From Brevibacterium sp. UMB1308A (GTDB taxonomy: Bacteria; Actinomycetota; Actinomycetes; Actinomycetales; Brevibacteriaceae), in NCBI RefSeq assembly GCF_030230605.1, contig NZ_JASPDO010000019.1, positions 1-55,404 on the forward strand: a DNA stretch of 55,404 bases, read 5' to 3'. The notes beneath the pieces were generated by a model. It saw only the letters and a list, made by a program, of their open reading frames with translations, did not search any database and was not told the origin of the DNA. The translations under genes and the position numbers were made by a program. Positions 1-55,404 of this stretch are shown one piece after another (position 1 is the stretch's first letter; every line of letters starts with the position of its first letter).

Positions 1-2
1 AA

Positions 3-71
3 TACGACACCGGCTTCACCTACGAAGACGGCATCAAACTCCGACAAGGATGGGCAGGAAGACACCCCTGA
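3..71 (+). CDS. 3' end of an unidentified gene (partial)
   Basis: An open frame enters from the left edge and ends at TGA 69-71, giving 22 residues that end in LRQGWAGRHP. Third codon positions are mostly C, as in the real genes of this window, which suggests a genuine gene tail and not chance. Too little is present to name a family. A 25-bp repeat that also occurs near the DUF222/HNH gene begins 14 bp after the stop. Confidence 0.35.
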   Translation, partial: YDTGFTYEDGIKLRQGWAGRHP

Positions 72-84
72 CACGCCCAACCCA

Positions 85-109
85 TACACACATTTTGAGC
101 ATTAACCCC
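85..109 (+). repeat. 25-bp dispersed repeat, copy 1
   Basis: TACACACATTTTGAGCATTA followed by ACCCC is repeated exactly at 17638-17662. Both copies lie on the plus strand shortly downstream of a plus-strand gene. Function is unknown; it could be a remnant of a mobile or recombination site. The rest of 72-194 holds no gene that I can support. Confidence 0.7.
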
Positions 110-194
110 ATTATGATGCGTAGTTTCGCTCGCTTTGCGCCGTTTGGGCTTGGCTATGAGCCAAAAGGAGCGATGACCCGACACATCACCACAC

Positions 195-230
195 AAAAAT
201 CTCGGGACATCGAGTGAACGATGTCCCGAG
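195..230 (-). terminator. Rho-independent terminator of tRNA-Ser
   Basis: A perfect 12-bp stem (201-212 with 219-230) and a 6-nt loop are followed on the minus strand by ATTTTT. It lies 12 bp beyond the 3' end of the minus-strand tRNA-Ser gene. Confidence 0.85.
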
Positions 231-241
231 ACTTCACAACG

Positions 242-329
242 CGGTGAGTGTGGGATTTGAACCCACGGTAGGGGGTTGCCCTACAACGGTTTTCAAGACC
301 GTCACATTCGGCCGCTCTGTCAACTCACC
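242..329 (-). tRNA. tRNA-Ser (UGA)
   Basis: Read on the minus strand this is an 88-nt class II tRNA. The acceptor stem GGTGAGT pairs with ACTCACC, the anticodon loop is CTTGAAA with anticodon TGA, the variable arm is long, and the T arm is GTGGG-TTCAAAT-CCCAC. The discriminator base is G and CCA is not encoded. The long variable arm and discriminator G fit serine, and UGA reads UCN codons. It stands alone, with its own promoter and terminator. Confidence 0.96.
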
Positions 330-360
330 TCAGCGCCACAGGTACGCGACGCAAGAAACG

Positions 361-390
361 ATTATTCCACACTTCGCACGAGGGCTACAA
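361..390 (-). promoter_or_regulatory. Probable tRNA-Ser promoter
   Basis: On the minus strand a TTGTAG (-35, 385-390) and an AATAAT (-10, 361-366) are separated by 18 bp. They would place the transcription start about 25 nt before the mature tRNA 5' end. This rests on sequence resemblance only. Confidence 0.4.
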
Positions 391-559
391 TCTCGCCCGC
401 AAGACACCCGTCAAATCACCCCAGCTCATCACCCGTCCAGCACCCAGCAACGGACAGGCGCAACATGCCTCCTGAGTGATGTATCAAAAACAGCTTTGGA
501 CGTATCACCACCAGGGTTTTCCGGGTATCGTCGTAGTGTCAGTCGATGAAAGGGACACG

Positions 560-3202
560 ATGAGCGGACAGCCCCAAAAAACAGGCCATGACCGCTGGCG
601 ACCGTCATCGATTTACCGCGTACCAGTAGACCGCAACGTCACACTTTTCGATGTCACCAAGGTGATACCCCACATCGCTGAACTGGGGTTCACCGCTATT
701 CGTATCAGCCCTATCACGGCAGCTAGCACCGCCAACCAAACCGGGGCCGCTGCCGACCCAAACACCGTCGACCCACACCTCGGCGGTCTTGAAGGGCTGG
801 AAGCCCTTTCCACAGCGGCACACAACGCACACCTGGGCGTCATTGTTGACTTTGTGCCTGGCGCGCTCCACATCGCACACCCCAGCCTGAACCCCTACTG
901 GTGGGACGTGCTGATCCACGGCCGAGACTCCCAATACGCCAACTGGTTCGACATCCAGTGGACGCATAACAAGGTCACGGTGGTGGTCGACCAGCCTGCG
1001 GGCACAGCAACCCTGACCACTCACCCTGCAACAAACGAACCAGCACTGAAGATCGGCTCCTCGATCTACCCGGTCAACCCAGAAACCCTGCACGCCAAGA
1101 ACCCACAGGACCCCCAGCAACTCCTAGCCACCCAGAATTACACGTGCGTTGAAAGAACAAACCCTACGCACCCGCTCAATTATCGGCGTGTCAACGCTGA
1201 TTCAAACGTGGCCACGATCCGCGTGAATGACCCGCACGTTTTTACAGAAACTCACCGCGAACTCTCCCGCTGGTTCCACACCGGCCTGATCGATGGGGTG
1301 AGTGTGCGCCACATCGACTCGATCGCGAACCCGCAGGGATACCTCGAACAGCTCCACGACCTGGCCGGTGGCTACATCATCACGGAAAAGCGGTTCGCCC
1401 TCAACTCTGAAGGCCAGCGTGAGGTGACGCCGTCGTCGTGGCCAGGATCCGCGTCCGCGACCTATCCGCTCATCACGGCAATAGACGGCGCGCTCACCCA
1501 CCCAATCGGGTTCTACGAGCTCGAGTCGTTCCGGCAACATCTGGCAGCCGGACTGGACCCTCACAACCGTAGCGAAATCTCCCCCATCGCTAAGCAACTT
1601 AGGTTCAACCCCACCTCCGTGACCGGGTTGCTCACTCTGGAGGAAGTCCAGGGCAAAAAAGAAGTCACGAGCACGCTTATGCGTAGCGAAATGGTGGACC
1701 TGGCTGTCACTGCTAAGAACGCGTGGGATGGCCTGGATGAGTCCACGCGGGCTCGCATCCGTACTGACCCCACCACCCAGGTGGACGTCGATACGCTTGC
1801 GCAAATTTTGGGGATTCTGGTGGCTTCCGTGTCCGTGGCCCGCCCTGAACTCGGCTTAGATAAAGAGGCCGAGGTCGTTCGAGAAGGATTCTTATCAGCA
1901 CTTTCAGAGTCAGAGCCGGACGACTTTCTTGGCCGCAACAGCACGGGTGAAGTCCCGGTCATGACCGCGGGTTCTATGGTGGTTCCGCGAGCGCTAGCGA
2001 AAGTGCGTTCAACAGTGGCCTCAGGAACAGCTTCTGACCGGTTGCTGGCCTATGTGGGTCTTCTCCTCACCACTCCAGACTGCCCCGTGAGCACCAGGTT
2101 TTCTCAGACCACAAGCGACGTGTTCAACCTGGGTGTGACGGCTCGCGCGCACTATCGTTACTGCACGCTCGCCGCGCTCAACGAAGTCGGTGGACTCCCG
2201 TCCCAACCTGGTCACCCTGACCGCATCGTCGACGAGTTTCACCTCCAAACTTCGACGACCTCGGCGCCGGTCATCAACGGGCTCACCAGCCCGGTAACCA
2301 AGTATTCGCGCACGGAACGTTGCCGGATCCTCGCGTTGTCTGAGATCCCCCAGAAGTTCATGGAGTTCGTGGCGGACATGCGGGACCTGGCACCCTTGGA
2401 TTACACGAACACACAGGCACCCACCCCGGACACCAGCTTCGACATTCTGTTGTGGCAGTCGATTGTGGGCGCGTGGAATCCGCAGGTGAACGTTGAGGAG
2501 TTGGTGAATCGGGCGGTTCGGGCCGCCAGACGCCGCTACGAATCGGACGTCAGGTTTGTTGAGTCGGTGCGCAACGCCGTTCACAAGGCGCTCACCGCGC
2601 CCGAGGTCTCAGCGACCGTCGACCATATGGTTGCCACCGTGCGTCATGCGGGCCATCGCAACAGCCAGGCGGCACGTGCGTTGCAGCTGTTCTCCCCCGG
2701 GATTCCTGAAGTTTTTGACCCGCTGTTCGTCAACCCTCACGAACGGTTGGTCAGCAAAAATCCCAGTGACCAGTTGCTTCAAAAAGGCTTGGCGGTTCGC
2801 GCGCGCCACCCGCACATTTTCGCCCAACCATCCTCGCTCATACCCCCCAGCAGAGTTGCGGTCACAGGCGAGCGCGCTGAACACGCATTTGGGCTGGCGC
2901 ACTTTGGCGACGGACTGTTCCCCGATGTTGTGGTCGTGGTCGAACGCTTGCCCATCACTTTGCGCGCCACCGGCGGGTGGGGTGACACGCGGTTCCACAT
3001 TCCCACCTCGGTCGCAGACGATCAGGACCCCGCAGAGTCTGCTCCCACGTTGCAGACCATGGCCTTGCCTGTCATCCGTGAGGACGTTGAGCCCACGTGG
3101 CGTGACGCGCTGTCAGGGCGCACGTGGACTGGCGTGGATTTCTCCGTCGCCGAGGTGTTTGGCACTAACCCTGTTGCCCTCCTGGAGCGGGTGCGGAGTT
3201 AG
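560..3202 (+). CDS. TreY-like GH13 protein lacking catalytic residues
   Basis: This 880-aa protein is related along its length to maltooligosyltrehalose synthase (TreY, GH13), which converts the reducing end of maltodextrins into a trehalosyl unit. Family hallmarks seen are SSIYRV near the N-terminus, NPYWWDVLIHGRDSQYANWFDI (residues 111-132, split here only by reading), ALNEVGG near 539 and LSEIP near 593. The active site is degenerate. The expected RxDH nucleophile motif reads SVRH (Asp to Arg at about 250). The expected THDTKR reads SPVTKY (His-Asp to Pro-Val at about 578-579). VPNHM reads VPGAL, and the HGYD loop is gone. The acid/base Glu of the VEK motif is kept as TEK (about 276). An upstream in-frame ATG exists at 476, but AAAGGGA five bases before ATG 560 supports this start. 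No treZ or treX is nearby. It ends 50 bp from the convergent maltokinase-like gene. It is probably a pseudoenzyme or has a changed activity; the family assignment is firm and the function is unknown. Confidence 0.8.
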   Translation: MSGQPQKTGHDRWRPSSIYRVPVDRNVTLFDVTKVIPHIAELGFTAIRISPITAASTANQTGAAADPNTVDPHLGGLEGLEALSTAAHNAHLGVIVDFVPGALHIAHPSLNPYWWDVLIHGRDSQYANWFDIQWTHNKVTVVVDQPAGTATLTTHPATNEPALKIGSSIYPVNPETLHAKNPQDPQQLLATQNYTCVERTNPTHPLNYRRVNADSNVATIRVNDPHVFTETHRELSRWFHTGLIDGVSVRHIDSIANPQGYLEQLHDLAGGYIITEKRFALNSEGQREVTPSSWPGSASATYPLITAIDGALTHPIGFYELESFRQHLAAGLDPHNRSEISPIAKQLRFNPTSVTGLLTLEEVQGKKEVTSTLMRSEMVDLAVTAKNAWDGLDESTRARIRTDPTTQVDVDTLAQILGILVASVSVARPELGLDKEAEVVREGFLSALSESEPDDFLGRNSTGEVPVMTAGSMVVPRALAKVRSTVASGTASDRLLAYVGLLLTTPDCPVSTRFSQTTSDVFNLGVTARAHYRYCTLAALNEVGGLPSQPGHPDRIVDEFHLQTSTTSAPVINGLTSPVTKYSRTERCRILALSEIPQKFMEFVADMRDLAPLDYTNTQAPTPDTSFDILLWQSIVGAWNPQVNVEELVNRAVRAARRRYESDVRFVESVRNAVHKALTAPEVSATVDHMVATVRHAGHRNSQAARALQLFSPGIPEVFDPLFVNPHERLVSKNPSDQLLQKGLAVRARHPHIFAQPSSLIPPSRVAVTGERAEHAFGLAHFGDGLFPDVVVVVERLPITLRATGGWGDTRFHIPTSVADDQDPAESAPTLQTMALPVIREDVEPTWRDALSGRTWTGVDFSVAEVFGTNPVALLERVRS

Positions 3203-3252
3203 AGTTCGCGGGCTGGCGCGGGGCTACCGACGCGCCCGGTTTAGCGTCTGGC

Positions 3253-5469
3253 TTAGCGCAGGGTGCGGGCGGATTTGGGCGCGAAGGGTGGCTCGATTTC
3301 TCCGTCGGTGTCGTCCGCTGGGTCGTCAATGTCGTCCACTGGGTCGTCGGTTGGGTCGTCGACCTCTTCCTCGGCTGGTTCTACCGTTGCAGGAACCGCC
3401 GTGCTGTCCGCCACCTCGTCCGAAGCCCTGTCCCCCGCGTTGTCTGGCACCTCGTCCGCGACCTCGCCGGAGGCTCTGTCTGGCACCTCGTCCGCGACCT
3501 CACCCACCGGCTCATCCGCGGTCGCTTCTGCGACCTCGGCGTCCTGCGCTTCCGCCTCTACGTTGCGGGAGGCAGGAGCGACGATCCCGTGCCCGGCCTT
3601 CTTCGCTACCTGCGAAGCTTCGACAAGCCTGTCATTCTCCTGCCGCGCCTTGGCAGCCGCCGCCCGGGCGTGCGCGACCTTTTCTTCTTGTGCTTTGCGG
3701 TGTTCGGCCAGGCGTTCTTCGATTCCGGCGCGGGTGGCCTCGGTGGAGGTGCGCGGGTTGAGACGAGCCGGCTCTGCGGCCACTTCAGTGTCAGTGGTCA
3801 AAAGTCGCCTGAGCTCCGACAGTGGCACGATCAGCCACGTGGGCCGGTTCCGCAGCTCGCTCACGACTTCTACCAGAAGACGGTCGATGAGCATGGCCCG
3901 CAGAACGGGGTCCTTGAAGCTGAAGTCGGCGCCGCCAACATGCGAGTAGCCGGCCAAAAGTGCTTTCTGTGACTCGTGAGACCAGCGGGTTTCCGGAGCC
4001 CCGTCTACGCGGGCAATCAGATCGTCGTCGACCAGGCCGGTTGCGCCAAGGGTGCTCGGAGTGGCCTTGGGGTCGAGAGCTCCCGTCCGAGCCAGGAACG
4101 CGTACCCAGCTGCGTAATCCAGGCTACGCAGGAGCGCCACCAGGTCAAACGTTGGCGGACGCAGCTCCGATGTTTCAGAGAAGTTCGTCACCGTGTACCC
4201 GTGAACGGGTGCTTTCGCCACGTGATTGAGGGTGAGTTCGCCGTGAATGCGTTGCAGGTTGCCCACTGATCGCATGTCCGCAAGTGCTCGCTTGTGCGCC
4301 CGCAGCTGCTTCTCCAGTGGCTTGAGTGCAAGCGTGGCGCGGGCAAGCGCCCAGTCCACTCGGTCGGACCACTTCTTGACCCATTCCGCGGTAGGCGCGC
4401 CGGTGCCTTCGGCTTTGCCAAGCTCACGGCCCAGGTCTACGTGCAAACTGGCTACCCGGCCACCAAGGTCGTGCGCTTGGCGGGCGTACCCCGTGGCCTC
4501 CGCAGCGTTCCGGGCCGCCGCTACAGCCTCGCTCCACGCGCTCGTCGCGCTGGCTTCTGAGCGGGTCAGCATGGCCACAGGTGCGGTGTGCGTGTGCAGG
4601 TCGGTGCCGTCGAACCACCGCGACGCCATCCACCCCAGTACGGGTGCCACGGCCTGTGATTCGGCGAACGTGAGCATGATGGGTAGCCGCACAGATTCGG
4701 GCACATCGCTGATGTCGAGCGCCCTGAAGAACGTCAGCACACTGGGGAACGCGTGGTCGTCAATGAGAACCGCGGTTTCACCCTTGCGCGAATTGTCGAA
4801 CTTCAGCTGTGTGGTGGTGGCGCGGTGCCACAGAACAGATATGTTCGTCAGGTCGTTAAAGTCCCGCCCGCCGCGGCCCACGCGCAGCGCGGTCAGCTGC
4901 GAGTGGTCGGAGTTCTCAAACTGGCTGTCAAAGGCCTCGCTGACACTCACCGGTTCGGCACCCACGCCGGCGTCTGAGCGCATCCCGGCGGCCGCCTCGG
5001 CCATGGGGTCCTTGCGTTCCCCGCCATCCTCAGAAGGCGTCCCGAGGTCGTCGAAAGCTGCCTCGCGCCCCAGCGCGAAGCTCGCGTCACCAGTGGCCAT
5101 TGCGGTAGCGGCGAAAAGAACGAAAACGGGGTCGGCAACCGCGTCGTACACGTAGCAGGGCCCCAGCATGAAGTCGTCGATTTGCCCAATGAGGTGCGAG
5201 CGAAGAGGTTCTTCTTCGCGCGTGCGCAGAGTCAGCGGAACGCTAATACGACGGGTGTTCTCACCGTCGCCGATACCTACAACGGCGATCCAGCCCTGGA
5301 TGGTCAGAGTTTCATCGCCGGGCAGGGGGAAGTCCAGCTCAAAGACTTGAGTGTCGGACATGGGGACGACGTCCGGGGTGCCGGCCAGCTCAAAAGACGT
5401 GACTGGAAACCAGGACTGACGAGGCAACCATTGCGCAAGCAGACCTTCGAGTTCACTGCTCATCGCCAT
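3253..5469 (-). CDS. Maltokinase-like protein with degenerate active site
   Basis: This 738-aa protein resembles maltokinase (Mak/Pep2), which phosphorylates maltose to maltose-1-phosphate in the trehalose-to-glucan (GlgE) route. Support includes the N-terminal cap signature LLAQWLPRQSWF (10-21), SHLIGQIDD...YVYDAVADPV (91-115) and a kinase-like C-lobe with LLRSLDYAAGYAFL (446-459). The catalytic loop, usually HGDYHLGQ, reads HGELTLNH (409-416). The metal-binding DFEGEP reads NFSETS (429-434). Both Asp residues are therefore replaced. Residues 580-620 are predicted coiled coil. The last ~100 residues form an acidic low-complexity tail with repeated GEVADEVPD-type units. AAGGAAGAGGG lies 7 bp before the ATG. 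It is convergent with the TreY-like gene, which is also degenerate. Kinase activity is doubtful. Confidence 0.75.
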   Translation of the reverse strand: MAMSSELEGLLAQWLPRQSWFPVTSFELAGTPDVVPMSDTQVFELDFPLPGDETLTIQGWIAVVGIGDGENTRRISVPLTLRTREEEPLRSHLIGQIDDFMLGPCYVYDAVADPVFVLFAATAMATGDASFALGREAAFDDLGTPSEDGGERKDPMAEAAAGMRSDAGVGAEPVSVSEAFDSQFENSDHSQLTALRVGRGGRDFNDLTNISVLWHRATTTQLKFDNSRKGETAVLIDDHAFPSVLTFFRALDISDVPESVRLPIMLTFAESQAVAPVLGWMASRWFDGTDLHTHTAPVAMLTRSEASATSAWSEAVAAARNAAEATGYARQAHDLGGRVASLHVDLGRELGKAEGTGAPTAEWVKKWSDRVDWALARATLALKPLEKQLRAHKRALADMRSVGNLQRIHGELTLNHVAKAPVHGYTVTNFSETSELRPPTFDLVALLRSLDYAAGYAFLARTGALDPKATPSTLGATGLVDDDLIARVDGAPETRWSHESQKALLAGYSHVGGADFSFKDPVLRAMLIDRLLVEVVSELRNRPTWLIVPLSELRRLLTTDTEVAAEPARLNPRTSTEATRAGIEERLAEHRKAQEEKVAHARAAAAKARQENDRLVEASQVAKKAGHGIVAPASRNVEAEAQDAEVAEATADEPVGEVADEVPDRASGEVADEVPDNAGDRASDEVADSTAVPATVEPAEEEVDDPTDDPVDDIDDPADDTDGEIEPPFAPKSARTLR

Positions 5470-5538
5470 GAGCGAACCCTCTTCCTTGATAACGAACGAT
5501 GACGGTCACGTCACCACTTTATCTGGCCTGGTATTCGA

Positions 5539-6840
5539 TTAGACGAACATCCTGAACAGCGGCGAGTCCTTGGAAACGCGTTCGATTTCCAGTGGGGAGG
5601 CGTCCATGCGTTCCAGCAGACCGGGGAGGTCTTGCGCGCACCCCAGTGTGATGCCCACGAATGCGGGCCCGATTTCGCGGTCGGAGCGCTTCACGTACTC
5701 AAACATGGAGATGTCGTCGTCGGGACCCAGCACGTTGTCGAGGAAGCGTCGCAGTGCCCCGGGTTCTTGCGGGAAGTTCACAATGAAGTAGTGCTGTAGG
5801 CCCTCCCATACAAGGGCACGTTCGAGCACTTCTGAGTAGCGCGACAGGTCGTTGTTACCGCCGCTGATGACACAGACGACAGTTGACCCGGCTTCGATGG
5901 TCACGGGAGCGTTGGAGTCGCTAGGCCCCACGGAGGCGGGTGCGATCGCCCCGGCGGGTTCGGCGATGATCCCGTCAACCTGGTACAGGTCCACCATTTC
6001 CTTTGCCACGCGCCCTTCGTCCACAGTGGTGATGGGCAGGCCGAGGTCGCGGACCATTGCGTATGTCAGGTCACCGGCCTGGCGCACGGCGGCCCCGTCG
6101 GCAAACGAGTCGACGGTGTCCAGTTGTACGGGTGTTCCTGCTGCGAGCGCTGCAGTCATGCACGCGGCCCCTGCTGGTTCGACGCCAACCACGCGGGTGT
6201 TTGGTGTGCGGTGGTGGCAGTATTCGGCCATTCCGGCTAGCAGGCCACCCCCGCCCACAGGCACCACTATGGTGTCCGGATAGAAGCCCAGTTGGTCGGT
6301 GATTTCGGCAGAGATGGTGCCTTGGCCGGCGATTGTGCGCGGGTCGTCGAATGCGGATACGAGCAGCGCCCCCGAGGTGGCGGCGTGTTTTTTGGCAAGT
6401 TCCGAGGCGTCGTCGTACGTGGACCCGGCAACCGTGATGGTGATCCGGTCGCCTCCGAAGTGGCGGATCCGGTCAATCTTTTGCCGTGGTGTGGTTTTGG
6501 GGACGAAGATGCGCCCTTCGACGCCCAGCGTGTTGCAGGCACGGGCGAACCCTTGCGCGTGGTTGCCGGCAGACGCACAGACTACGCCGTGTTCCCGCTC
6601 TTTCGCGTCGAGTTGCAGGAGGAAGTTGAAAGCGCCTCGGATCTTGTAGGAACGCACCGGCTGCAGGTCTTCGCGTTTGAGGTACACGGTGGCGCCGGTG
6701 AGTTCGGAGAGGCGTTCGGAAATGTGCAAAGGCGAGGTGATGACGCAGTCGGCAATTCGTTTGGCTGCGTCTTCGATGTCAGACACGGTTGGTGGTGTTG
6801 TTGTCTTCTGTCCCTCTATTAACACTCCTCCATTGTGCAT
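5539..6840 (-). CDS. ilvA: Threonine ammonia-lyase (IlvA), biosynthetic
   Basis: Deaminates threonine to 2-oxobutanoate, the first step of isoleucine synthesis. The 433-aa protein has the PLP fold with SYKIRGAFN (Lys 66 binds PLP), the SAGNHAQG phosphate-binding loop and the glycine loop VPVGGGGLLAGMAE. A single C-terminal ACT-like regulatory domain (from about residue 345, LQHYFIVNFPQEPGALRRFL) matches the short corynebacterial form more than the two-domain E. coli enzyme. There is no clear ribosome-binding site before ATG 6840, so the message may be leaderless; a GTG a few codons in is preceded by GGAGGA but with no spacing. It is divergent from the quinone oxidoreductase gene. Confidence 0.94.
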   Translation of the reverse strand: MHNGGVLIEGQKTTTPPTVSDIEDAAKRIADCVITSPLHISERLSELTGATVYLKREDLQPVRSYKIRGAFNFLLQLDAKEREHGVVCASAGNHAQGFARACNTLGVEGRIFVPKTTPRQKIDRIRHFGGDRITITVAGSTYDDASELAKKHAATSGALLVSAFDDPRTIAGQGTISAEITDQLGFYPDTIVVPVGGGGLLAGMAEYCHHRTPNTRVVGVEPAGAACMTAALAAGTPVQLDTVDSFADGAAVRQAGDLTYAMVRDLGLPITTVDEGRVAKEMVDLYQVDGIIAEPAGAIAPASVGPSDSNAPVTIEAGSTVVCVISGGNNDLSRYSEVLERALVWEGLQHYFIVNFPQEPGALRRFLDNVLGPDDDISMFEYVKRSDREIGPAFVGITLGCAQDLPGLLERMDASPLEIERVSKDSPLFRMFV

Positions 6841-6895
6841 GAAAAAGGCGCGTTAGCCGGTATCGTCCGTCAGTCGTACAGGTAGGGTGGTTCGT

Positions 6896-7912
6896 ATGCG
6901 CTCGATTACAGCTCCTCAGCCGGGCGGTCCAGACGCCCTGAAAGTTTCCGACTCCCCCGTTCCTTCCGCTCAGCCTGGTGAGGTTGTTGTGAAGGTGGAG
7001 GCCGCTGGTGTGAACCGCGCCGATGTCCTCCAGCGCATGGGCTTTTACACTCCCCCGCCGGGTGCTACGGACATTCTGGGGCTCGAAGCTGCCGGGACCG
7101 TACACCAGGTTGGTGACGGGGTTGAGGAATGGCAGGTGGGTGACCGGGTTGCCGTGTTGCTCACAGGAGGCGGGTACGCGGAGTACGTGCCGGTCCCAGC
7201 CGGGCAGGTTTTGCCTGTGCCTGAAGGGATGAGTTTTGTAGAGGCTGCGGCCTTGCCCGAGGTGGTTGCCACCGTGTACTCCAACGTCGTCATGGCGGCG
7301 GGGTTGAGTGAGGGCGAGTGGCTTTTGGTTCACGGAGGCGCGTCCGGGATTGGCACCATGGCCATCCAGCTTGCCAAGCACGTGGGGGCACGCGTTGCGG
7401 TGACGGTCGGTAGTGACGACCGTGCGCGCAAGTGCGCTGATCTGGGCGCGGATGCTGTGATCAACTACCGTGAAGAAGACTTTGTTGAGCGGATCCGTGA
7501 GATCACGGGTAGCGGTGAAGGTGCGGACGGTTCTGCGGGTGCGCGGGTCCCGGGGGCGGATGTCATTTTGGACATCATTGGTGCGAAGTACCTGGAACGG
7601 AACATTCAGGCGCTTTCGGCTGATGGGCGTTTGATCATCATTGGGATGCAGGGTGGCACCAAGGCGCAGATTAATCTGGGTGATCTGCTCCCCTTGCGAC
7701 GTTCGGTCATGGGGACCACGCTTCGCGCGCGTCCCGATGAACAAAAAGCGCATATTGTTGCTGAAGTGCGCAGACACGTATGGCCGGCCGTGACCAGTGG
7801 GAAAATCCGCCCCATTCTGGACCGGGTGTTTGCGCTAGATGACTGCGTGCAGGCGCACGAACACATGGACCAGCCGCACTTTGGCAAGATCGTTTTGGAG
7901 GTAAACCCGTGA
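6896..7912 (+). CDS. NAD(P)H:quinone oxidoreductase, zinc-independent MDR family
   Basis: A 338-aa medium-chain dehydrogenase/reductase of the quinone oxidoreductase (QOR/PIG3) type, expected to reduce quinones or enones with NADPH in the cytoplasm. It has the GroES-like N-domain (AAGVNRADVLQRMGFYTPPPG) and a Rossmann domain with HGGASGIGTMAIQLAK at about 145-160. No structural or catalytic zinc ligands are seen. AGGTAGGGTGG precedes ATG 6896; a GTG at 6887 would lie inside that sequence, so ATG is preferred. Its stop overlaps the GTG start of the bpa gene by 4 bp, so the two are co-translated. The link to proteasome function is unexplained. Confidence 0.88.
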   Translation: MRSITAPQPGGPDALKVSDSPVPSAQPGEVVVKVEAAGVNRADVLQRMGFYTPPPGATDILGLEAAGTVHQVGDGVEEWQVGDRVAVLLTGGGYAEYVPVPAGQVLPVPEGMSFVEAAALPEVVATVYSNVVMAAGLSEGEWLLVHGGASGIGTMAIQLAKHVGARVAVTVGSDDRARKCADLGADAVINYREEDFVERIREITGSGEGADGSAGARVPGADVILDIIGAKYLERNIQALSADGRLIIIGMQGGTKAQINLGDLLPLRRSVMGTTLRARPDEQKAHIVAEVRRHVWPAVTSGKIRPILDRVFALDDCVQAHEHMDQPHFGKIVLEVNP

Positions 7913-8595
7913 GCGAGAACCCTGAACAGCAGGACTACCCGGACACCGAACTACCGGGTATCCCCGAAGACGATGAAAACACAATCCTTCCCGACCTCAC
8001 GACAGCCCAGGCGGGAGAACAGCCGGGAACACCTCGGGACGAAGAAGGTGCAGCGGCAGCCGAGCCTGCCGAAGCCGGGGACGCAGAAAGCGCTGCGGCC
8101 AGCGAAACCGTTGACAACGAGGCCAGCGACACGAAAGTCAGCGACGAAGGAGACGCTGACAGCGCTGACAACAAGGACGCTGACGGCAAAAAAGACGAGC
8201 CGGATATTACGAACCCGGGCAAGCTGGTGCGTTTGGGGCACATGCACGCGAAGATCTTGGAGGAGCTCAAGTCGGCGGAAACCGACCCGGCAGGGCGCAA
8301 GCGTTTGGCACAGATCCACGAGAACACGATCGAGGCGATGAAGGAAGCGCTGGGCCAGGATCTTGAGGATGAGTTCTTGAGTTTCACGCCTAAGTTGTCG
8401 TCCTATTCAACGCCAAGCCACAGTGAACTGCTGTTAGCTCAGGCGGGCCTCGTGGGGTGGATTGAGGGTCTGCTCCAGTCGATCCAGACCGCGATCATGG
8501 CACGTCAGGCGATGCACGAAGAATCTCCCGCGCACCCTGAACACCCCGTGAAGCAAACCCCCGAAGGCGCGTACGGGCCGGGCAACTACCTGTAA
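7909..8595 (+). CDS. bpa: Bacterial proteasome activator (Bpa/PafE)
   Basis: Resembles Bpa/PafE (Rv3780 type), the ATP-independent ring that opens the actinobacterial 20S proteasome to unfolded proteins. The first ~95 of 228 residues are acidic and low in complexity. The helical core follows (NPGKLVRLGHMHAKILEEL, then SHSELLLAQAGLVGWIEGLLQSIQTAI). The protein ends in GPGNYL, where known Bpa proteins end in GQYL, the tail that docks into the proteasome alpha ring; the Tyr-Leu pair is kept. GTG start with GGAGGT six bases upstream, overlapping the previous stop. The next gene follows after 3 bp. No proteasome subunit, Mpa or Pup gene is in the window. Confidence 0.88.
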   Translation: MSENPEQQDYPDTELPGIPEDDENTILPDLTTAQAGEQPGTPRDEEGAAAAEPAEAGDAESAAASETVDNEASDTKVSDEGDADSADNKDADGKKDEPDITNPGKLVRLGHMHAKILEELKSAETDPAGRKRLAQIHENTIEAMKEALGQDLEDEFLSFTPKLSSYSTPSHSELLLAQAGLVGWIEGLLQSIQTAIMARQAMHEESPAHPEHPVKQTPEGAYGPGNYL

Positions 8596-8598
8596 ACC

Positions 8599-9180
8599 GT
8601 GGGGCTAGCTAAGTTCTTCCAAGGGTTGCGGAAGAAGGAGCCTCAGCCGGACGACCTGTACGGAACGGGCGTCTGGCGGCAACACCGTGACCGGTTTAAT
8701 CGTGCGGTGGACAGGTTCTTCGTGACCGCGAGCCGGTTGCATGAGGAAGCGCAGGCGGGCACCACTCAGGACGCACACGTCCAGGCGGCTGAACAGATTG
8801 CCGCGCTCACGCACACGCTCAACCAGGTGGCGCAGCGGGTGGATGACTGTGCGCGCACGCTCCACACGCACGTGCCCGTCAATGAGCAAACGATTCCGGC
8901 GCAGGTGCGCACACAGGTGGGCACGCTTCCGGAGCTTATGTCTCGCGCGGCCACCAAGGTCGCCGAGGCGGCCCAGGCTGCGGCGATGGTCCGCGCCCAG
9001 GTGCGGACGACCTCGGGCGGGGTCACTGAAAACAGCGAGACAGACGAAGCCAGCCAGGCAGGCCCGGCCGAGGTGGCTGGTGTCAGCGCGGCACGAAGGT
9101 ACGTGGACGACGCGGCCAGATTAGTGGACGAATGTCACCGCATTGCGGAGCGGATCGCGTCTTCCGACAAGTCGAAATAG
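8599..9180 (+). CDS. Helical protein of unknown function downstream of bpa
   Basis: A 193-aa cytoplasmic protein with no signal peptide or membrane segment. It is rich in Ala, Gln and Arg and almost certainly all-helical, with heptad-like stretches at about 45-80 and 105-135. I do not recognise the family. The GTG start is 3 bp after the bpa stop without an obvious ribosome-binding site, so translation is probably coupled to bpa; a role with the proteasome activator is an inference from position only. Its 3' end overlaps the convergent HAD gene by 46 bp. Confidence 0.75.
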   Translation: MGLAKFFQGLRKKEPQPDDLYGTGVWRQHRDRFNRAVDRFFVTASRLHEEAQAGTTQDAHVQAAEQIAALTHTLNQVAQRVDDCARTLHTHVPVNEQTIPAQVRTQVGTLPELMSRAATKVAEAAQAAAMVRAQVRTTSGGVTENSETDEASQAGPAEVAGVSAARRYVDDAARLVDECHRIAERIASSDKSK

Positions 9181-9968
9181 TCCTGGAGCGCGGTGGCCAG
9201 GCCGTCTTCTTGAACGGTGCCGGTGATGACCGTTCCCAGGTCTTTGAGCTTCTGGCCGGCCTGTCCCATGACGATGCCGTGGGTGACCCACTCCATCATT
9301 TCGTGGTCGTTGGTGCCGTCGCCGGCCCCCACGGTGTGTTGCTGATCGACGCCGAGGTCGTTGGCGACTCGGGCCAATCCGCTGGCTTTGGAAACGCCTT
9401 CTGGCGCGATGTCCAACCAGTTGCTCCAGCCCACCGAGTAGGTGACTCCGTGCAGACCGATTTTTTCGACGGCATCTGCGAACTCTTCGCGGGACCCGTG
9501 TAGTTCACGCAACACGATGCGGGTGGCGCGCAGGGTTTTGAGTTCTGCGAACCGCACGATGTTGAGGTCGGCGCCGGCGGCCAGGTCGCCCACGGGGAAA
9601 TCCGCTGAAGCCCAGCGTTCCAGGTTCTCGTCTTCCACGAGGCACAACGAGGTGGGCAGGGCGTGGTTCATGCGTGTCAGGGCCGGTCCCGGGTTGAACG
9701 TTTCCACGTGCACCAGTTCATACCCCGTTGCAGTGTTGGGGTTGAGAGCGGCGATGACGGCGCCGTTGGACACCACCACGAACCCCTCTGTGAGGCCCAG
9801 GCGGTTAGCCACGTCGAGCGCACCCGAAAGGGAACGCCCTGTGGCGATCACAATGTGGTGGCCCTGTTCCCGGCACGCACGGATCGTCCCGCGCACACGG
9901 TCCGAAAGTTTGTCGTCATAGTCGACAATCGTGCCGTCGATATCGAGTGCGATCAGGTGCGGGGTCAC
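9135..9968 (-). CDS. Cof-type HAD-family phosphatase
   Basis: A 277-aa HAD-superfamily hydrolase of the Cof/IIB class, which dephosphorylates small phosphorylated metabolites; the substrate cannot be told from sequence. Motif I is DIDGT (9-13, nucleophile Asp 9), motif II is ATGRS (about 43-47) and motif IV is GDGTNDHEM near 225. The GTG start follows GGAGG by about six bases. It lies 24 bp downstream of serS on the same strand, so the two are probably cotranscribed. Its 3' end overlaps the gene downstream of bpa, tail to tail. Confidence 0.9.
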   Translation of the reverse strand: MTPHLIALDIDGTIVDYDDKLSDRVRGTIRACREQGHHIVIATGRSLSGALDVANRLGLTEGFVVVSNGAVIAALNPNTATGYELVHVETFNPGPALTRMNHALPTSLCLVEDENLERWASADFPVGDLAAGADLNIVRFAELKTLRATRIVLRELHGSREEFADAVEKIGLHGVTYSVGWSNWLDIAPEGVSKASGLARVANDLGVDQQHTVGAGDGTNDHEMMEWVTHGIVMGQAGQKLKDLGTVITGTVQEDGLATALQDYFDLSEDAIRSAMR

Positions 9969-9992
9969 TGAGCCTCCTGGGATGTGGGGGAA

Positions 9993-11279
9993 CTAGAAAA
10001 CTTCGCCGTCGGGGCCGTATGCCTTCATGCCACCCAGGTATGGCTGCAGGGCGGCCGGGATTGCGACAGAGCCGTCGGCCTGCTGGTGGTTTTCCAGGAT
10101 GGGTACCAGCCAGCGCGTGTTGGCCATGGTCCCGTTGAGCGTTGCCACAGGAACGGTCTGTCCGTCCGAGGTGCGCTCCCGGACCTTGAGGCGGCGGGCC
10201 TGGAAAGAGGTGCAGTTCGAGGTCGATGTCAGTTCACGGTACGTGTTCTGGGTGGGGACCCAGGCTTCGCAGTCGTACTTGCGGGCAGCGGAATCACCCA
10301 GGTCACCGGCAGCAATGTCGATGACTCGGTAGGGCAGTTCGCACGCCTGCAGCATCTGTTCCTGGAGTGACAGCATGCGGAGGTGTTCGTCTTCTGCGTC
10401 GTCTTGGTGGACGTAGGAGAACATTTCGACTTTTTGGAACTGGTGGACACGAATAATCCCACGCGTGTCCTTGCCGTAAGAGCCGGCTTCGCGGCGGTAG
10501 CAAGACGAAATGCCACCGAACCGGATGGGCCCGTCTGACAGGTCGATGATTTCGTCCATGAAGTACCCGGCGAGTGGAACCTCGGAGGTTCCGACCAGGA
10601 ACAGGTCGTCTGCTTCCAAGCGATACACTTCGTCAGCGTGCTCGCCCAGGAATCCGGTGCCACCCATGACTTCTGGTTTCACCAGGGTGGGCACAACCAT
10701 AGGGGTGAAACCTGCGCTGATGGCGGTGTCCATGGCGAGGTTGAGGAGCGCCATCTCCAAACGTGCGCCAAAACCGGTGAGGAAGTGGAAGCGTGAACCG
10801 GAAACTTTGGCACCGCGAGTGGTGTCGATGGCTTTGAGGCGTTCCCCGATTTCCAAGTGATCAACTGGTTCGAAACCGTCAGCGGAGAAGTCGCGGACAG
10901 TGCCCTCCCGGCGCAGCTCCACCGAATCTTCTTCGCCACCGGACGGCACACCGTCGATGATGAGGTTGGGAAGCTTCATGAGGATGCGTTCGAAGTTCTG
11001 CTGAGCCTCGTCATTGTCAGCCTGCAAAGCCTTTACACGGTCAGACATCTCTTTGGCTTCAGCGACGAGCTTTGCCTTTGCGTCCTTGTCTTTTTCAGAC
11101 GCAACTTTCTTGCCGAACGCTTTTTGCTGAGCGCGGATCTCTTCAAACTCCGCAATAGCGGATCGGCGGGCTGAGTCAGCCGCCAAAATCTGGTCGACGA
11201 GTTCGACACTGGCCCCACGCGCACGCTGTGAAGCCTTGAAAATTTCCGGGTTCTCTCTGAGCTGCACTAGATCGATCAC
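9993..11279 (-). CDS. serS: Seryl-tRNA synthetase
   Basis: Charges tRNA-Ser (and tRNA-Sec where present) with serine. The 428-aa length is typical. The N-terminal ~100 residues form the antiparallel coiled-coil arm that holds the long variable arm of tRNA-Ser. The class II core follows: GTSEVPLAGYF (about 239-249), motif 2 in FQKVEMFSYV, the TSTSNCTSFQARRLKVR segment and motif 3 in NGTMANTRW near 386. GTG start. It is divergent from the lipid-kinase gene with a 91-bp gap and is probably in an operon with the HAD phosphatase. Confidence 0.96.
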   Translation of the reverse strand: MIDLVQLRENPEIFKASQRARGASVELVDQILAADSARRSAIAEFEEIRAQQKAFGKKVASEKDKDAKAKLVAEAKEMSDRVKALQADNDEAQQNFERILMKLPNLIIDGVPSGGEEDSVELRREGTVRDFSADGFEPVDHLEIGERLKAIDTTRGAKVSGSRFHFLTGFGARLEMALLNLAMDTAISAGFTPMVVPTLVKPEVMGGTGFLGEHADEVYRLEADDLFLVGTSEVPLAGYFMDEIIDLSDGPIRFGGISSCYRREAGSYGKDTRGIIRVHQFQKVEMFSYVHQDDAEDEHLRMLSLQEQMLQACELPYRVIDIAAGDLGDSAARKYDCEAWVPTQNTYRELTSTSNCTSFQARRLKVRERTSDGQTVPVATLNGTMANTRWLVPILENHQQADGSVAIPAALQPYLGGMKAYGPDGEVF

Positions 11280-11370
11280 GTCTTTAGCCTACCTGTTCAG
11301 CAGATTCGTCTGGTGCCCACATCACAAAAACTGGTGTAAGTACTCAGACAAGTCTGGTGTACTTAGGTTT

Positions 11371-12495
11371 ATGAACCTCACCGGATGGATCGTTCTGGCT
11401 GTCGCTGTTGTCGTAGCGCTCGTCGTGGGCTACCTCGTAGGTGCCGCGCGAACCAGAAGCACCCTCAACCAACTCCAGGAGCCGGAGCAGGCTGCGCTGG
11501 AAACGACCTCGGCGGCGGGATCCTCCGAAACAACAGCCCAGTCGCAACGCCGGGCAGCTATCATTTACAACCCTACAAAGAGCGAGATGGACACGCTGAA
11601 GTCCGTGGCTGCGACCGTGTTCCGCAACGAAGGGTGGGACGAACCGCTTTTCATTGAGACAACAAAGGATGACCCCGGAACGTCCATGGCGCATGAGGCG
11701 CGTGAAAAGGGCGCCGAGGTGGTAATCGCGGCTGGTGGTGACGGCACCGTGCGTGCGATCGCGCAGGCGTTGGCTGGCACTGAGGTTCCCATGGGCATCA
11801 TTCCGATGGGAACGGGAAATCTGTTGGCGAGGAATCTGGCAGTTCCGCTCAACCGGTTTGAATGGGCGATTCGGATTGCGCTGTGGGGGCAGGATCGGGT
11901 GATTGATGCAGCACACTTGCGCACGTCCCCCGATGGCGATGACACGGTGTTTACGGTGATGGCGGGGATCGGGTACGACGCGACCGTGATGTCGAATACG
12001 AGCGAAAACGCTAAGGCCAGGATTGGGTGGCTGGCGTATGTCAGGCAGGGGTGGCGGCAGCTACTGGGGAAGCCCACGGAGGTGCGTATCCAGTTTGACG
12101 ACGGAGAAGAAGAGACACGGAAGATTCGGTCGATTCTTGGCGGGAACTGCGGAAAAGTGCAGGGCGGGATTGAGCTGATTCCCGGTGCTGTGATCGATGA
12201 CGGGTACCTGGATGTGCTGACGGTGACGCCCCGCAATGTTGCGGAGTGGGCCAGCGTGGTCACGTCGATTGCTGGGCGCTCACGCAAGGGTGTGCACGCG
12301 GATGTGACAAAGTGCCGTTCGGTGACGGTGCGTGCGGAGAAGAAACTGGATGTGCAGGTCGACGGGGATGTTTTGGGTGAGACTGACTTCCTTGAGCTGT
12401 CGGTCCAGCCGAACGCGCTAAAAGTTCGTACGCCCAGCCCTGAGCAGGAGCGACGTATAAGGTTGGATGCGCTTTCGTTGGGAATTGGTAGGTAG
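11371..12495 (+). CDS. Diacylglycerol kinase-family lipid kinase with N-terminal membrane segment
   Basis: A 374-aa protein. Residues 5-27 are a single membrane segment (GWIVLAVAVVVALVVGYLVG), followed by a short polar linker and the DAGK catalytic domain. The catalytic domain has IIYNPTKSEMDTL, the nucleotide loop AAGGDGTVRAIAQALAG and PMGTGNLLARNL, as in DgkB/YegS-like kinases. It probably phosphorylates a membrane lipid such as diacylglycerol or a sphingosine-like molecule; the exact substrate is unknown. The frame is open further upstream, but hydrophobic start ATG 11371 with weak AGG nearby fits best and leaves room for divergent promoters with serS. Confidence 0.88.
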   Translation: MNLTGWIVLAVAVVVALVVGYLVGAARTRSTLNQLQEPEQAALETTSAAGSSETTAQSQRRAAIIYNPTKSEMDTLKSVAATVFRNEGWDEPLFIETTKDDPGTSMAHEAREKGAEVVIAAGGDGTVRAIAQALAGTEVPMGIIPMGTGNLLARNLAVPLNRFEWAIRIALWGQDRVIDAAHLRTSPDGDDTVFTVMAGIGYDATVMSNTSENAKARIGWLAYVRQGWRQLLGKPTEVRIQFDDGEEETRKIRSILGGNCGKVQGGIELIPGAVIDDGYLDVLTVTPRNVAEWASVVTSIAGRSRKGVHADVTKCRSVTVRAEKKLDVQVDGDVLGETDFLELSVQPNALKVRTPSPEQERRIRLDALSLGIGR

Positions 12496-12587
12496 CTTTC
12501 TGGCTTTGAGTCGATTGTGTTGGGCGGAGATTTTTCGAATGCCCAGCGCTTCACGTTTCTAACGTTAATTATCTGCGTCGGCCGAGA

Positions 12588-12617
12588 TTGAGAATTTACA
12601 TAGCCTCCCTATATAGT
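12588..12617 (+). promoter_or_regulatory. Promoter for a leaderless marR message
   Basis: TTGAGA (12588-12593), an 18-bp spacer and TATAGT (12612-12617) place the transcription start at about the ATG at 12624. A small palindrome TAACGTTA at 12560-12567, just upstream, could be an operator for the MarR protein. Sequence-based only. Confidence 0.5.
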
Positions 12618-12623
12618 GTCGCT

Positions 12624-13085
12624 ATGCATTCTGACGGACCGCCTTTTAAACACGACGGGAAAACACTGGACAGCCTCGCTTATGAGCTCGTGGCGAACAG
12701 TTCAAGTTTTAGACGTGCATACGCACGCGGCCTAGATGGGCGGCGTTCGCTCATTGCAATTCGGGTCCTTGCCAACCTTCAATCCGGAGGGCCGCTTCGC
12801 ATAGGCGAACTCGCCACGCGTGAAGCGGTCACCCAGCCCACAATGACCGGGATTGTCAACCGCCTCGTAGCCGATAACCTCGTGGAACGTCGTGCCGACT
12901 CCCACGATGCTCGCGCAAGCGCGGTCACGCTGACAGATACCGGTCGGCAGGAACTCGAGCGGGCCCGCACCGCAGCAGCTCAATCCGTACGCCCTGCGCT
13001 CGAGACCCTCAGCCCCGACGACCTCGAAATCCTTCAACGCGCAACGAACCTCCTCGGCAGACTCGGCGACACCCTCACCAAATAA
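12624..13085 (+). CDS. MarR-family transcriptional regulator
   Basis: A 153-aa winged-helix regulator with the helix-turn-helix at about 54-80 (RIGELATREAVTQPTMTGIVNRLV) and the wing RRADSHDARASAVTLT. MarR proteins usually repress an adjacent exporter and release DNA on binding a phenolic or drug ligand. An earlier in-frame ATG at 12588 overlaps the -35 box, and a -10 box sits about 12 bp before ATG 12624, so the later start, probably leaderless, is chosen. The MFS transporter starts 36 bp downstream and is the likely target. Confidence 0.9.
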   Translation: MHSDGPPFKHDGKTLDSLAYELVANSSSFRRAYARGLDGRRSLIAIRVLANLQSGGPLRIGELATREAVTQPTMTGIVNRLVADNLVERRADSHDARASAVTLTDTGRQELERARTAAAQSVRPALETLSPDDLEILQRATNLLGRLGDTLTK

Positions 13086-13121
13086 CGCAATCCGCCCACT
13101 TCGATTGGAGACCATATCCGC

Positions 13122-14438
13122 ATGTCCCCCACACCCCCTCGCTCCAAGAAGCCAAACAGCACTGAACTCAGCGACACTGAAGCTCAGAAAAAAGGAAACC
13201 GGCCCTCAATCTTCCATCAGCCGAGCGCGGTGTGGGCAATTTCTTTCGCCTGCATGGTGTCGTTCATGGGGATTGGTCTCGTTGACCCGATTCTTCCCGC
13301 GATCAGCCGCGAACTGAATTCGACTCCTTCCCAAACGATGCTCCTGTTTACGAGCTACCTTCTGGTCACTTCCGCTGCAATGTTCTTCGCTGGTTTCATT
13401 TCAAGCCGGCTCGGCGTAAAACGCACGCTCACCGTAGGGTTGGCTCTCATCGTGCTTTTCGCGACACTCGCTGGTACCGCAGGGAGCGTTGACGCGATTA
13501 TCGGTTTCCGAGCCGGTTGGGGGCTAGGCAACGCACTCTTTATTTCGACGGCGCTCGCGGCAATCGTTGGCGCAGCTTCAGGAGGATCAGGCCAGGCCAT
13601 TATTCTCTATGAGGCAGCGCTCGGAGTTGGCTTAGCAGTCGGCCCACTTGTCGGAGGAGCCCTTGGTTCGATCTCATGGAGAATGCCGTTCTTTGGCACA
13701 GCGGCGCTTATGACGATTGGGCTTGCTGCGGTTATCGCCCTTTTACCAAAACCCGCCAACACCGCCACAAAAACTTCTCTTTGGGCAGGCTTTAAAGCGC
13801 TTCGTCGCCCACAGCTGCTCCTCTTGAGCACCGTAGCCTTGTGTTACAACTTCGGATTCTTCACACTCCTCGCCTATTCGCCGTACCCTCTCGAAGCAGC
13901 CGCGAAGAGTGTCGGAGTTTCGTTTGGTGCACACGAGCTGGGGCTTGTGTTCTTTGGGTGGGGTCTTGCACTTGCTTTCACCTCGGTGCTTGCGGCGCCG
14001 CGCTTGACCCGCAGGTTCGGGCTCCTCCCGGTACTTTCGATCAACTTTGCCATGTTTGCCGCGTGCCTCATCACTATGGCAATTGGAGCCCACAGCTTGC
14101 CGACACTTGTTGGTACAGTCGTCGCGGCCGGATTGTTTCTCGGCGTTCTCAACACTGCACTCACTGAGGCGGTCATGGAGGCCACTGACCTTCCACGCAG
14201 TATCACAAGCTCAACGTACTCCGGCGTACGGTTCTTAGGTGGAGCAGTCGCGCCTCTCGTTACTGGCCCACTCGCAGAAATAGCAGGTGCGGGAGCACCC
14301 TACTGCCTAGCAACAGCCGCTGTGCTTGGGTCAATGGTTATTCTCGTCAGCGGACGCGGACTTCTTGCAGACATCGACCGCCCGCACGTCACCTCGCGAG
14401 AAGAGGCTTCGGCTATTACGGCGGGCGACGAGGTTTAG
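13122..14438 (+). CDS. MFS drug/metabolite exporter (DHA1-like)
   Basis: A 438-aa protein with a polar ~35-aa N-terminal tail and about 12 hydrophobic segments. It has the MFS loop 2-3 motif GFISSRLGVKRTL at about 89-101 and the family-typical GIGLVDPILPAISREL near the first helix. The layout fits 12-helix DHA1 H+ antiporters. The substrate is unknown; drug or organic-acid efflux is inferred from cotranscription with a MarR regulator. No signs of damage. Confidence 0.9.
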   Translation: MSPTPPRSKKPNSTELSDTEAQKKGNRPSIFHQPSAVWAISFACMVSFMGIGLVDPILPAISRELNSTPSQTMLLFTSYLLVTSAAMFFAGFISSRLGVKRTLTVGLALIVLFATLAGTAGSVDAIIGFRAGWGLGNALFISTALAAIVGAASGGSGQAIILYEAALGVGLAVGPLVGGALGSISWRMPFFGTAALMTIGLAAVIALLPKPANTATKTSLWAGFKALRRPQLLLLSTVALCYNFGFFTLLAYSPYPLEAAAKSVGVSFGAHELGLVFFGWGLALAFTSVLAAPRLTRRFGLLPVLSINFAMFAACLITMAIGAHSLPTLVGTVVAAGLFLGVLNTALTEAVMEATDLPRSITSSTYSGVRFLGGAVAPLVTGPLAEIAGAGAPYCLATAAVLGSMVILVSGRGLLADIDRPHVTSREEASAITAGDEV

Positions 14439-14456
14439 CACGCGAACAGGCTCAAC

Positions 14457-14480
14457 TGTGACCAAAATGATCACAAGTTG
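14457..14480 (+). promoter_or_regulatory. Conserved upstream motif of LPXTG genes, copy 1
   Basis: TGTGAMCAAAAYGWTCACA followed by AGTTG. This copy and the one at 16029 agree at 21 of 24 positions, and a looser copy lies at 20164. It sits 87 bp before the start of the first LPXTG gene. The inverted TGTGA...TCACA arms suggest a protein-binding site, but the 9-bp spacing is not that of a CRP/GlxR site. Confidence 0.5.
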
Positions 14481-14566
14481 CGCGGATCTCACGGCGGGTT
14501 GATTCTAAGTGTGAGAAGTCACTTTTGACCCCTCGATTCCGTTGCTTATTAAACCTAAGGATTCGC

Positions 14567-15955
14567 ATGAAGAAGCTCGTTCTTGCGCCGGCCGTTGCTT
14601 TGGTTGCTGGTGCTATCGCATTTTCCGGCACTCCTGCATTCGCCGCCCCCACCACCGAATGCTCCAACAACACCCTGAACGCCAAGGAAGGCGCTCAGTG
14701 CGTCATCACGCTTGACGCTGACGCGGTTAAGAAGGCCGGCAAGGTTTCGATCACTGTTTCGAACCTGCCTGAGGGCGCCAAGATCAAGTCGGTGGACGCT
14801 CCTAACAGCTCTGACCCAAGCCTCAAGCTGGCTACGACTGTTGACGAGCTTGCTAAAACACCTACGTTCAAGGTGTACGGGGTAGACGGCATTACTGGCG
14901 ACGGAGAAACGAAAAACCCCAATGGCGACTACACGGTTACCGTCACCCTTGAAAACGGCACCACTGTCGACGCCGGTGTTGTTCGTTACGTCGACAAGAG
15001 CAAAGAAGCTTCAGCCCCTGCTTACATGGAGCCGAAGAATGGTGGCCTCCAGTACGCTAAGTCTTTCCGCTCTACAGGCTCGGTGATCACGTACACGAAC
15101 CTCGAAGCGAACAAGGACTTCACTTGGGTCCTCGAACACAAGCAGTCCGGTAAGACCTCAACTGGAACATTCCGCTCGAACAAAGACTCGAAGGCTGGCG
15201 GCTCCTTCATTGTGAAGCTCGACGGTGCTGACAAGATGTCTGACGACGAACTCAAGGGTGACTACACAGTGGCCCTGAAGGACGAGTCGGGCAAGACTCT
15301 AGACCTGTCGACCAAGCTCTTTATCGTTCTCGAAGCTCCTCGGGTTGACCCAGAAAACCCTGGTGAAGGTGACCAGCCTGGTGAGGAGGCTGCTGAGTAC
15401 GGTCTGAAGGTTTCGCCTAAGGAGCTTAAGCCTGCTGACTTTGTGAACAAGGACAAGGGTGTTCAGCTGACTGTTACTGGGCTGAAGCCAAACGAGAAGT
15501 TCAACTACTCCGTGTCCAAGCAGGACGGCGGAAAGGTCGAGAACCTTTTCAAGGAAGTACAGGCCAACAAGGACGGTGTCTGGTCACACACTGTCTACGG
15601 AATTAAAGGTAGCAACGGACTCGACGGGTTCCTGGGAACCTACAAGGTCACCATTAAGAGCGAAGAAGGCGTCCTGACCGACTCCTTCAAGGTCACCAAC
15701 ACCCCTGGCAAGAAAGACGAAGCTAAGCCAGGCGACAAGGGTGGCGACAAAGACAAGGGTGACGGTAAGAACAAGGGCGAAGCTAAGGGCGGAGACAACA
15801 ACTCCGGTAAGAGCAACAACGCCAAGGGCAACGACGGCAAGTCCTCGAACACCTTGCCACGCACCGGTATGGAGCTTTCCGGCCTGATCGCCGGTGGAGC
15901 GCTCCTCACCGTAGGTGCAGCAACCGTTCTGGTAACCCGCCGCCGCACCAAGTAA
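14567..15955 (+). CDS. LPXTG-anchored surface protein 1
   Basis: A 462-aa secreted wall protein. The signal peptide is MKKLVLAPAVALVAGAIAFS with cleavage expected after AFA (about 28). Two beta-rich (Ig-like) regions follow, then a ~100-aa module from AAEYGLKVSPKEL to TDSFKVTN, a Lys/Gly/Asp-rich flexible linker (KPGDKGGDKDKGDGKNKG) and the sorting signal LPRTG plus hydrophobic segment plus RRRTK. Sortase should attach it to peptidoglycan. No sortase gene is in the window. The frame is open upstream, but ATG 14567 begins the signal peptide and is preceded by CTAAGG. The last ~190 codons and the terminator are nearly identical to the next gene. Ligand or adhesive role unknown. Confidence 0.92.
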   Translation: MKKLVLAPAVALVAGAIAFSGTPAFAAPTTECSNNTLNAKEGAQCVITLDADAVKKAGKVSITVSNLPEGAKIKSVDAPNSSDPSLKLATTVDELAKTPTFKVYGVDGITGDGETKNPNGDYTVTVTLENGTTVDAGVVRYVDKSKEASAPAYMEPKNGGLQYAKSFRSTGSVITYTNLEANKDFTWVLEHKQSGKTSTGTFRSNKDSKAGGSFIVKLDGADKMSDDELKGDYTVALKDESGKTLDLSTKLFIVLEAPRVDPENPGEGDQPGEEAAEYGLKVSPKELKPADFVNKDKGVQLTVTGLKPNEKFNYSVSKQDGGKVENLFKEVQANKDGVWSHTVYGIKGSNGLDGFLGTYKVTIKSEEGVLTDSFKVTNTPGKKDEAKPGDKGGDKDKGDGKNKGEAKGGDNNSGKSNNAKGNDGKSSNTLPRTGMELSGLIAGGALLTVGAATVLVTRRRTK

Positions 15956-16027
15956 GGCACAACACTCGTCGCTACGAGTAGCGGCAACATGTGGGGTCTG
16001 AGCAATTGCTCAGACCCCACATTTTTT
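15377..16027 (+). repeat. ~650-bp direct repeat, copy 1 (3' half of LPXTG gene 1)
   Basis: From CCTGGTGAGGAGGCTGCTG to the T-run of the terminator this stretch is nearly identical to 16951-17603, differing by scattered substitutions and 2 bp in length just after the stop codon. The identity includes synonymous sites and non-coding DNA, which points to recent duplication or gene conversion. Confidence 0.9.
15991..16027 (+). terminator. Terminator of LPXTG gene 1
   Basis: A perfect 30-bp palindrome (GTGGGGTCTGAGCAA and its complement, 15991-16020) is followed by ATTTTTT. It is identical to the terminator after the second LPXTG gene. Confidence 0.9.
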
Positions 16028-16028
16028 G

Positions 16029-16052
16029 TGTGAACAAAACGTTCACAAGTTG
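16029..16052 (+). promoter_or_regulatory. Conserved upstream motif of LPXTG genes, copy 2
   Basis: TGTGAACAAAACGTTCACA followed by AGTTG, 62 bp before the start of LPXTG gene 2 and immediately after the terminator of gene 1. Matches copy 1 at 21 of 24 positions. The GTGAACAAAACG core also occurs inside the 65-bp dispersed repeat at 28.5 and 46.2 kb. Confidence 0.5.
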
Positions 16053-16113
16053 TCCGAAGTCACACATAGTTCCATCATGGTGGGGTACGTGTATGGACGA
16101 TTGAAGGAAACTG

Positions 16114-17529
16114 ATGAAAAAGCTCCTCCTTGCCCCAGCCGTTGCAGTCGTAGCTGGTTCAATTGCTTTCGCTGGCTCCGCTGCTTACGCAACACCAACT
16201 CCGGCACCTCCTACCGGTGAACCTAACACCTCTGAGACGCAGAAACCATCCGCCTCTGGAACGCAGGAACCATCCGCCTCCCCGACAGAGAAGGCCGCCT
16301 CGGACATCACTGTGGAAGGTAAAGACACCCTCACAGTGGCAGAGCTGGACAAAGGTGTCAGTTACAAGGTTACGGGCCTCAAGCCTGGCCAGAAGCTAAC
16401 CGTGTATCTTGGCACTGCTCTTTCCGCTAATGCTGAAGGTAAAGCTACAGCGGACGAAAACGGTAACGCCACTGTCAGCATCAAGTCCATGTGCGGTGAT
16501 GATGTCAGCCCAAAGGAGTGCTGGAACTACCCTGAACTCAGCCTGATGTTGCTTGTCGACGGCAAGTTTGTCAAGGACCACAAGGGCGTCCAAAAGATCA
16601 AGGTGAGCGATGCCTCTATCTCCGGGAAGCTCGACAAGGACAAGGTAACTGTCGAAGAACTCGCCAATAAGAAAGCGGCACCGGTTTACTCAGGTACCGG
16701 GCTGGAACCCAACAAAGAATACACGGCCAAGCTTTTCCCAAGCGAAGACAAGGACGGCATCGATCCTCTTGCCGAGATCACGTTCAAAGCTGACGACAAG
16801 GGAAACTTCAGCGTGCCTCTGGCAACAAGTGCTGAAGTTGCAAAGAAGGCAGTCGGCGAAATAGCTGTTTTGGTTTATGGCGTCGAAGACGGTATGCGCA
16901 CTCTTCCAGTTGTGAACTTCACGGTGACTGAAGCACCAAAGGAAGAAGCACCTGGTGAGGAGGCTGCTGAGTACGGTCTGAAGGTTTCGCCTAAGGAAGT
17001 AACGCCTGCTGACTTTGTGAACAAGGACAAGGGTGTTCAGCTTGTTGTGACTGGGCTGAAGCCAAACGAGAAGTTCAACTACTCCGTGTCCAAGCAGGAC
17101 GGCGGAAAGGTCGAAAACCTTTTCAAGGAAGTACAGGCAGACAAGAACGGTGTCTGGTCACACACTGTCTACGGAATTAAAGGTAGCAACGGACTCGACG
17201 GGTTCCTGGGAACCTACAAGGTCACCATTAAGAGCGAAGAAGGCGTCCTGACCGACTCCTTCAAGGTCACCAACACCCCTGGCAAGAAAGACGAAGCTAA
17301 GCCAGGCGACAAGGGTGGCGACAAAGACAAGGGTGACGGTAAGAACAAGGGCGAAGCTAAGGGCGGAGACAACAACTCCGGTAAGAGCAACAACGCCAAG
17401 GGCAACGACGGCAAGTCCTCGAACACCCTGCCACGCACCGGTATGGAACTCTCCGGCCTGATCGCCGGTGGAGCACTCCTCACCGTAGGTGCAGCAACCG
17501 TTCTGGTCACCCGCCGCCGCACCAAGTAA
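16114..17529 (+). CDS. LPXTG-anchored surface protein 2
   Basis: A 471-aa paralogue of the previous protein. The signal peptide is MKKLLLAPAVAVVAGSIAFA with AYA/TP cleavage at about 27, followed by a Pro/Thr/Ser stalk carrying a doubled SASGTQEPSASPTE-like repeat. Next comes a distinct N-terminal half with two Cys residues (MCGDD and KECWN) that could form a disulfide. It shares the ~100-aa AAEYGLKVSPKE module, charged linker and LPRTG sorting signal with protein 1. GAAGGAAACTG provides the ribosome-binding site before ATG. The N-terminal halves of the two paralogues differ, so the pair looks like variable heads on a common wall-anchored base. Confidence 0.92.
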   Translation: MKKLLLAPAVAVVAGSIAFAGSAAYATPTPAPPTGEPNTSETQKPSASGTQEPSASPTEKAASDITVEGKDTLTVAELDKGVSYKVTGLKPGQKLTVYLGTALSANAEGKATADENGNATVSIKSMCGDDVSPKECWNYPELSLMLLVDGKFVKDHKGVQKIKVSDASISGKLDKDKVTVEELANKKAAPVYSGTGLEPNKEYTAKLFPSEDKDGIDPLAEITFKADDKGNFSVPLATSAEVAKKAVGEIAVLVYGVEDGMRTLPVVNFTVTEAPKEEAPGEEAAEYGLKVSPKEVTPADFVNKDKGVQLVVTGLKPNEKFNYSVSKQDGGKVENLFKEVQADKNGVWSHTVYGIKGSNGLDGFLGTYKVTIKSEEGVLTDSFKVTNTPGKKDEAKPGDKGGDKDKGDGKNKGEAKGGDNNSGKSNNAKGNDGKSSNTLPRTGMELSGLIAGGALLTVGAATVLVTRRRTK

Positions 17530-17603
17530 GGCACAACACTCGTCACACTACGAGTAGCGGCAACATGTGGGGTCTGAGCAATTGCTCAGACCCCACATTT
17601 TTT
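16951..17603 (+). repeat. ~650-bp direct repeat, copy 2 (3' half of LPXTG gene 2)
   Basis: Second copy of the repeat at 15377-16027, covering the shared module, linker, sorting signal, stop codon and terminator. The copies are 1.57 kb apart in direct orientation, so recombination between them would delete gene 2's head or fuse head 1 to tail 2. Confidence 0.9.
17567..17603 (+). terminator. Terminator of LPXTG gene 2
   Basis: The same perfect 30-bp palindrome as after gene 1 (17567-17596), followed by ATTTTTT. Confidence 0.9.
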
Positions 17604-17637
17604 ATGCCTACAAAACACTGAACCAGGAGCTCTACCG

Positions 17638-17662
17638 TACACACATTTTGAGCATTAACCCC
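17638..17662 (+). repeat. 25-bp dispersed repeat, copy 2
   Basis: Identical to 85-109. It lies 34 bp past the LPXTG-2 terminator and 185 bp before the DUF222/HNH gene. The rest of this 244-bp intergenic region (17604-17847) holds an inverted repeat but no gene. Confidence 0.7.
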
Positions 17663-17748
17663 TCTTCCCGTTCGCCCTTCTACCACCTCGGGACGCTGCC
17701 CGCTTCTGCCACCTAATTACGCAACGAAAGCAGTTATGCGCGACCATA

Positions 17749-17765
17749 TTCGAACGTCAGTCGAA
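17749..17765. promoter_or_regulatory. Possible operator upstream of the HNH gene
   Basis: TTCGA and TCGAA flank a 7-bp spacer about 85 bp before the HNH start. The arms loosely recall the actinobacterial LexA box but lack the CGAAC...GTTCG order, so SOS control is not claimed. A TTCGAACG word recurs near 17805. Confidence 0.2.
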
Positions 17766-17847
17766 ACTTGTTCACTTTTAATCAACAAAACCCTCGACTC
17801 TTCATTCGAACGCAAATAGAATGGATGCGTGAGGGGGGTGAGCAAAG

Positions 17848-20016
17848 ATGCTCGACACTTATACCGACGCAGCCGAATACACATATAACTACCCAGGCGA
17901 CGACATGTTTCTCGCACTTAAAGGTGTTGAGCGCGAAGCTCACTTCATGGCGATGCAACGTGCGGAAGCTTTAAGCGAAATACTCCTCGCCCATCTCTCC
18001 CCTCTAAGTCAGGACTCCACGGAACTGCGCGCAGTGTTTAACGCTGAACCTGGTGCCGCGCCAGCGATCACCGGCCAAGTTCCACATGAGTGGACTGATG
18101 GCGATTCGGGTCAGGAAGCTACATCTGGGCTTGAACGCAATAGTCAAACTTCCATTCACCTTGATGACACAGTGCCGTGTGTAGCAGTGCCTGGGCGCGG
18201 AACATTTGCAGTTAAGGCAATCGAAAAACTGGTGGAGACACTGCCGTCATCCACGATAGGCGCGCTGTCCGAAATTATGGATTGCACCGGGCCAAACGTG
18301 ATAACACGAGCACGGAAAACCACAATAGCCACGCTTTTGATGCCCAAACTGTGGTCACTCGTGAAACAAGGTGTAGTGAGTTTCGACCGGCTCATGTACA
18401 CCGTGAGCCGAGTCAGCTATACCAACGTGTGCATCCCTCATTTTGATGAGCTGCTGACCGCCAGGCGCGTCGATGTCACCTACAAGACATACCGGAAACA
18501 TGTCAACGAGATTCTTGCGATGCTCACGTCACCGCAGTCCCGGAACGATGACGCCACACGAAACCGTACTGTCCAGTGCTGGGACAACGGCGACGGCACT
18601 TCCACGCTCAACGTCACGGGACCCACACTTCACGTTCAAGCGTTCTTTCAGCGGCTTCGAGGGTCTGCCAAAGCGATCAAATCCAACCACATCGACCCGT
18701 TCACCACGACCCTTGATGAAAAAGACCACAAGGTATTTTTTACACGCCCATCGAAGGGAAAGACCGAGGTGCGAGTGGGTGACCTTGGCAAGGTAGTGAT
18801 AGACGAGGAGCGGCTGATGAACCAGCTGATGTTTGATTTGCTTCTCGGCTCCAAGCCTTCGACTACTGTGCGGGCACGGATCATTCCCACTCGCCAGCAG
18901 GCACCCACACGCGTTGAAACTGCCGAACGTACGGGCGATCGCGAAGGGGTAACCGAGCTTAGCAAGGTGCCCGTGTTTGAAGATCGGTGGGAAGCCAACC
19001 GGGCACAGAATGTGCACGAACTAGAGCTGTGCATTTCGATGCCCACTGACGAAGAGTGGTTGAAATCCCAAGCCAGCATCAACCTCACAGTTCCCCTGAT
19101 CCACTTATGCAACGAGAAGCCGCCGGGCAAAGCCTCGTACCAAAGACTCAACACAGAAAGCCCGTCGGGCAAAGTCTCGTATCAAGGGCTCAGCAACGAA
19201 AGTCCGCCGGGCCAACAACAGACAGATAAGCAAACTGATGAGAATTTAACGGATGAAACCGTGCCTGATGAGCACGCACTTCAGCCAGCGCTTGAAGACC
19301 AGGTGCAGATTCCTGTAATGCTAAATAACCGCATCCCCATAGATCCGCAAACTGCAGACCAAGTGCTCCTGGACGCAACATGGCTGTACCGGATGTTCAC
19401 TGACCCGCAAACCGGGGTGGTGCTCGAATCCACGCCCACCAAGTACCGGGTCACCGCACCACTGAAACGCACATTGGAAGCCAGATGGGTGGACTGCTCT
19501 GCGCCCTGGTGTCCGGTCCCAGCCAGAGTGTGCGAAAAAGACCACATCGAACCGTTCAATCACGCTAAGCCCACACAAGGCGGGCAGACCGTGCTCGAAA
19601 ACCTGCATCCACTTTGCAAAAAGCACCATCAAGAGAAGACACAGAAACGAATAAACGTAACCAGACGAGAAGACGGTTCACTCGCCTGGGAGTTCCCAAG
19701 GATTGGCACCAGGCTTGTCTACCCTCCGGAATCACGAATCAACCAAGCACACTATGAGCAGCTCCTTGAACGCTTTGACACCGGGGACATCGACGCGAGC
19801 CATAGCATCGAGCAGTACCTTAAGGCGGAGCGCGAAGCTCGGGAACGCACAATTAACCCGGAGGCAGCGAAGCGGAGCGAACACGAGCAGGCGGAAAATA
19901 GGCACGGCAACAATGAGAAGCCCGATACGGGCACCGCGCAAGGGACTACGACAGCACCAGTAGACCCCTGGGCACCGCTCAACCAGCTGACAAACGACGA
20001 CCCTCCACCGTTCTAA
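17848..20016 (+). CDS. DUF222 / HNH endonuclease-domain protein (13E12 type)
   Basis: A 722-aa protein of the large actinobacterial DUF222-HNH family. An N-terminal alpha-helical DUF222 region is followed by a C-terminal HNH nuclease motif at about 550-597: two CxxC-like pairs (CSAPWC and LCKKHH), EKDHIEPF and NLHPLC..HH. Members are often multicopy and resemble mobile-element cargo, but their role is not established. Residues 422-455 hold two and a half copies of a 14-aa unit (KPPGKASYQRL-like). ATG 17848 follows GAGGGGGG. Codon use is richer in A/T than in neighbours. It separates LPXTG paralogues 2 and 3, consistent with insertion into that array. No inverted ends or target duplication were found. 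Confidence 0.87.
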   Translation: MLDTYTDAAEYTYNYPGDDMFLALKGVEREAHFMAMQRAEALSEILLAHLSPLSQDSTELRAVFNAEPGAAPAITGQVPHEWTDGDSGQEATSGLERNSQTSIHLDDTVPCVAVPGRGTFAVKAIEKLVETLPSSTIGALSEIMDCTGPNVITRARKTTIATLLMPKLWSLVKQGVVSFDRLMYTVSRVSYTNVCIPHFDELLTARRVDVTYKTYRKHVNEILAMLTSPQSRNDDATRNRTVQCWDNGDGTSTLNVTGPTLHVQAFFQRLRGSAKAIKSNHIDPFTTTLDEKDHKVFFTRPSKGKTEVRVGDLGKVVIDEERLMNQLMFDLLLGSKPSTTVRARIIPTRQQAPTRVETAERTGDREGVTELSKVPVFEDRWEANRAQNVHELELCISMPTDEEWLKSQASINLTVPLIHLCNEKPPGKASYQRLNTESPSGKVSYQGLSNESPPGQQQTDKQTDENLTDETVPDEHALQPALEDQVQIPVMLNNRIPIDPQTADQVLLDATWLYRMFTDPQTGVVLESTPTKYRVTAPLKRTLEARWVDCSAPWCPVPARVCEKDHIEPFNHAKPTQGGQTVLENLHPLCKKHHQEKTQKRINVTRREDGSLAWEFPRIGTRLVYPPESRINQAHYEQLLERFDTGDIDASHSIEQYLKAEREARERTINPEAAKRSEHEQAENRHGNNEKPDTGTAQGTTTAPVDPWAPLNQLTNDDPPPF
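19111..19212 (+). repeat. 42-bp in-frame tandem repeat in the HNH gene
   Basis: Units at 19111-19152 and 19153-19194 plus a partial third to 19212. The unit length is a multiple of three, so copy-number change keeps the frame. It lies in the linker between the DUF222 and HNH parts. Confidence 0.75.
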
Positions 20017-20163
20017 AGTCAAGACTTACTCGGCGCCAATTAGAGAGGACGTCCACCTCGGTTCGACAGCGAGTTGCGGGATTCACACGCGCGTCTCAGC
20101 AACAACAACCCCAGTCAATGTGACGCGTACAACAGCTGAAGATTCCCTGGAAATAGCGAAAAA

Positions 20164-20190
20164 TGTGACGAACAAAACTTACAAATATTG
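20164..20190 (+). promoter_or_regulatory. Diverged upstream motif of LPXTG genes, copy 3
   Basis: TGTGACGAACAAAACTTACA then AATATTG, 63 bp before the third LPXTG gene. It keeps TGTGA, ACAAAAC and TTG but not the full right arm. The rest of 20017-20252 shows no gene. Confidence 0.35.
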
Positions 20191-20252
20191 TTTCGACTTC
20201 GGAAGAAAACCATAGTGGGTACTACACGCGAAAGAACTGTGGAAGGAATATT

Positions 20253-21596
20253 ATGAAGAAAATTATCCTCGCCCCAGCCGTTGCAGTCGTAGCGGGATCC
20301 GTAGCGTTCGCTGGCCCTGCGGCAATCGCAGCCCCAGGCGCCACAAACCCCAGCGGCTCTGCTTCAGCTGCAGACGAGCCGGATGCGCCCAAGCCTGAAT
20401 TTTCAGTTGGGAACAAGAAGAAGCAGGCCACCGACTTCCGCGACAACGGTCAAACCGTCAACTTCAAGAACCTGGAATCCGGCAAGAAGTATTCGTGGAC
20501 GCTCACCAGCGACCACAACATTGAACACCCAGGCTCCTTCACCGCCAAAGACAGCGACGGGAACTTCACTGTCACACCTCCAAACCAGGACGGAGCGGCA
20601 GACGCCCTGATCGCTAACTACACCGTCACCGTCAAGGACGAAAACGGTGAGACCGTCGGCACCGCCACGTTCTCAGTAATCGGTGACGACGAGAACCCAG
20701 GTGACGATGACAACCCAGGCGACAACCCCGATGCACCAAAACCAGAACTGTCGGTTAAACACGACAAGGTGCACGCCACGCCGTTCCGCAACAACGGCCA
20801 CGCCATCGAATACAGGAACCTGGAACCTGGCAAGAAGTACACCTGGAGCATCCACGGTGGCGAAGAAATCAGCTCCACCGGCACGTTTACCGCCGAAGAA
20901 GCCAACGGCACGTTCTACGTCGAAGTCCCTAGCGACACCGACGAAAGCGTCCTCCCAGGCGAATACACGGTGAAACTCGAGGATGAAAACGGCACCACCC
21001 TTGATTCCGTCACCAAGTTCACCGTAGTCGAAGACGGCGAAGACATCGACAATCCTGATGAAGGCAAAGACCGTTACCAGCTGTCGCTGGATCGCTACGA
21101 ACTGACCGCAAAAGAGTTCCTCAACAAGGAAACCGGCGTTCAGATCGGCGTCGTGGGCCTCAAACCTAACGAGAAGTTCACCTACTCGGTCACCAAGGTT
21201 GACGGCGACGGCAAGGTCGAAGACTACGAAAACGAAGCAACCGCTGATGAAAAAGGTCGCTGGGGAACCACCCTTCACGGCGTCCAAAAGGGCCAAAGCA
21301 TTGAGAGCTTCGTCGGCAAATACAAAGTCACCGTCAAGAGCGAACAAGGCGAACTCACCGACCACTTCACCGTCACCAGCGGCAAGAAGAACGACAACGA
21401 CGATGACGCTGCACCCGGAGACAACGGTTCAGACAACGGTTCGGATAACGGCTCAGGATCCGGCAATGACTCCAACGCCGGCAACTCCTCCGACCTCCCC
21501 CGCACCGGTGTAGGACTCACTGGCCTGCTCGCTGGTGGGGCACTCCTCACCGTCGGCGCAGCAACCGTGCTGATCACCCGCCGTCGCGCAAAGTAA
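20253..21596 (+). CDS. LPXTG-anchored surface protein 3
   Basis: A 447-aa wall protein with the same signal-peptide start as its paralogues (MKKIILAPAVAVVAGSVAFA, cleavage near AIA/AP). Two homologous Ig-like repeats follow, each opening with PDAPKPE(F/L)SV and containing LE(S/P)GKKY(S/T)W and a GNFTV-like strand, at about 46-150 and 165-265. Then comes a diverged relative of the C-terminal module of proteins 1 and 2 (DRYQLSLDRYELTAKEFLNKETG...LTDHFTVTS), an Asp/Asn/Gly/Ser linker and LPRTG with a hydrophobic segment and RRRAK. GGAAGGA lies before the ATG. The Asp/Glu-rich repeats with NPGDDDNPGD linkers might bind calcium, which is speculation. Confidence 0.92.
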   Translation: MKKIILAPAVAVVAGSVAFAGPAAIAAPGATNPSGSASAADEPDAPKPEFSVGNKKKQATDFRDNGQTVNFKNLESGKKYSWTLTSDHNIEHPGSFTAKDSDGNFTVTPPNQDGAADALIANYTVTVKDENGETVGTATFSVIGDDENPGDDDNPGDNPDAPKPELSVKHDKVHATPFRNNGHAIEYRNLEPGKKYTWSIHGGEEISSTGTFTAEEANGTFYVEVPSDTDESVLPGEYTVKLEDENGTTLDSVTKFTVVEDGEDIDNPDEGKDRYQLSLDRYELTAKEFLNKETGVQIGVVGLKPNEKFTYSVTKVDGDGKVEDYENEATADEKGRWGTTLHGVQKGQSIESFVGKYKVTVKSEQGELTDHFTVTSGKKNDNDDDAAPGDNGSDNGSDNGSGSGNDSNAGNSSDLPRTGVGLTGLLAGGALLTVGAATVLITRRRAK

Positions 21597-21634
21597 AACC
21601 GAGTAAAACAACGCAACAACTAAATACGGCACGC

Positions 21635-21672
21635 AAGAGGGCCGAGGCACGCAAAACAGCCTCGGCCCTCTT
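21635..21672 (+). terminator. Terminator of LPXTG gene 3
   Basis: A 13-bp perfect stem (21635-21647 with 21660-21672, AAGAGGGCCGAGG) with a 12-nt loop, 38 bp after the stop. The downstream T-run is weak (TTGTGTGCTT). Confidence 0.75.
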
Positions 21673-21724
21673 GTGTGCTTACTGCCACCCCTTGCCCACA
21701 TTCCTAGAAACCCCCACCCACAAT

Positions 21725-21747
21725 GTGACAATTCACGAAAATGTCAC
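21725..21747. promoter_or_regulatory. Inverted repeat upstream of the anion transporter
   Basis: GTGACA and TGTCAC-like arms flank an 11-13 bp spacer, 60 bp before the transporter ATG. It may be an operator; no regulator gene is adjacent. Confidence 0.3.
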
Positions 21748-21807
21748 GCACGGGGCGTATCGTCGTCCGTGTCCGCAGGAACACCCGCACCCAAAGATTG
21801 GAACGCC

Positions 21808-23409
21808 ATGGCCGAGCCAGCCAAAAGCTCACTTCGTAAAAAGGCTGAACAGCGCTCACAAGCCTCAGCTGAGGTAAAACGCGAAAAAGAAGCAGTCGCC
21901 CGCGCGAGCGCCGAAGAGTCCAACAAACACCCCGACGGCTTCCTCGCCCACCTCAACCTCAAACCCATCTGGTTCGCGGTTGCGTTCATCGCGCTATTCG
22001 GAATCCTGCTCATCCCCACCGGCGAAGGCCTCACCCTCGCCGGCAAACAAGCCCTGGCTATCCTGGCATTCGCCATCATCATGTGGGTCACCGAAGCTGT
22101 CAGCTACACGGTGTCCTCAATCCTGATCGTCGGCATCATCACGATCACCCTGTCATTCGCTCCTCCGCTCACCGGCGAAACCCCTGACGCCATGGGCACC
22201 ACCGAATCCATCAAGCTCGCCCTCAGCGGATTCGCCAGCTCAGCCGTCGCCCTCGTCGCAGCCGCCCTCGCACTCGCCGCCGCGATGCAAGCCACCGGTC
22301 TGCACAAACGCCTCGCCCTCATCGTCCTCAAATTCGCCGGCGAAAAAACCAGTAACGTCCTCATCGGCGCCATCGCCATTTCCACCATCCTGGCGTTCTT
22401 CGTCCCCTCCGCCACCGCACGCGCCGGCGCAGTCGTCCCCATCCTCTTGGGCATGGTCGCCGCGTTTGGGCTGGCAACCAACTCCCGCCTCGGCGCGCTC
22501 CTCATCATCACCGCGGCACAAGCCGTCTCCGTGTGGAACGTGGGCATCAAAACCGCTGCCGCTCAAAACATCGTCGCCACCAACTTCATCGAATCCTCCA
22601 TGAACCAACAGGTGTCCTGGGGTCAGTGGTTCATGTGGGCCGCTCCTTGGTCCGTCATGATGAGCATCGCCCTGTTCTTCATCATGCGGTGGGCCATCAA
22701 ACCTGAAGTCGACCACATCGAAGGTGGCCGCGCCGTCATCGAACGCGACCTTAAAGAACTCGGACCCATTACAGGCAAAGAAATCCGCCTCATCATCGTG
22801 GCAGTCATCCTGCTCTTCTTGTGGGCCACCGAAAAGTCCCTCCACCCGTTCGACTCCGCCACGGTCACCATCGTGGCCATCGGCTTCCTGCTGCTACCCA
22901 AGGTTGGCGTGTTCTCGTGGAAGACCGCCGAAAAACTTATCAACTGGGGAACCCTCATCGTGTTCGCCGTGGGTATCTCACTGGGTAGCCTCCTCCTCAA
23001 AACCGGGGCCGCCGAATGGTTATCAGAAAAAACGTTCGGCGCACTGGGCATCACAAACATGCCCATGCTCGCCATGATCGCGATCGTCGGCCTGTTCACC
23101 ATCCTGATCCACCTGGGCTTCGCCTCAGCGACCTCGCTCAGCTCCGCCCTCATCCCCGTGTTCATCGCCCTGGCACAGTCCGTACCAGGTGCAGCAAACG
23201 GCGGAATCGGCTTCGTCATCATCCAGCAGTTCCTCATCTGCTTCGGCTTCCTGCTCCCCATCTCCGCGCCACAAAACATGCTCGCGTACGGAACCGGCGC
23301 CTTCACAGCCAAGCAGTTCCTCAAAACAGGAATCCCCATCACCATCGTCGGCTACCTGCTGGTCCTGCTCCTTTCAGCGACCTACTGGAAGTGGATCGGC
23401 CTGGTGTGA
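21808..23409 (+). CDS. DASS-family (SLC13) anion:sodium symporter
   Basis: A 533-aa inner-membrane transporter of the divalent anion:Na+ symporter family, which takes up di- and tricarboxylates (or sulfate). It has a ~55-aa charged N-terminal tail, about 12 hydrophobic segments, TAAQAVSVWNVGIKTAAAQN in the first half and a matching second-half segment (GFASATSLSSALIPVFIAL near the C-terminus) typical of the two inverted repeats. The frame opens upstream at 21673, but ATG 21808 before AEPAKSS avoids translating the terminator region. A maleylpyruvate isomerase-family gene begins 29 bp downstream, suggesting an organic acid substrate linked to aromatic breakdown. Confidence 0.88.
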   Translation: MAEPAKSSLRKKAEQRSQASAEVKREKEAVARASAEESNKHPDGFLAHLNLKPIWFAVAFIALFGILLIPTGEGLTLAGKQALAILAFAIIMWVTEAVSYTVSSILIVGIITITLSFAPPLTGETPDAMGTTESIKLALSGFASSAVALVAAALALAAAMQATGLHKRLALIVLKFAGEKTSNVLIGAIAISTILAFFVPSATARAGAVVPILLGMVAAFGLATNSRLGALLIITAAQAVSVWNVGIKTAAAQNIVATNFIESSMNQQVSWGQWFMWAAPWSVMMSIALFFIMRWAIKPEVDHIEGGRAVIERDLKELGPITGKEIRLIIVAVILLFLWATEKSLHPFDSATVTIVAIGFLLLPKVGVFSWKTAEKLINWGTLIVFAVGISLGSLLLKTGAAEWLSEKTFGALGITNMPMLAMIAIVGLFTILIHLGFASATSLSSALIPVFIALAQSVPGAANGGIGFVIIQQFLICFGFLLPISAPQNMLAYGTGAFTAKQFLKTGIPITIVGYLLVLLLSATYWKWIGLV

Positions 23410-23438
23410 CTCCACCTCAACCCCACTAAGCTAAAACC

Positions 23439-24188
23439 ATGCCACTACAAAAAGACCTCGACTTCCGCACCCTGGCCGAAGCCTTCTACCTTCAAACCCT
23501 CGACCAGCTCTCCAGGGCCAACCTGGACGAACCGTCGCTGCTACCTGACTGGTCGCGCAAACACGTGGCAGTGCACATGATGCACAACGCAGAAGGGTTC
23601 ATGCGCCTCCTCCACTGGGCCCGCACCGGCGAGGAAACCCACATGTACCCCTCCCGTGAGGCCCGCGACAAAGCCATCGAAGATGACGTCGCCCTCCTGG
23701 AAAACGGGGACGTCATTACCATGTCGCACGAAGTCGCAGACGAACTTGCCAACGACCTCGGCACCATTCCCGCTGACCGCTGGGAAACCCAGGTCATCAG
23801 CGGACGTGGCGCCACCATCCCCGCCTCTGACATTCCGTGGTTGCGTGCCCGCGAGTGCTTTATCCACGCGCTTGACCTCAACATCGGGATGACTGCGCTG
23901 GACTTCCCCGCCGAGGTGACAGACCGGCTCCTGACCGACGTCACCTCGATCTGGGAGCAGCGGGGCGAGCCCGTGAACTATTTGCTTCGCTTCACCGACA
24001 CTGGCGAAGACCTGCACATTTGCACCAGCGACATCGCGGACCAAGTCCAGGTGACGGGCCACAAAGCTGAGGTCCTCCAGCATCTGCTGGGCCGTGGCTG
24101 GCCGGTGTCCGGGCGGGACGACAACACAAAAGGAGGCGCGGGTGACTCGACTCCTCGAGATCTCCCCGCGCCCCCTCAGTGGCTGTAA
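23439..24188 (+). CDS. Maleylpyruvate isomerase-family protein (DinB-like fold)
   Basis: A 249-aa protein matching mycothiol-dependent maleylpyruvate isomerase, which turns maleylpyruvate to fumarylpyruvate in the gentisate route. Signatures include LLPDWSRKHVAVHMMHNAEGFMRLLHWA (family LPDWSRGHV...H.ARNA), MYPSREARD and PWLRARECFIHALDLN, whose Glu and His fit the metal-binding triad with a His of the HxxxH-like segment. The C-terminal ~70 residues form the SCP2-like small domain, followed by a short Pro-rich tail. No gentisate dioxygenase or fumarylpyruvate hydrolase is in the window, so the true substrate may differ. Convergent with hspR, 15 bp apart. Confidence 0.82.
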   Translation: MPLQKDLDFRTLAEAFYLQTLDQLSRANLDEPSLLPDWSRKHVAVHMMHNAEGFMRLLHWARTGEETHMYPSREARDKAIEDDVALLENGDVITMSHEVADELANDLGTIPADRWETQVISGRGATIPASDIPWLRARECFIHALDLNIGMTALDFPAEVTDRLLTDVTSIWEQRGEPVNYLLRFTDTGEDLHICTSDIADQVQVTGHKAEVLQHLLGRGWPVSGRDDNTKGGAGDSTPRDLPAPPQWL

Positions 24189-24203
24189 GGTTCTAAGGCT
24201 TTA

Positions 24204-24653
24204 CTACCGCCTGTGTACCAGGGTGGGACGGCCTGTACGTGCTGGCGGGAGCAGGGCTCCCGCAATCCGCGTCCGAGGTCGTTCCCCCTTGAGAATCGAC
24301 ACCACATCTCCCGCTGACCCGGCCGCAAAAACCCGGTCAACAGCGGCGACGCGTTGGCGTGCGGCTTCCATTTTCTCTTCCATAGCCCGGAGTTGTCGGC
24401 GGGCTTCGTCGACTTCCTCTTTCAGTTCGAGGATGCGCTTAATGCCCGCCAGGTTAATCCCTTCCTCCTGGCTCAGACTTTGGATGAGTCGCAGTTTGGC
24501 GACGTCGTCAGCGGAGTAGCGACGACCTCGGCCGGCAGTCCGTTCAGGGGTCACCAAGCCAAGCCGGTCATATTGGCGCAGCGTCTGTGGGTGCATCCCG
24601 GCAAGGTCCGCTGCCACCGATATGACATACACTGCTGCGCTTGAACTAATCAC
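24204..24653 (-). CDS. hspR: HspR, MerR-type heat-shock repressor
   Basis: A 149-aa MerR-family repressor that represses the dnaK operon, using DnaK as corepressor in streptomycetes and mycobacteria. Residues 8-40 (VYVISVAADLAGMHPQTLRQYDRLGLV then TPERTAGRGRRYS) are the classic HspR helix-turn-helix and wing; a coiled coil follows (about 75-105). GTG start, 6 bp after the dnaJ stop. It is the last gene of dnaK-grpE-dnaJ-hspR, so it autoregulates. Its predicted sites are the two HAIR repeats before dnaK. Confidence 0.95.
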   Translation of the reverse strand: MISSSAAVYVISVAADLAGMHPQTLRQYDRLGLVTPERTAGRGRRYSADDVAKLRLIQSLSQEEGINLAGIKRILELKEEVDEARRQLRAMEEKMEAARQRVAAVDRVFAAGSAGDVVSILKGERPRTRIAGALLPPARTGRPTLVHRR

Positions 24654-24659
24654 GACGCA

Positions 24660-25679
24660 TCAGCTCCGGCTTGCTTTGGCTGCGAGTCCCTCGCGTGGGT
24701 CCTCGCCTTCAGTGGCTTTAGCAAAGGCCTCGACTGCTGCTTTCGCGTCCGCATTCAGGTTGCGTGGCACCGCGATCTCGATGGTGACCAGCAAGTCACC
24801 GGTCTGCTTACCGTTGATCCCCTTGCCACGGACACGCAGAACCCGCCCAGACGGTGTCCCGGCAGGCACGCGCATGCGCACAGAACCGCCGCCCAAGGTT
24901 GGAACGTCAACCGTCGCACCCAGAGCCGCTTCCGCGAACGTCACCGGCAAGTTCATTCGCAGGTTGTTCCCGTCGCGGGTGAACACGGGGTGCTTGTCAA
25001 CGTGAACCGTGAGGATCACGTCACCGTTAGGGCCACCGTTGCTTCCTGGTTTACCTTTGCCTGCCAAACGAACCTTCTGCCCGTCGCTTACCCCCACCGG
25101 GGTGCGCACCGTGAGCGGTTTGCCGCCTGGCATCGTCAGTTTCACCGTGGCACCTTCGGCTGCTTCTTTAAACGACAAACGCGTTGAAGCTTTGAAGTCA
25201 CCACCCTTCTGCGGGCCAAATCCTCCACCGGAGAATCCACCTGGCGAGTACCCGCCAGTGGAGAAACCTCCCGGCGAGTATCCGCCAAAGTTCCCGAAGA
25301 TGTCGCCCAAGTCCGGCCCACCTGACCCACCAGTGCCACGGGTAGTGTAACCGCCACCGGTGTTAAACAGTCCGGAGAAAATATCTTCGAAGCCCTGGCC
25401 GGAGCCACCGGATCCGGCGCTGAAGCGTGCGCCGGACCCCATGGCCCGAACCTGGTCGTACTGCTTCCGAGTTTCCGGGTCCGACAGCACCTGATTGGCA
25501 GCACTGACGTCCTTGAACTTCTCTTCCGCAACTTTGTCGCCCGGGTTGGCATCCGGGTGATACTTGCGGGCCAGCTTGCGGTAGGCCTTCTTTATGTCCG
25601 AGGCGGAGGCGTCCTTAGAGACCCCCAGGGTTGCGTAGTAATCCTTTTCAAACCATTCATTCTGAGGTCCCGAGTTCAT
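24660..25679 (-). CDS. dnaJ: DnaJ/CbpA-type co-chaperone without zinc finger
   Basis: A 339-aa J-protein that stimulates DnaK ATPase. The J domain spans residues 13-78 with HPD at 41-43. A Gly/Phe region is rich in [22 protein letters not shown] repeats (about 85-155), followed by two C-terminal substrate-binding subdomains. There are no CxxCxGxG motifs, so it is of the class II (CbpA/DnaJ without zinc) kind even though it is the operon copy. AAGGAAGGAGGT precedes ATG. It lies between grpE and hspR with short gaps. Confidence 0.94.
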
Positions 25680-25747
25680 CTGGCACCTCCTTCCTTCTTA
25701 CATATGCACATTCGTGGTGAGTACCCTGCGATGTCGACACACCAGTC

Positions 25748-26446
25748 TTACTCTGCGGGTACGTGCACTCCCACGCGTGCGGCCTTGAGGACTCGTTCGC
25801 CCATCCGGTATCCCGGCTGCATGACCAGGAATACTGTGGGTTCTTCGACTTCCTCGCTTGGTTGTTGCATGAGCGCTTCGTGAACGTTCGGATCGAACAC
25901 TTCACCGACTTCGCCGTACTGCTCAATGCCCAGCTTGTTCAGGGCCTCGAACAGCCGATCGACGTGCTTTGCGAACGGTCCTTCAACGTCGCCGGCTTCG
26001 CGTGCCAGGCGAACTTCGTCCAGGATCGGCATGAGCGCTTCGGTCACCTTGACCATTCCGTTTTCGTGGGCGCGTTCACGCTCACGTTCGGAACGGCGAC
26101 GGTACGCCGCGTATTCGGCGTTCAGTCGCTGCAAATCCTCGAGGTGTTGCGCAGCGTCCGCTGATACTTCCCCAGCCTCGCTGTCGCCCAACGCCGAGGC
26201 GTCCTCGGGGATTTCCACCCCGAGGTCGCTCGCGTCTGCCTCTGGTTCCCCAGCTGCGGGCTGCCCAGCTTCAGTGGGCTCAGCCGCTGCCGGTTCCTCA
26301 GCGTCCTGCTCCCCCGCTGCCGGTTGCTGCGCGTCCTTTGGAGCGCGCACTTCACCGGTTTCGGGGTCCACACGGCGTTTGTCGGTAAACGAGAAGCCCT
26401 GTTCAGCAGGCTCCCCAGCGCTGTCGAACGGTTTCTCGGTGGACAT
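25748..26446 (-). CDS. grpE: GrpE nucleotide exchange factor
   Basis: A 232-aa co-chaperone that releases ADP from DnaK. The first ~100 residues are a low-complexity Glu/Ala/Pro stretch with repeats such as AAGEPEADAS. Next are the long dimerising helix (LEDLQRLNAEYAAYRRRSERERERA) and the beta domain ending FDPNVHEALMQQPSEEVEEPTV and VLKAARVGV. The acidic head is longer than usual. Its ATG shares one base with the dnaK stop (TAATG), so translation is coupled. Confidence 0.95.
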   Translation of the reverse strand: MSTEKPFDSAGEPAEQGFSFTDKRRVDPETGEVRAPKDAQQPAAGEQDAEEPAAAEPTEAGQPAAGEPEADASDLGVEIPEDASALGDSEAGEVSADAAQHLEDLQRLNAEYAAYRRRSERERERAHENGMVKVTEALMPILDEVRLAREAGDVEGPFAKHVDRLFEALNKLGIEQYGEVGEVFDPNVHEALMQQPSEEVEEPTVFLVMQPGYRMGERVLKAARVGVHVPAE

Positions 26447-28311
26447 TACTTGTTCTCCTCGTCCTCATCGATGACTTCAGCGTCTACCACGTCGTCGTCT
26501 GCATCTGAAGAGCCAGCCGATCCAGCAGCAGCGTCGGCACCTGCAGCACCGTCAGCAGACTGCTGTGCGTAGAGAGCTTCACCCAGCTTGGTCTGCGAAG
26601 TCTGGAGCTTCTCCAGAGCCTTCTCAACAGCTGCGTCGTCGTCGCCCTTCAGCGCTTCCTTCAGTTCGTCAACGTCGGCCTGAACTTCCTTCTTCACGTC
26701 TTCAGGAAGCTTGTCGTCGTTGTCCTTGATGAGCTTGTCAGTCTGGTAAGCCATGTTTTCAGCAACGTTGCGCTTGTCTGCTGCTTCACGACGCTTCTTG
26801 TCTTCTTCGGCGTGCTCTTCAGCTTCGCGCACCATGCGTTCGATGTCTTCTTCAGGAATAGCCGAACCACCGGTGATGGTCATGGACTGTTCCTTACCAG
26901 TGCCCTTGTCCTTTGCGGACACGTGGACAATACCGTTGGCGTCGATGTCGAACGACACCTCAATCTGTGGCATGCCACGTGGTGCAGGTGCAATTCCGGT
27001 CAGCTCAAAGGTTCCCAATGGCTTGTTGTCGCGCGTGAACTCACGTTCACCCTGGAACACCTGGATCGAAACCGAAGGCTGGTTGTCTTCAGCCGTGGTG
27101 AAGGTTTCCGACTTCTTGGTTGGGATCGGGGTGTTGCGCTCAATGAGCTTGGTCATCACTCCACCCTTGGTTTCCAGACCCAGGGACAGTGGGGTGACGT
27201 CGATGAGCAGAACGTCCTTACGTTCACCCTTGAGCACACCAGCCTGAACTGCTGCACCGATCGCTACGACCTCGTCTGGGTTCACACCCTTGTTAGGTTC
27301 GCGACCACCGGTGAGTTCCTTAACAACTTCAGCAACAGCTGGCATACGGGTCGAACCACCAACCAGCACAACGTGGTCGATGTCCTTAACGTCCACACCA
27401 GCGTCACGGATGACTGCCTGGAAAGGAGTCTTGGTGCGCTCGAGCAGGTCGTGTGTCAGCTCTTCGAACTTGGCGCGGGAAAGGCTTTCGTCCAAGTGGA
27501 TTGGGCCGTTATCGCTCATGGACAGGTACTGCAGGCTGATGTTGGTGCTGGTTGCGCTGGACAGTTCCTTCTTGGCCTGCTCAGCCGCTTCCTTCAGACG
27601 CTGCATGGCTGAAGAGTCCTTGGTTGGGTCTACGCCGTAACCGTTCTTGACCTTTTCAACCAGCCAGTCAACGATCGCCTGGTCCCAGTCGTCACCACCC
27701 AGTTTGTTGTCACCCGAGGTGGCACGCACCTGAATCGTGGAGAAGTCATCATCGTCCTTGCCAACTTCCAGCAGCGACACGTCGAAAGTACCGCCACCGA
27801 GGTCGAACACCAGGATGAGTTCGTCTTCCTTGCCGCGTTCCAGACCGTATGCCAGTGCTGCAGCGGTTGGTTCGTTGATGATGCGCAGAACGTTAAGACC
27901 AGCAATCTGACCTGCGTCCTTGGTTGCCTGACGCTGCGAGTCGTTGAAATATGCGGGAACAGTGATCACTGCGTCGGTGACTTCTTCCTGCAGGTACTCT
28001 TCAGCGTCGTGCTTGAGCTTCTGTAGAATACGAGCCGAAATTTCTGGGGCAGTGAGCTTCTTGCCGTCCAGTTCGGTGGTCCAGTCGGTTCCCATGTGGC
28101 GCTTAACAGAAGCAACCGTGTTCTTCACGTTCATGACTGCCTGGCGCTTAGCGATTTCACCAACAAGCGAGTCACCGTTCTTGTTCACAGCTACAACCGA
28201 TGGGGTGGTGCGTCCACCTTCAGCGTTAGCAATAACCTTGGGCTCTCCACCTTCCAGGACAGCCACTACTGAGTTAGTTGTACCGAGGTCGATACCAACT
28301 GCGCGTGCCAT
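26446..28311 (-). CDS. dnaK: DnaK (Hsp70) chaperone
   Basis: A 621-aa Hsp70. The ATPase domain starts [18 protein letters not shown] and includes the phosphate 2 loop [16 protein letters not shown] and [12 protein letters not shown]. The substrate domain has the DVTPLSLG linker region, and a helical lid ends in a [12 protein letters not shown] spacer and acidic [12 protein letters not shown] tail. The frame extends 13 codons further upstream, but AGGAGG 9 bases before ATG 28311 and the universal [10 protein letters not shown] start decide the position. First gene of the heat-shock operon, with HAIR operators in its leader and promoter region. Confidence 0.98.
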
Positions 28312-28330
28312 AAAATCATTCCTCCTCAGA

Positions 28331-28351
28331 GTTGAGTGCTTTTGACTCAAG
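28331..28351. promoter_or_regulatory. HAIR operator 1 (HspR site)
   Basis: GTTGAGT-N7-ACTCAAG, one base off the HAIR consensus CTTGAGT-N7-ACTCAAG. It lies 20 bp before the dnaK ATG, next to the ribosome-binding site. A TTGACA at 28373-28378 (minus) could be the -35 of the promoter it covers. Confidence 0.88.
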
Positions 28352-28394
28352 CCTTAAACCTTCGACCTGACATGTCAAACCACATATCAGGAAA

Positions 28395-28415
28395 CTTGCG
28401 TTCACTAGACTCAAC
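28395..28415. promoter_or_regulatory. HAIR operator 2 (HspR site)
   Basis: CTTGCGT-N7-ACTCAAC, two mismatches to the HAIR consensus with the correct 7-bp spacing, centred 64 bp from operator 1. Six helical turns apart, the pair could bind HspR cooperatively. Confidence 0.6.
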
Positions 28416-28490
28416 TTTGAAGGTGGAACTTTTATTCCGCGGCTCAAAAACTTTTCTTTGCGCACATGGCTAGCATGAGAGGCAAAGAAC

Positions 28491-28623
28491 CGTTTACCCA
28501 CCACAGCTCGAAACACTGTGTTGACTAACTACCACTTTTGTTCGTTTTGTTCACGTTTTCGGCCATAAAACGGCTAGTTACCCAACACATCGCACGAAAA
28601 ACCTCTCACTTGTGGTGGGTAAC
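28491..28623 (-). repeat. MITE-like intergenic repeat, copy A
   Basis: The first 65 bp (28491-28555) match the reverse complement of 46169-46233 at 59 of 65 positions. TTACCCACCACA at 28494-28505 recurs inverted at 28611-28622, making 12-bp perfect terminal inverted repeats, with a near copy (TTACCCAACACA) inside at 28578. No reading frame is present. It lies between the dnaK promoter and the terminator of the lysozyme-like gene. It may be a non-autonomous mobile element, a structured RNA or a cluster of protein sites. Confidence 0.7.
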
Positions 28624-28672
28624 TGCATTAGGCCATCACCCGTAAACGAAAAATCTCAGTACATCGAGTGAA

Positions 28673-28690
28673 CGATGACCCGACACATCA
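28673..28690 (+). repeat. 18-bp dispersed repeat shared with the tRNA-Ser locus
   Basis: CGATGACCCGACACATCA is identical to 171-188. The preceding ACATCGAGTGAACGATG (28661-28677) is also found at 207-223 in the tRNA-Ser terminator. The two loci thus share two neighbouring words in rearranged order. Confidence 0.7.
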
Positions 28691-28697
28691 ACACCCC

Positions 28698-28743
28698 AAA
28701 ACACAAAACAAGCGGCCCCGCGCAACACTCTGCGCAGGGCCGC
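28698..28743 (-). terminator. Terminator of the lysozyme-like gene
   Basis: On the minus strand a 12-bp stem with one mismatch (28712-28723 with 28732-28743, GCGGCCC core) is followed by a T-rich run (TTGTTTTGTGTTTT), 18 bp after the stop. Confidence 0.8.
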
Positions 28744-28760
28744 CCGCCTTTAACCAAAGA

Positions 28761-29300
28761 CTAGAAGTGCTGGTTAAGAAGTTCGTCAGCCTGACCTTCC
28801 CACTTGGCGTAAGCGTCAGGGAAGGCAGAAACCTGAACGGCCTGAGCGGCGTCACCCGGCGCCATCTGTTCCCAACCCTGGATCTGAAGGAGACCGTTTG
28901 GGGACACCTCGGGGTTCACTCCGTAGAACGACTTGGCAGCGAACACTGGGTCCTGAACCTGCTCAGGGGTTCCCCACCCTGCCGACGGGCGCTGCTGGAA
29001 CAGACCCAAGGAGTCACGGTCACCGTAGTTGACGTTGATGAGGTTGGACTCCTGTGATGCAGTCATGAGAGCAATCTTGATGCCCTGGCGGCTAATGCCG
29101 TTGTCCTTACCCACCTGAATGATGGTCTTTGCGTTCTCAACCTGCTCTGGGCTGAGATCAGCAGCGGCAACAGCCTGCGCGTCGGGGAAAGCTGGCTTGG
29201 TGCCTTCGGTTGCCATAGCTGGGCCCGTTGCCAGGACACCTGCAGCGAGAATTCCGGTTGCAATAGCGGTGCTCGTTGTGATGCGGGTAATTGTCTTCAC
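28761..29300 (-). CDS. Secreted lysozyme/transglycosylase-like protein
   Basis: A 179-aa exported protein with a signal peptide (KTITRITTSTAIATGILAAG, cleavage near AMA/TE) and one C-terminal domain. The QESNLINVNYGDRDSLGLFQQRPSAGWGT segment resembles the lysozyme-like/transglycosylase fold (catalytic Glu in QES, then SLGLFQQ) found in actinobacterial wall hydrolases. It probably cleaves or binds peptidoglycan outside the cell. The frame has an ATG at 29318, but AGGAG lies 8 bases before GTG 29300, which is taken as the start. It has its own terminator. Function is inferred from the fold motif. Confidence 0.78.
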   Translation of the reverse strand: MKTITRITTSTAIATGILAAGVLATGPAMATEGTKPAFPDAQAVAAADLSPEQVENAKTIIQVGKDNGISRQGIKIALMTASQESNLINVNYGDRDSLGLFQQRPSAGWGTPEQVQDPVFAAKSFYGVNPEVSPNGLLQIQGWEQMAPGDAAQAVQVSAFPDAYAKWEGQADELLNQHF

Positions 29301-29656
29301 GATGTTCGCTCCTGTCATGGATTGTTCTCGTTTCCTTGGCCCCAGTTCGCGTCATCTGCAGTGCTCTTCATGCGAAGTACTCTCATGCTGAACTGCCGGG
29401 GAAGTCGAGGAACCGAATCTCGGAGCCAATGTCTACGTTCACACAGGTCAGAGGCCCCAACAACCGTTTTTTCATCAAAGAAATCTCACCGTTTCTTGGC
29501 CGATCAATGACCGTGCGAAACCCGAACCACCACCACGAACGGCTCGCACATGCGAAACACACACGAAAGCCCATCGCATTGTGAGATGCTCCCTGGCCCT
29601 CACCTGAAAATTGTCCTCACCTTCAATGAATCCCTCACCCGCGTAGTCTTGGACAT
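29301..29656. other. 356-bp divergent intergenic region
   Basis: Between the lysozyme-like gene (minus) and the esterase gene (plus). It is long enough for a structured 5' leader. I looked for a c-di-AMP (ydaO-type) riboswitch, common before actinobacterial wall hydrolases, and could not recognise its core. A small CTTC-GCAT-GAAG hairpin lies near 29370 (minus). No supported gene. Confidence 0.5.
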
Positions 29657-31225
29657 ATGAACCTCACCGTCACAACGACCTCGGGCACTTTCGAAGGAAC
29701 TACCTCACGCGACACCCGACGCTGGTCCGGAATCCCCTACGCGCACCCGCCGGTGGGAGCAGACCGGTTTCAGGCACCTCGGCCGTTTGAAGCCGCCCCA
29801 GACACGCCTCCCCTCCCCGCAACGCGATTCTCAAACCCCGTCCCCCAGTTCAACCCCATGGGCGACGGACCCAAGCGGACCGAGGACCCCAACTGGCTCA
29901 CCGTCAACGTGTGGGCGCCGCTCGAACCGGTTGAAAACGCCCCGGTCATGGTGTGGATTCACGGGGGTGCGTATGTGGAAGGCTCGGCGGCGAACCCCTT
30001 GTACATGGGCGCGGTGTTTGCACAGATGGGCGTGGTGTTCGTGTCGGTGAACTACCGGCTGGGCATCGAAGGTTTCATGGAGTTCCCGGACGCGCCATCC
30101 AACCGTGGCCTGCTCGATCAGACGCAGGCGCTGCGGTGGGTGCGGGAGAACGCTCAGGCCTTTGGCGGGGACCCAGCGAACGTGACGGTCTTTGGGGAAT
30201 CCGCCGGCGCGGGCTCCATCCACTGCCTGCTGGTCATGCCGGAAGCCCAGGGGCTGTGTGACCGCGCGATCCTCCAAAGCCCACCCGCCATGGTGCTGGA
30301 AAAAGAATTGGCCCAGGACGTGACCGCGGAATTCGCAGCCCACGCCACCCAGTTGGGCCTGCCCGTCACGGAACCCACCGCGCAATCCTTTGCCAACCTC
30401 ACCCCCGAACAGGGCGAAGAACTCATGGTCGCGTTTTCGCAGGGGCAAGGCCGGTATTTCCCGAGGTGGGGCAAGGCGGCCGCGTTCACCCCACCTTTGG
30501 TTCCAGTGGTCGACGGCACCGTGCTGCCCGCCGACCCGTGGTCCCTGCCACTCCCAAACGGGGTGGATGTTCTGGTTGGGCACACACGCGATGAGTTCCG
30601 GCTGTTCACCAACCTGATGAACGCCGAGGTGACGCAGCAACGCGCGTATGAGCGGGTGGGCATGGTGGGGCCTGGATCGCAGCTCCTGGAAAACGCGCAG
30701 AGCACCGGGGACCTTGAGGCCGCCCAGTCTCAGGCGCGCGAACTGAGCATGAAGTACATCAAGGCTCTGGGCGATGTCACACCTGAGCAGCTGTTTGAAT
30801 GGGTCCAAACCGACTACATGTTTACCGTGCCCACCCTTCTGGTCGCCGACGCCGCGCAAAAACGTGGCACACCCGCGTACTCGTATCTGCTGGCTGTCGA
30901 CCCGGACGGCGGCATGGGTTCGCCTCACGTGGCTGACCTTCCACCGCTGTTCGACTCGTTCCGCTCCTTCCACGGCCAACTGCTGTACCCCAACCCAACA
31001 GAGGCGGACCACGCGCTTGGCCAGCGTATGCGCGAGGCGTGGGTTCAGTTCGCACGCACCGGCAACCCAGGCTGGGAACCGTGGACACGGCAACAGCCAA
31101 CCACCCGCGTCTTTGGCTACGAGGACCGCACGTGCGCCCACCCATTCATGGATCGGTTCACAGCCTTTGACCATGCTCCTTCCCGCGCTTTACCCTTACT
31201 GGGTAGTAACGAGAGGGCCTCATGA
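29657..31225 (+). CDS. Type-B carboxylesterase
   Basis: A 522-aa alpha/beta-hydrolase of the carboxylesterase/para-nitrobenzyl esterase family, hydrolysing carboxylic esters. It has the oxyanion HGGAYVEGSA (about 105), the nucleophile elbow VFGESAGAGS (Ser about 186) and the catalytic His region GSPHVADLPPLF near 420, which matches the family H-G-x-E-L-P-(Y/F)-(V/L)-F. TEDPNWLTVNVW replaces the usual SEDCLYLNVW, so the conserved N-terminal Cys is absent. No signal peptide, so probably cytoplasmic. The stop overlaps the ATG of the DedA-like gene (ATGA). Confidence 0.93.
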   Translation: MNLTVTTTSGTFEGTTSRDTRRWSGIPYAHPPVGADRFQAPRPFEAAPDTPPLPATRFSNPVPQFNPMGDGPKRTEDPNWLTVNVWAPLEPVENAPVMVWIHGGAYVEGSAANPLYMGAVFAQMGVVFVSVNYRLGIEGFMEFPDAPSNRGLLDQTQALRWVRENAQAFGGDPANVTVFGESAGAGSIHCLLVMPEAQGLCDRAILQSPPAMVLEKELAQDVTAEFAAHATQLGLPVTEPTAQSFANLTPEQGEELMVAFSQGQGRYFPRWGKAAAFTPPLVPVVDGTVLPADPWSLPLPNGVDVLVGHTRDEFRLFTNLMNAEVTQQRAYERVGMVGPGSQLLENAQSTGDLEAAQSQARELSMKYIKALGDVTPEQLFEWVQTDYMFTVPTLLVADAAQKRGTPAYSYLLAVDPDGGMGSPHVADLPPLFDSFRSFHGQLLYPNPTEADHALGQRMREAWVQFARTGNPGWEPWTRQQPTTRVFGYEDRTCAHPFMDRFTAFDHAPSRALPLLGSNERAS

Positions 31226-32019
31226 CCGAACCCAACAACACATCCCCAAACGAACAGCCAAGCTCGCAGTCGCGGGCGCAGGCAGACTCACAGGCGCAGG
31301 CAGAACAGGGGCAAAAGCACCCGCGCAATCAGCCCCAGGCGCAAGAGACTGACCCACGCCCGCAGTCGTTCAAAGACTTGAAACCGTGGGAAGGCGAGGC
31401 CCGCACGGGCGACAAGGTTCTCCTCTGGTTCCTCTTTGGAGTGCCGGCGTTCTACATGGTGCTGTTGCCTCTACGCCCCTTCCTCATTGCGAAAATCCCC
31501 ACCGTCCTCGCCCTTATCACCGGCGCGCGCACGGTCATCGCGGGCGCCGGAGCCTTCGCCGCGGTTGAAGGCCGTTCACTCACCCTGGTGATCCTGGCGG
31601 GGCTCTTTGGCATGCTGAAGTTCGACTGGCTGTTCTGGCTGGCCGGCAAAATGTGGGGCGAAGGTGTGGCCAGGCTGTTCGCCACAACCCCTCCGCAGAG
31701 GCGTCAGTTCGAAAAGATTAAAAGCATGCCCCGGTGGTTGCTCTACATCATGCTGTTCTTCAGCCGTTTCCCCGGTGTTCCCGGCCCCATCATCGCGCTC
31801 ATCGCGGGTTGGAGTCGCGTGCGTTTTCTGCCGTATTTCCTTGTCACAGCCGCTGGGGCACTTGTCATGTCCATCGCGCTCGCTACATTGGGCTACGTTA
31901 TTGGCCAACCTGCCGTCGACGTGCTCAAAGTCGTCGACAAGTACGCGATCTTTATTTCCTTTGCGCTGATCTTTGGGCTTGTTGGCTGGTCCAGCTTCCG
32001 TAGCAACAGGAAGCGTTAA
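31222..32019 (+). CDS. DedA/VTT-family membrane protein
   Basis: A 265-aa protein with a ~70-aa Gln/Ala/Ser-rich polar N-terminus and four to five hydrophobic segments. The LFFSRFPGVPGPIIALIAGWSRVRFLPYFLVTAAGALVMSIALATLGYVIG stretch (about 172-222, read here only for its R-x-P...AG...F...G pattern) is the DedA/VTT signature. DedA proteins are linked to lipid flipping and proton-dependent envelope homeostasis. Translationally coupled to the esterase and convergent with recQ, 45 bp apart. Somewhat diverged, so the subfamily is uncertain. Confidence 0.78.
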   Translation: MTEPNNTSPNEQPSSQSRAQADSQAQAEQGQKHPRNQPQAQETDPRPQSFKDLKPWEGEARTGDKVLLWFLFGVPAFYMVLLPLRPFLIAKIPTVLALITGARTVIAGAGAFAAVEGRSLTLVILAGLFGMLKFDWLFWLAGKMWGEGVARLFATTPPQRRQFEKIKSMPRWLLYIMLFFSRFPGVPGPIIALIAGWSRVRFLPYFLVTAAGALVMSIALATLGYVIGQPAVDVLKVVDKYAIFISFALIFGLVGWSSFRSNRKR

Positions 32020-32064
32020 GCTGCCTAAACAGGCGCCGGCACGCCTTCTGCGCCCTGCGCACGC

Positions 32065-34218
32065 CTACCCTCTTTGGGCCAAGGCGAACGGCAGCACCGA
32101 GGTGGCTCCCGCCTCCCGTAGCAAGCGTCCGGTGATGGCGAAGGTCCAGCGGGAAACCACCTCGGCGTCCACCAGCAACACGGCCCGCCCGTTCACGCGC
32201 GTTGCCAGCTCCGGGCTCACAGCGAAAGCGTCATGCAGGTTCTTGACGCGAAACGGCGAGTTGACGTCCGGACTGCCGGGGTTTTTCAGCGCGTCCAAGG
32301 CGCCCGCGTATTCCATACGCCCGGTGGTTGCGATGCCGCGGGCTAGGGATTCGACCGTGTTGGGGCGGGTGAAACCAGGCACGGCTACCACTACCTCCGG
32401 CCGAGGTGGCGCGCTGCTTCCGCTGCTTCCTGCGCCGCTTCCGTTGCCGCTTCCCTCGCCACCAGCGGCCTTCCACCCCCACTGCGCAAGGACTTGGGTC
32501 ACCAACTGGCCGATGTGGTTTGGGATCGGCTGGTCGGGCGCGCCGGGTGCCAGGAATTCGCGTAACACCTGCCCGGGCCCCAGGTCGCTGAGCCGAGCAA
32601 CGGCACGCCCCGGCTCACACTGCTGACCCACAGGAATCTTGCCGCTGAGGTTCACCCCGATCCGCTTCAGGTGCGCCGGCCACTGTTTGCGCGGTTCAAT
32701 GATGAGCCCCACCCGGTCGAGTTCAGTGCGCGCCACGGTTTGTGCTTGCGCGCTCACGGTTTCGTTCCACCACACGCCAGCACACGTGTCGCACCGCCCA
32801 CACGCCGTAGCCGTCTCGTCGTCCAACGTCCCGGCTAAGAACACCATGCGGCACTGCGTGGTCTTTTCGTAGGCGAGCATTTCGCGGGCCTCTTCGGCCC
32901 TGGTCTGGGCCACTGCCGCGTAACGCTCAGCGTCATAGGTCCACGGCACCCCTGTGCGCACGTATCCCCCGCGCACCCGCTGGGCCGCCCCGTCAACCGT
33001 AAGCACTTTCAGCAGCAGCTCCAACCGGTTGCGTTTGATGCCCACCAGCGGTTCCAGCGCGGGCACTGAACGCGGCTCATCTCCCAACGCGTCCAGCACC
33101 GCGGTGGCGTCCTGCTCGTTGGGCATGGTGGCGTTGGCGAAGTACTCCCACACGTTTTCGTCGTCGCGCCCGGGCAGCAGGAGCACGTCCGCGGAGTCGG
33201 TCGCGCGCCCGGCACGCCCCACCTGCTGGTAGTAGGCGACGGCTGAGCTGGGCGCACCCACGTGGATAACGAACCCCAGGTCCGGTTTGTCGAATCCCAT
33301 CCCCAGCGCCGAGGTCGCCACCAGCGCCTTTAGCGCGTTCCCCTTGAGTGCGTCCTCAAGTTCGATCCGCTCTTCCGGGTCGGTCCCACCGGTATAGGCG
33401 GCGACCGTGTGGCCCGCGTGGCTGAGCGCCGTGGCGATGTCTTGGGCCGCGGATTTGGTGAGCGTGTAGATGATTCCACTGCCAGTGAAGTCGTTGAGGT
33501 GTTCGGTGAGCCACGCGATTCGGTGGGCCGCCGAGGTGGTCTGGGCTACCCCTAAGCGCAGGCTGGCGCGGGATAGAGGCCCGCGGATGACGCGGGTGTT
33601 GCGGCCCAACTGGGCGGCGACGTCGTCCACAACACGAGAGTTGGCAGTGGCGGTGGTGGCGAGCACGGGGGTGTTGGCTGGCAGATTGTCCAGGAGTGCG
33701 CCGATCCTGCGGTAGTCCGGCCGGAAGTCGTGTCCCCAGTCGGAAATACAGTGCGCTTCGTCCACCACGATCATGCCCAGCGTGTTTTCTAGCGGAGTGA
33801 GCACCGTGTTGACGAACGTGGGGTTGGTGAGACGTTCGGGCGATATGAGGAGCACGTCCACGTCACCGGCGCGCACCTGCTCTACCACGTCGTCCCATTC
33901 GGTGGCGTTGGCCGAATTGATAGTCAGCGCCTTTACCCCAGCCCGTGTCGCGGCAGCTACCTGGTCGCGCATGAGTGCAATCAGTGGGGAAATGATGAGC
34001 GTGGGACCCGCGCCTTGTTCGCGTAACAGGCGAGCGGCCACAAAGTAGACGGCAGATTTACCCCACCCGGTGCGTTGCACCACCAACACGCGGGAGCGCT
34101 GATCAACCAGAGACTCGATCGCCTCGAACTGGCCATCCCGGAACTGGGCATCGGGGTTGCCCGTGAGTTCGGTCAGGATTGCGCGCGCTCTCTGGTGTAG
34201 GGCCTCAGGTGCTGTCAT
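32065..34218 (-). CDS. recQ: RecQ-family helicase with C-terminal PRTase-like domain
   Basis: A 717-aa 3'-5' DNA helicase. The N-terminal RecA lobe has QRTGWGKS (48-55, Walker A; Gln-Arg-Thr-Gly where most RecQ have MPTGGGKS), SPLIALMRDQV and DEAHCISDWGHDFRPDYRR (153 on). The second lobe has HVGAPSSAVAYYQQVGRAGR. The zinc-binding segment follows (CRMVF...CGRCDTC). The last ~110 residues, after a Gly/Ser linker, read TRPNTVESLARGIATTGRM...VLLVDAEVVSRWTFAITGRLLREAGA. This resembles a phosphoribosyltransferase fold whose VDD-xx-DSGWT motif has decayed. GGGAGGAA before ATG 34218 fixes the start; the longer frame would run through the FMN riboswitch. Confidence 0.9.
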   Translation of the reverse strand: MTAPEALHQRARAILTELTGNPDAQFRDGQFEAIESLVDQRSRVLVVQRTGWGKSAVYFVAARLLREQGAGPTLIISPLIALMRDQVAAATRAGVKALTINSANATEWDDVVEQVRAGDVDVLLISPERLTNPTFVNTVLTPLENTLGMIVVDEAHCISDWGHDFRPDYRRIGALLDNLPANTPVLATTATANSRVVDDVAAQLGRNTRVIRGPLSRASLRLGVAQTTSAAHRIAWLTEHLNDFTGSGIIYTLTKSAAQDIATALSHAGHTVAAYTGGTDPEERIELEDALKGNALKALVATSALGMGFDKPDLGFVIHVGAPSSAVAYYQQVGRAGRATDSADVLLLPGRDDENVWEYFANATMPNEQDATAVLDALGDEPRSVPALEPLVGIKRNRLELLLKVLTVDGAAQRVRGGYVRTGVPWTYDAERYAAVAQTRAEEAREMLAYEKTTQCRMVFLAGTLDDETATACGRCDTCAGVWWNETVSAQAQTVARTELDRVGLIIEPRKQWPAHLKRIGVNLSGKIPVGQQCEPGRAVARLSDLGPGQVLREFLAPGAPDQPIPNHIGQLVTQVLAQWGWKAAGGEGSGNGSGAGSSGSSAPPRPEVVVAVPGFTRPNTVESLARGIATTGRMEYAGALDALKNPGSPDVNSPFRVKNLHDAFAVSPELATRVNGRAVLLVDAEVVSRWTFAITGRLLREAGATSVLPFALAQRG

Positions 34219-34300
34219 GTGGTTCCTCCCGGTTATCACCACACTACTCGCCGCACTACGCACGAATTGCTTTCCCCTGGCTACAGGGCTATGTTTATCC

Positions 34301-34423
34301 ACAAGTTCCGGGGACGGTGAAAGTCCGTACCGGCGGTTACAGTCCGCGACCTGAAACATATGTTTCGGCTGACTCGGTGAAATTCCGAGACCGACAGTTA
34401 CAGTCTGGATGGGAGGAACTTGT
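34301..34423 (+). promoter_or_regulatory. FMN riboswitch (RFN element)
   Basis: The outer stem ACAAGTTCC (34301-34309) pairs perfectly with GGAACTTGT (34415-34423). Inside are the RFN landmarks GACGGTGAAAGTCC, ACCGGCGGTTACAGTCCGCG, GACTCGGTGAAATTCCGAG and CCGACAGTTACAGTCTGGAT. Located before ribD, it should stop riboflavin gene expression when FMN is plentiful. Confidence 0.97.
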
Positions 34424-34445
34424 GGGTGCTTAGCACCCCTTTTTC
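34424..34445 (+). terminator. Riboswitch expression-platform terminator
   Basis: GGGTGCTTAGCACCC followed by a CTTTTTC run directly after the aptamer, 88 bp before ribD. Its position fits transcriptional attenuation controlled by FMN. Confidence 0.85.
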
Positions 34446-34533
34446 GGGTACCCGTACCCACGTGACCGCTACGGTCAGTGGATACTTGGGGACACCTCGG
34501 CCTTCCATCATCCCGGTGTAGTCGGGAGGTCAG

Positions 34534-35589
34534 ATGGAAGCTCTTCACTCAGCCACACGCGCGGCCCTTGATGCCGCGGCCCGTGGTGTCCGTGGCGCAA
34601 ATCCGCTGGTAGGCGCAGCAGTGCTGTGGGACGACGGCACGTTCACCACCGGCTACCACCAAGGCGCCGACACCCCGCACGCTGAACCCGACGCCCTCCG
34701 CAACGCTTCTCCCCGCTCAACAACCGGCGCCACCCTGGTTGTCACGCTCGAACCCTGCTCCCACACCGGGCGTACCGGCCCGTGTACCCAAGCCATCATC
34801 GACGCTGGCATCGCACGGGTCGTTATCGCCAGTCGTGACCCTAATCCTTCGGCTTCCGGTGGCGCCCAGGTCCTCACGGAGGCGGGCGTGGAAGTCTTGT
34901 TCCTTAACGACCTCGGGCAGCCCTGGGCCCACGAACTGGCCGCCCAAGCTCACCGCCTCAACGCCCGCTGGTTCACCGCCGTCACCCACGACCGGCCGTT
35001 CATTACCGCGAAAATTGCGCAGAGTCTGGATGGGTGTGTGGCCGCTCGCGACCGCACGAGTCAGTGGATCACGGGGGCGGAGTCTCGGGCACACGCGCAC
35101 CTGACGCGCGCCCGGGTGGACGCGATCGCGGTGGGCACCGGCACGGCCCACGCCGACAACCCACGCCTGACCGCCCGGACTGACGGTGGCAGTGGCGCTG
35201 ACAGGCAAGCTGACACTGAAACCCACCTCGGCGCCCCTCACCAACCCATCCCCGTGGTCTTCGGGACAACGCCCCTGCCAGAAGATTCGCACCTCGGGCG
35301 CAACCCACGCACGCTCACATACACAGACGTGGGTGCGGGACTGCGCGACCTGCGCCGCCGAGGTGTTTCCCACCTTCTCGTAGAAGGCGGCCCCACGCTG
35401 ATGGCCCACTTTCTGCAACACGACCTGGTCGATGAACTCCACGTGTACACCGCGCCCCTGCTGCTAGGCGACGGGGTCCGCTCCCCGCTCAACGTGGAGA
35501 CCCTGGCTCACGCTCTCACATTTGTTCCAGATGCCCCGCCTGAAGCGCTGGGCTCCGATACCTTTACCCGCTTCATGAAAGAGGTGTGA
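34534..35589 (+). CDS. ribD: Bifunctional RibD deaminase/reductase
   Basis: Carries out steps 2 and 3 of riboflavin synthesis (deamination of the pyrimidine, then NADPH-dependent reduction of its ribosyl group). 351 aa. Deaminase domain: HAE at 49-51 and PCxxxxxxxxPC with Cys 75 and Cys 84 as zinc ligands. Reductase domain from about 150: RPFITAKIAQSLDGCVA, SQWITG, and HLLVEGGPTL near 291. GGGAGGT lies before ATG. First gene of ribD-ribE-ribBA-ribH, under the FMN riboswitch. Its stop overlaps the next ATG (TGATG). Confidence 0.96.
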   Translation: MEALHSATRAALDAAARGVRGANPLVGAAVLWDDGTFTTGYHQGADTPHAEPDALRNASPRSTTGATLVVTLEPCSHTGRTGPCTQAIIDAGIARVVIASRDPNPSASGGAQVLTEAGVEVLFLNDLGQPWAHELAAQAHRLNARWFTAVTHDRPFITAKIAQSLDGCVAARDRTSQWITGAESRAHAHLTRARVDAIAVGTGTAHADNPRLTARTDGGSGADRQADTETHLGAPHQPIPVVFGTTPLPEDSHLGRNPRTLTYTDVGAGLRDLRRRGVSHLLVEGGPTLMAHFLQHDLVDELHVYTAPLLLGDGVRSPLNVETLAHALTFVPDAPPEALGSDTFTRFMKEV

Positions 35590-36233
35590 TGTTTACAGGA
35601 ATTGTGCAAAAAGTGGTGCCGGTACATGCGGTGGAGCGCCGTGACGGTTTTGCGCGGATCGTGCTGGACACCGGGGAGCTCACTGCGGACCTGCCTCCGG
35701 GCGGTTCGCTAGCGGTGAACGGCGTGTGCCTCACGGAAACCGAATCGCCTGCGAGCGCCGGCCGTTTCACAGCTCACGTCATGGAGGAGACCCTGCGGCT
35801 CACTAATTTAGGAGCTCTGGGTGCTGGTTCTTTCGTCAATGTTGAGCGGAGCCTTGCCGTGACGGACCGGTTAGACGGCCACATCGTGCAAGGTCACGTA
35901 GACGCTGTGGGCGAAGTACTCGCGGTGACTGAACTGGCCGGGTCTCGGATCGTGCGCGTCTCCGTTCCCGAACACTTAGCACCGCTCATGGCGGTGAAAG
36001 GGTCCGTTGCGCTCAACGGGGTGAGCCTCACGATCACCGCGGTCAGTGACGCGAACCCCCAGGCCGGGACTGCGCCTACTCACTGGGTTGAGGTGTCCCT
36101 GATCCCCGCCACGTGCGAAAACACCACCTTCGGAACAACTCGGGTGGGCGACCTCGTCAACATCGAAGCCGATGTTGTCGCCCGCTACACCGCCCGCCTC
36201 AATCAGTTTGCTACGACAAAGGAAAACTCATGA
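35589..36233 (+). CDS. ribE: Riboflavin synthase, alpha subunit
   Basis: Dismutates two 6,7-dimethyl-8-ribityllumazines into riboflavin and the pyrimidine precursor. 214 aa with the usual two homologous lumazine-binding barrels: MFTGIVQ at the start, NGVCLTETE and VNVERSLAVTDRLDGHIVQGHVDAVG, then VALNGVSLTI in the second half. The start shares one base with the ribD stop; the GTG just before it is less likely. The stop overlaps the ribBA start (ATGA). Confidence 0.95.
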   Translation: MFTGIVQKVVPVHAVERRDGFARIVLDTGELTADLPPGGSLAVNGVCLTETESPASAGRFTAHVMEETLRLTNLGALGAGSFVNVERSLAVTDRLDGHIVQGHVDAVGEVLAVTELAGSRIVRVSVPEHLAPLMAVKGSVALNGVSLTITAVSDANPQAGTAPTHWVEVSLIPATCENTTFGTTRVGDLVNIEADVVARYTARLNQFATTKENS

Positions 36234-37549
36234 CTGTGCTCGATGCTGCTCTCACCGCCAACGCTTCCAACCCGGTTGAACTCGACTCAATCGACCTCGC
36301 AATCGTCGAACTCAAACGGGGTCGCCCCATTGTGGTGGTCGACGATGAGGACCGCGAAAACGAAGGCGACCTCATCATGCCCGCCCACACCGTCACACCG
36401 GAGTGGATGGGGTTCATGGTGAGGCACACCTCGGGCGTTATTTGTGTGCCCATGCTGCCGGAACGGGCAGCGGAACTGGACCTGCGCCCCATGGTGGCCA
36501 ACAACCAGGACCCCAAAGGCACCGCGTACACGGTGTCCTGCGACGCGGCCGCCGGGGTTTCGACCGGCATCAGCGCCGCCGACCGCGCCCACACCGCAAA
36601 CCTGCTGGCCAGCCCGGGCTCCACGACCTCGGACTTCACCCGCCCCGGCCACATGTTCCCGCTCATCGCCAAGCCCGGCGGGGTGCGCGAACGCGACGGG
36701 CACACGGAAGCCGGGGTCGAATTTGCGCGTCTGGCCGGGTTCGAACCCGTGGCAGTGATCGCCGAAATCGTCCACGACGACGGCTCCATGATGCGCACGC
36801 CAGACCTGCGCCGGTTCGCTGACCAGCACGAACTCGCACTTGTGTCCATTCACGACCTGAAAATCTGGCTTAACACCCATGACGCAACACCGCACCCACG
36901 TGCCGGGCAGTGCCAGGTGGCTGGCACCTCGGCCGTTGAGCTGCCAACACCGTGGGGCACGTTCTCCATGCGCGCGTGGACCGGGCCCAGCGGCGCGGAA
37001 CACGTGACCTTGGAAGTACCCGCACCAGCTGAACCGGCTGAGGCGGTTGGGAACCCTAGCGGCCGGCAAGACGCGCCACTTGTCCGGGTGCATTCGGAGT
37101 GCGTGACCGGCGACGTTTTCGGGTCCATGCGCTGCGACTGCGGTGAACAGCTCCACGAATCCTTGCGCCTGATCAGCGAGCACGGTGGCCTGCTGGTGTA
37201 CGTGGGTGGTCATGAGGGTCGCGGCATTGGGCTGGCGAACAAGGTTCGCGCGTACGCGCTCCAAGATGAGGGGCTGGACACGTTGGATGCGAACACTCGG
37301 CTGGGGCTGCCTGCTGACGCGCGTTCCTACGCCGAGGTGGCCGCAGTTGTGCGCGCCTGCGGACTGACCCGGGTGCGGCTTGTGACGAACAATCCTGACA
37401 AGGTCGCTGGGCTGGAAGAACACGGAGTTTCGGTGGTGGAGCGGGTGCCGGTTGAGGTGCCAGCGACCGCGCACAACGCCCGCTATTTATGGACCAAGGC
37501 TCAGCGTATGGGACACATTTTGAACACTCACGAAAGGGTAGGGGCATGA
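36230..37549 (+). CDS. ribBA: Bifunctional RibBA (DHBP synthase / GTP cyclohydrolase II)
   Basis: Supplies both precursors of riboflavin. The N-terminal half is 3,4-dihydroxy-2-butanone-4-phosphate synthase ([41 protein letters not shown]). The C-terminal half (from about 270) is GTP cyclohydrolase II, with [23 protein letters not shown] (zinc ligands Cys-x10-Cys-x-Cys) and [12 protein letters not shown]. 439 aa, slightly longer than average, with an Ala/Pro/Glu-rich link between halves. The frame is open upstream within ribE, but AAAGGAAA before ATG 36230 and the ATGA overlap decide the start. Stop overlaps ribH. Confidence 0.96.
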
Positions 37550-38004
37550 AAACAGGTGCACCAGTGATCGACGTCGTTAAGCAGTCAGCGCGCGTAGCCG
37601 TTGTGGCCGCTCAATGGCACCAGCAGATCATGGATGGGCTGATTGCAGGGGCGGTCAGGGCAGCAGAGGAGGCCGAGGTGGAGGTGGAACTTTTCCGTGT
37701 CCCGGGGAGTTTCGAACTGCCGGTTGTGGCCCAAGCGGCTGCCGCGCAGTTTGATGCGGTGGTGGCGTTGGGTGTGGTGATTCGTGGTGAGACTCCGCAC
37801 TTTGACTACGTGTGTTCGGCTGTCACTGATGGTCTGAACCGCGTGTCCTTGGACGCGCACGTGCCAGTTGGGTTCGGTCTGCTCACGTGTGACACCGAAC
37901 AACAGGCGATCAACCGGGCCGGTGGCCCCGGGGCTACAGAAGATAAGGGTCACGAAGCCATGACCGCAGCGCTGAATACCCTGGCCGTGCTTAAGAACAT
38001 GTGA
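37546..38004 (+). CDS. ribH: 6,7-dimethyl-8-ribityllumazine synthase
   Basis: Condenses the RibBA and RibD products into lumazine, the substrate of RibE. 152 aa, the normal size; it should form icosahedral or pentameric assemblies. Motifs are [38 protein letters not shown] (active-site His) and [24 protein letters not shown] overlaps the ribBA stop by 4 bp and is preceded by GAAAGGG. Confidence 0.97.
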
Positions 38005-38022
38005 GGGCGTAGAATTCGCGAT

Positions 38023-38637
38023 ATGGCGCAGTTCATCAAGGTGATTCACACATTCCACTACTTTGCCGAAGCGCTCAGTTGGGGAGCCATCGCATATTCT
38101 GCTTTCCTCATTTTTGGGCGCGGATGGTTAGGCATTCTGTGTGGAGCGCTAGCGCTGATCGCCACGATTTCAGTGTGGTCCCTGTTCGCGTCCTCGCGCG
38201 CTTTCTTCCGTAGCCCTATTGCGGTCGTGGCGTCGCGCGTTGTGCTCTACGCGTTAGCTGTTGTGGGGCTCGTGGTGGCCGAGTTGCAAGTTGAAGCGAT
38301 CATTTTGGCTGTCCTTCTGGTGCTCACAGAAGGAACCCTCATTGGGTTTAAAGCCCACCCGGCCTTACACCCGCACAGTGGCGGTCAGGCTAGGTTGGTC
38401 TCTAACGCAAATCCAAAATCGGCCGAGCGTCGCGCTCCTTCAAACCGTGGCCCCCGCATTGTGCCGGGAGTGCAAGCAACCTCGGGCGAACAACGGACCG
38501 GCCAGTTCATGACGCGCCGGGAAGCCCGGCTTGCCCGTGAAGCTCAAGCGAAGAGCGGCGAAGTGAAAGCTGGAGAACCGACCGCTGCCCGCATCGTTGG
38601 TGAAACGCCTAAGCGACCGCGCAAGAAGAAGCACTGA
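38023..38637 (+). CDS. Small membrane protein (DUF2568/YrdB-like) with basic tail
   Basis: 204 aa: four hydrophobic segments in the first ~115 residues (WGAIAYSAFLIFG through AIILAVLLVLTEGTLIGF), then a ~85-aa Arg/Lys/Ala-rich hydrophilic tail ending RPRKKKH. The membrane half resembles the YrdB/DUF2568 family, which has no known function. It lies 18 bp after ribH and is probably in the rib operon; flavin transport is tempting but unsupported. A weak hairpin with CTTTTT after the stop (about 38651-38674) might end the operon. Confidence 0.7.
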   Translation: MAQFIKVIHTFHYFAEALSWGAIAYSAFLIFGRGWLGILCGALALIATISVWSLFASSRAFFRSPIAVVASRVVLYALAVVGLVVAELQVEAIILAVLLVLTEGTLIGFKAHPALHPHSGGQARLVSNANPKSAERRAPSNRGPRIVPGVQATSGEQRTGQFMTRREARLAREAQAKSGEVKAGEPTAARIVGETPKRPRKKKH

Positions 38638-38670
38638 ACGTTACGCAACGCCTCTTTATGGAAGGCCTTT

Positions 38671-39219
38671 TTACGCAGGGCCTGCCTGCTTTTTCTGCTT
38701 GTTGCGCCCCACCAGCCACAGGATGAGCCCCAGGATGGTCAGAGCACCGAAGGCAAAGCCGCCAAAAATTCCAATTAGCACGGCCCCTGTTAGACCAAAG
38801 ATCGACCCTAGCCCGATCGGAGGACCCACCATAAGCTGTTCATCGCTCAACGCTCCACCACACGTGACGGTGTATTTCCCCGCGGTTTTCGCTTCGAACG
38901 AACCGGCGTAGTGCCACTCTCCATCCGAGCCACTGGAGTAATGGCCTGACGAGCCACCCCTGTACATGGCTTCACCACCCGGCCCTTCGACCGTGCAATC
39001 GGTCGACACAGAAGCCGCATCCCCAGCTGACCGCGCGTAGACCGTGAGGTTCGATTCACCATCGTGATCAATCGTCGTCTCTGAACTGAAAGTCTTCAGG
39101 CTGTCAGTTGTTGAGGAGATTTTGCCAAAGTTGAACACGCCCATGAGGATCGCGCCACCAATCACAAGCACGAATCCAATGATTCCTATGAAGAAAATGA
39201 TCTTTCCGGCCAAGCGCAT
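38671..39219 (-). CDS. Hypothetical two-helix membrane protein
   Basis: 182 aa with a membrane segment at each end (IIFFIGIIGFVLVIGGAILMG and GLTGAVLIGIFGGFAFGALT then ILGLILWLVG) and a ~95-residue extracytoplasmic middle containing two Cys (DCTVEG and VTCGG) that may form a disulfide. C-terminal GRNKQKKQAGPA is cytoplasmic. I do not recognise a named family. GAAAGGA seven bases before ATG 39219 favours this start over an upstream one that would overlap crtB. Divergent from crtB with a 59-bp gap. Confidence 0.75.
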   Translation of the reverse strand: MRLAGKIIFFIGIIGFVLVIGGAILMGVFNFGKISSTTDSLKTFSSETTIDHDGESNLTVYARSAGDAASVSTDCTVEGPGGEAMYRGGSSGHYSSGSDGEWHYAGSFEAKTAGKYTVTCGGALSDEQLMVGPPIGLGSIFGLTGAVLIGIFGGFAFGALTILGLILWLVGRNKQKKQAGPA

Positions 39220-39278
39220 TCCATGTCCTTTCGGTAGTGCTCCGGTTCTACTGTACGGGCACATGAAAAGATGGGGCC

Positions 39279-40133
39279 ATGAGTTTCGGTTCCGGGTTTG
39301 ATACATACACGCGGGTGAGCTATTCGGTTGCCAGCCGCGTGATCCGTGGCTATTCCACGTCTTTCTCTTTAGCCACCTCTGCCTTGAAGAACCCAGACCG
39401 CGACCGCATCCGCGCCCTATACGCGATCGTGCGCATCACCGATGAGATCGTCGACGGCGCAGCCCCCGCGCCTCCACAGGACCAACTCGCTTTGGTGAAT
39501 GACTTCCAGGACCGCATCGAGTCAGCAACACGCACCGGCTTCTCCACGGACATGCCGGTTCACGCGTTCGCCCACACCGCCCGGCAGTGCGGCATTACGC
39601 GCGAACTGTGGGCCCCGTTCTTTGACGCGATGCGATCTGACATCGAAGGACAGCCGCCCCTGGATTTGGACACGTATATTCATGGGTCCGCCGAGGTCGT
39701 TGGCCTCATGTGCGTCCGGATATTTTTCCGTGGGGCACCTCCAGCATCACTACAGGTGGAAGCAGGTGCGCGGGCGTTGGGTAACGCGTTCCAGCGGATT
39801 AACTTCCTGCGCGACTACGGGCATGACGCCCGCGTACTCAACCGCACCTATGTGGCCCAAGAACTCACTGACCAGGCGAAACGTGAAGAGATCGCTCGCA
39901 TTCGGCAGAAACTCGCGGTGGCCCGCCCCGCAATTGACCTACTCCCCGGTCGCGCCCGTTTGGGTGTGCTCATCGCGCACGATCTTTTCGCTGAACTCAC
40001 CGACCGCATCGAACAGGTTCCCGCCAGCGAACTCATGCGCACGCGCATCTCAGTCCCGCCTACCAAAAAAGCGGCGCTGGCCGCGAAAGCGATGAGCCAG
40101 GCGACACCTCGGCGGGGGCGGGCACATGAGTGA
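39279..40133 (+). CDS. crtB: Phytoene synthase
   Basis: Joins two GGPP molecules head to head into phytoene, the C40 carotenoid precursor. 284 aa. The two Asp-rich substrate/Mg sites are DEIVD (55-59) and the NFLRDYGHD segment near 165; ARALGNAFQRIN precedes the second. First gene of the carotenoid array; the next gene starts 8 bp before its stop. No GGPP synthase (crtE/idsA) is in the window, so GGPP must come from elsewhere. Confidence 0.95.
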   Translation: MSFGSGFDTYTRVSYSVASRVIRGYSTSFSLATSALKNPDRDRIRALYAIVRITDEIVDGAAPAPPQDQLALVNDFQDRIESATRTGFSTDMPVHAFAHTARQCGITRELWAPFFDAMRSDIEGQPPLDLDTYIHGSAEVVGLMCVRIFFRGAPPASLQVEAGARALGNAFQRINFLRDYGHDARVLNRTYVAQELTDQAKREEIARIRQKLAVARPAIDLLPGRARLGVLIAHDLFAELTDRIEQVPASELMRTRISVPPTKKAALAAKAMSQATPRRGRAHE

Positions 40134-41640
40134 GACTGTGGTCATTGGTGGCGGGGTTGCCGGGCTGGCGAGCGCAATTCTGGCCGCTGACCGAGGGCAT
40201 CAGGTGACGCTCCTGGAGATGAATCCGCAGGTGGGTGGCCGTGCTGGGCTACATGAAGAGGCCGGGTTCGTGTTTGATACCGGCCCCAGTTGGTATCTCA
40301 TGCCGCAGGTGTTTGAGCGGTTTTTTGCCTCGGTGGGTGAGGACATCGCTGAGCACCTTGACTTGGTCACGCTGGACCCCGGTTACCGGGTGAGCGACCG
40401 AGGTCTCCTGGACTCCGCACCCCAACTCACCGTGGACGTTCCACACGGCTACGCGGGCGTGCGCGCGCTGTTTGAGCAGCTGGAGCCGGGCGTGGGTCCG
40501 GCGCTGGACGCATACGTTGAGTCCGCGCGCGACACCCACGACCTAGCGCTTGAACACTTCCTCTACACCCAGTTTTCGTCGTTGCGAGAGTTCGCGTCAC
40601 CCCAGGTGGCACGGCATGCGCACCGGCTACCGAGGTTCCTGGCCACCCCGCTGGACACCATGGTTTCACGCACCGTGACCCACCCGCTTTTGCGCCAGAT
40701 TTTGGGGTATCCGGCGGTGTTCTTGGGAACCGAACCGCGCCGCGCCCCCTCGCTTTTTCACCTCATGAGTTATCTGGACGTGGTGGACGGCGTGCGGTAC
40801 CCCCGCGGCGGCATGTATGAAATTGTGCGTGCGCTCACTCGCCTGGCCAGGGCCCGCGGGGTGGATATTCGCACGTCAACCCGGGTGGTCTCGCTTTCGT
40901 TGGAGGGCCGCAACATCGCCGAGGTGGTCGCCAGGACCGTGCCGAATGACACCTCGGGCGGGGCTGGGCTGGAGGTTTTCCCGGCTGAGAACGTGATCGC
41001 GGCGTGCGATCTCCACCACCTGGATACCGCACTCTTGCCACCCGGTAGGCGCACTCGCAGCGTCCGCGCCTGGGGCAAGCGCGACCCGGGAATTGGCGCA
41101 GTGACGCTTCTTTTGGGCGTGGACCGCAAACTGGATGCGCTAGAGCATCACAATCTGTTTTTCACGCACGACTGGGACGCGAACTTCGACCAGATTTTTG
41201 TCGATGGGCGGTTGCCGGAGCCGGCCTCGGCGTATGTGTGCGCGCCCAGTCGCACGGACGACACGGTGGCACCGCCGGGGTGTGAAAACCTATTCGTGCT
41301 CATCCCCGCACCGGCGAGCGCGCAGCTCACGGGCGCCAGGCTGGGTGACTATGCCAGCCGGGTGATCGATTCTCTTGGTGAGCGGGTAGGTGTGCCGGAC
41401 CTGCAGTCACACTTGCTGGTGAAGAAGGTGACGGGCCCTGGGGACTTCACCACGCAATTCAATGCGTGGCGAGGAACGGCGCTGGGGCCTGCGAACACGC
41501 TGTTTCAGTCGGCGATGTTCCGGTACCCCGTGCGCGCACCGCACGTGGACAACCTGGTTCACGCTGGCGCGTTCGCAGCCCCCGGGGTTGGCCTGCCCAT
41601 GTGTCTGATCAGCGCGCACAACGCGGTGGAGGCGTTGTGA
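40126..41640 (+). CDS. crtI: Phytoene desaturase
   Basis: FAD-dependent desaturation of phytoene to lycopene. 504 aa, normal length. The dinucleotide motif VIGGGVAGLASAILAADRG lies at residues 5-23, followed by GGRAG and FDTGPSWYLMP. The C-terminus has the CrtI signature around HAGAFAAPGVGLPMCLISAHNA, which closes the FAD site. Overlaps crtB by 8 bp and the next GTG by 4 bp. Confidence 0.95.
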   Translation: MSETVVIGGGVAGLASAILAADRGHQVTLLEMNPQVGGRAGLHEEAGFVFDTGPSWYLMPQVFERFFASVGEDIAEHLDLVTLDPGYRVSDRGLLDSAPQLTVDVPHGYAGVRALFEQLEPGVGPALDAYVESARDTHDLALEHFLYTQFSSLREFASPQVARHAHRLPRFLATPLDTMVSRTVTHPLLRQILGYPAVFLGTEPRRAPSLFHLMSYLDVVDGVRYPRGGMYEIVRALTRLARARGVDIRTSTRVVSLSLEGRNIAEVVARTVPNDTSGGAGLEVFPAENVIAACDLHHLDTALLPPGRRTRSVRAWGKRDPGIGAVTLLLGVDRKLDALEHHNLFFTHDWDANFDQIFVDGRLPEPASAYVCAPSRTDDTVAPPGCENLFVLIPAPASAQLTGARLGDYASRVIDSLGERVGVPDLQSHLLVKKVTGPGDFTTQFNAWRGTALGPANTLFQSAMFRYPVRAPHVDNLVHAGAFAAPGVGLPMCLISAHNAVEAL

Positions 41641-41948
41641 GCTGGGCATATCTGGGCTTCCTGCTGTTTTCCATCGCTGGTATGGCGATCCTGGATGCAC
41701 GATTTAAGCTCTTTTGGTTCGCACACCCCGGCCGGGCAGCAGTTGTGCACGCGGCAGGGTTTTTCAGCCTGTTGGCGTGGGATTTCGTGGGCATTGGCGC
41801 AGGTGTTTTCCACCGAGGCGACTCCCCCTACATGACCGGGCTGAACCTGGCCCCGCACTTGCCTGTCGAAGAACTATTCTTCTTGTTTTTCTTGTGCTGG
41901 CTCACCATGAACCTCTATGGTTTGGCGAAGTTGATGGTCCGCCCATGA
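41637..41948 (+). CDS. crtYe: C50 carotenoid cyclase subunit (CrtYe-like)
   Basis: 103-aa membrane protein, one half of the heterodimeric cyclase that closes rings on C50 carotenoids. About three hydrophobic segments and the PVEE motif (HLPVEELFFLFFL) shared by lycopene cyclase-domain proteins. GTG start inside the crtI stop; stop overlaps the next ATG. Ring type (epsilon as in decaprenoxanthin, gamma as in sarcinaxanthin, or beta) cannot be told from this sequence by eye, so the symbol is provisional. Confidence 0.85.
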   Translation: MSWAYLGFLLFSIAGMAILDARFKLFWFAHPGRAAVVHAAGFFSLLAWDFVGIGAGVFHRGDSPYMTGLNLAPHLPVEELFFLFFLCWLTMNLYGLAKLMVRP

Positions 41949-42295
41949 CCTACACCCTGTTCAACGTGTTCTTCCTCATTCCCGCAGCCTCGCTCCTGAT
42001 ACTGGCGAGGGCACGCACCTCAGGCTTCTCGCGGACCGGTTTTTGGGTGTGCCTGGTGGGGTTGGTGATCCTCACGGTCATCTTCGACAACCTCATGATC
42101 GCCGCGGGCCTGTTCTTCTACGCCAATGAACACACCCTTGGAATCCGTCTTGGCCTCATGCCGGTCGAAGACCTGGCCTACGTGGTGTTCACCGCGCTGG
42201 CGCTACCCGCCCTGTGGGAGTTGCTGGGCACAGGTGGCGCCCGCGCAAGCACCCCCAACAGCACCACAGCCAGCCACGACCGGAAGGACTCATAG
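41945..42295 (+). CDS. crtYf: C50 carotenoid cyclase subunit (CrtYf-like)
   Basis: 116-aa partner of the previous subunit, with three hydrophobic segments, FDNLMIAAGLFFY and the PVED motif (LMPVEDLAYVVF). ATG 41945 overlaps the previous stop (ATGA); the frame is open upstream but there it only shadows the first subunit. A ~25-residue polar Ser/Thr tail ends the protein. Last base of the stop is the first base of the next GTG. Confidence 0.85.
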   Translation: MTYTLFNVFFLIPAASLLILARARTSGFSRTGFWVCLVGLVILTVIFDNLMIAAGLFFYANEHTLGIRLGLMPVEDLAYVVFTALALPALWELLGTGGARASTPNSTTASHDRKDS

Positions 42296-43176
42296 TGCGC
42301 ACGCTCTTCGAGGTCAGCCGCCCGATTTCGTGGATCAACACCGCATTCCCGTTCGGCGCCACGTACGTGTTGGCCGGAGGCTCCCCGGGGCTGGATCTGT
42401 GGTTGGGCTGCCTGTTCTTCTTAATCCCGTACAACCTTGTGATGTACGGGGTCAACGACGTGTTTGACTACGCCTCGGATGTCCACAACCCGCGCAAAGG
42501 CGGGGTCGAAGGCGCACTCGTCGATCCTGCACGGCACCGTTTCATCCTGGCCTCAGCTGCTGTGAGCGCCCTGCCGTTCGTCGCGTATTTCCTGGTCAGG
42601 TCCGTGACAGTGGGCCTGGACCAGGGGAACTGGTGGGCGCTGGGCGTGTTCGCGTTGAGCATGTTCGCGGTGGTGGCGTATTCGGTGGCGGGCCTGCGGT
42701 TTAAGGAGATACCGTTCCTTGATTCACTCACCTCGTCTACCCACTTTTCGTCCCCCGCATGGTTTGGTTTGGCGCTGGTGGGGTTCGCCCCCACCGCCGA
42801 GGTCGTTCTCATCCTGGTTGCTTTCTTCCTGTGGGGATGTGCCAGCCATGCGTTTGGCGCGGTTCAAGACGTGGTGCCTGACCGTGAGGGAGGTTTGGCC
42901 TCTATTGCCACCGTGCTGGGGGCTCGTGCCACGGTCGGGTTAGCGGTTGTGCTCTACGTTGTGGCTGGTGGGCTGGTGTTGTTCACGCCGTTCCCCGTCT
43001 GGTTGGGCGCGCTCCTTGCCGTTCCGTACATTGCGAACACGGGACGGTTTTGGCAGATCACTGATACCACCTCGGGGGCGGCCAACGCGGGCTGGAAGCT
43101 TTTCATCCCACTCAACTACGCCGTGGGATTCTTCGTCACCATGCTCATGATCTGGAGCAGTATGGTGAGAGCATGA
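42295..43176 (+). CDS. crtEb: Lycopene elongase (UbiA-type prenyltransferase)
   Basis: Adds two C5 prenyl units to lycopene, giving the C50 backbone (flavuxanthin or nonaflavuxanthin in known relatives). 293 aa with about nine hydrophobic segments and the two UbiA metal motifs: NDVFDYASDVHNP (about 47) and DVVPDREGG (about 189). GGAAGGACTCATA lies before the GTG start, which shares its G with the crtYf stop. With the two cyclase subunits this makes the cluster C50-type and not plain C40. Stop overlaps the asparaginase ATG. Confidence 0.92.
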   Translation: MRTLFEVSRPISWINTAFPFGATYVLAGGSPGLDLWLGCLFFLIPYNLVMYGVNDVFDYASDVHNPRKGGVEGALVDPARHRFILASAAVSALPFVAYFLVRSVTVGLDQGNWWALGVFALSMFAVVAYSVAGLRFKEIPFLDSLTSSTHFSSPAWFGLALVGFAPTAEVVLILVAFFLWGCASHAFGAVQDVVPDREGGLASIATVLGARATVGLAVVLYVVAGGLVLFTPFPVWLGALLAVPYIANTGRFWQITDTTSGAANAGWKLFIPLNYAVGFFVTMLMIWSSMVRA

Positions 43177-44156
43177 GGATTCACATTGCTGCTCTTGGTG
43201 GGACCATCGCGTCAACGGCCAGCGACACAGGCGGGGTCGCGCCCAGCGCAACTGCGCAGGCGATCGTCGAAGCCGCTCGGATCGATACGCTCCCTTTTCC
43301 TGTTGACGTCACATATGAGCAGGTGGCGCAGGTGGGGTCCGGATCCATCACGCTGGACCACGTGAGCCAGGTTGTCGAATCGGCCAAAAAAGCGCGCGAA
43401 GAAGGCGCCACGGCTGTCGTTCTCACGCAGGGCACTGACACGTTGGAAGAGACCACGTTCGCGCTGTCGCTCATGAACGATTCGGGTATCCCCATTGTGA
43501 CCACCGGCGCGATGCGCAACCCCACACTTCCCGGCACGGACGGGCCGGCGAACGTGCGTTCGGCCATCATCACGGCAGCCGACCCGCGCATTCAGATGCT
43601 GCCCGCCGTTCTCGTTTTCGCAGACGAGGTCCACGATCCGTCACTGGTACGCAAGACTCATACCACCTCGGCCGCACCCTTTTCCTCCGGCCCCGGGGCG
43701 GGCCCGCTGGGCTGGGTGAGCGAAGACCGCCTGGTGTTCCTCCACATGCCCGCGACCCTGCCGGGCACGCTCACTCGCGCGACCTCGGCGCAAAAAGCGC
43801 AGGTGGCACTCGTGGAGGTCACGCTGGACGACTCACTGGCCTATGTCGACTTCCTCAAACAGGCCGGGTACAGCGCAGCGGTTCTCGCTGGTGTGGGTGG
43901 CGGGCACGTTCCTGTCAACGTGCTTGAGCGGGTCACGGCGCTCGCCTCAGAAATGCCCGTGGTGTACTGCGCGCGCACCGGCGCGGGACGCACTTTGGAA
44001 GCGACCTACGGATACCCCGGGGCGGAACTCGATTTGCAGGCCGCGGGGATGATTCCAGCCGGCCGGTTGGACGCTCGGAAAGCCCGGATTCTCACCATTC
44101 TGGCGTTGGAATCGGGTACAAAAATTGAGGACGTATTTAGCTACTTCAGACAGTAG
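43173..44156 (+). CDS. ansA: L-asparaginase
   Basis: Hydrolyses asparagine to aspartate and ammonia. 327 aa, no signal peptide, so cytoplasmic. Both active-site motifs are present: ALGGTIAS at 7-14 (Thr 11 nucleophile) and VVLTQGTDTLEET near 85 (Thr-Asp pair). Coupled by ATGA overlap to the carotenoid elongase, although no metabolic link is obvious. A short CCGC/GCGG hairpin follows the stop. Confidence 0.92.
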   Translation: MRIHIAALGGTIASTASDTGGVAPSATAQAIVEAARIDTLPFPVDVTYEQVAQVGSGSITLDHVSQVVESAKKAREEGATAVVLTQGTDTLEETTFALSLMNDSGIPIVTTGAMRNPTLPGTDGPANVRSAIITAADPRIQMLPAVLVFADEVHDPSLVRKTHTTSAAPFSSGPGAGPLGWVSEDRLVFLHMPATLPGTLTRATSAQKAQVALVEVTLDDSLAYVDFLKQAGYSAAVLAGVGGGHVPVNVLERVTALASEMPVVYCARTGAGRTLEATYGYPGAELDLQAAGMIPAGRLDARKARILTILALESGTKIEDVFSYFRQ

Positions 44157-44206
44157 TTTTTAGCCGCCCAGAGCGGATTCTTTACACCTCGGATTTTCGG
44201 TTTACC

Positions 44207-45394
44207 ATGACTCTCATGGAACCAATTCGAGCGCGTCTAAATGACTGCATTTCACAGATGCCACCGTCCCCTATTCGGGAACTGTTTAGGATCGCGCACG
44301 ACCCGGCCATCATTAGTTTCGCCGGTGGGCACCCAGACGAAAAGCTCTTCGACGTTGAAGGGCTCAAGGCCGCTTACACGCACGTGTTCGACACGCAAGG
44401 TGGGCGTGCCATGCAGTACGGTGTCACCGACGGGGAATGGGAACTTCGCCAAGCCGCAGCGCAGCGGATTCGCGGAACCGGGATCAGTGCAGAAGCGAGC
44501 AACGTCCTGATCACCTCGGGCTCCCAGCAGGGAATCTCTCTGCTGGCGCACACCCTGTTTAACCCGGGTGATGTTCTCTTGTGCGAAAACCCCACGTTCA
44601 TGTCTGCTCTGCAGGCGTTTGGGATGCACGGGATCGAATTCGTGGCGATCGACACCGATGAAGGTGGCTTAGTGCCCGAAGCCCTTGAAGCGGCGATCAA
44701 GTACTACCGCCCCAAAGCGCTGTACACGATCCCCACGTTTCAAAACCCCACCGGGATCACCATGCCTGCATCCAGGCGCGAACAGATTGCGCAAGTGCTG
44801 TCTGAGTCGGACATGTGGCTCATCGAGGACGACCCGTATTCGGAGCTGCGCTTCACCGAGGAGCGCATGCAACCCATCAGTGCAGACCCGCGGGTTGCTG
44901 ACCGCGCGTTCTACCTGGGGTCCTTGTCCAAGGTGCTGTCGCCCGGCGTGCGCATTGGGTGGATCCATGGGCCCGATGAAATCCTGGAACGCGTCACGGT
45001 AACCAAGCAGGGTACCGTCATCCAGTCTTCGACCATTGACCAGCTAGCGGTTGCGCACTACTTGGAGACGACCGACCTGGACAAGAAACTGGAGCCGGTG
45101 CGTGAAACGTACCGTCAGCGCATGCGCACCCAGGTCGATGCTCTGAACCGGGTGCTGCCCGCCGGGTCTTACATTGCCGAGCCCTCAGGTGGCATGTTCG
45201 TGTGGGTGTACCTGCCGGAACGCTACGACACGTCTGAACTGGTGTACAAAGCGATCGACGCTGGCGTCATCTTTGTTCCAGGCGCGCCGTTCTACATGGA
45301 AAACCCCAACCACCAGTCCATGCGCTTGACGTTCGTTTCTGCGGAACCGGATGTCATCGAAGAAGGCGTGGCGCGTCTGGCCACAGTGTTCTAG
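44207..45394 (+). CDS. PLP-dependent class I/II aminotransferase
   Basis: 395-aa aminotransferase of the 2-aminoadipate/MocR-like group (LysN/ARO8 type). PLP-binding Lys 242 lies in YLGSLSKVLSPGVRIGW; also present are MQYGVTDGEWELRQ, TSGSQQG, NPTG and the C-terminal MRLTFVSAEPD. The substrate could be an aromatic, branched-chain or 2-aminoadipate amino acid and is not decidable here. An ATG three codons later (44216) is also possible. The gene overlaps the PIN-domain gene by one base. About 50 bp separate it from the asparaginase, including one ACCTCGG word. Confidence 0.88.
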   Translation: MTLMEPIRARLNDCISQMPPSPIRELFRIAHDPAIISFAGGHPDEKLFDVEGLKAAYTHVFDTQGGRAMQYGVTDGEWELRQAAAQRIRGTGISAEASNVLITSGSQQGISLLAHTLFNPGDVLLCENPTFMSALQAFGMHGIEFVAIDTDEGGLVPEALEAAIKYYRPKALYTIPTFQNPTGITMPASRREQIAQVLSESDMWLIEDDPYSELRFTEERMQPISADPRVADRAFYLGSLSKVLSPGVRIGWIHGPDEILERVTVTKQGTVIQSSTIDQLAVAHYLETTDLDKKLEPVRETYRQRMRTQVDALNRVLPAGSYIAEPSGGMFVWVYLPERYDTSELVYKAIDAGVIFVPGAPFYMENPNHQSMRLTFVSAEPDVIEEGVARLATVF

Positions 45395-46008
45395 TGGCTT
45401 TGGCAGTGCGCGCACTTGTCGACACCAGCGTGCTGGTGTCGGACCTTCTATGGCTGGGGTTGCTCACCATGCGCCAGCTGGGTGGTTCTCAGGGTGACGT
45501 TACTCTGGAACTGTTTACGACCTCGGCGATCTTAGAAGAACTACGGCCAGCGCTCAGGCGCGTGTACCGGGAGCGGACCCGCTTACAGATCGGGTGCGCG
45601 TTTGAGGCCCGGTGGCAGTCGCTGGGACACCTGGATATGGCAGGCATGGACATGACCAGGAGGGGTTTCGTCAAAGATCCCGACGATGCACACCTGGATG
45701 TTGCCGCGTGGCAGGGCAGGATGGACGTGCTGGTCAGCAATGACGTGCGCGCGTTTAAGCCCGTGTCATCGCACCTGGATGAGAAGGCTGAGCGTGGCTA
45801 TGAGCTGGTTACTGGGGACGCGCTTCTGGTGTGGCTGTGGGATGCGCAGGCAGGTGCGTGTCGTGTGCAGTTCGTGGACACGTGGCGTGGACTGTACGAA
45901 CAGTACTGCCAGGAGTGTCAGCTGGAGCCGGATCGCCGGGCGGTGAGCGAACAGTTCCGGCGAGCGCGGGCGTTTAAGTTGGCCAAACGGCTCAAGGGCC
46001 TGGGTTAG
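45394..46008 (+). CDS. Orphan PIN-domain protein
   Basis: 204 aa. The four acidic positions of a PIN nuclease are present: Asp 10 in LVDTSVLVSDLLW, Glu 48-49 in ILEEL, Asp in KDPDDAHLDVAA (about 95-101) and Asp in VSNDVRAF (about 118). Such proteins are usually RNases and often VapC-like toxins. There is no antitoxin gene next to it: upstream is an aminotransferase whose stop shares a base with its GTG start, downstream is an intergenic repeat. At 204 aa it is longer than a typical ~130-aa VapC; the C-terminal ~60 residues are basic and of unknown function. Confidence 0.78.
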   Translation: MALAVRALVDTSVLVSDLLWLGLLTMRQLGGSQGDVTLELFTTSAILEELRPALRRVYRERTRLQIGCAFEARWQSLGHLDMAGMDMTRRGFVKDPDDAHLDVAAWQGRMDVLVSNDVRAFKPVSSHLDEKAERGYELVTGDALLVWLWDAQAGACRVQFVDTWRGLYEQYCQECQLEPDRRAVSEQFRRARAFKLAKRLKGLG

Positions 46009-46072
46009 GTGGGGGCACCTGGGGTACGGGGGCTTGAGCCCGGGCTGATCCCAGCGCAGTTACCCGAGTCGC

Positions 46073-46233
46073 GTTACCCACCACAAGTCACTCGAGTCGA
46101 GTTTCTCTACACTCCTCAGCCGTTTTGAACTTGCTGTGTAGAGTAACTCGTTGGTTTTGGGCCCTAAACGTGAACAAAACGAACAAAAAGGGTAGTTAGT
46201 CACCACACTGGTTCGAGCTGTGTTGGGTAAACG
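46073..46233 (+). repeat. MITE-like intergenic repeat, copy B
   Basis: 46169-46233 matches 28491-28555 in inverse orientation at 59 of 65 positions. The element begins with GTTACCCACCACA (46073-46085), the same word as an end of copy A, and ends with TGTGTTGGGTAA (46219-46230), the complement of TTACCCAACACA. It fills most of the 240-bp gap between the convergent PIN and glycosylase genes. No reading frame is present. Confidence 0.7.
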
Positions 46234-46248
46234 CCCTCACGCACCTGT

Positions 46249-46938
46249 TCAATGCGAAGGTTTAGGCGCACGGGGCGATCGCCTGTACGCCGACACCGTT
46301 GGATCGTCCTGAATCCAGAAACGCATGGGGTCATCGGCCGCTTGACTCACTCCCACACGAGGCCCCACAGCCACCGACTCACTTGCGCGCAACTCGCCAC
46401 GCACCAGAGTCACCTCAGAGCCACGATCACACAGATCAACCCCGGAGTGCGCCATGGTCACACCCAGCGCACGGGTCAGGTTTCCCGGACCCCGCGCAAG
46501 ATGCGCGTCACTCACACCGGGTCGGCGCCGACTGCGAGCCACCTCGGCCCCGTCAACCACCTCACCGGCCCGGATCAACACCGCCTGAGCTACACCCGCT
46601 GGGGAACACACCACATTGCAACACGTGTGTCCATGCATGGTGTACGTATACAGGTGCCCCGCAGGCCCAAACATAACAGCGTTACGGGCAGTCTGGCCCT
46701 TGTACGCGTGAGACGCCGGGTCGTCAACACCCGCGTACGCCTCGACTTCGGTGATCCGGACCGTCACATCTGGAGTGGCCAGAAAGCACCCCAGCAACAC
46801 ACGCGCACTGGTCCGCGCGTCAGGGCTGAGCCAGTCGCACAGCCCGCTCCCATCGCCTCGACCATCCGGCGCACCATCAGGTACGCTCACCGGTCCGCTA
46901 CCCGGAGCACCCCCAGGCACATTCGCACCCATCAGCAT
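46249..46938 (-). CDS. 3-methyladenine DNA glycosylase (AAG/MPG family)
   Basis: Removes alkylated and deaminated purines to start base-excision repair. 229 aa with a Gly/Pro-rich N-terminal ~33 residues and then the AAG fold: [26 protein letters not shown] (catalytic Glu near 66), [30 protein letters not shown] and [12 protein letters not shown]. The ATG overlaps the sdaA stop by 7 bp (ATGCTGA), so it is probably translated from the same message. A later start that removes the low-complexity head is possible. Confidence 0.9.
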
Positions 46939-48521
46939 TCGACGACGTTGACCGCCAGACCACCCATCGCGGTTTCTTTGTACTTGTGGCTCATGTCTTC
47001 ACCGGTGGACCGCATGGTTTCGATCACTTCGTCGAGGCTTACGCGGTGCGTCCCGTCGCCCCACATCGCCATCTTGGCCGCGTTAATCGCCTTGCCCGCA
47101 GCAATCGCGTTGCGCTCGATGCACGGCACCTGCACCAGACCGGCGATCGGGTCGCATGTGAGACCCAGGTTGTGTTCCATGGCGATCTCGGCCGCGTTTT
47201 CCACCTGTTCAGGGGTCCCGCCCATGACCTGTGCCAACGCCCCAGCCGCCATCGACGAAGCCGAGCCAACCTCACCCTGGCAACCCACCTCGGCGCCAGA
47301 GATCGAAGCCTTCTCCTTGTACAACCCGCCAATCGCCGCCGCGGTCAGCAGGTACTCCACGATCGCGTCCGCGCGTCCCTGCGGCCCGGCGTCCACGACC
47401 CGGTCCACAAAGTGCAGTGCGTAGTACATCACGGCAGGAATGATGCCCGCCGCCCCATTGGTAGGCGCGGTCACGACCCGCCCGCCGGAAGCGTTTTCCT
47501 CGTTCACCGCCAGCGCGATCAGGTTGACCCACTCCTGGTAGAACTTGGGGTCGTTGTGGGGGTCTTCGGCCTTCAGCCGCAAGAACCAGTCGTGGGCGCG
47601 CCGCTTCACCTTCAGCCCGCCCGGCAGGTACCCGGTACGGTCCAGCGACGACATCGCACATTCGTCCATCACGGAGTAGATGTGCAGCAGCCCTTCGCGG
47701 ATCTCCTCCTCCGTGCGCTCCTGAAGTTCGTTGGCCATCACGATCTCCCACAACGCCAGGTCATGTTCCTTGGCAATGCGCAAAAGGTCAGCTGCAGAGG
47801 AGTATTCGTACACCGGCCCCGAGGTCGTTCCCTCTGACCCCGCTCCGCTAGTTTCCGCGGTGGTGGGTTCAGAGGCCGAGGTGCCCGCGACGCCCGTTTC
47901 CGCAGCGCCGCCCGCTGCCGCCTCGGCCTCCTGAGCCTCCCCTACCTCCGTGAGCTCTGACAGGTCTTCACCTAGGACGGTGGTCCCGGCGAGGTGGTCG
48001 TGGGTTTCGTGGATGACGTCCGGGGTGTGGAGTTCACCACCGATAGGTTCGTTTTCATCCGACTCTGCGACCACGAACCCGCCACCAACGGAGTAGTACG
48101 TTTCTTTCGCCAGTTCTTCCCCAGCGGCGTTGTACGCCGTGAGGGTCATGGCGTTGGTGTGGCGTTCAAGCACGGTGAGTGGACGTTTCACCATGTCGTC
48201 TTCTGTGAGCTTGATGTCACGCACGTCGCCAAAGCGGATGGCGCCCGTCTGGGCCATGCGTGCTTTGCGCTGGTCCATGTCGTTGGCTTCGATCTCTTCA
48301 GGTTTACACCCTTCGAGTCCCAGCAAGATCGCGTCAAATGTTCCGTGACCGCGCCCCGTTGCAGCCAATGACCCAAACACATCCACGCGCAAAGAATCGA
48401 GTTCACTTACCCGGTCCCCTACCAGCTCAACGAAACTGGCAGCCGCGCGCATGGGCCCTACCGTGTGTGACGACGATGGCCCCACTCCAATTGAGAAAAG
48501 TTCAAACACACTTACTGGCAT
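46932..48521 (-). CDS. sdaA: L-serine dehydratase with low-complexity insert
   Basis: Fe-S enzyme converting serine to pyruvate and ammonia. 529 aa against about 460 for the family. The N-terminal regulatory part ([24 protein letters not shown]) and the catalytic part are complete. Cluster ligands Cys 414, Cys 456 and Cys 467 have the 42- and 11-residue spacing of known enzymes, and the C-terminal Cys 529 suits the tail-in-active-site form. Residues about 165-235 are a Glu/Ala/Gly/Thr-rich insert between the two parts. GGGAGGACAGCG precedes ATG. It follows gcvH on the same strand after a terminator; glycine to serine to pyruvate is the plausible joint route. Confidence 0.93.
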
Positions 48522-48634
48522 CGCTGTCCTCCCTGCTCCACGTCGAATGCTCCACGTCGAATGCAGCTTCCCGCTGCTGTGTTGGCACGTCCTTGTACCT
48601 GCGAATCCAAATCCAGGCTCTCGAAACAAGCACC

Positions 48635-48677
48635 AAAAAAGGGGGCACGGGACTCTCCACGAGAGTCTCGCACCCCC
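48635..48677 (-). terminator. Terminator after gcvH
   Basis: On the minus strand a 16-bp stem with two G-U pairs (48641-48656 with 48662-48677) is followed by TTTTTTGG, 10 bp after the gcvH stop. It separates gcvPTH from sdaA. Confidence 0.85.
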
Positions 48678-48686
48678 TGTGAATTC

Positions 48687-49076
48687 TTAGATCTTGTTCT
48701 GTTCTGCGTATGCGTCTGCGTCCATGAGTTCGCCGGCTTCAGTTGCGGCGACCTCGAAGATCCAGCCTTCCCCGTAGGTGTCGTCGTTCACCAGGGTGGG
48801 GTTGTCTTCGAGTGCTTCGTTGACGGCGACAACTTCACCGGAGACTGGCGAGATGAGGTCGGACACCGACTTGGTGGATTCGATTTCACCACATGCTTCA
48901 CCAGCGGTGATGGTGTCACCCACCTGTGGTGCGTCGACGAACACGACTTCACCAAGCGCGTCCGATGCAACTTCGGTGATACCAACGCGCACGGTAGCTC
49001 CAGCGATTGCGTCAGGAGCTGCGTTGACCCATTCGTGGTCTGCGGAGTAGGACAGTTCTTTTGGAAGGTTAACCAT
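48687..49076 (-). CDS. gcvH: Glycine cleavage system H protein
   Basis: Lipoyl carrier that shuttles the aminomethyl group between P, T and L proteins. 129 aa. The lipoylated lysine is Lys 69 in GEIESTKSVSDL. AAAGGA precedes ATG 49076; the frame is open 15 codons upstream without a better start. Third gene of gcvP-gcvT-gcvH, followed by a strong terminator. The dihydrolipoamide dehydrogenase (L protein) is not in the window. Confidence 0.97.
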   Translation of the reverse strand: MVNLPKELSYSADHEWVNAAPDAIAGATVRVGITEVASDALGEVVFVDAPQVGDTITAGEACGEIESTKSVSDLISPVSGEVVAVNEALEDNPTLVNDDTYGEGWIFEVAATEAGELMDADAYAEQNKI

Positions 49077-49175
49077 GTGTGTTCCTTTCGTGGTGCCCGT
49101 GCAGGGCAAAGGGGGCGTCACTTCAAGTGTGCCCTATGTATGGGTAGTTCAGTGGAAAAAGTTGGAACTTTTACC

Positions 49176-50312
49176 TCAAGATTCGCGACGGTAGAACGGT
49201 GTTTCTACCACGGTGAACGGGTAGCGCTTGCCACGGATGTCGGCTTCCAGTTCGGTTCCCGCTTCTGCCTGGTCCACGTCCACATATGCAAGGGCAATGG
49301 GGTGTCCCAGGGTTGGGGAAGGCTGTCCCGAGGTGATAACTCCTACCGTCTGTTCGCCGGCTTTGAGTTCGGCACCGCTGCGGGCTGCGCGACGGCCGGA
49401 CGAGCTGAGGCCCACCAGGGTGCGGTCGACCTTTGACGTGTCCAGTTTTTCGAGTGCTTCGCGTCCCACAAATTCGGTCTTGTTCTTCAACGCACCTGCA
49501 ACCATGCCACCCATTCCTGCTTCGACAGGCGTGATGTCGTTGGTGAGTTCGTTACCAAACAGAGGCATTCCGGCTTCCAGGCGCAACGAGTCACGTGCTG
49601 CAAGACCAGCTGGTTTCAGGTCAAAGTCCGCACCGGCCTTAGTCAGAACGCTCCACAGTTCCTGGGCTCCTGCGTTAGGCAGGTACAGTTCGAACCCATC
49701 TTCTCCTGTGTACCCGGTGCGGGCCAGCAGAATGTCCAGGCCTCCCACTTTCAGTGGTGCCCACGCGTAGTAGGCAAGTTCCTTGATGGCGTTGCGGCCT
49801 TCCTCAGTGTCCTGCGTGGACAGAAGAATGTCTTCAGACGCAGGACCCTGGACCGCAATCAGCGCGGTGTCAGCGGATTCGTCGGTTACCGTGACATCTG
49901 CGCCAGGGTTAGCAGCCAAGAACGCTTCTACCCGTTTCGTGAACGCTTCCACGTCAGCAGGCGTGTTTGAAGCGTTAGGCACAATCAGGTATTCGTTGTC
50001 TGCCAGGCGGTACGTGATGAGGTCGTCAATCAGGTGCCCGTTTTCATCAATGAGCAGACCGTACTTAGCCTTGCCCACCTTCATGGTCGAGTACTTGGAC
50101 AGCATTGCATAGTCCAAGTAGTCCCCGGCCTGAGCACCTTTCACGCGCACTTCGCCCATGTGCGAGAGGTCGAACAGACCTGCCGCGCCACGCACAGCGC
50201 GGTGTTCGTCCAGTTCGTTCTGGTACTTCAGCGGCATTTCCCAGCCACCAAAGTCGGTGAACGAAGCGCCCAACTGTTCGTGAATGTCATACAGCGGAGT
50301 GTGTTTAGTCAT
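49176..50312 (-). CDS. gcvT: Aminomethyltransferase (glycine cleavage T protein)
   Basis: Transfers the methylene group from H protein to tetrahydrofolate and releases ammonia. 378 aa. It has LYDIHEQLGASFTDFGGWEMPLKY at the N-terminus, FDLSHMGEVRVKG (Asp of the folate site follows at about 100), ARTGYTGEDGFELYLP near 195-210 and a C-terminal barrel with IALAYVD. 27 bp downstream of gcvP and 99 bp upstream of gcvH. Confidence 0.96.
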   Translation of the reverse strand: MTKHTPLYDIHEQLGASFTDFGGWEMPLKYQNELDEHRAVRGAAGLFDLSHMGEVRVKGAQAGDYLDYAMLSKYSTMKVGKAKYGLLIDENGHLIDDLITYRLADNEYLIVPNASNTPADVEAFTKRVEAFLAANPGADVTVTDESADTALIAVQGPASEDILLSTQDTEEGRNAIKELAYYAWAPLKVGGLDILLARTGYTGEDGFELYLPNAGAQELWSVLTKAGADFDLKPAGLAARDSLRLEAGMPLFGNELTNDITPVEAGMGGMVAGALKNKTEFVGREALEKLDTSKVDRTLVGLSSSGRRAARSGAELKAGEQTVGVITSGQPSPTLGHPIALAYVDVDQAEAGTELEADIRGKRYPFTVVETPFYRRES

Positions 50313-50339
50313 CGTCGACTCCTTTGAGTGTGAGGTTGA

Positions 50340-53312
50340 TTAGATCGAGATTGCTACGAGGTCGAAGTTCGCGTCGACGTCGAACGCTTCAAGCGGCGGG
50401 CAGAAAGGCACCAGCTTGCGGTCACCCAGCGCATTGTTGATACGTCCCACAGGTGGGAAGTACTTGTTGCGCTTGAGGCTGGACACTGGGTACACGGCCT
50501 GTTCGCGGCTGTACTTGCGGTCCCATTCTTCGCCCAGTACCACGGTTGCGGTGTGTGGGGCGTGTGCCAGTGGCGACTCTTCGTAGCTGTAGTCCGTCCC
50601 AATTGCCGTGATCTCTTGGTGGATCTTCTTCATCGCGACGATGAAGCGGTCCAGTTCGGTCTTGGATTCGGACTCGGTTGGCTCGAACATCACGGTGCCC
50701 GCAACGGGGAACGCCAAGGTTGGTGCGTGGAAACCAAAGTCCATGAGGCGCTTACACAGGTCTTCAGCGGTCACCCCGTACTGAGCGGTGATCTCTTTGA
50801 GATCCAGGATGCATTCGTGTGCCACGTACCCGGTGGTGCCGGTGTACAGGGTTGGGAAGTAGTCCTGGAGTTCACGGGACACGTAGTTAGCGGTGAGCAG
50901 CGAGTGCTCGGTTGCTACGCGCAGACCCTGCTGACCCATGAGTTTGATGTATGCCCACGAAATTGGGGTCACACCAGCTGATCCCTGGAAAGCACCGGAG
51001 ACAGGCAGTCCGTCCGCGTTGCTTCCGTCCACGTACTGTTCGTCCAGTGGGTTACCTGGCAGGTATTCAGCCAGGTGAGCGCCTACTGCAATAGGCCCAA
51101 CACCGGGTCCACCACCGCCGTGTGGGATGGCGAATGTCTTGTGCAGGTTCAGGTGCGAGGCGTCTCCACCGATCTGGCCCAGCTTGGCCCACCCGATCGT
51201 GGCGTTGAGGTTCGCCCCGTCGATGTAGACCTGGCCACCGGCTTCGTGCACCATGTCGCACACTTTGCGAACGTCGGCTTCGAAGACTCCGTGCGTGGAC
51301 GGGTAGGTAATCATGATTCCGGCTACCCGGTCACCGTGTTCAGCGATCTTGGCACCCAGGTCGTCCACGTCGATCGAACCGTCGTCAGCCGAAGCGACCG
51401 TCACCACGTCGAACCCTGCCAACGCACCGGAGCTCGCGTTGGTTCCGTGAGCAGAAGCTGGGATGAGGATCTTGTCGCGCTGCGACTGTCCGTTTGCTTC
51501 GTGGTACGCCTTGAACGCAAGCAGACCGGCCAGCTCACCCTGTGATCCCGCGTTGGGCTGCAGGGATACCTTGTCGTAACCAGTGATTTCGGCCAGCATC
51601 TCTTCCAGTTCCGTGAGCAACTGGTTCCAGCCTTGAGTCTGCTGGGCAGGTGCGAACGGGTGGACGGACGCGAACTCAGGCCACGTGATGGCTTCCATCT
51701 CAACTGCCGCGTTGAGCTTCATGGTGCACGAGCCCAACGGAATCATGGTGCGGTCCAGCGCCAAGTCACGGTCGGCGAGTTCGCGCATGTAGCGCATCAT
51801 GTCCGATTCGGAACCGTAGGAGTTGAAGGTTGGGTGGGTGAGGAACTCCGAGGTGCGTACCAGGTTTTCGGGCAACTGTGGCGCTGCCACGTGGCCCGGT
51901 CCGAAGGTTCCTTCGCCGGCCTTTTCAAACTCGTCAGCGTCAATGGTTTCGCTGGCACCCAGTGCTTCAAGCAGGGTGTTTGCTACGGCCACATCGTGTG
52001 ATTCACCAAAGGACACACCCACGTGCGCGTCATCGATGTGACGAATGTTGATGCCTGCTTCATCCGCGGCTGCGACAGTGGCCGCGGCGTCAGCAACCTT
52101 GAGCGTCACGGTGTCGAAGAACGTTTCTGTTACCACCTCGGCCCCAGTTACACTTGCCGCGCACTGAGCGAACGCGTGCGCCAAACGGTGGATGCGGCTG
52201 GCAATGCGCGTCAGCCCCGCCGGTCCGTGGTAAACCGCATAGAACCCGGCCATGTCAGCGAGCAGAGCCTGTGCAGTGGTGATGTTTGAGGTGGCCTTTT
52301 CGCGGCGGATGTGCTGTTCGCGCGTCTGCAGAGCGAGGCGGTAAGCGGCCTTGCCTTCAGGGTCGGTTGACACACCAACCAGACGGCCAGGTAGCTGGCG
52401 GCGCAGCTTGCTGGTCACGGAGATGAAACCGGCGTGCGGACCACCGAAGAACAGTGGGACACCCAGACGCTGGGAGGAGCCAACAGCGATGTCAGCGCCC
52501 TGTTCGCCAGGGGACTTCATGAGGGTGAGGGCCAGCAGGTCGGTGGCGAAAACCACCAGCGCGTTACGTTCCTTGGCGCCGCGCACAGCGTCGTCAAGGT
52601 TGCGGATTTCACCGGAAGTACCCACCTGGGCGCACACGATTCCAAACACGTCGTCACCCACAAGGCCCTGGGACAGGTCAGCGACCTGCACCTGGAAGTC
52701 CATGGCGTGCGCGCGAGTGCGGACAACCGAGATGACCTGCGGGTGCAGCTCGGAGTCCAGAACGACCGTGGAGCCCTTCTTGTTAGCGCGGCGCATGAGC
52801 AGAACAGCTTCTGCGGTTGCGGTGGCTTCGTCCAAAAGCGATGCGTTGGCAATGGGCAGGCCGGTCATGTCAATGACGACTTGCTGGAAGTTCATGAGCG
52901 CTTCCAGGCGACCCTGCGAAATTTCAGCCTGGTACGGGGTGTAAGCGGTGTACCACGCTGGGTTTTCGACAACATTGCGGCGAATTACGGCAGGCGTGAT
53001 GGTGTCGTAGTAGCCCTGGCCGATCATCTGCACACGCATCTGGTTCTTGCCCGCGATTTCGCGTAGCTGGTCCAGAACAATGTGCTCATCCAGGCCCTGT
53101 TCCAGGTCCAGTTCGCCTTCGAACTGAACGTTTTGTGGCAACGCCTGACGAACCAGATCTTCCAGCGTATCCACGCCAATCGCGTCGAGCATCTGCTGGG
53201 TTTCGTGGGCGCGAGCGCCAATGTGGCGGTCAGAAAACGGCCGAGGTGCGTCGCCTGTTACGGCGGAAGTGACGGCCATCGATGTTGCAGGTTGGTGGGA
53301 ACCGGTGGTCAT
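50340..53312 (-). CDS. gcvP: Glycine dehydrogenase (glycine cleavage P protein)
   Basis: PLP enzyme that decarboxylates glycine and loads the aminomethyl group on H protein. 990 aa, single-chain P protein with duplicated N- and C-halves. The PLP lysine lies in HLNLHKTFAIPHGGGGPG near 720. The N-terminal end has RPFSDRHIGARAHETQQMLDAIG. AAGGA precedes ATG 53312; the open frame upstream runs into the riboswitch leader. First gene of the operon. Confidence 0.97.
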   Translation of the reverse strand: MTTGSHQPATSMAVTSAVTGDAPRPFSDRHIGARAHETQQMLDAIGVDTLEDLVRQALPQNVQFEGELDLEQGLDEHIVLDQLREIAGKNQMRVQMIGQGYYDTITPAVIRRNVVENPAWYTAYTPYQAEISQGRLEALMNFQQVVIDMTGLPIANASLLDEATATAEAVLLMRRANKKGSTVVLDSELHPQVISVVRTRAHAMDFQVQVADLSQGLVGDDVFGIVCAQVGTSGEIRNLDDAVRGAKERNALVVFATDLLALTLMKSPGEQGADIAVGSSQRLGVPLFFGGPHAGFISVTSKLRRQLPGRLVGVSTDPEGKAAYRLALQTREQHIRREKATSNITTAQALLADMAGFYAVYHGPAGLTRIASRIHRLAHAFAQCAASVTGAEVVTETFFDTVTLKVADAAATVAAADEAGINIRHIDDAHVGVSFGESHDVAVANTLLEALGASETIDADEFEKAGEGTFGPGHVAAPQLPENLVRTSEFLTHPTFNSYGSESDMMRYMRELADRDLALDRTMIPLGSCTMKLNAAVEMEAITWPEFASVHPFAPAQQTQGWNQLLTELEEMLAEITGYDKVSLQPNAGSQGELAGLLAFKAYHEANGQSQRDKILIPASAHGTNASSGALAGFDVVTVASADDGSIDVDDLGAKIAEHGDRVAGIMITYPSTHGVFEADVRKVCDMVHEAGGQVYIDGANLNATIGWAKLGQIGGDASHLNLHKTFAIPHGGGGPGVGPIAVGAHLAEYLPGNPLDEQYVDGSNADGLPVSGAFQGSAGVTPISWAYIKLMGQQGLRVATEHSLLTANYVSRELQDYFPTLYTGTTGYVAHECILDLKEITAQYGVTAEDLCKRLMDFGFHAPTLAFPVAGTVMFEPTESESKTELDRFIVAMKKIHQEITAIGTDYSYEESPLAHAPHTATVVLGEEWDRKYSREQAVYPVSSLKRNKYFPPVGRINNALGDRKLVPFCPPLEAFDVDANFDLVAISI

Positions 53313-53420
53313 ATAAGTCCTTACGTAGGAACGATTACATCGGTTTCCTCCCCGCACTGTCACCTGATCCGCACACGCGCTTCTATGACGTGTGTGGTGG
53401 ATCGGGCTTCAGAGTGCCTT

Positions 53421-53506
53421 CGTGTTTGAGTGTGTTGGCCTGAGAGTTTCCGGGGGAGGGAATTGCACCTTCGGCGACGCAACATGTGCGCCTCTCCCCA
53501 AACACG
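53421..53506 (-). promoter_or_regulatory. Glycine riboswitch
   Basis: On the minus strand CGTGTTTG...CAAACACG close an outer stem (53421-53428 with 53499-53506). Within it are the glycine aptamer landmarks GGGGAGAGG, CGCCGAAGGTGCAA, the C-rich CCCTCCCCCGG and AAACTCTCAGGC. Only one aptamer is evident; the outer stem resembles the P0/kink-turn arrangement of single-aptamer forms. It lies 109 bp before gcvP and should switch the operon on with glycine. The rest of 53313-53604 shows no gene. Confidence 0.95.
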
Positions 53507-53604
53507 TTAAAACGGCTATTGAATTGGGATATTGAGTTGTCAGTTGTTCACTTATCTTAGTTGCTGTCTATCTTAATCGAGTTCTTCAACAAGTTCTGAG
53601 TGCT

Positions 53605-53658
53605 TTATCTGCGGAACTTGACGCGTCTTCCACGCGCTTATCTGCGGAACTTGATGCG
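53605..53658 (-). repeat. Local duplication of the amidohydrolase 3' end
   Basis: A 21-bp word (53605-53625) repeats the last codons and stop of the amidohydrolase (TTATCTGCGGAACTTGAYGC from 53638), differing at one base. The units start 33 bp apart. The second stop codon is in frame with the first, so it acts as a decoy copy of the C-terminus VKFRR-stop. Confidence 0.75.
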
Positions 53659-55296
53659 CCCGCCCACCACGGTGGTGTTGACGACGGTGTCGCGGATCGC
53701 GGTTGCGTGTTCGAACAGGGCGTCGTCGTCGCCAAATTCGGTCACGCTCAAGGGGTCGTGGTTGATGGCGATGAAGTCTGCGTTCATGCCCGGCTTGAGT
53801 GCGCCGGCCCGGGTTTCCATGCCCGAGGCGAACGCCGGTCCCGCTGTATGGCACCTGATCGCTTGGTAAGCATCCATGCGGTTTTGAGCTTGGAATGTCG
53901 TGGTGGGGTCACCGGCGATGTCAGCACGTGTCATCGCGGCGTAGATCGCCGCGAATGGGGTGGTGGGTTCCACCGGCCCGTCTGAACCGAACGCCACGTG
54001 CGCACCTGCATCCAGGAGTGCAGTCCAGGCGTATGCGGCCAGGTTGGGGTCCGGGCGTAGCGCGTTGAGCAGGTGCAGGTCAGAGATGCAGTGGCGTGGC
54101 TGCATGGAGGCAATGACGTCGAGCTGCGCAAACCGGGCTACGTCACGCGGTTGCACGAACTGGGCGTGTTCGATCCTGGCGCACAACGGGTATCCCAGGC
54201 GCGCTTCGGCGGCTTGGCGGTCAGCTTGTGTCTGCTCGAATGCGTTGAGGACGTGGTGGTTCGCCTGGTCGCCAATCGCGTGGACGATTGGCACGATCCC
54301 GTGCGCATATGCGTCTCGCATTTGCTCAACCAGCACGTGTTCCGTGGTGATCTGCATGCCGAAGTTCTGTTCGGCCTCACTTCCGGTCTCATACAGTTCA
54401 CCTTCGGCTGGGTATGGCGAGGACATGTAGCTGGAGCGTGACCCCAGCGCCCCGTCAGAGAACAGTTTGAGCCCGCCGTGGCGGTACCAGTCGTCGCCTG
54501 ATCCGGTGGTCCACCCCGTGTCTTTGGCCCAGTCGTATTCGTCCAGTCGCAAGTACTTCACAACACGCATGTTCAGGTCACCGTTTGCGCGCAACTGGTT
54601 CCACGCGCGTTTGGAGAACTCACCGTCGATGTCGTGCAACCCAGTCAGACCCTCTTGCAGCCACTGCTTTTGTGCGTTGCGCATGAGCTCACCCAGGGTT
54701 TCTTCTGGCAGGTGAGGAATAACGCGCTCCACCAGGGTTGCCGCGTCCTCGCGCAGAATCCCGGTAGGTTCGCCGTGGGCATCGCGCACGATTTTTCCAC
54801 CTCGGGGGTCCGGGGTGTTGCGGTCGATCCCGGCGGCACGCAGGGCCGCGCCGTTGCACCACAGCGTGTGAAAGTCGATCGACCACAGCGCCACGGGCCG
54901 ATCCGGCAACGCCACATCCAAAAGCGACCTGTCTGGTTGATGGCGTAGCCCCCATTTGCTGTAGTCCCAACGTCCCCCGGTCACCCACTGACCTTCCGGC
55001 AGGATCGCGGCGAATGCGCGGATAGCTTCGACCGCCTCGGGCAGGGAGGTGGTTTTAGAGATGTTGAGTTCTGCCAGGGATTCCGCGTGGGCGAGCGCGT
55101 GCAGGTGGGCGTCCACGAACCCGGGAATGACCGTGGCGCCGCCTAAGTCAACGGTTTCCACGCCCGAGGTGTTCGCCCGCAGATTTTCCGCGTCACCCAC
55201 CGCTGTGATGGTTTCGCCGTCGGTGAGGATAGCGGTGGCGTGCGGGTTGGCGGGGTCGAACGTGTGGATGTTCGCGTTGACAAAAAGTTGAGGCAT
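53638..55296 (-). CDS. YtcJ-type metal-dependent amidohydrolase
   Basis: 552-aa amidohydrolase of the YtcJ/NfdA (TIM-barrel, amidohydrolase 3) family, hydrolysing amide, formamide or related bonds. The substrate is unknown. Metal-site motifs are VDAHLHALAHA (about 62), the HAIGDQANHHVL histidine region near 350, and the late Asp in HVAFGSDGPVEP near 445. Small beta-sandwich segments lie at both ends. No signal peptide. It ends next to the glycine riboswitch region and is probably a separate transcript. The C-terminal codons are duplicated just downstream. Confidence 0.9.
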   Translation of the reverse strand: MPQLFVNANIHTFDPANPHATAILTDGETITAVGDAENLRANTSGVETVDLGGATVIPGFVDAHLHALAHAESLAELNISKTTSLPEAVEAIRAFAAILPEGQWVTGGRWDYSKWGLRHQPDRSLLDVALPDRPVALWSIDFHTLWCNGAALRAAGIDRNTPDPRGGKIVRDAHGEPTGILREDAATLVERVIPHLPEETLGELMRNAQKQWLQEGLTGLHDIDGEFSKRAWNQLRANGDLNMRVVKYLRLDEYDWAKDTGWTTGSGDDWYRHGGLKLFSDGALGSRSSYMSSPYPAEGELYETGSEAEQNFGMQITTEHVLVEQMRDAYAHGIVPIVHAIGDQANHHVLNAFEQTQADRQAAEARLGYPLCARIEHAQFVQPRDVARFAQLDVIASMQPRHCISDLHLLNALRPDPNLAAYAWTALLDAGAHVAFGSDGPVEPTTPFAAIYAAMTRADIAGDPTTTFQAQNRMDAYQAIRCHTAGPAFASGMETRAGALKPGMNADFIAINHDPLSVTEFGDDDALFEHATAIRDTVVNTTVVGGRIKFRR

Positions 55297-55404
55297 GGGG
55301 CCAGTGTAAGACTCCCGCGGGCTCTGCTGGCCGGGCGGTCTACTAGTTGGTCTGGCTGCTTGCTTGGTCCGGAAAGCCGTTTGGATACAGTCCAGAAATT
55401 GGAC
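55297..55404. other. Intergenic region at the right edge
   Basis: 108 bp upstream of the amidohydrolase. The last bases hold a small inverted repeat (GTCCA-GAAAT-TGGAC, 55390-55404), which could be half of a larger hairpin cut by the window edge. No gene seen. Confidence 0.4.

Follow-up and report, generated by a model that had tools for sequence, protein, structure and literature searches.

The best described maltokinases (Mak/Pep2) are those of M. vanbaalenii (4u94), M. tuberculosis (4o7o) and M. smegmatis, the last one in the TreS:Pep2 structure (5jy7). According to PMC4306142, Lys149 of Mak binds ATP, Asp305 is the catalytic residue, Asp322 binds Mg, and tyrosines line the maltose site. 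The TreS:Mak complex is known from PMC6509496, and GlgC-GlgM is given as a second source of maltose-1-phosphate in PMC11046441. Malto-oligosyltrehalose synthase (TreY) is represented by the Arthrobacter ramosus enzyme (6lcu), and in Arthrobacter Mak is also encountered as a fusion with GlgB (NF011293). In general, pseudokinases and other pseudoenzymes, as outlined in PMC7586955 and PMC5106787, combine a conserved fold with lost catalytic residues and purifying selection, and the two genes presented below are alike in these respects.

The window, i.e., the whole analysed stretch of 55,404 nucleotides from Brevibacterium sp. UMB1308A, carries relatives of TreY and Mak side by side:

241..329, minus strand: tRNA-Ser(TGA), detected by ARAGORN, the outer landmark of the tRNA-Ser to ilvA interval
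560..3202, plus strand: ORF A (880 aa), predicted TreY (malto-oligosyltrehalose synthase) pseudoenzyme, based on TIGR02401, the AlphaFold model and dN/dS
3253..5469, minus strand: ORF B (738 aa), predicted maltokinase (Mak/Pep2) pseudokinase, based on the Mak_N_cap match and on maltokinases of known structure
5539..6840, minus strand: ilvA (threonine ammonia-lyase), above the cut-offs of TIGR02079 and NF006390, neighbour of the pseudokinase

An earlier sequence-only reading of this DNA had described two adjacent full-length genes, convergent, with 50 bp between their stops and with catalytic residues lost from both. The description was borne out: ORF A (from position 560) and ORF B are open over their full length, the stop-to-stop gap spans positions 3203–3252, and the alignments confirm the losses in both proteins. 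A promoter and terminator scan of the locus revealed no signal exceeding that of shuffled sequences.

ORF A scores 302.6 bits against the TreY model TIGR02401, i.e., under its cut-off of 498.65. The AlphaFold model of ORF A has a pLDDT of 85.8 and best matches 6lcu among PDB entries (TM-score of 0.86 by target length), with the TreY fold extending over the whole length. For residue comparison, 11 members of the clade (the window, genomes G001 and G053, and database proteins P0079–P0086) were set against 25 other TreYs, using the numbering of A. ramosus TreY (P0102). In the alignment, N89H90 is replaced by GA, R232 by S, D234 by R, and H474D475 by PV in ORF A. The corresponding positions in the window are as follows:

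860..865, plus strand: Gly101-Ala102 replacing Asn-His; changed in 11/11 clade members, Asn-His kept in 25/25 other TreYs
1301..1309, plus strand: Ser248-Val-Arg250 replacing Arg-x-Asp; changed in 11/11, Arg-x-Asp kept in 25/25 others
1385..1387, plus strand: Glu276, a kept residue, invariant across the 42 sequences of alignment A2
2291..2296, plus strand: Pro578-Val579 replacing His-Asp; changed in 11/11, His-Asp kept in 25/25 others

The Asn-His and His-Asp sites belong to GH13 regions I and IV, respectively, and the Asp of Arg-x-Asp, where Arg250 stands in ORF A, is the TreY nucleophile. The catalytic triad of Asp, Glu and Asp corresponds to Arg250, Glu276 and Val579, with Glu276 the only one kept, and residues of the GH13 −1 subsite are among the replaced positions. 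While ORF A resembles the A. ramosus enzyme in its whole-length fold, all 11 members of the clade depart from it in having Arg for the nucleophile Asp, Pro-Val for His-Asp and Gly-Ala for Asn-His. The changes extend beyond the active site. A set of 189 columns is uniform in no fewer than 24 of the 25 other TreYs. Of these, 93 are conserved in 10 or all 11 members of the clade, 26 have switched to one other residue that is fixed in all 11, 42 are changed variably, and the remainder are mixed. A "TAG" counted within the TreY match of G053 maps by its coordinates to the end of the ORF and is read as the terminal stop. Judged by these substitutions, ORF A is a full-length putative TreY pseudoenzyme whose active site has been dismantled.

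ORF B matches Mak_N_cap with 36.8 bits (cut-off, 22), has both the N-cap domain and the bilobal kinase fold, and matches maltokinases of known structure; as is the case for ORF A, its AlphaFold model resembles the parent enzyme. Its best NCBIfam match, far below the cut-off, is the Mak-GlgB fusion, to which the locus type is otherwise similar in having mak beside glgB. With M. vanbaalenii numbering, 58 ilvA-linked copies (57 Brevibacterium genomes plus the window) were checked against a canonical set of 45 sequences, i.e., 34 non-Brevibacterium loci and 11 of the 28 lower-scoring proteins P0051–P0078. The alignment revealed the replacements K149 to T246, D305 to E411, H307 to T413, D322 to N429, Y416 to V533 and Y420 to S537 in ORF B, which is located on the minus strand:

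4732..4734, minus strand: Thr246 replacing ATP-binding Lys149; Lys in 0/58 copies and in 45/45 canonical Maks
4231..4239, minus strand: Glu411-Leu-Thr413 replacing catalytic Asp305-x-His307 of the HGD loop; Asp305 in 3/58, His307 changed to Thr in 58/58, both kept in 45/45 controls
4183..4185, minus strand: Asn429 replacing Mg-binding Asp322; Asp in 0/58 copies and in 45/45 canonical Maks
3859..3873, minus strand: Val533 and Ser537 replacing maltose-site Tyr416 and Tyr420; Tyr416 changed to Val in 58/58, Tyr420 in 0/58, Tyr at both positions in 45/45 canonical Maks
3256..3789, minus strand: C-terminal tail (residues 561–738), helical at 577–624, then of low confidence and acidic, with the end PKSAR-T-L-R

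Across all 58 copies, Lys413 of the maltose site is replaced by Arg and Tyr420 by Thr, Ser or Ala, Mg-binding Gln310 is retained in only five, and the EQSN P-loop is missing from all eight pseudokinase sequences inspected. All 58 copies retain the residues equivalent to His303, Phe323 and Asp343. Three copies (G009, G056 and G058) retain Asp305; in G058, Asp305 is present while both Lys149 and Asp322 are gone. Conversely, Asp322 is present and Lys149 lost in database proteins P0013, P0014 and P0033. These retentions of Asp305 and Asp322 point to a stepwise inactivation, and residual function is possible in some lineages. Judged from its sequence, ORF B is a full-length predicted maltokinase pseudokinase, and its kind differs from Mak/Pep2 of known structure in the replacement of the ATP lysine, the Mg aspartate and the maltose tyrosines in all 58 copies and of the catalytic Asp in 55 of them.

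A further difference from Mak/Pep2 is the tail that is usually added in this kind of protein. It comprises 132–646 aa with a median Asp+Glu content of 25% in 56 copies, G058 (contig end) and G014, whose Mak-like protein has no tail, being excluded. In the model of ORF B, pLDDT stays below 50 from residue 630 on, and the acidic, low-confidence tail fits a disordered tether, as far as the model goes. The end motifs vary by clade (P[KR]SAR in 11/58 copies, VFD[DE]LLG in 18/58, and a PARP-type end in 5/58), so that the tail ends do not point to a single docking motif. Short separate ORFs (201–297 aa) that weakly resemble the Mak N-cap alone (E-values of about 1e-3 to 6e-7) were also noticed in 19 of the 57 genomes (e.g., G014:C31:18362-18718).

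The selection acting on both genes was estimated by the Nei-Gojobori method among the window, G001 and G053. The dN/dS values of the TreY-like gene are 0.155–0.206, and those of the whole Mak-like gene 0.112–0.163. The Mak-like core (residues 1–560) gives 0.092 for the window versus G001 and 0.057 for the window versus G053, the tail 0.262 and 0.232, respectively. Among the flanking genes, ilvA has 0.047–0.077, serS about 0.03, and the least constrained neighbour 0.23–0.34; the TreY-like gene is under weaker constraint than most of them. As these values are well below 1, both genes are maintained, the TreY-like gene and the Mak tail less strictly. Both ORFs combine lost catalytic residues, a predicted intact fold and purifying selection, as is usual for pseudoenzymes. 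The synonymous distance of the Mak-like gene between the window (3253–5469) and its G001 counterpart (L107) is 0.30 (core, 0.245). It is larger than for the TreY-like gene and the majority of the flanking genes, which range over 0.12–0.18 (dagk, 0.24), perhaps due to recombination.

The two degenerate forms are distributed very differently. A Mak-like gene of the ORF B kind was found in 57/57 Brevibacterium genomes, in each of them linked to ilvA, within 900 bp in 53 and at 2.4–4.7 kb in four. The two genes are divergent in 55 genomes; in the window, G001 and G053 they share a strand, with ilvA located 69 bp upstream of the pseudokinase. The tRNA-Ser(TGA) gene is found on the strand of mak, on its side away from ilvA, in 51/58 cases; it is absent from the examined stretch in the remaining seven, two of which end at a contig end. 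Mak distances correlate with ilvA+qor distances (Pearson r = 0.96, 58 rows), which indicates vertical inheritance of Mak, and the 28 pseudokinases in the Mak tree form one group with a stem of 1.57. Outside the genus, contigs were scanned with two peptide patterns: among the best 80 of 158 matches, 79 loci were kept, 45 from Brevibacterium and 34 from others (Arthrobacter and kin), and these 34 are canonical at the counted Mak residues, although remoter cases may exist beyond those 80 matches. In the three gene positions next to mak on its side away from ilvA, three gene families recur (34–39 genomes); they were considered as conserved partners and set aside as plain synteny.

Dead TreY, by comparison, occurs in the window and in only 2/57 genomes, G001 and G053, both of which carry full-length close copies of both ORFs. 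TreYs with intact motifs (39–42% identity) are found in G004, G044, G046 and G058, and remoter ones in G005, G010 and G068, that of G010 being intact residue by residue. The dead TreYs make up one clade of the TreY tree (support, 100/100), which has a long stem (1.46) and joins ten Brevibacterium-type TreYs with support of 100/100, four of them genome copies and six database proteins. Whether this clade falls within the active Brevibacterium TreYs or next to them is resolved with low support (89/78), and its sequence composition deviates. Dead Mak is found without dead TreY in 55/57 genomes and, in the four with the intact motifs, it accompanies a TreY whose catalytic residues are in place. 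The two inactivations are therefore separate: as read from the residues, Mak is already dead where TreY still looks active. With respect to active treY, treZ and mak elsewhere in the genus, which the sequence-only reading had raised, the answer is divided, TreY being intact in these four genomes at the same neighbourhood, the Mak there being dead, and a canonical-looking Mak appearing as Mak-GlgB in G005, G010 and G068.

In the same four genomes, the neighbourhood holds a larger gene set. Using codon-scored gene calls, the tRNA-Ser to ilvA interval of G004, G046 and G044, contained in one contig each, was found to contain glgX-treY-treZ and, on the opposite strand, glgB-mak-glgE, and the same genes are split across two contigs in G058. 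The families were assigned by HMM in G004; for G044, G046 and G058, the assignment drew on gene length and order, on BLAST, and on matches to the GlgE and TreZ models. In its place within the cluster, ORF A corresponds to the TreYs of G004, G044 and G046. The separation of 2.4–4.7 kb between ilvA and mak in these four genomes includes glgE, and in G004 a Usp-like gene lies between glgE and ilvA. The GlgE motifs are intact in all four. The window retains only treY and mak of this set, and the adjacency of the two genes is explained by the larger glg-tre cluster at the same place. The pair is best read as what is left of a glycogen/trehalose cluster after its collapse, and the tRNA-Ser gene as an old landmark. 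On the ilvA+qor tree, two changes suffice to explain the four cluster carriers, a figure compatible with an ancestral cluster as well as with a later gain, and with various numbers of losses.

Most of the surrounding pathway is rare in the genus. GlgE was found in 7/57 genomes, TreZ above the cut-off in 7/57, GlgC above the cut-off in 10/57 (G053 among them), and a GlgM-type synthase above the cut-off in 4/57, exactly the four with the ilvA-linked glgE cluster. The same 14 genomes match both the TreZ and TreS models, which are both GH13 models, and the other 43 of the 57 match neither. No TreS exceeds the cut-off in any of the 57 genomes, in which respect the ORF B kind differs from the TreS-bound Pep2; the near-full-length match in G010 (496 bits) stays below it. 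OtsA-like genes are present in 56/57 genomes, all of them below the cut-off. A classical glgP-glgB-glgC-glgA-glgX operon is found in G001, and genes similar to it in length and order in G053. Two candidate partnerships were rejected on these counts, i.e., GlgE/GlgB as present-day partner of Mak (GlgE in only 7/57) and a TreS:Mak-like complex (no TreS above the cut-off in 57 genomes). Besides the ilvA-linked pseudokinase, G005, G010 and G068 have a second, separate cluster (L088, L087 and L089, respectively) with a canonical-looking Mak fused to GlgB, HMM-tested in G010, where the fusion protein is 1262 aa long; the fusions differ from the pseudokinase in keeping Lys149, the HGD loop and the DFE motif.

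The sequence-only reading had held joint repurposing to be likelier than independent decay. Its objection to decay is sustained by dN/dS well below 1 and by the full-length copies in G001 and G053. That the two genes are leftovers in decay within a single strain is very improbable: key residues are indeed lost and the surrounding pathway genes are gone, but both genes are full length in three genomes with dN/dS far below 1, 26 conserved TreY positions are fixed for another residue, and for Mak retention in 57/57 genomes refutes decay outright. The proposed joint repurposing did not hold up equally well. As the outcome that would speak against it, the independent occurrence of the degenerate forms across genomes had been named beforehand, and this is what the co-occurrence scan of 57 genomes revealed, with dead Mak in 57/57 and dead TreY in 2/57. 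A single new complex of the two dead enzymes, e.g., a maltodextrin or trehalose-phosphate sensor, is therefore regarded as fairly unlikely, although the two proteins may make contact in this one clade. The two genes adjoin each other in G001, G053 and the window, and in this clade they represent all that is left of the cluster in the tRNA-Ser to ilvA interval; proteins P0085 and P0005 share a longest-contig figure of 6337, a hint of adjacency in a deeper relative. On the other hand, dead Mak stands without dead TreY in 55/57 genomes and near an intact TreY in four, and the cluster together with the tRNA-Ser–ilvA frame accounts for the adjacency. Nor is a sensor that uses the former pockets likely, since both proteins have substitutions at their ligand sites as well, namely at the maltose tyrosines of Mak and at residues of the GH13 −1 subsite of TreY. 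As for the tRNA-Ser gene, pointed out earlier as an integration landmark, the landmark stands and the recent island does not. An island integrated at this gene, which does adjoin treY, is exceedingly improbable: the position of tRNA-Ser relative to mak, in both side and strand, is shared by 51/58 cases and makes it a landmark of the genus, the mak-ilvA link in 57/57 likewise refutes a recent acquisition of mak, Mak is vertically inherited, and the dead TreY groups with Brevibacterium-type TreYs.

Two further readings concern the pseudokinase itself. Pseudokinases with other chemistry are known, and the residues matching His303, Phe323 and Asp343 are unchanged in every copy, so that another nucleotide, another cofactor or a transfer other than maltose phosphorylation may be considered; it is quite unlikely, given that the ATP lysine and the Mg aspartate are both at 0/58, Gln310 at 5/58, and the EQSN P-loop in none of the eight sequences inspected. 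A regulator tied to ilvA (threonine deaminase) would agree with the 57/57 linkage, divergent in 55 and, in the window clade, still side by side in one orientation. However, the ilvA side is syntenic anyway (qor in 57 genomes), which makes the mak-ilvA adjacency alone weak evidence, and in four genomes 2.4–4.7 kb including glgE separate the two genes; such a role is distinctly improbable. It is probable, instead, that Mak lost catalysis in the ancestor of the genus, that the cluster was lost afterwards, and that dead Mak and, in one clade, dead TreY were kept as non-catalytic binding proteins. A variant in which the GlgE-pathway kinase became a genus-wide housekeeping adaptor unrelated to glycogen, and one clade recruited dead TreY as the second subunit of a two-pseudoenzyme complex, seems unlikely.

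According to the preferred reading of an early loss of Mak catalysis, the binding of ATP, Mg and maltose by Mak would have disappeared in the Brevibacterium ancestor, a loss plausibly tolerated as GlgC-GlgM supplied maltose-1-phosphate. The glg-tre cluster would later have been lost in most lineages, with mak left behind, and in the window clade TreY would also have lost its active site, yet been kept. The pseudokinase, no longer catalytic, may offer its bilobal fold (N-cap and C-lobe) as a docking surface, usually accompanied by the long, acidic and probably disordered tail, to a partner that would be genus-wide and outside alpha-glucan metabolism. The TreY pseudoenzyme would be a non-catalytic binding protein limited to one clade, the examined genomes of which carry a classical operon of the glgC-glgA type. 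The docking role proposed for Mak is deduced by elimination and from conservation; ORF B would most likely be a non-catalytic binding protein with a partner outside glycogen metabolism.

The locus offers a clear natural example of an enzyme that has survived the pathway it came from, the pseudokinase being present in 57/57 genomes versus GlgE in 7/57, presumably with a non-catalytic job. The four cluster-carrying species, with GlgM as the other source of maltose-1-phosphate, suggest how catalysis grew dispensable. For annotation, the names "malto-oligosyltrehalose synthase" and maltokinase should not be taken as activities here. In the literature searched, no paper on such Mak or TreY pseudoenzymes was found, and none pairing "pseudokinase" with "maltokinase".

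Elsewhere in the window, the ORFs at 14567–15955, 16114–17529 and 20253–21596 resemble LPXTG-anchored surface proteins, and the 722-aa ORF at 17848–20016, located between them, resembles an HNH-type endonuclease. The C-terminal halves of the products of the ORFs at 14567–15955 and 16114–17529 are near-identical.
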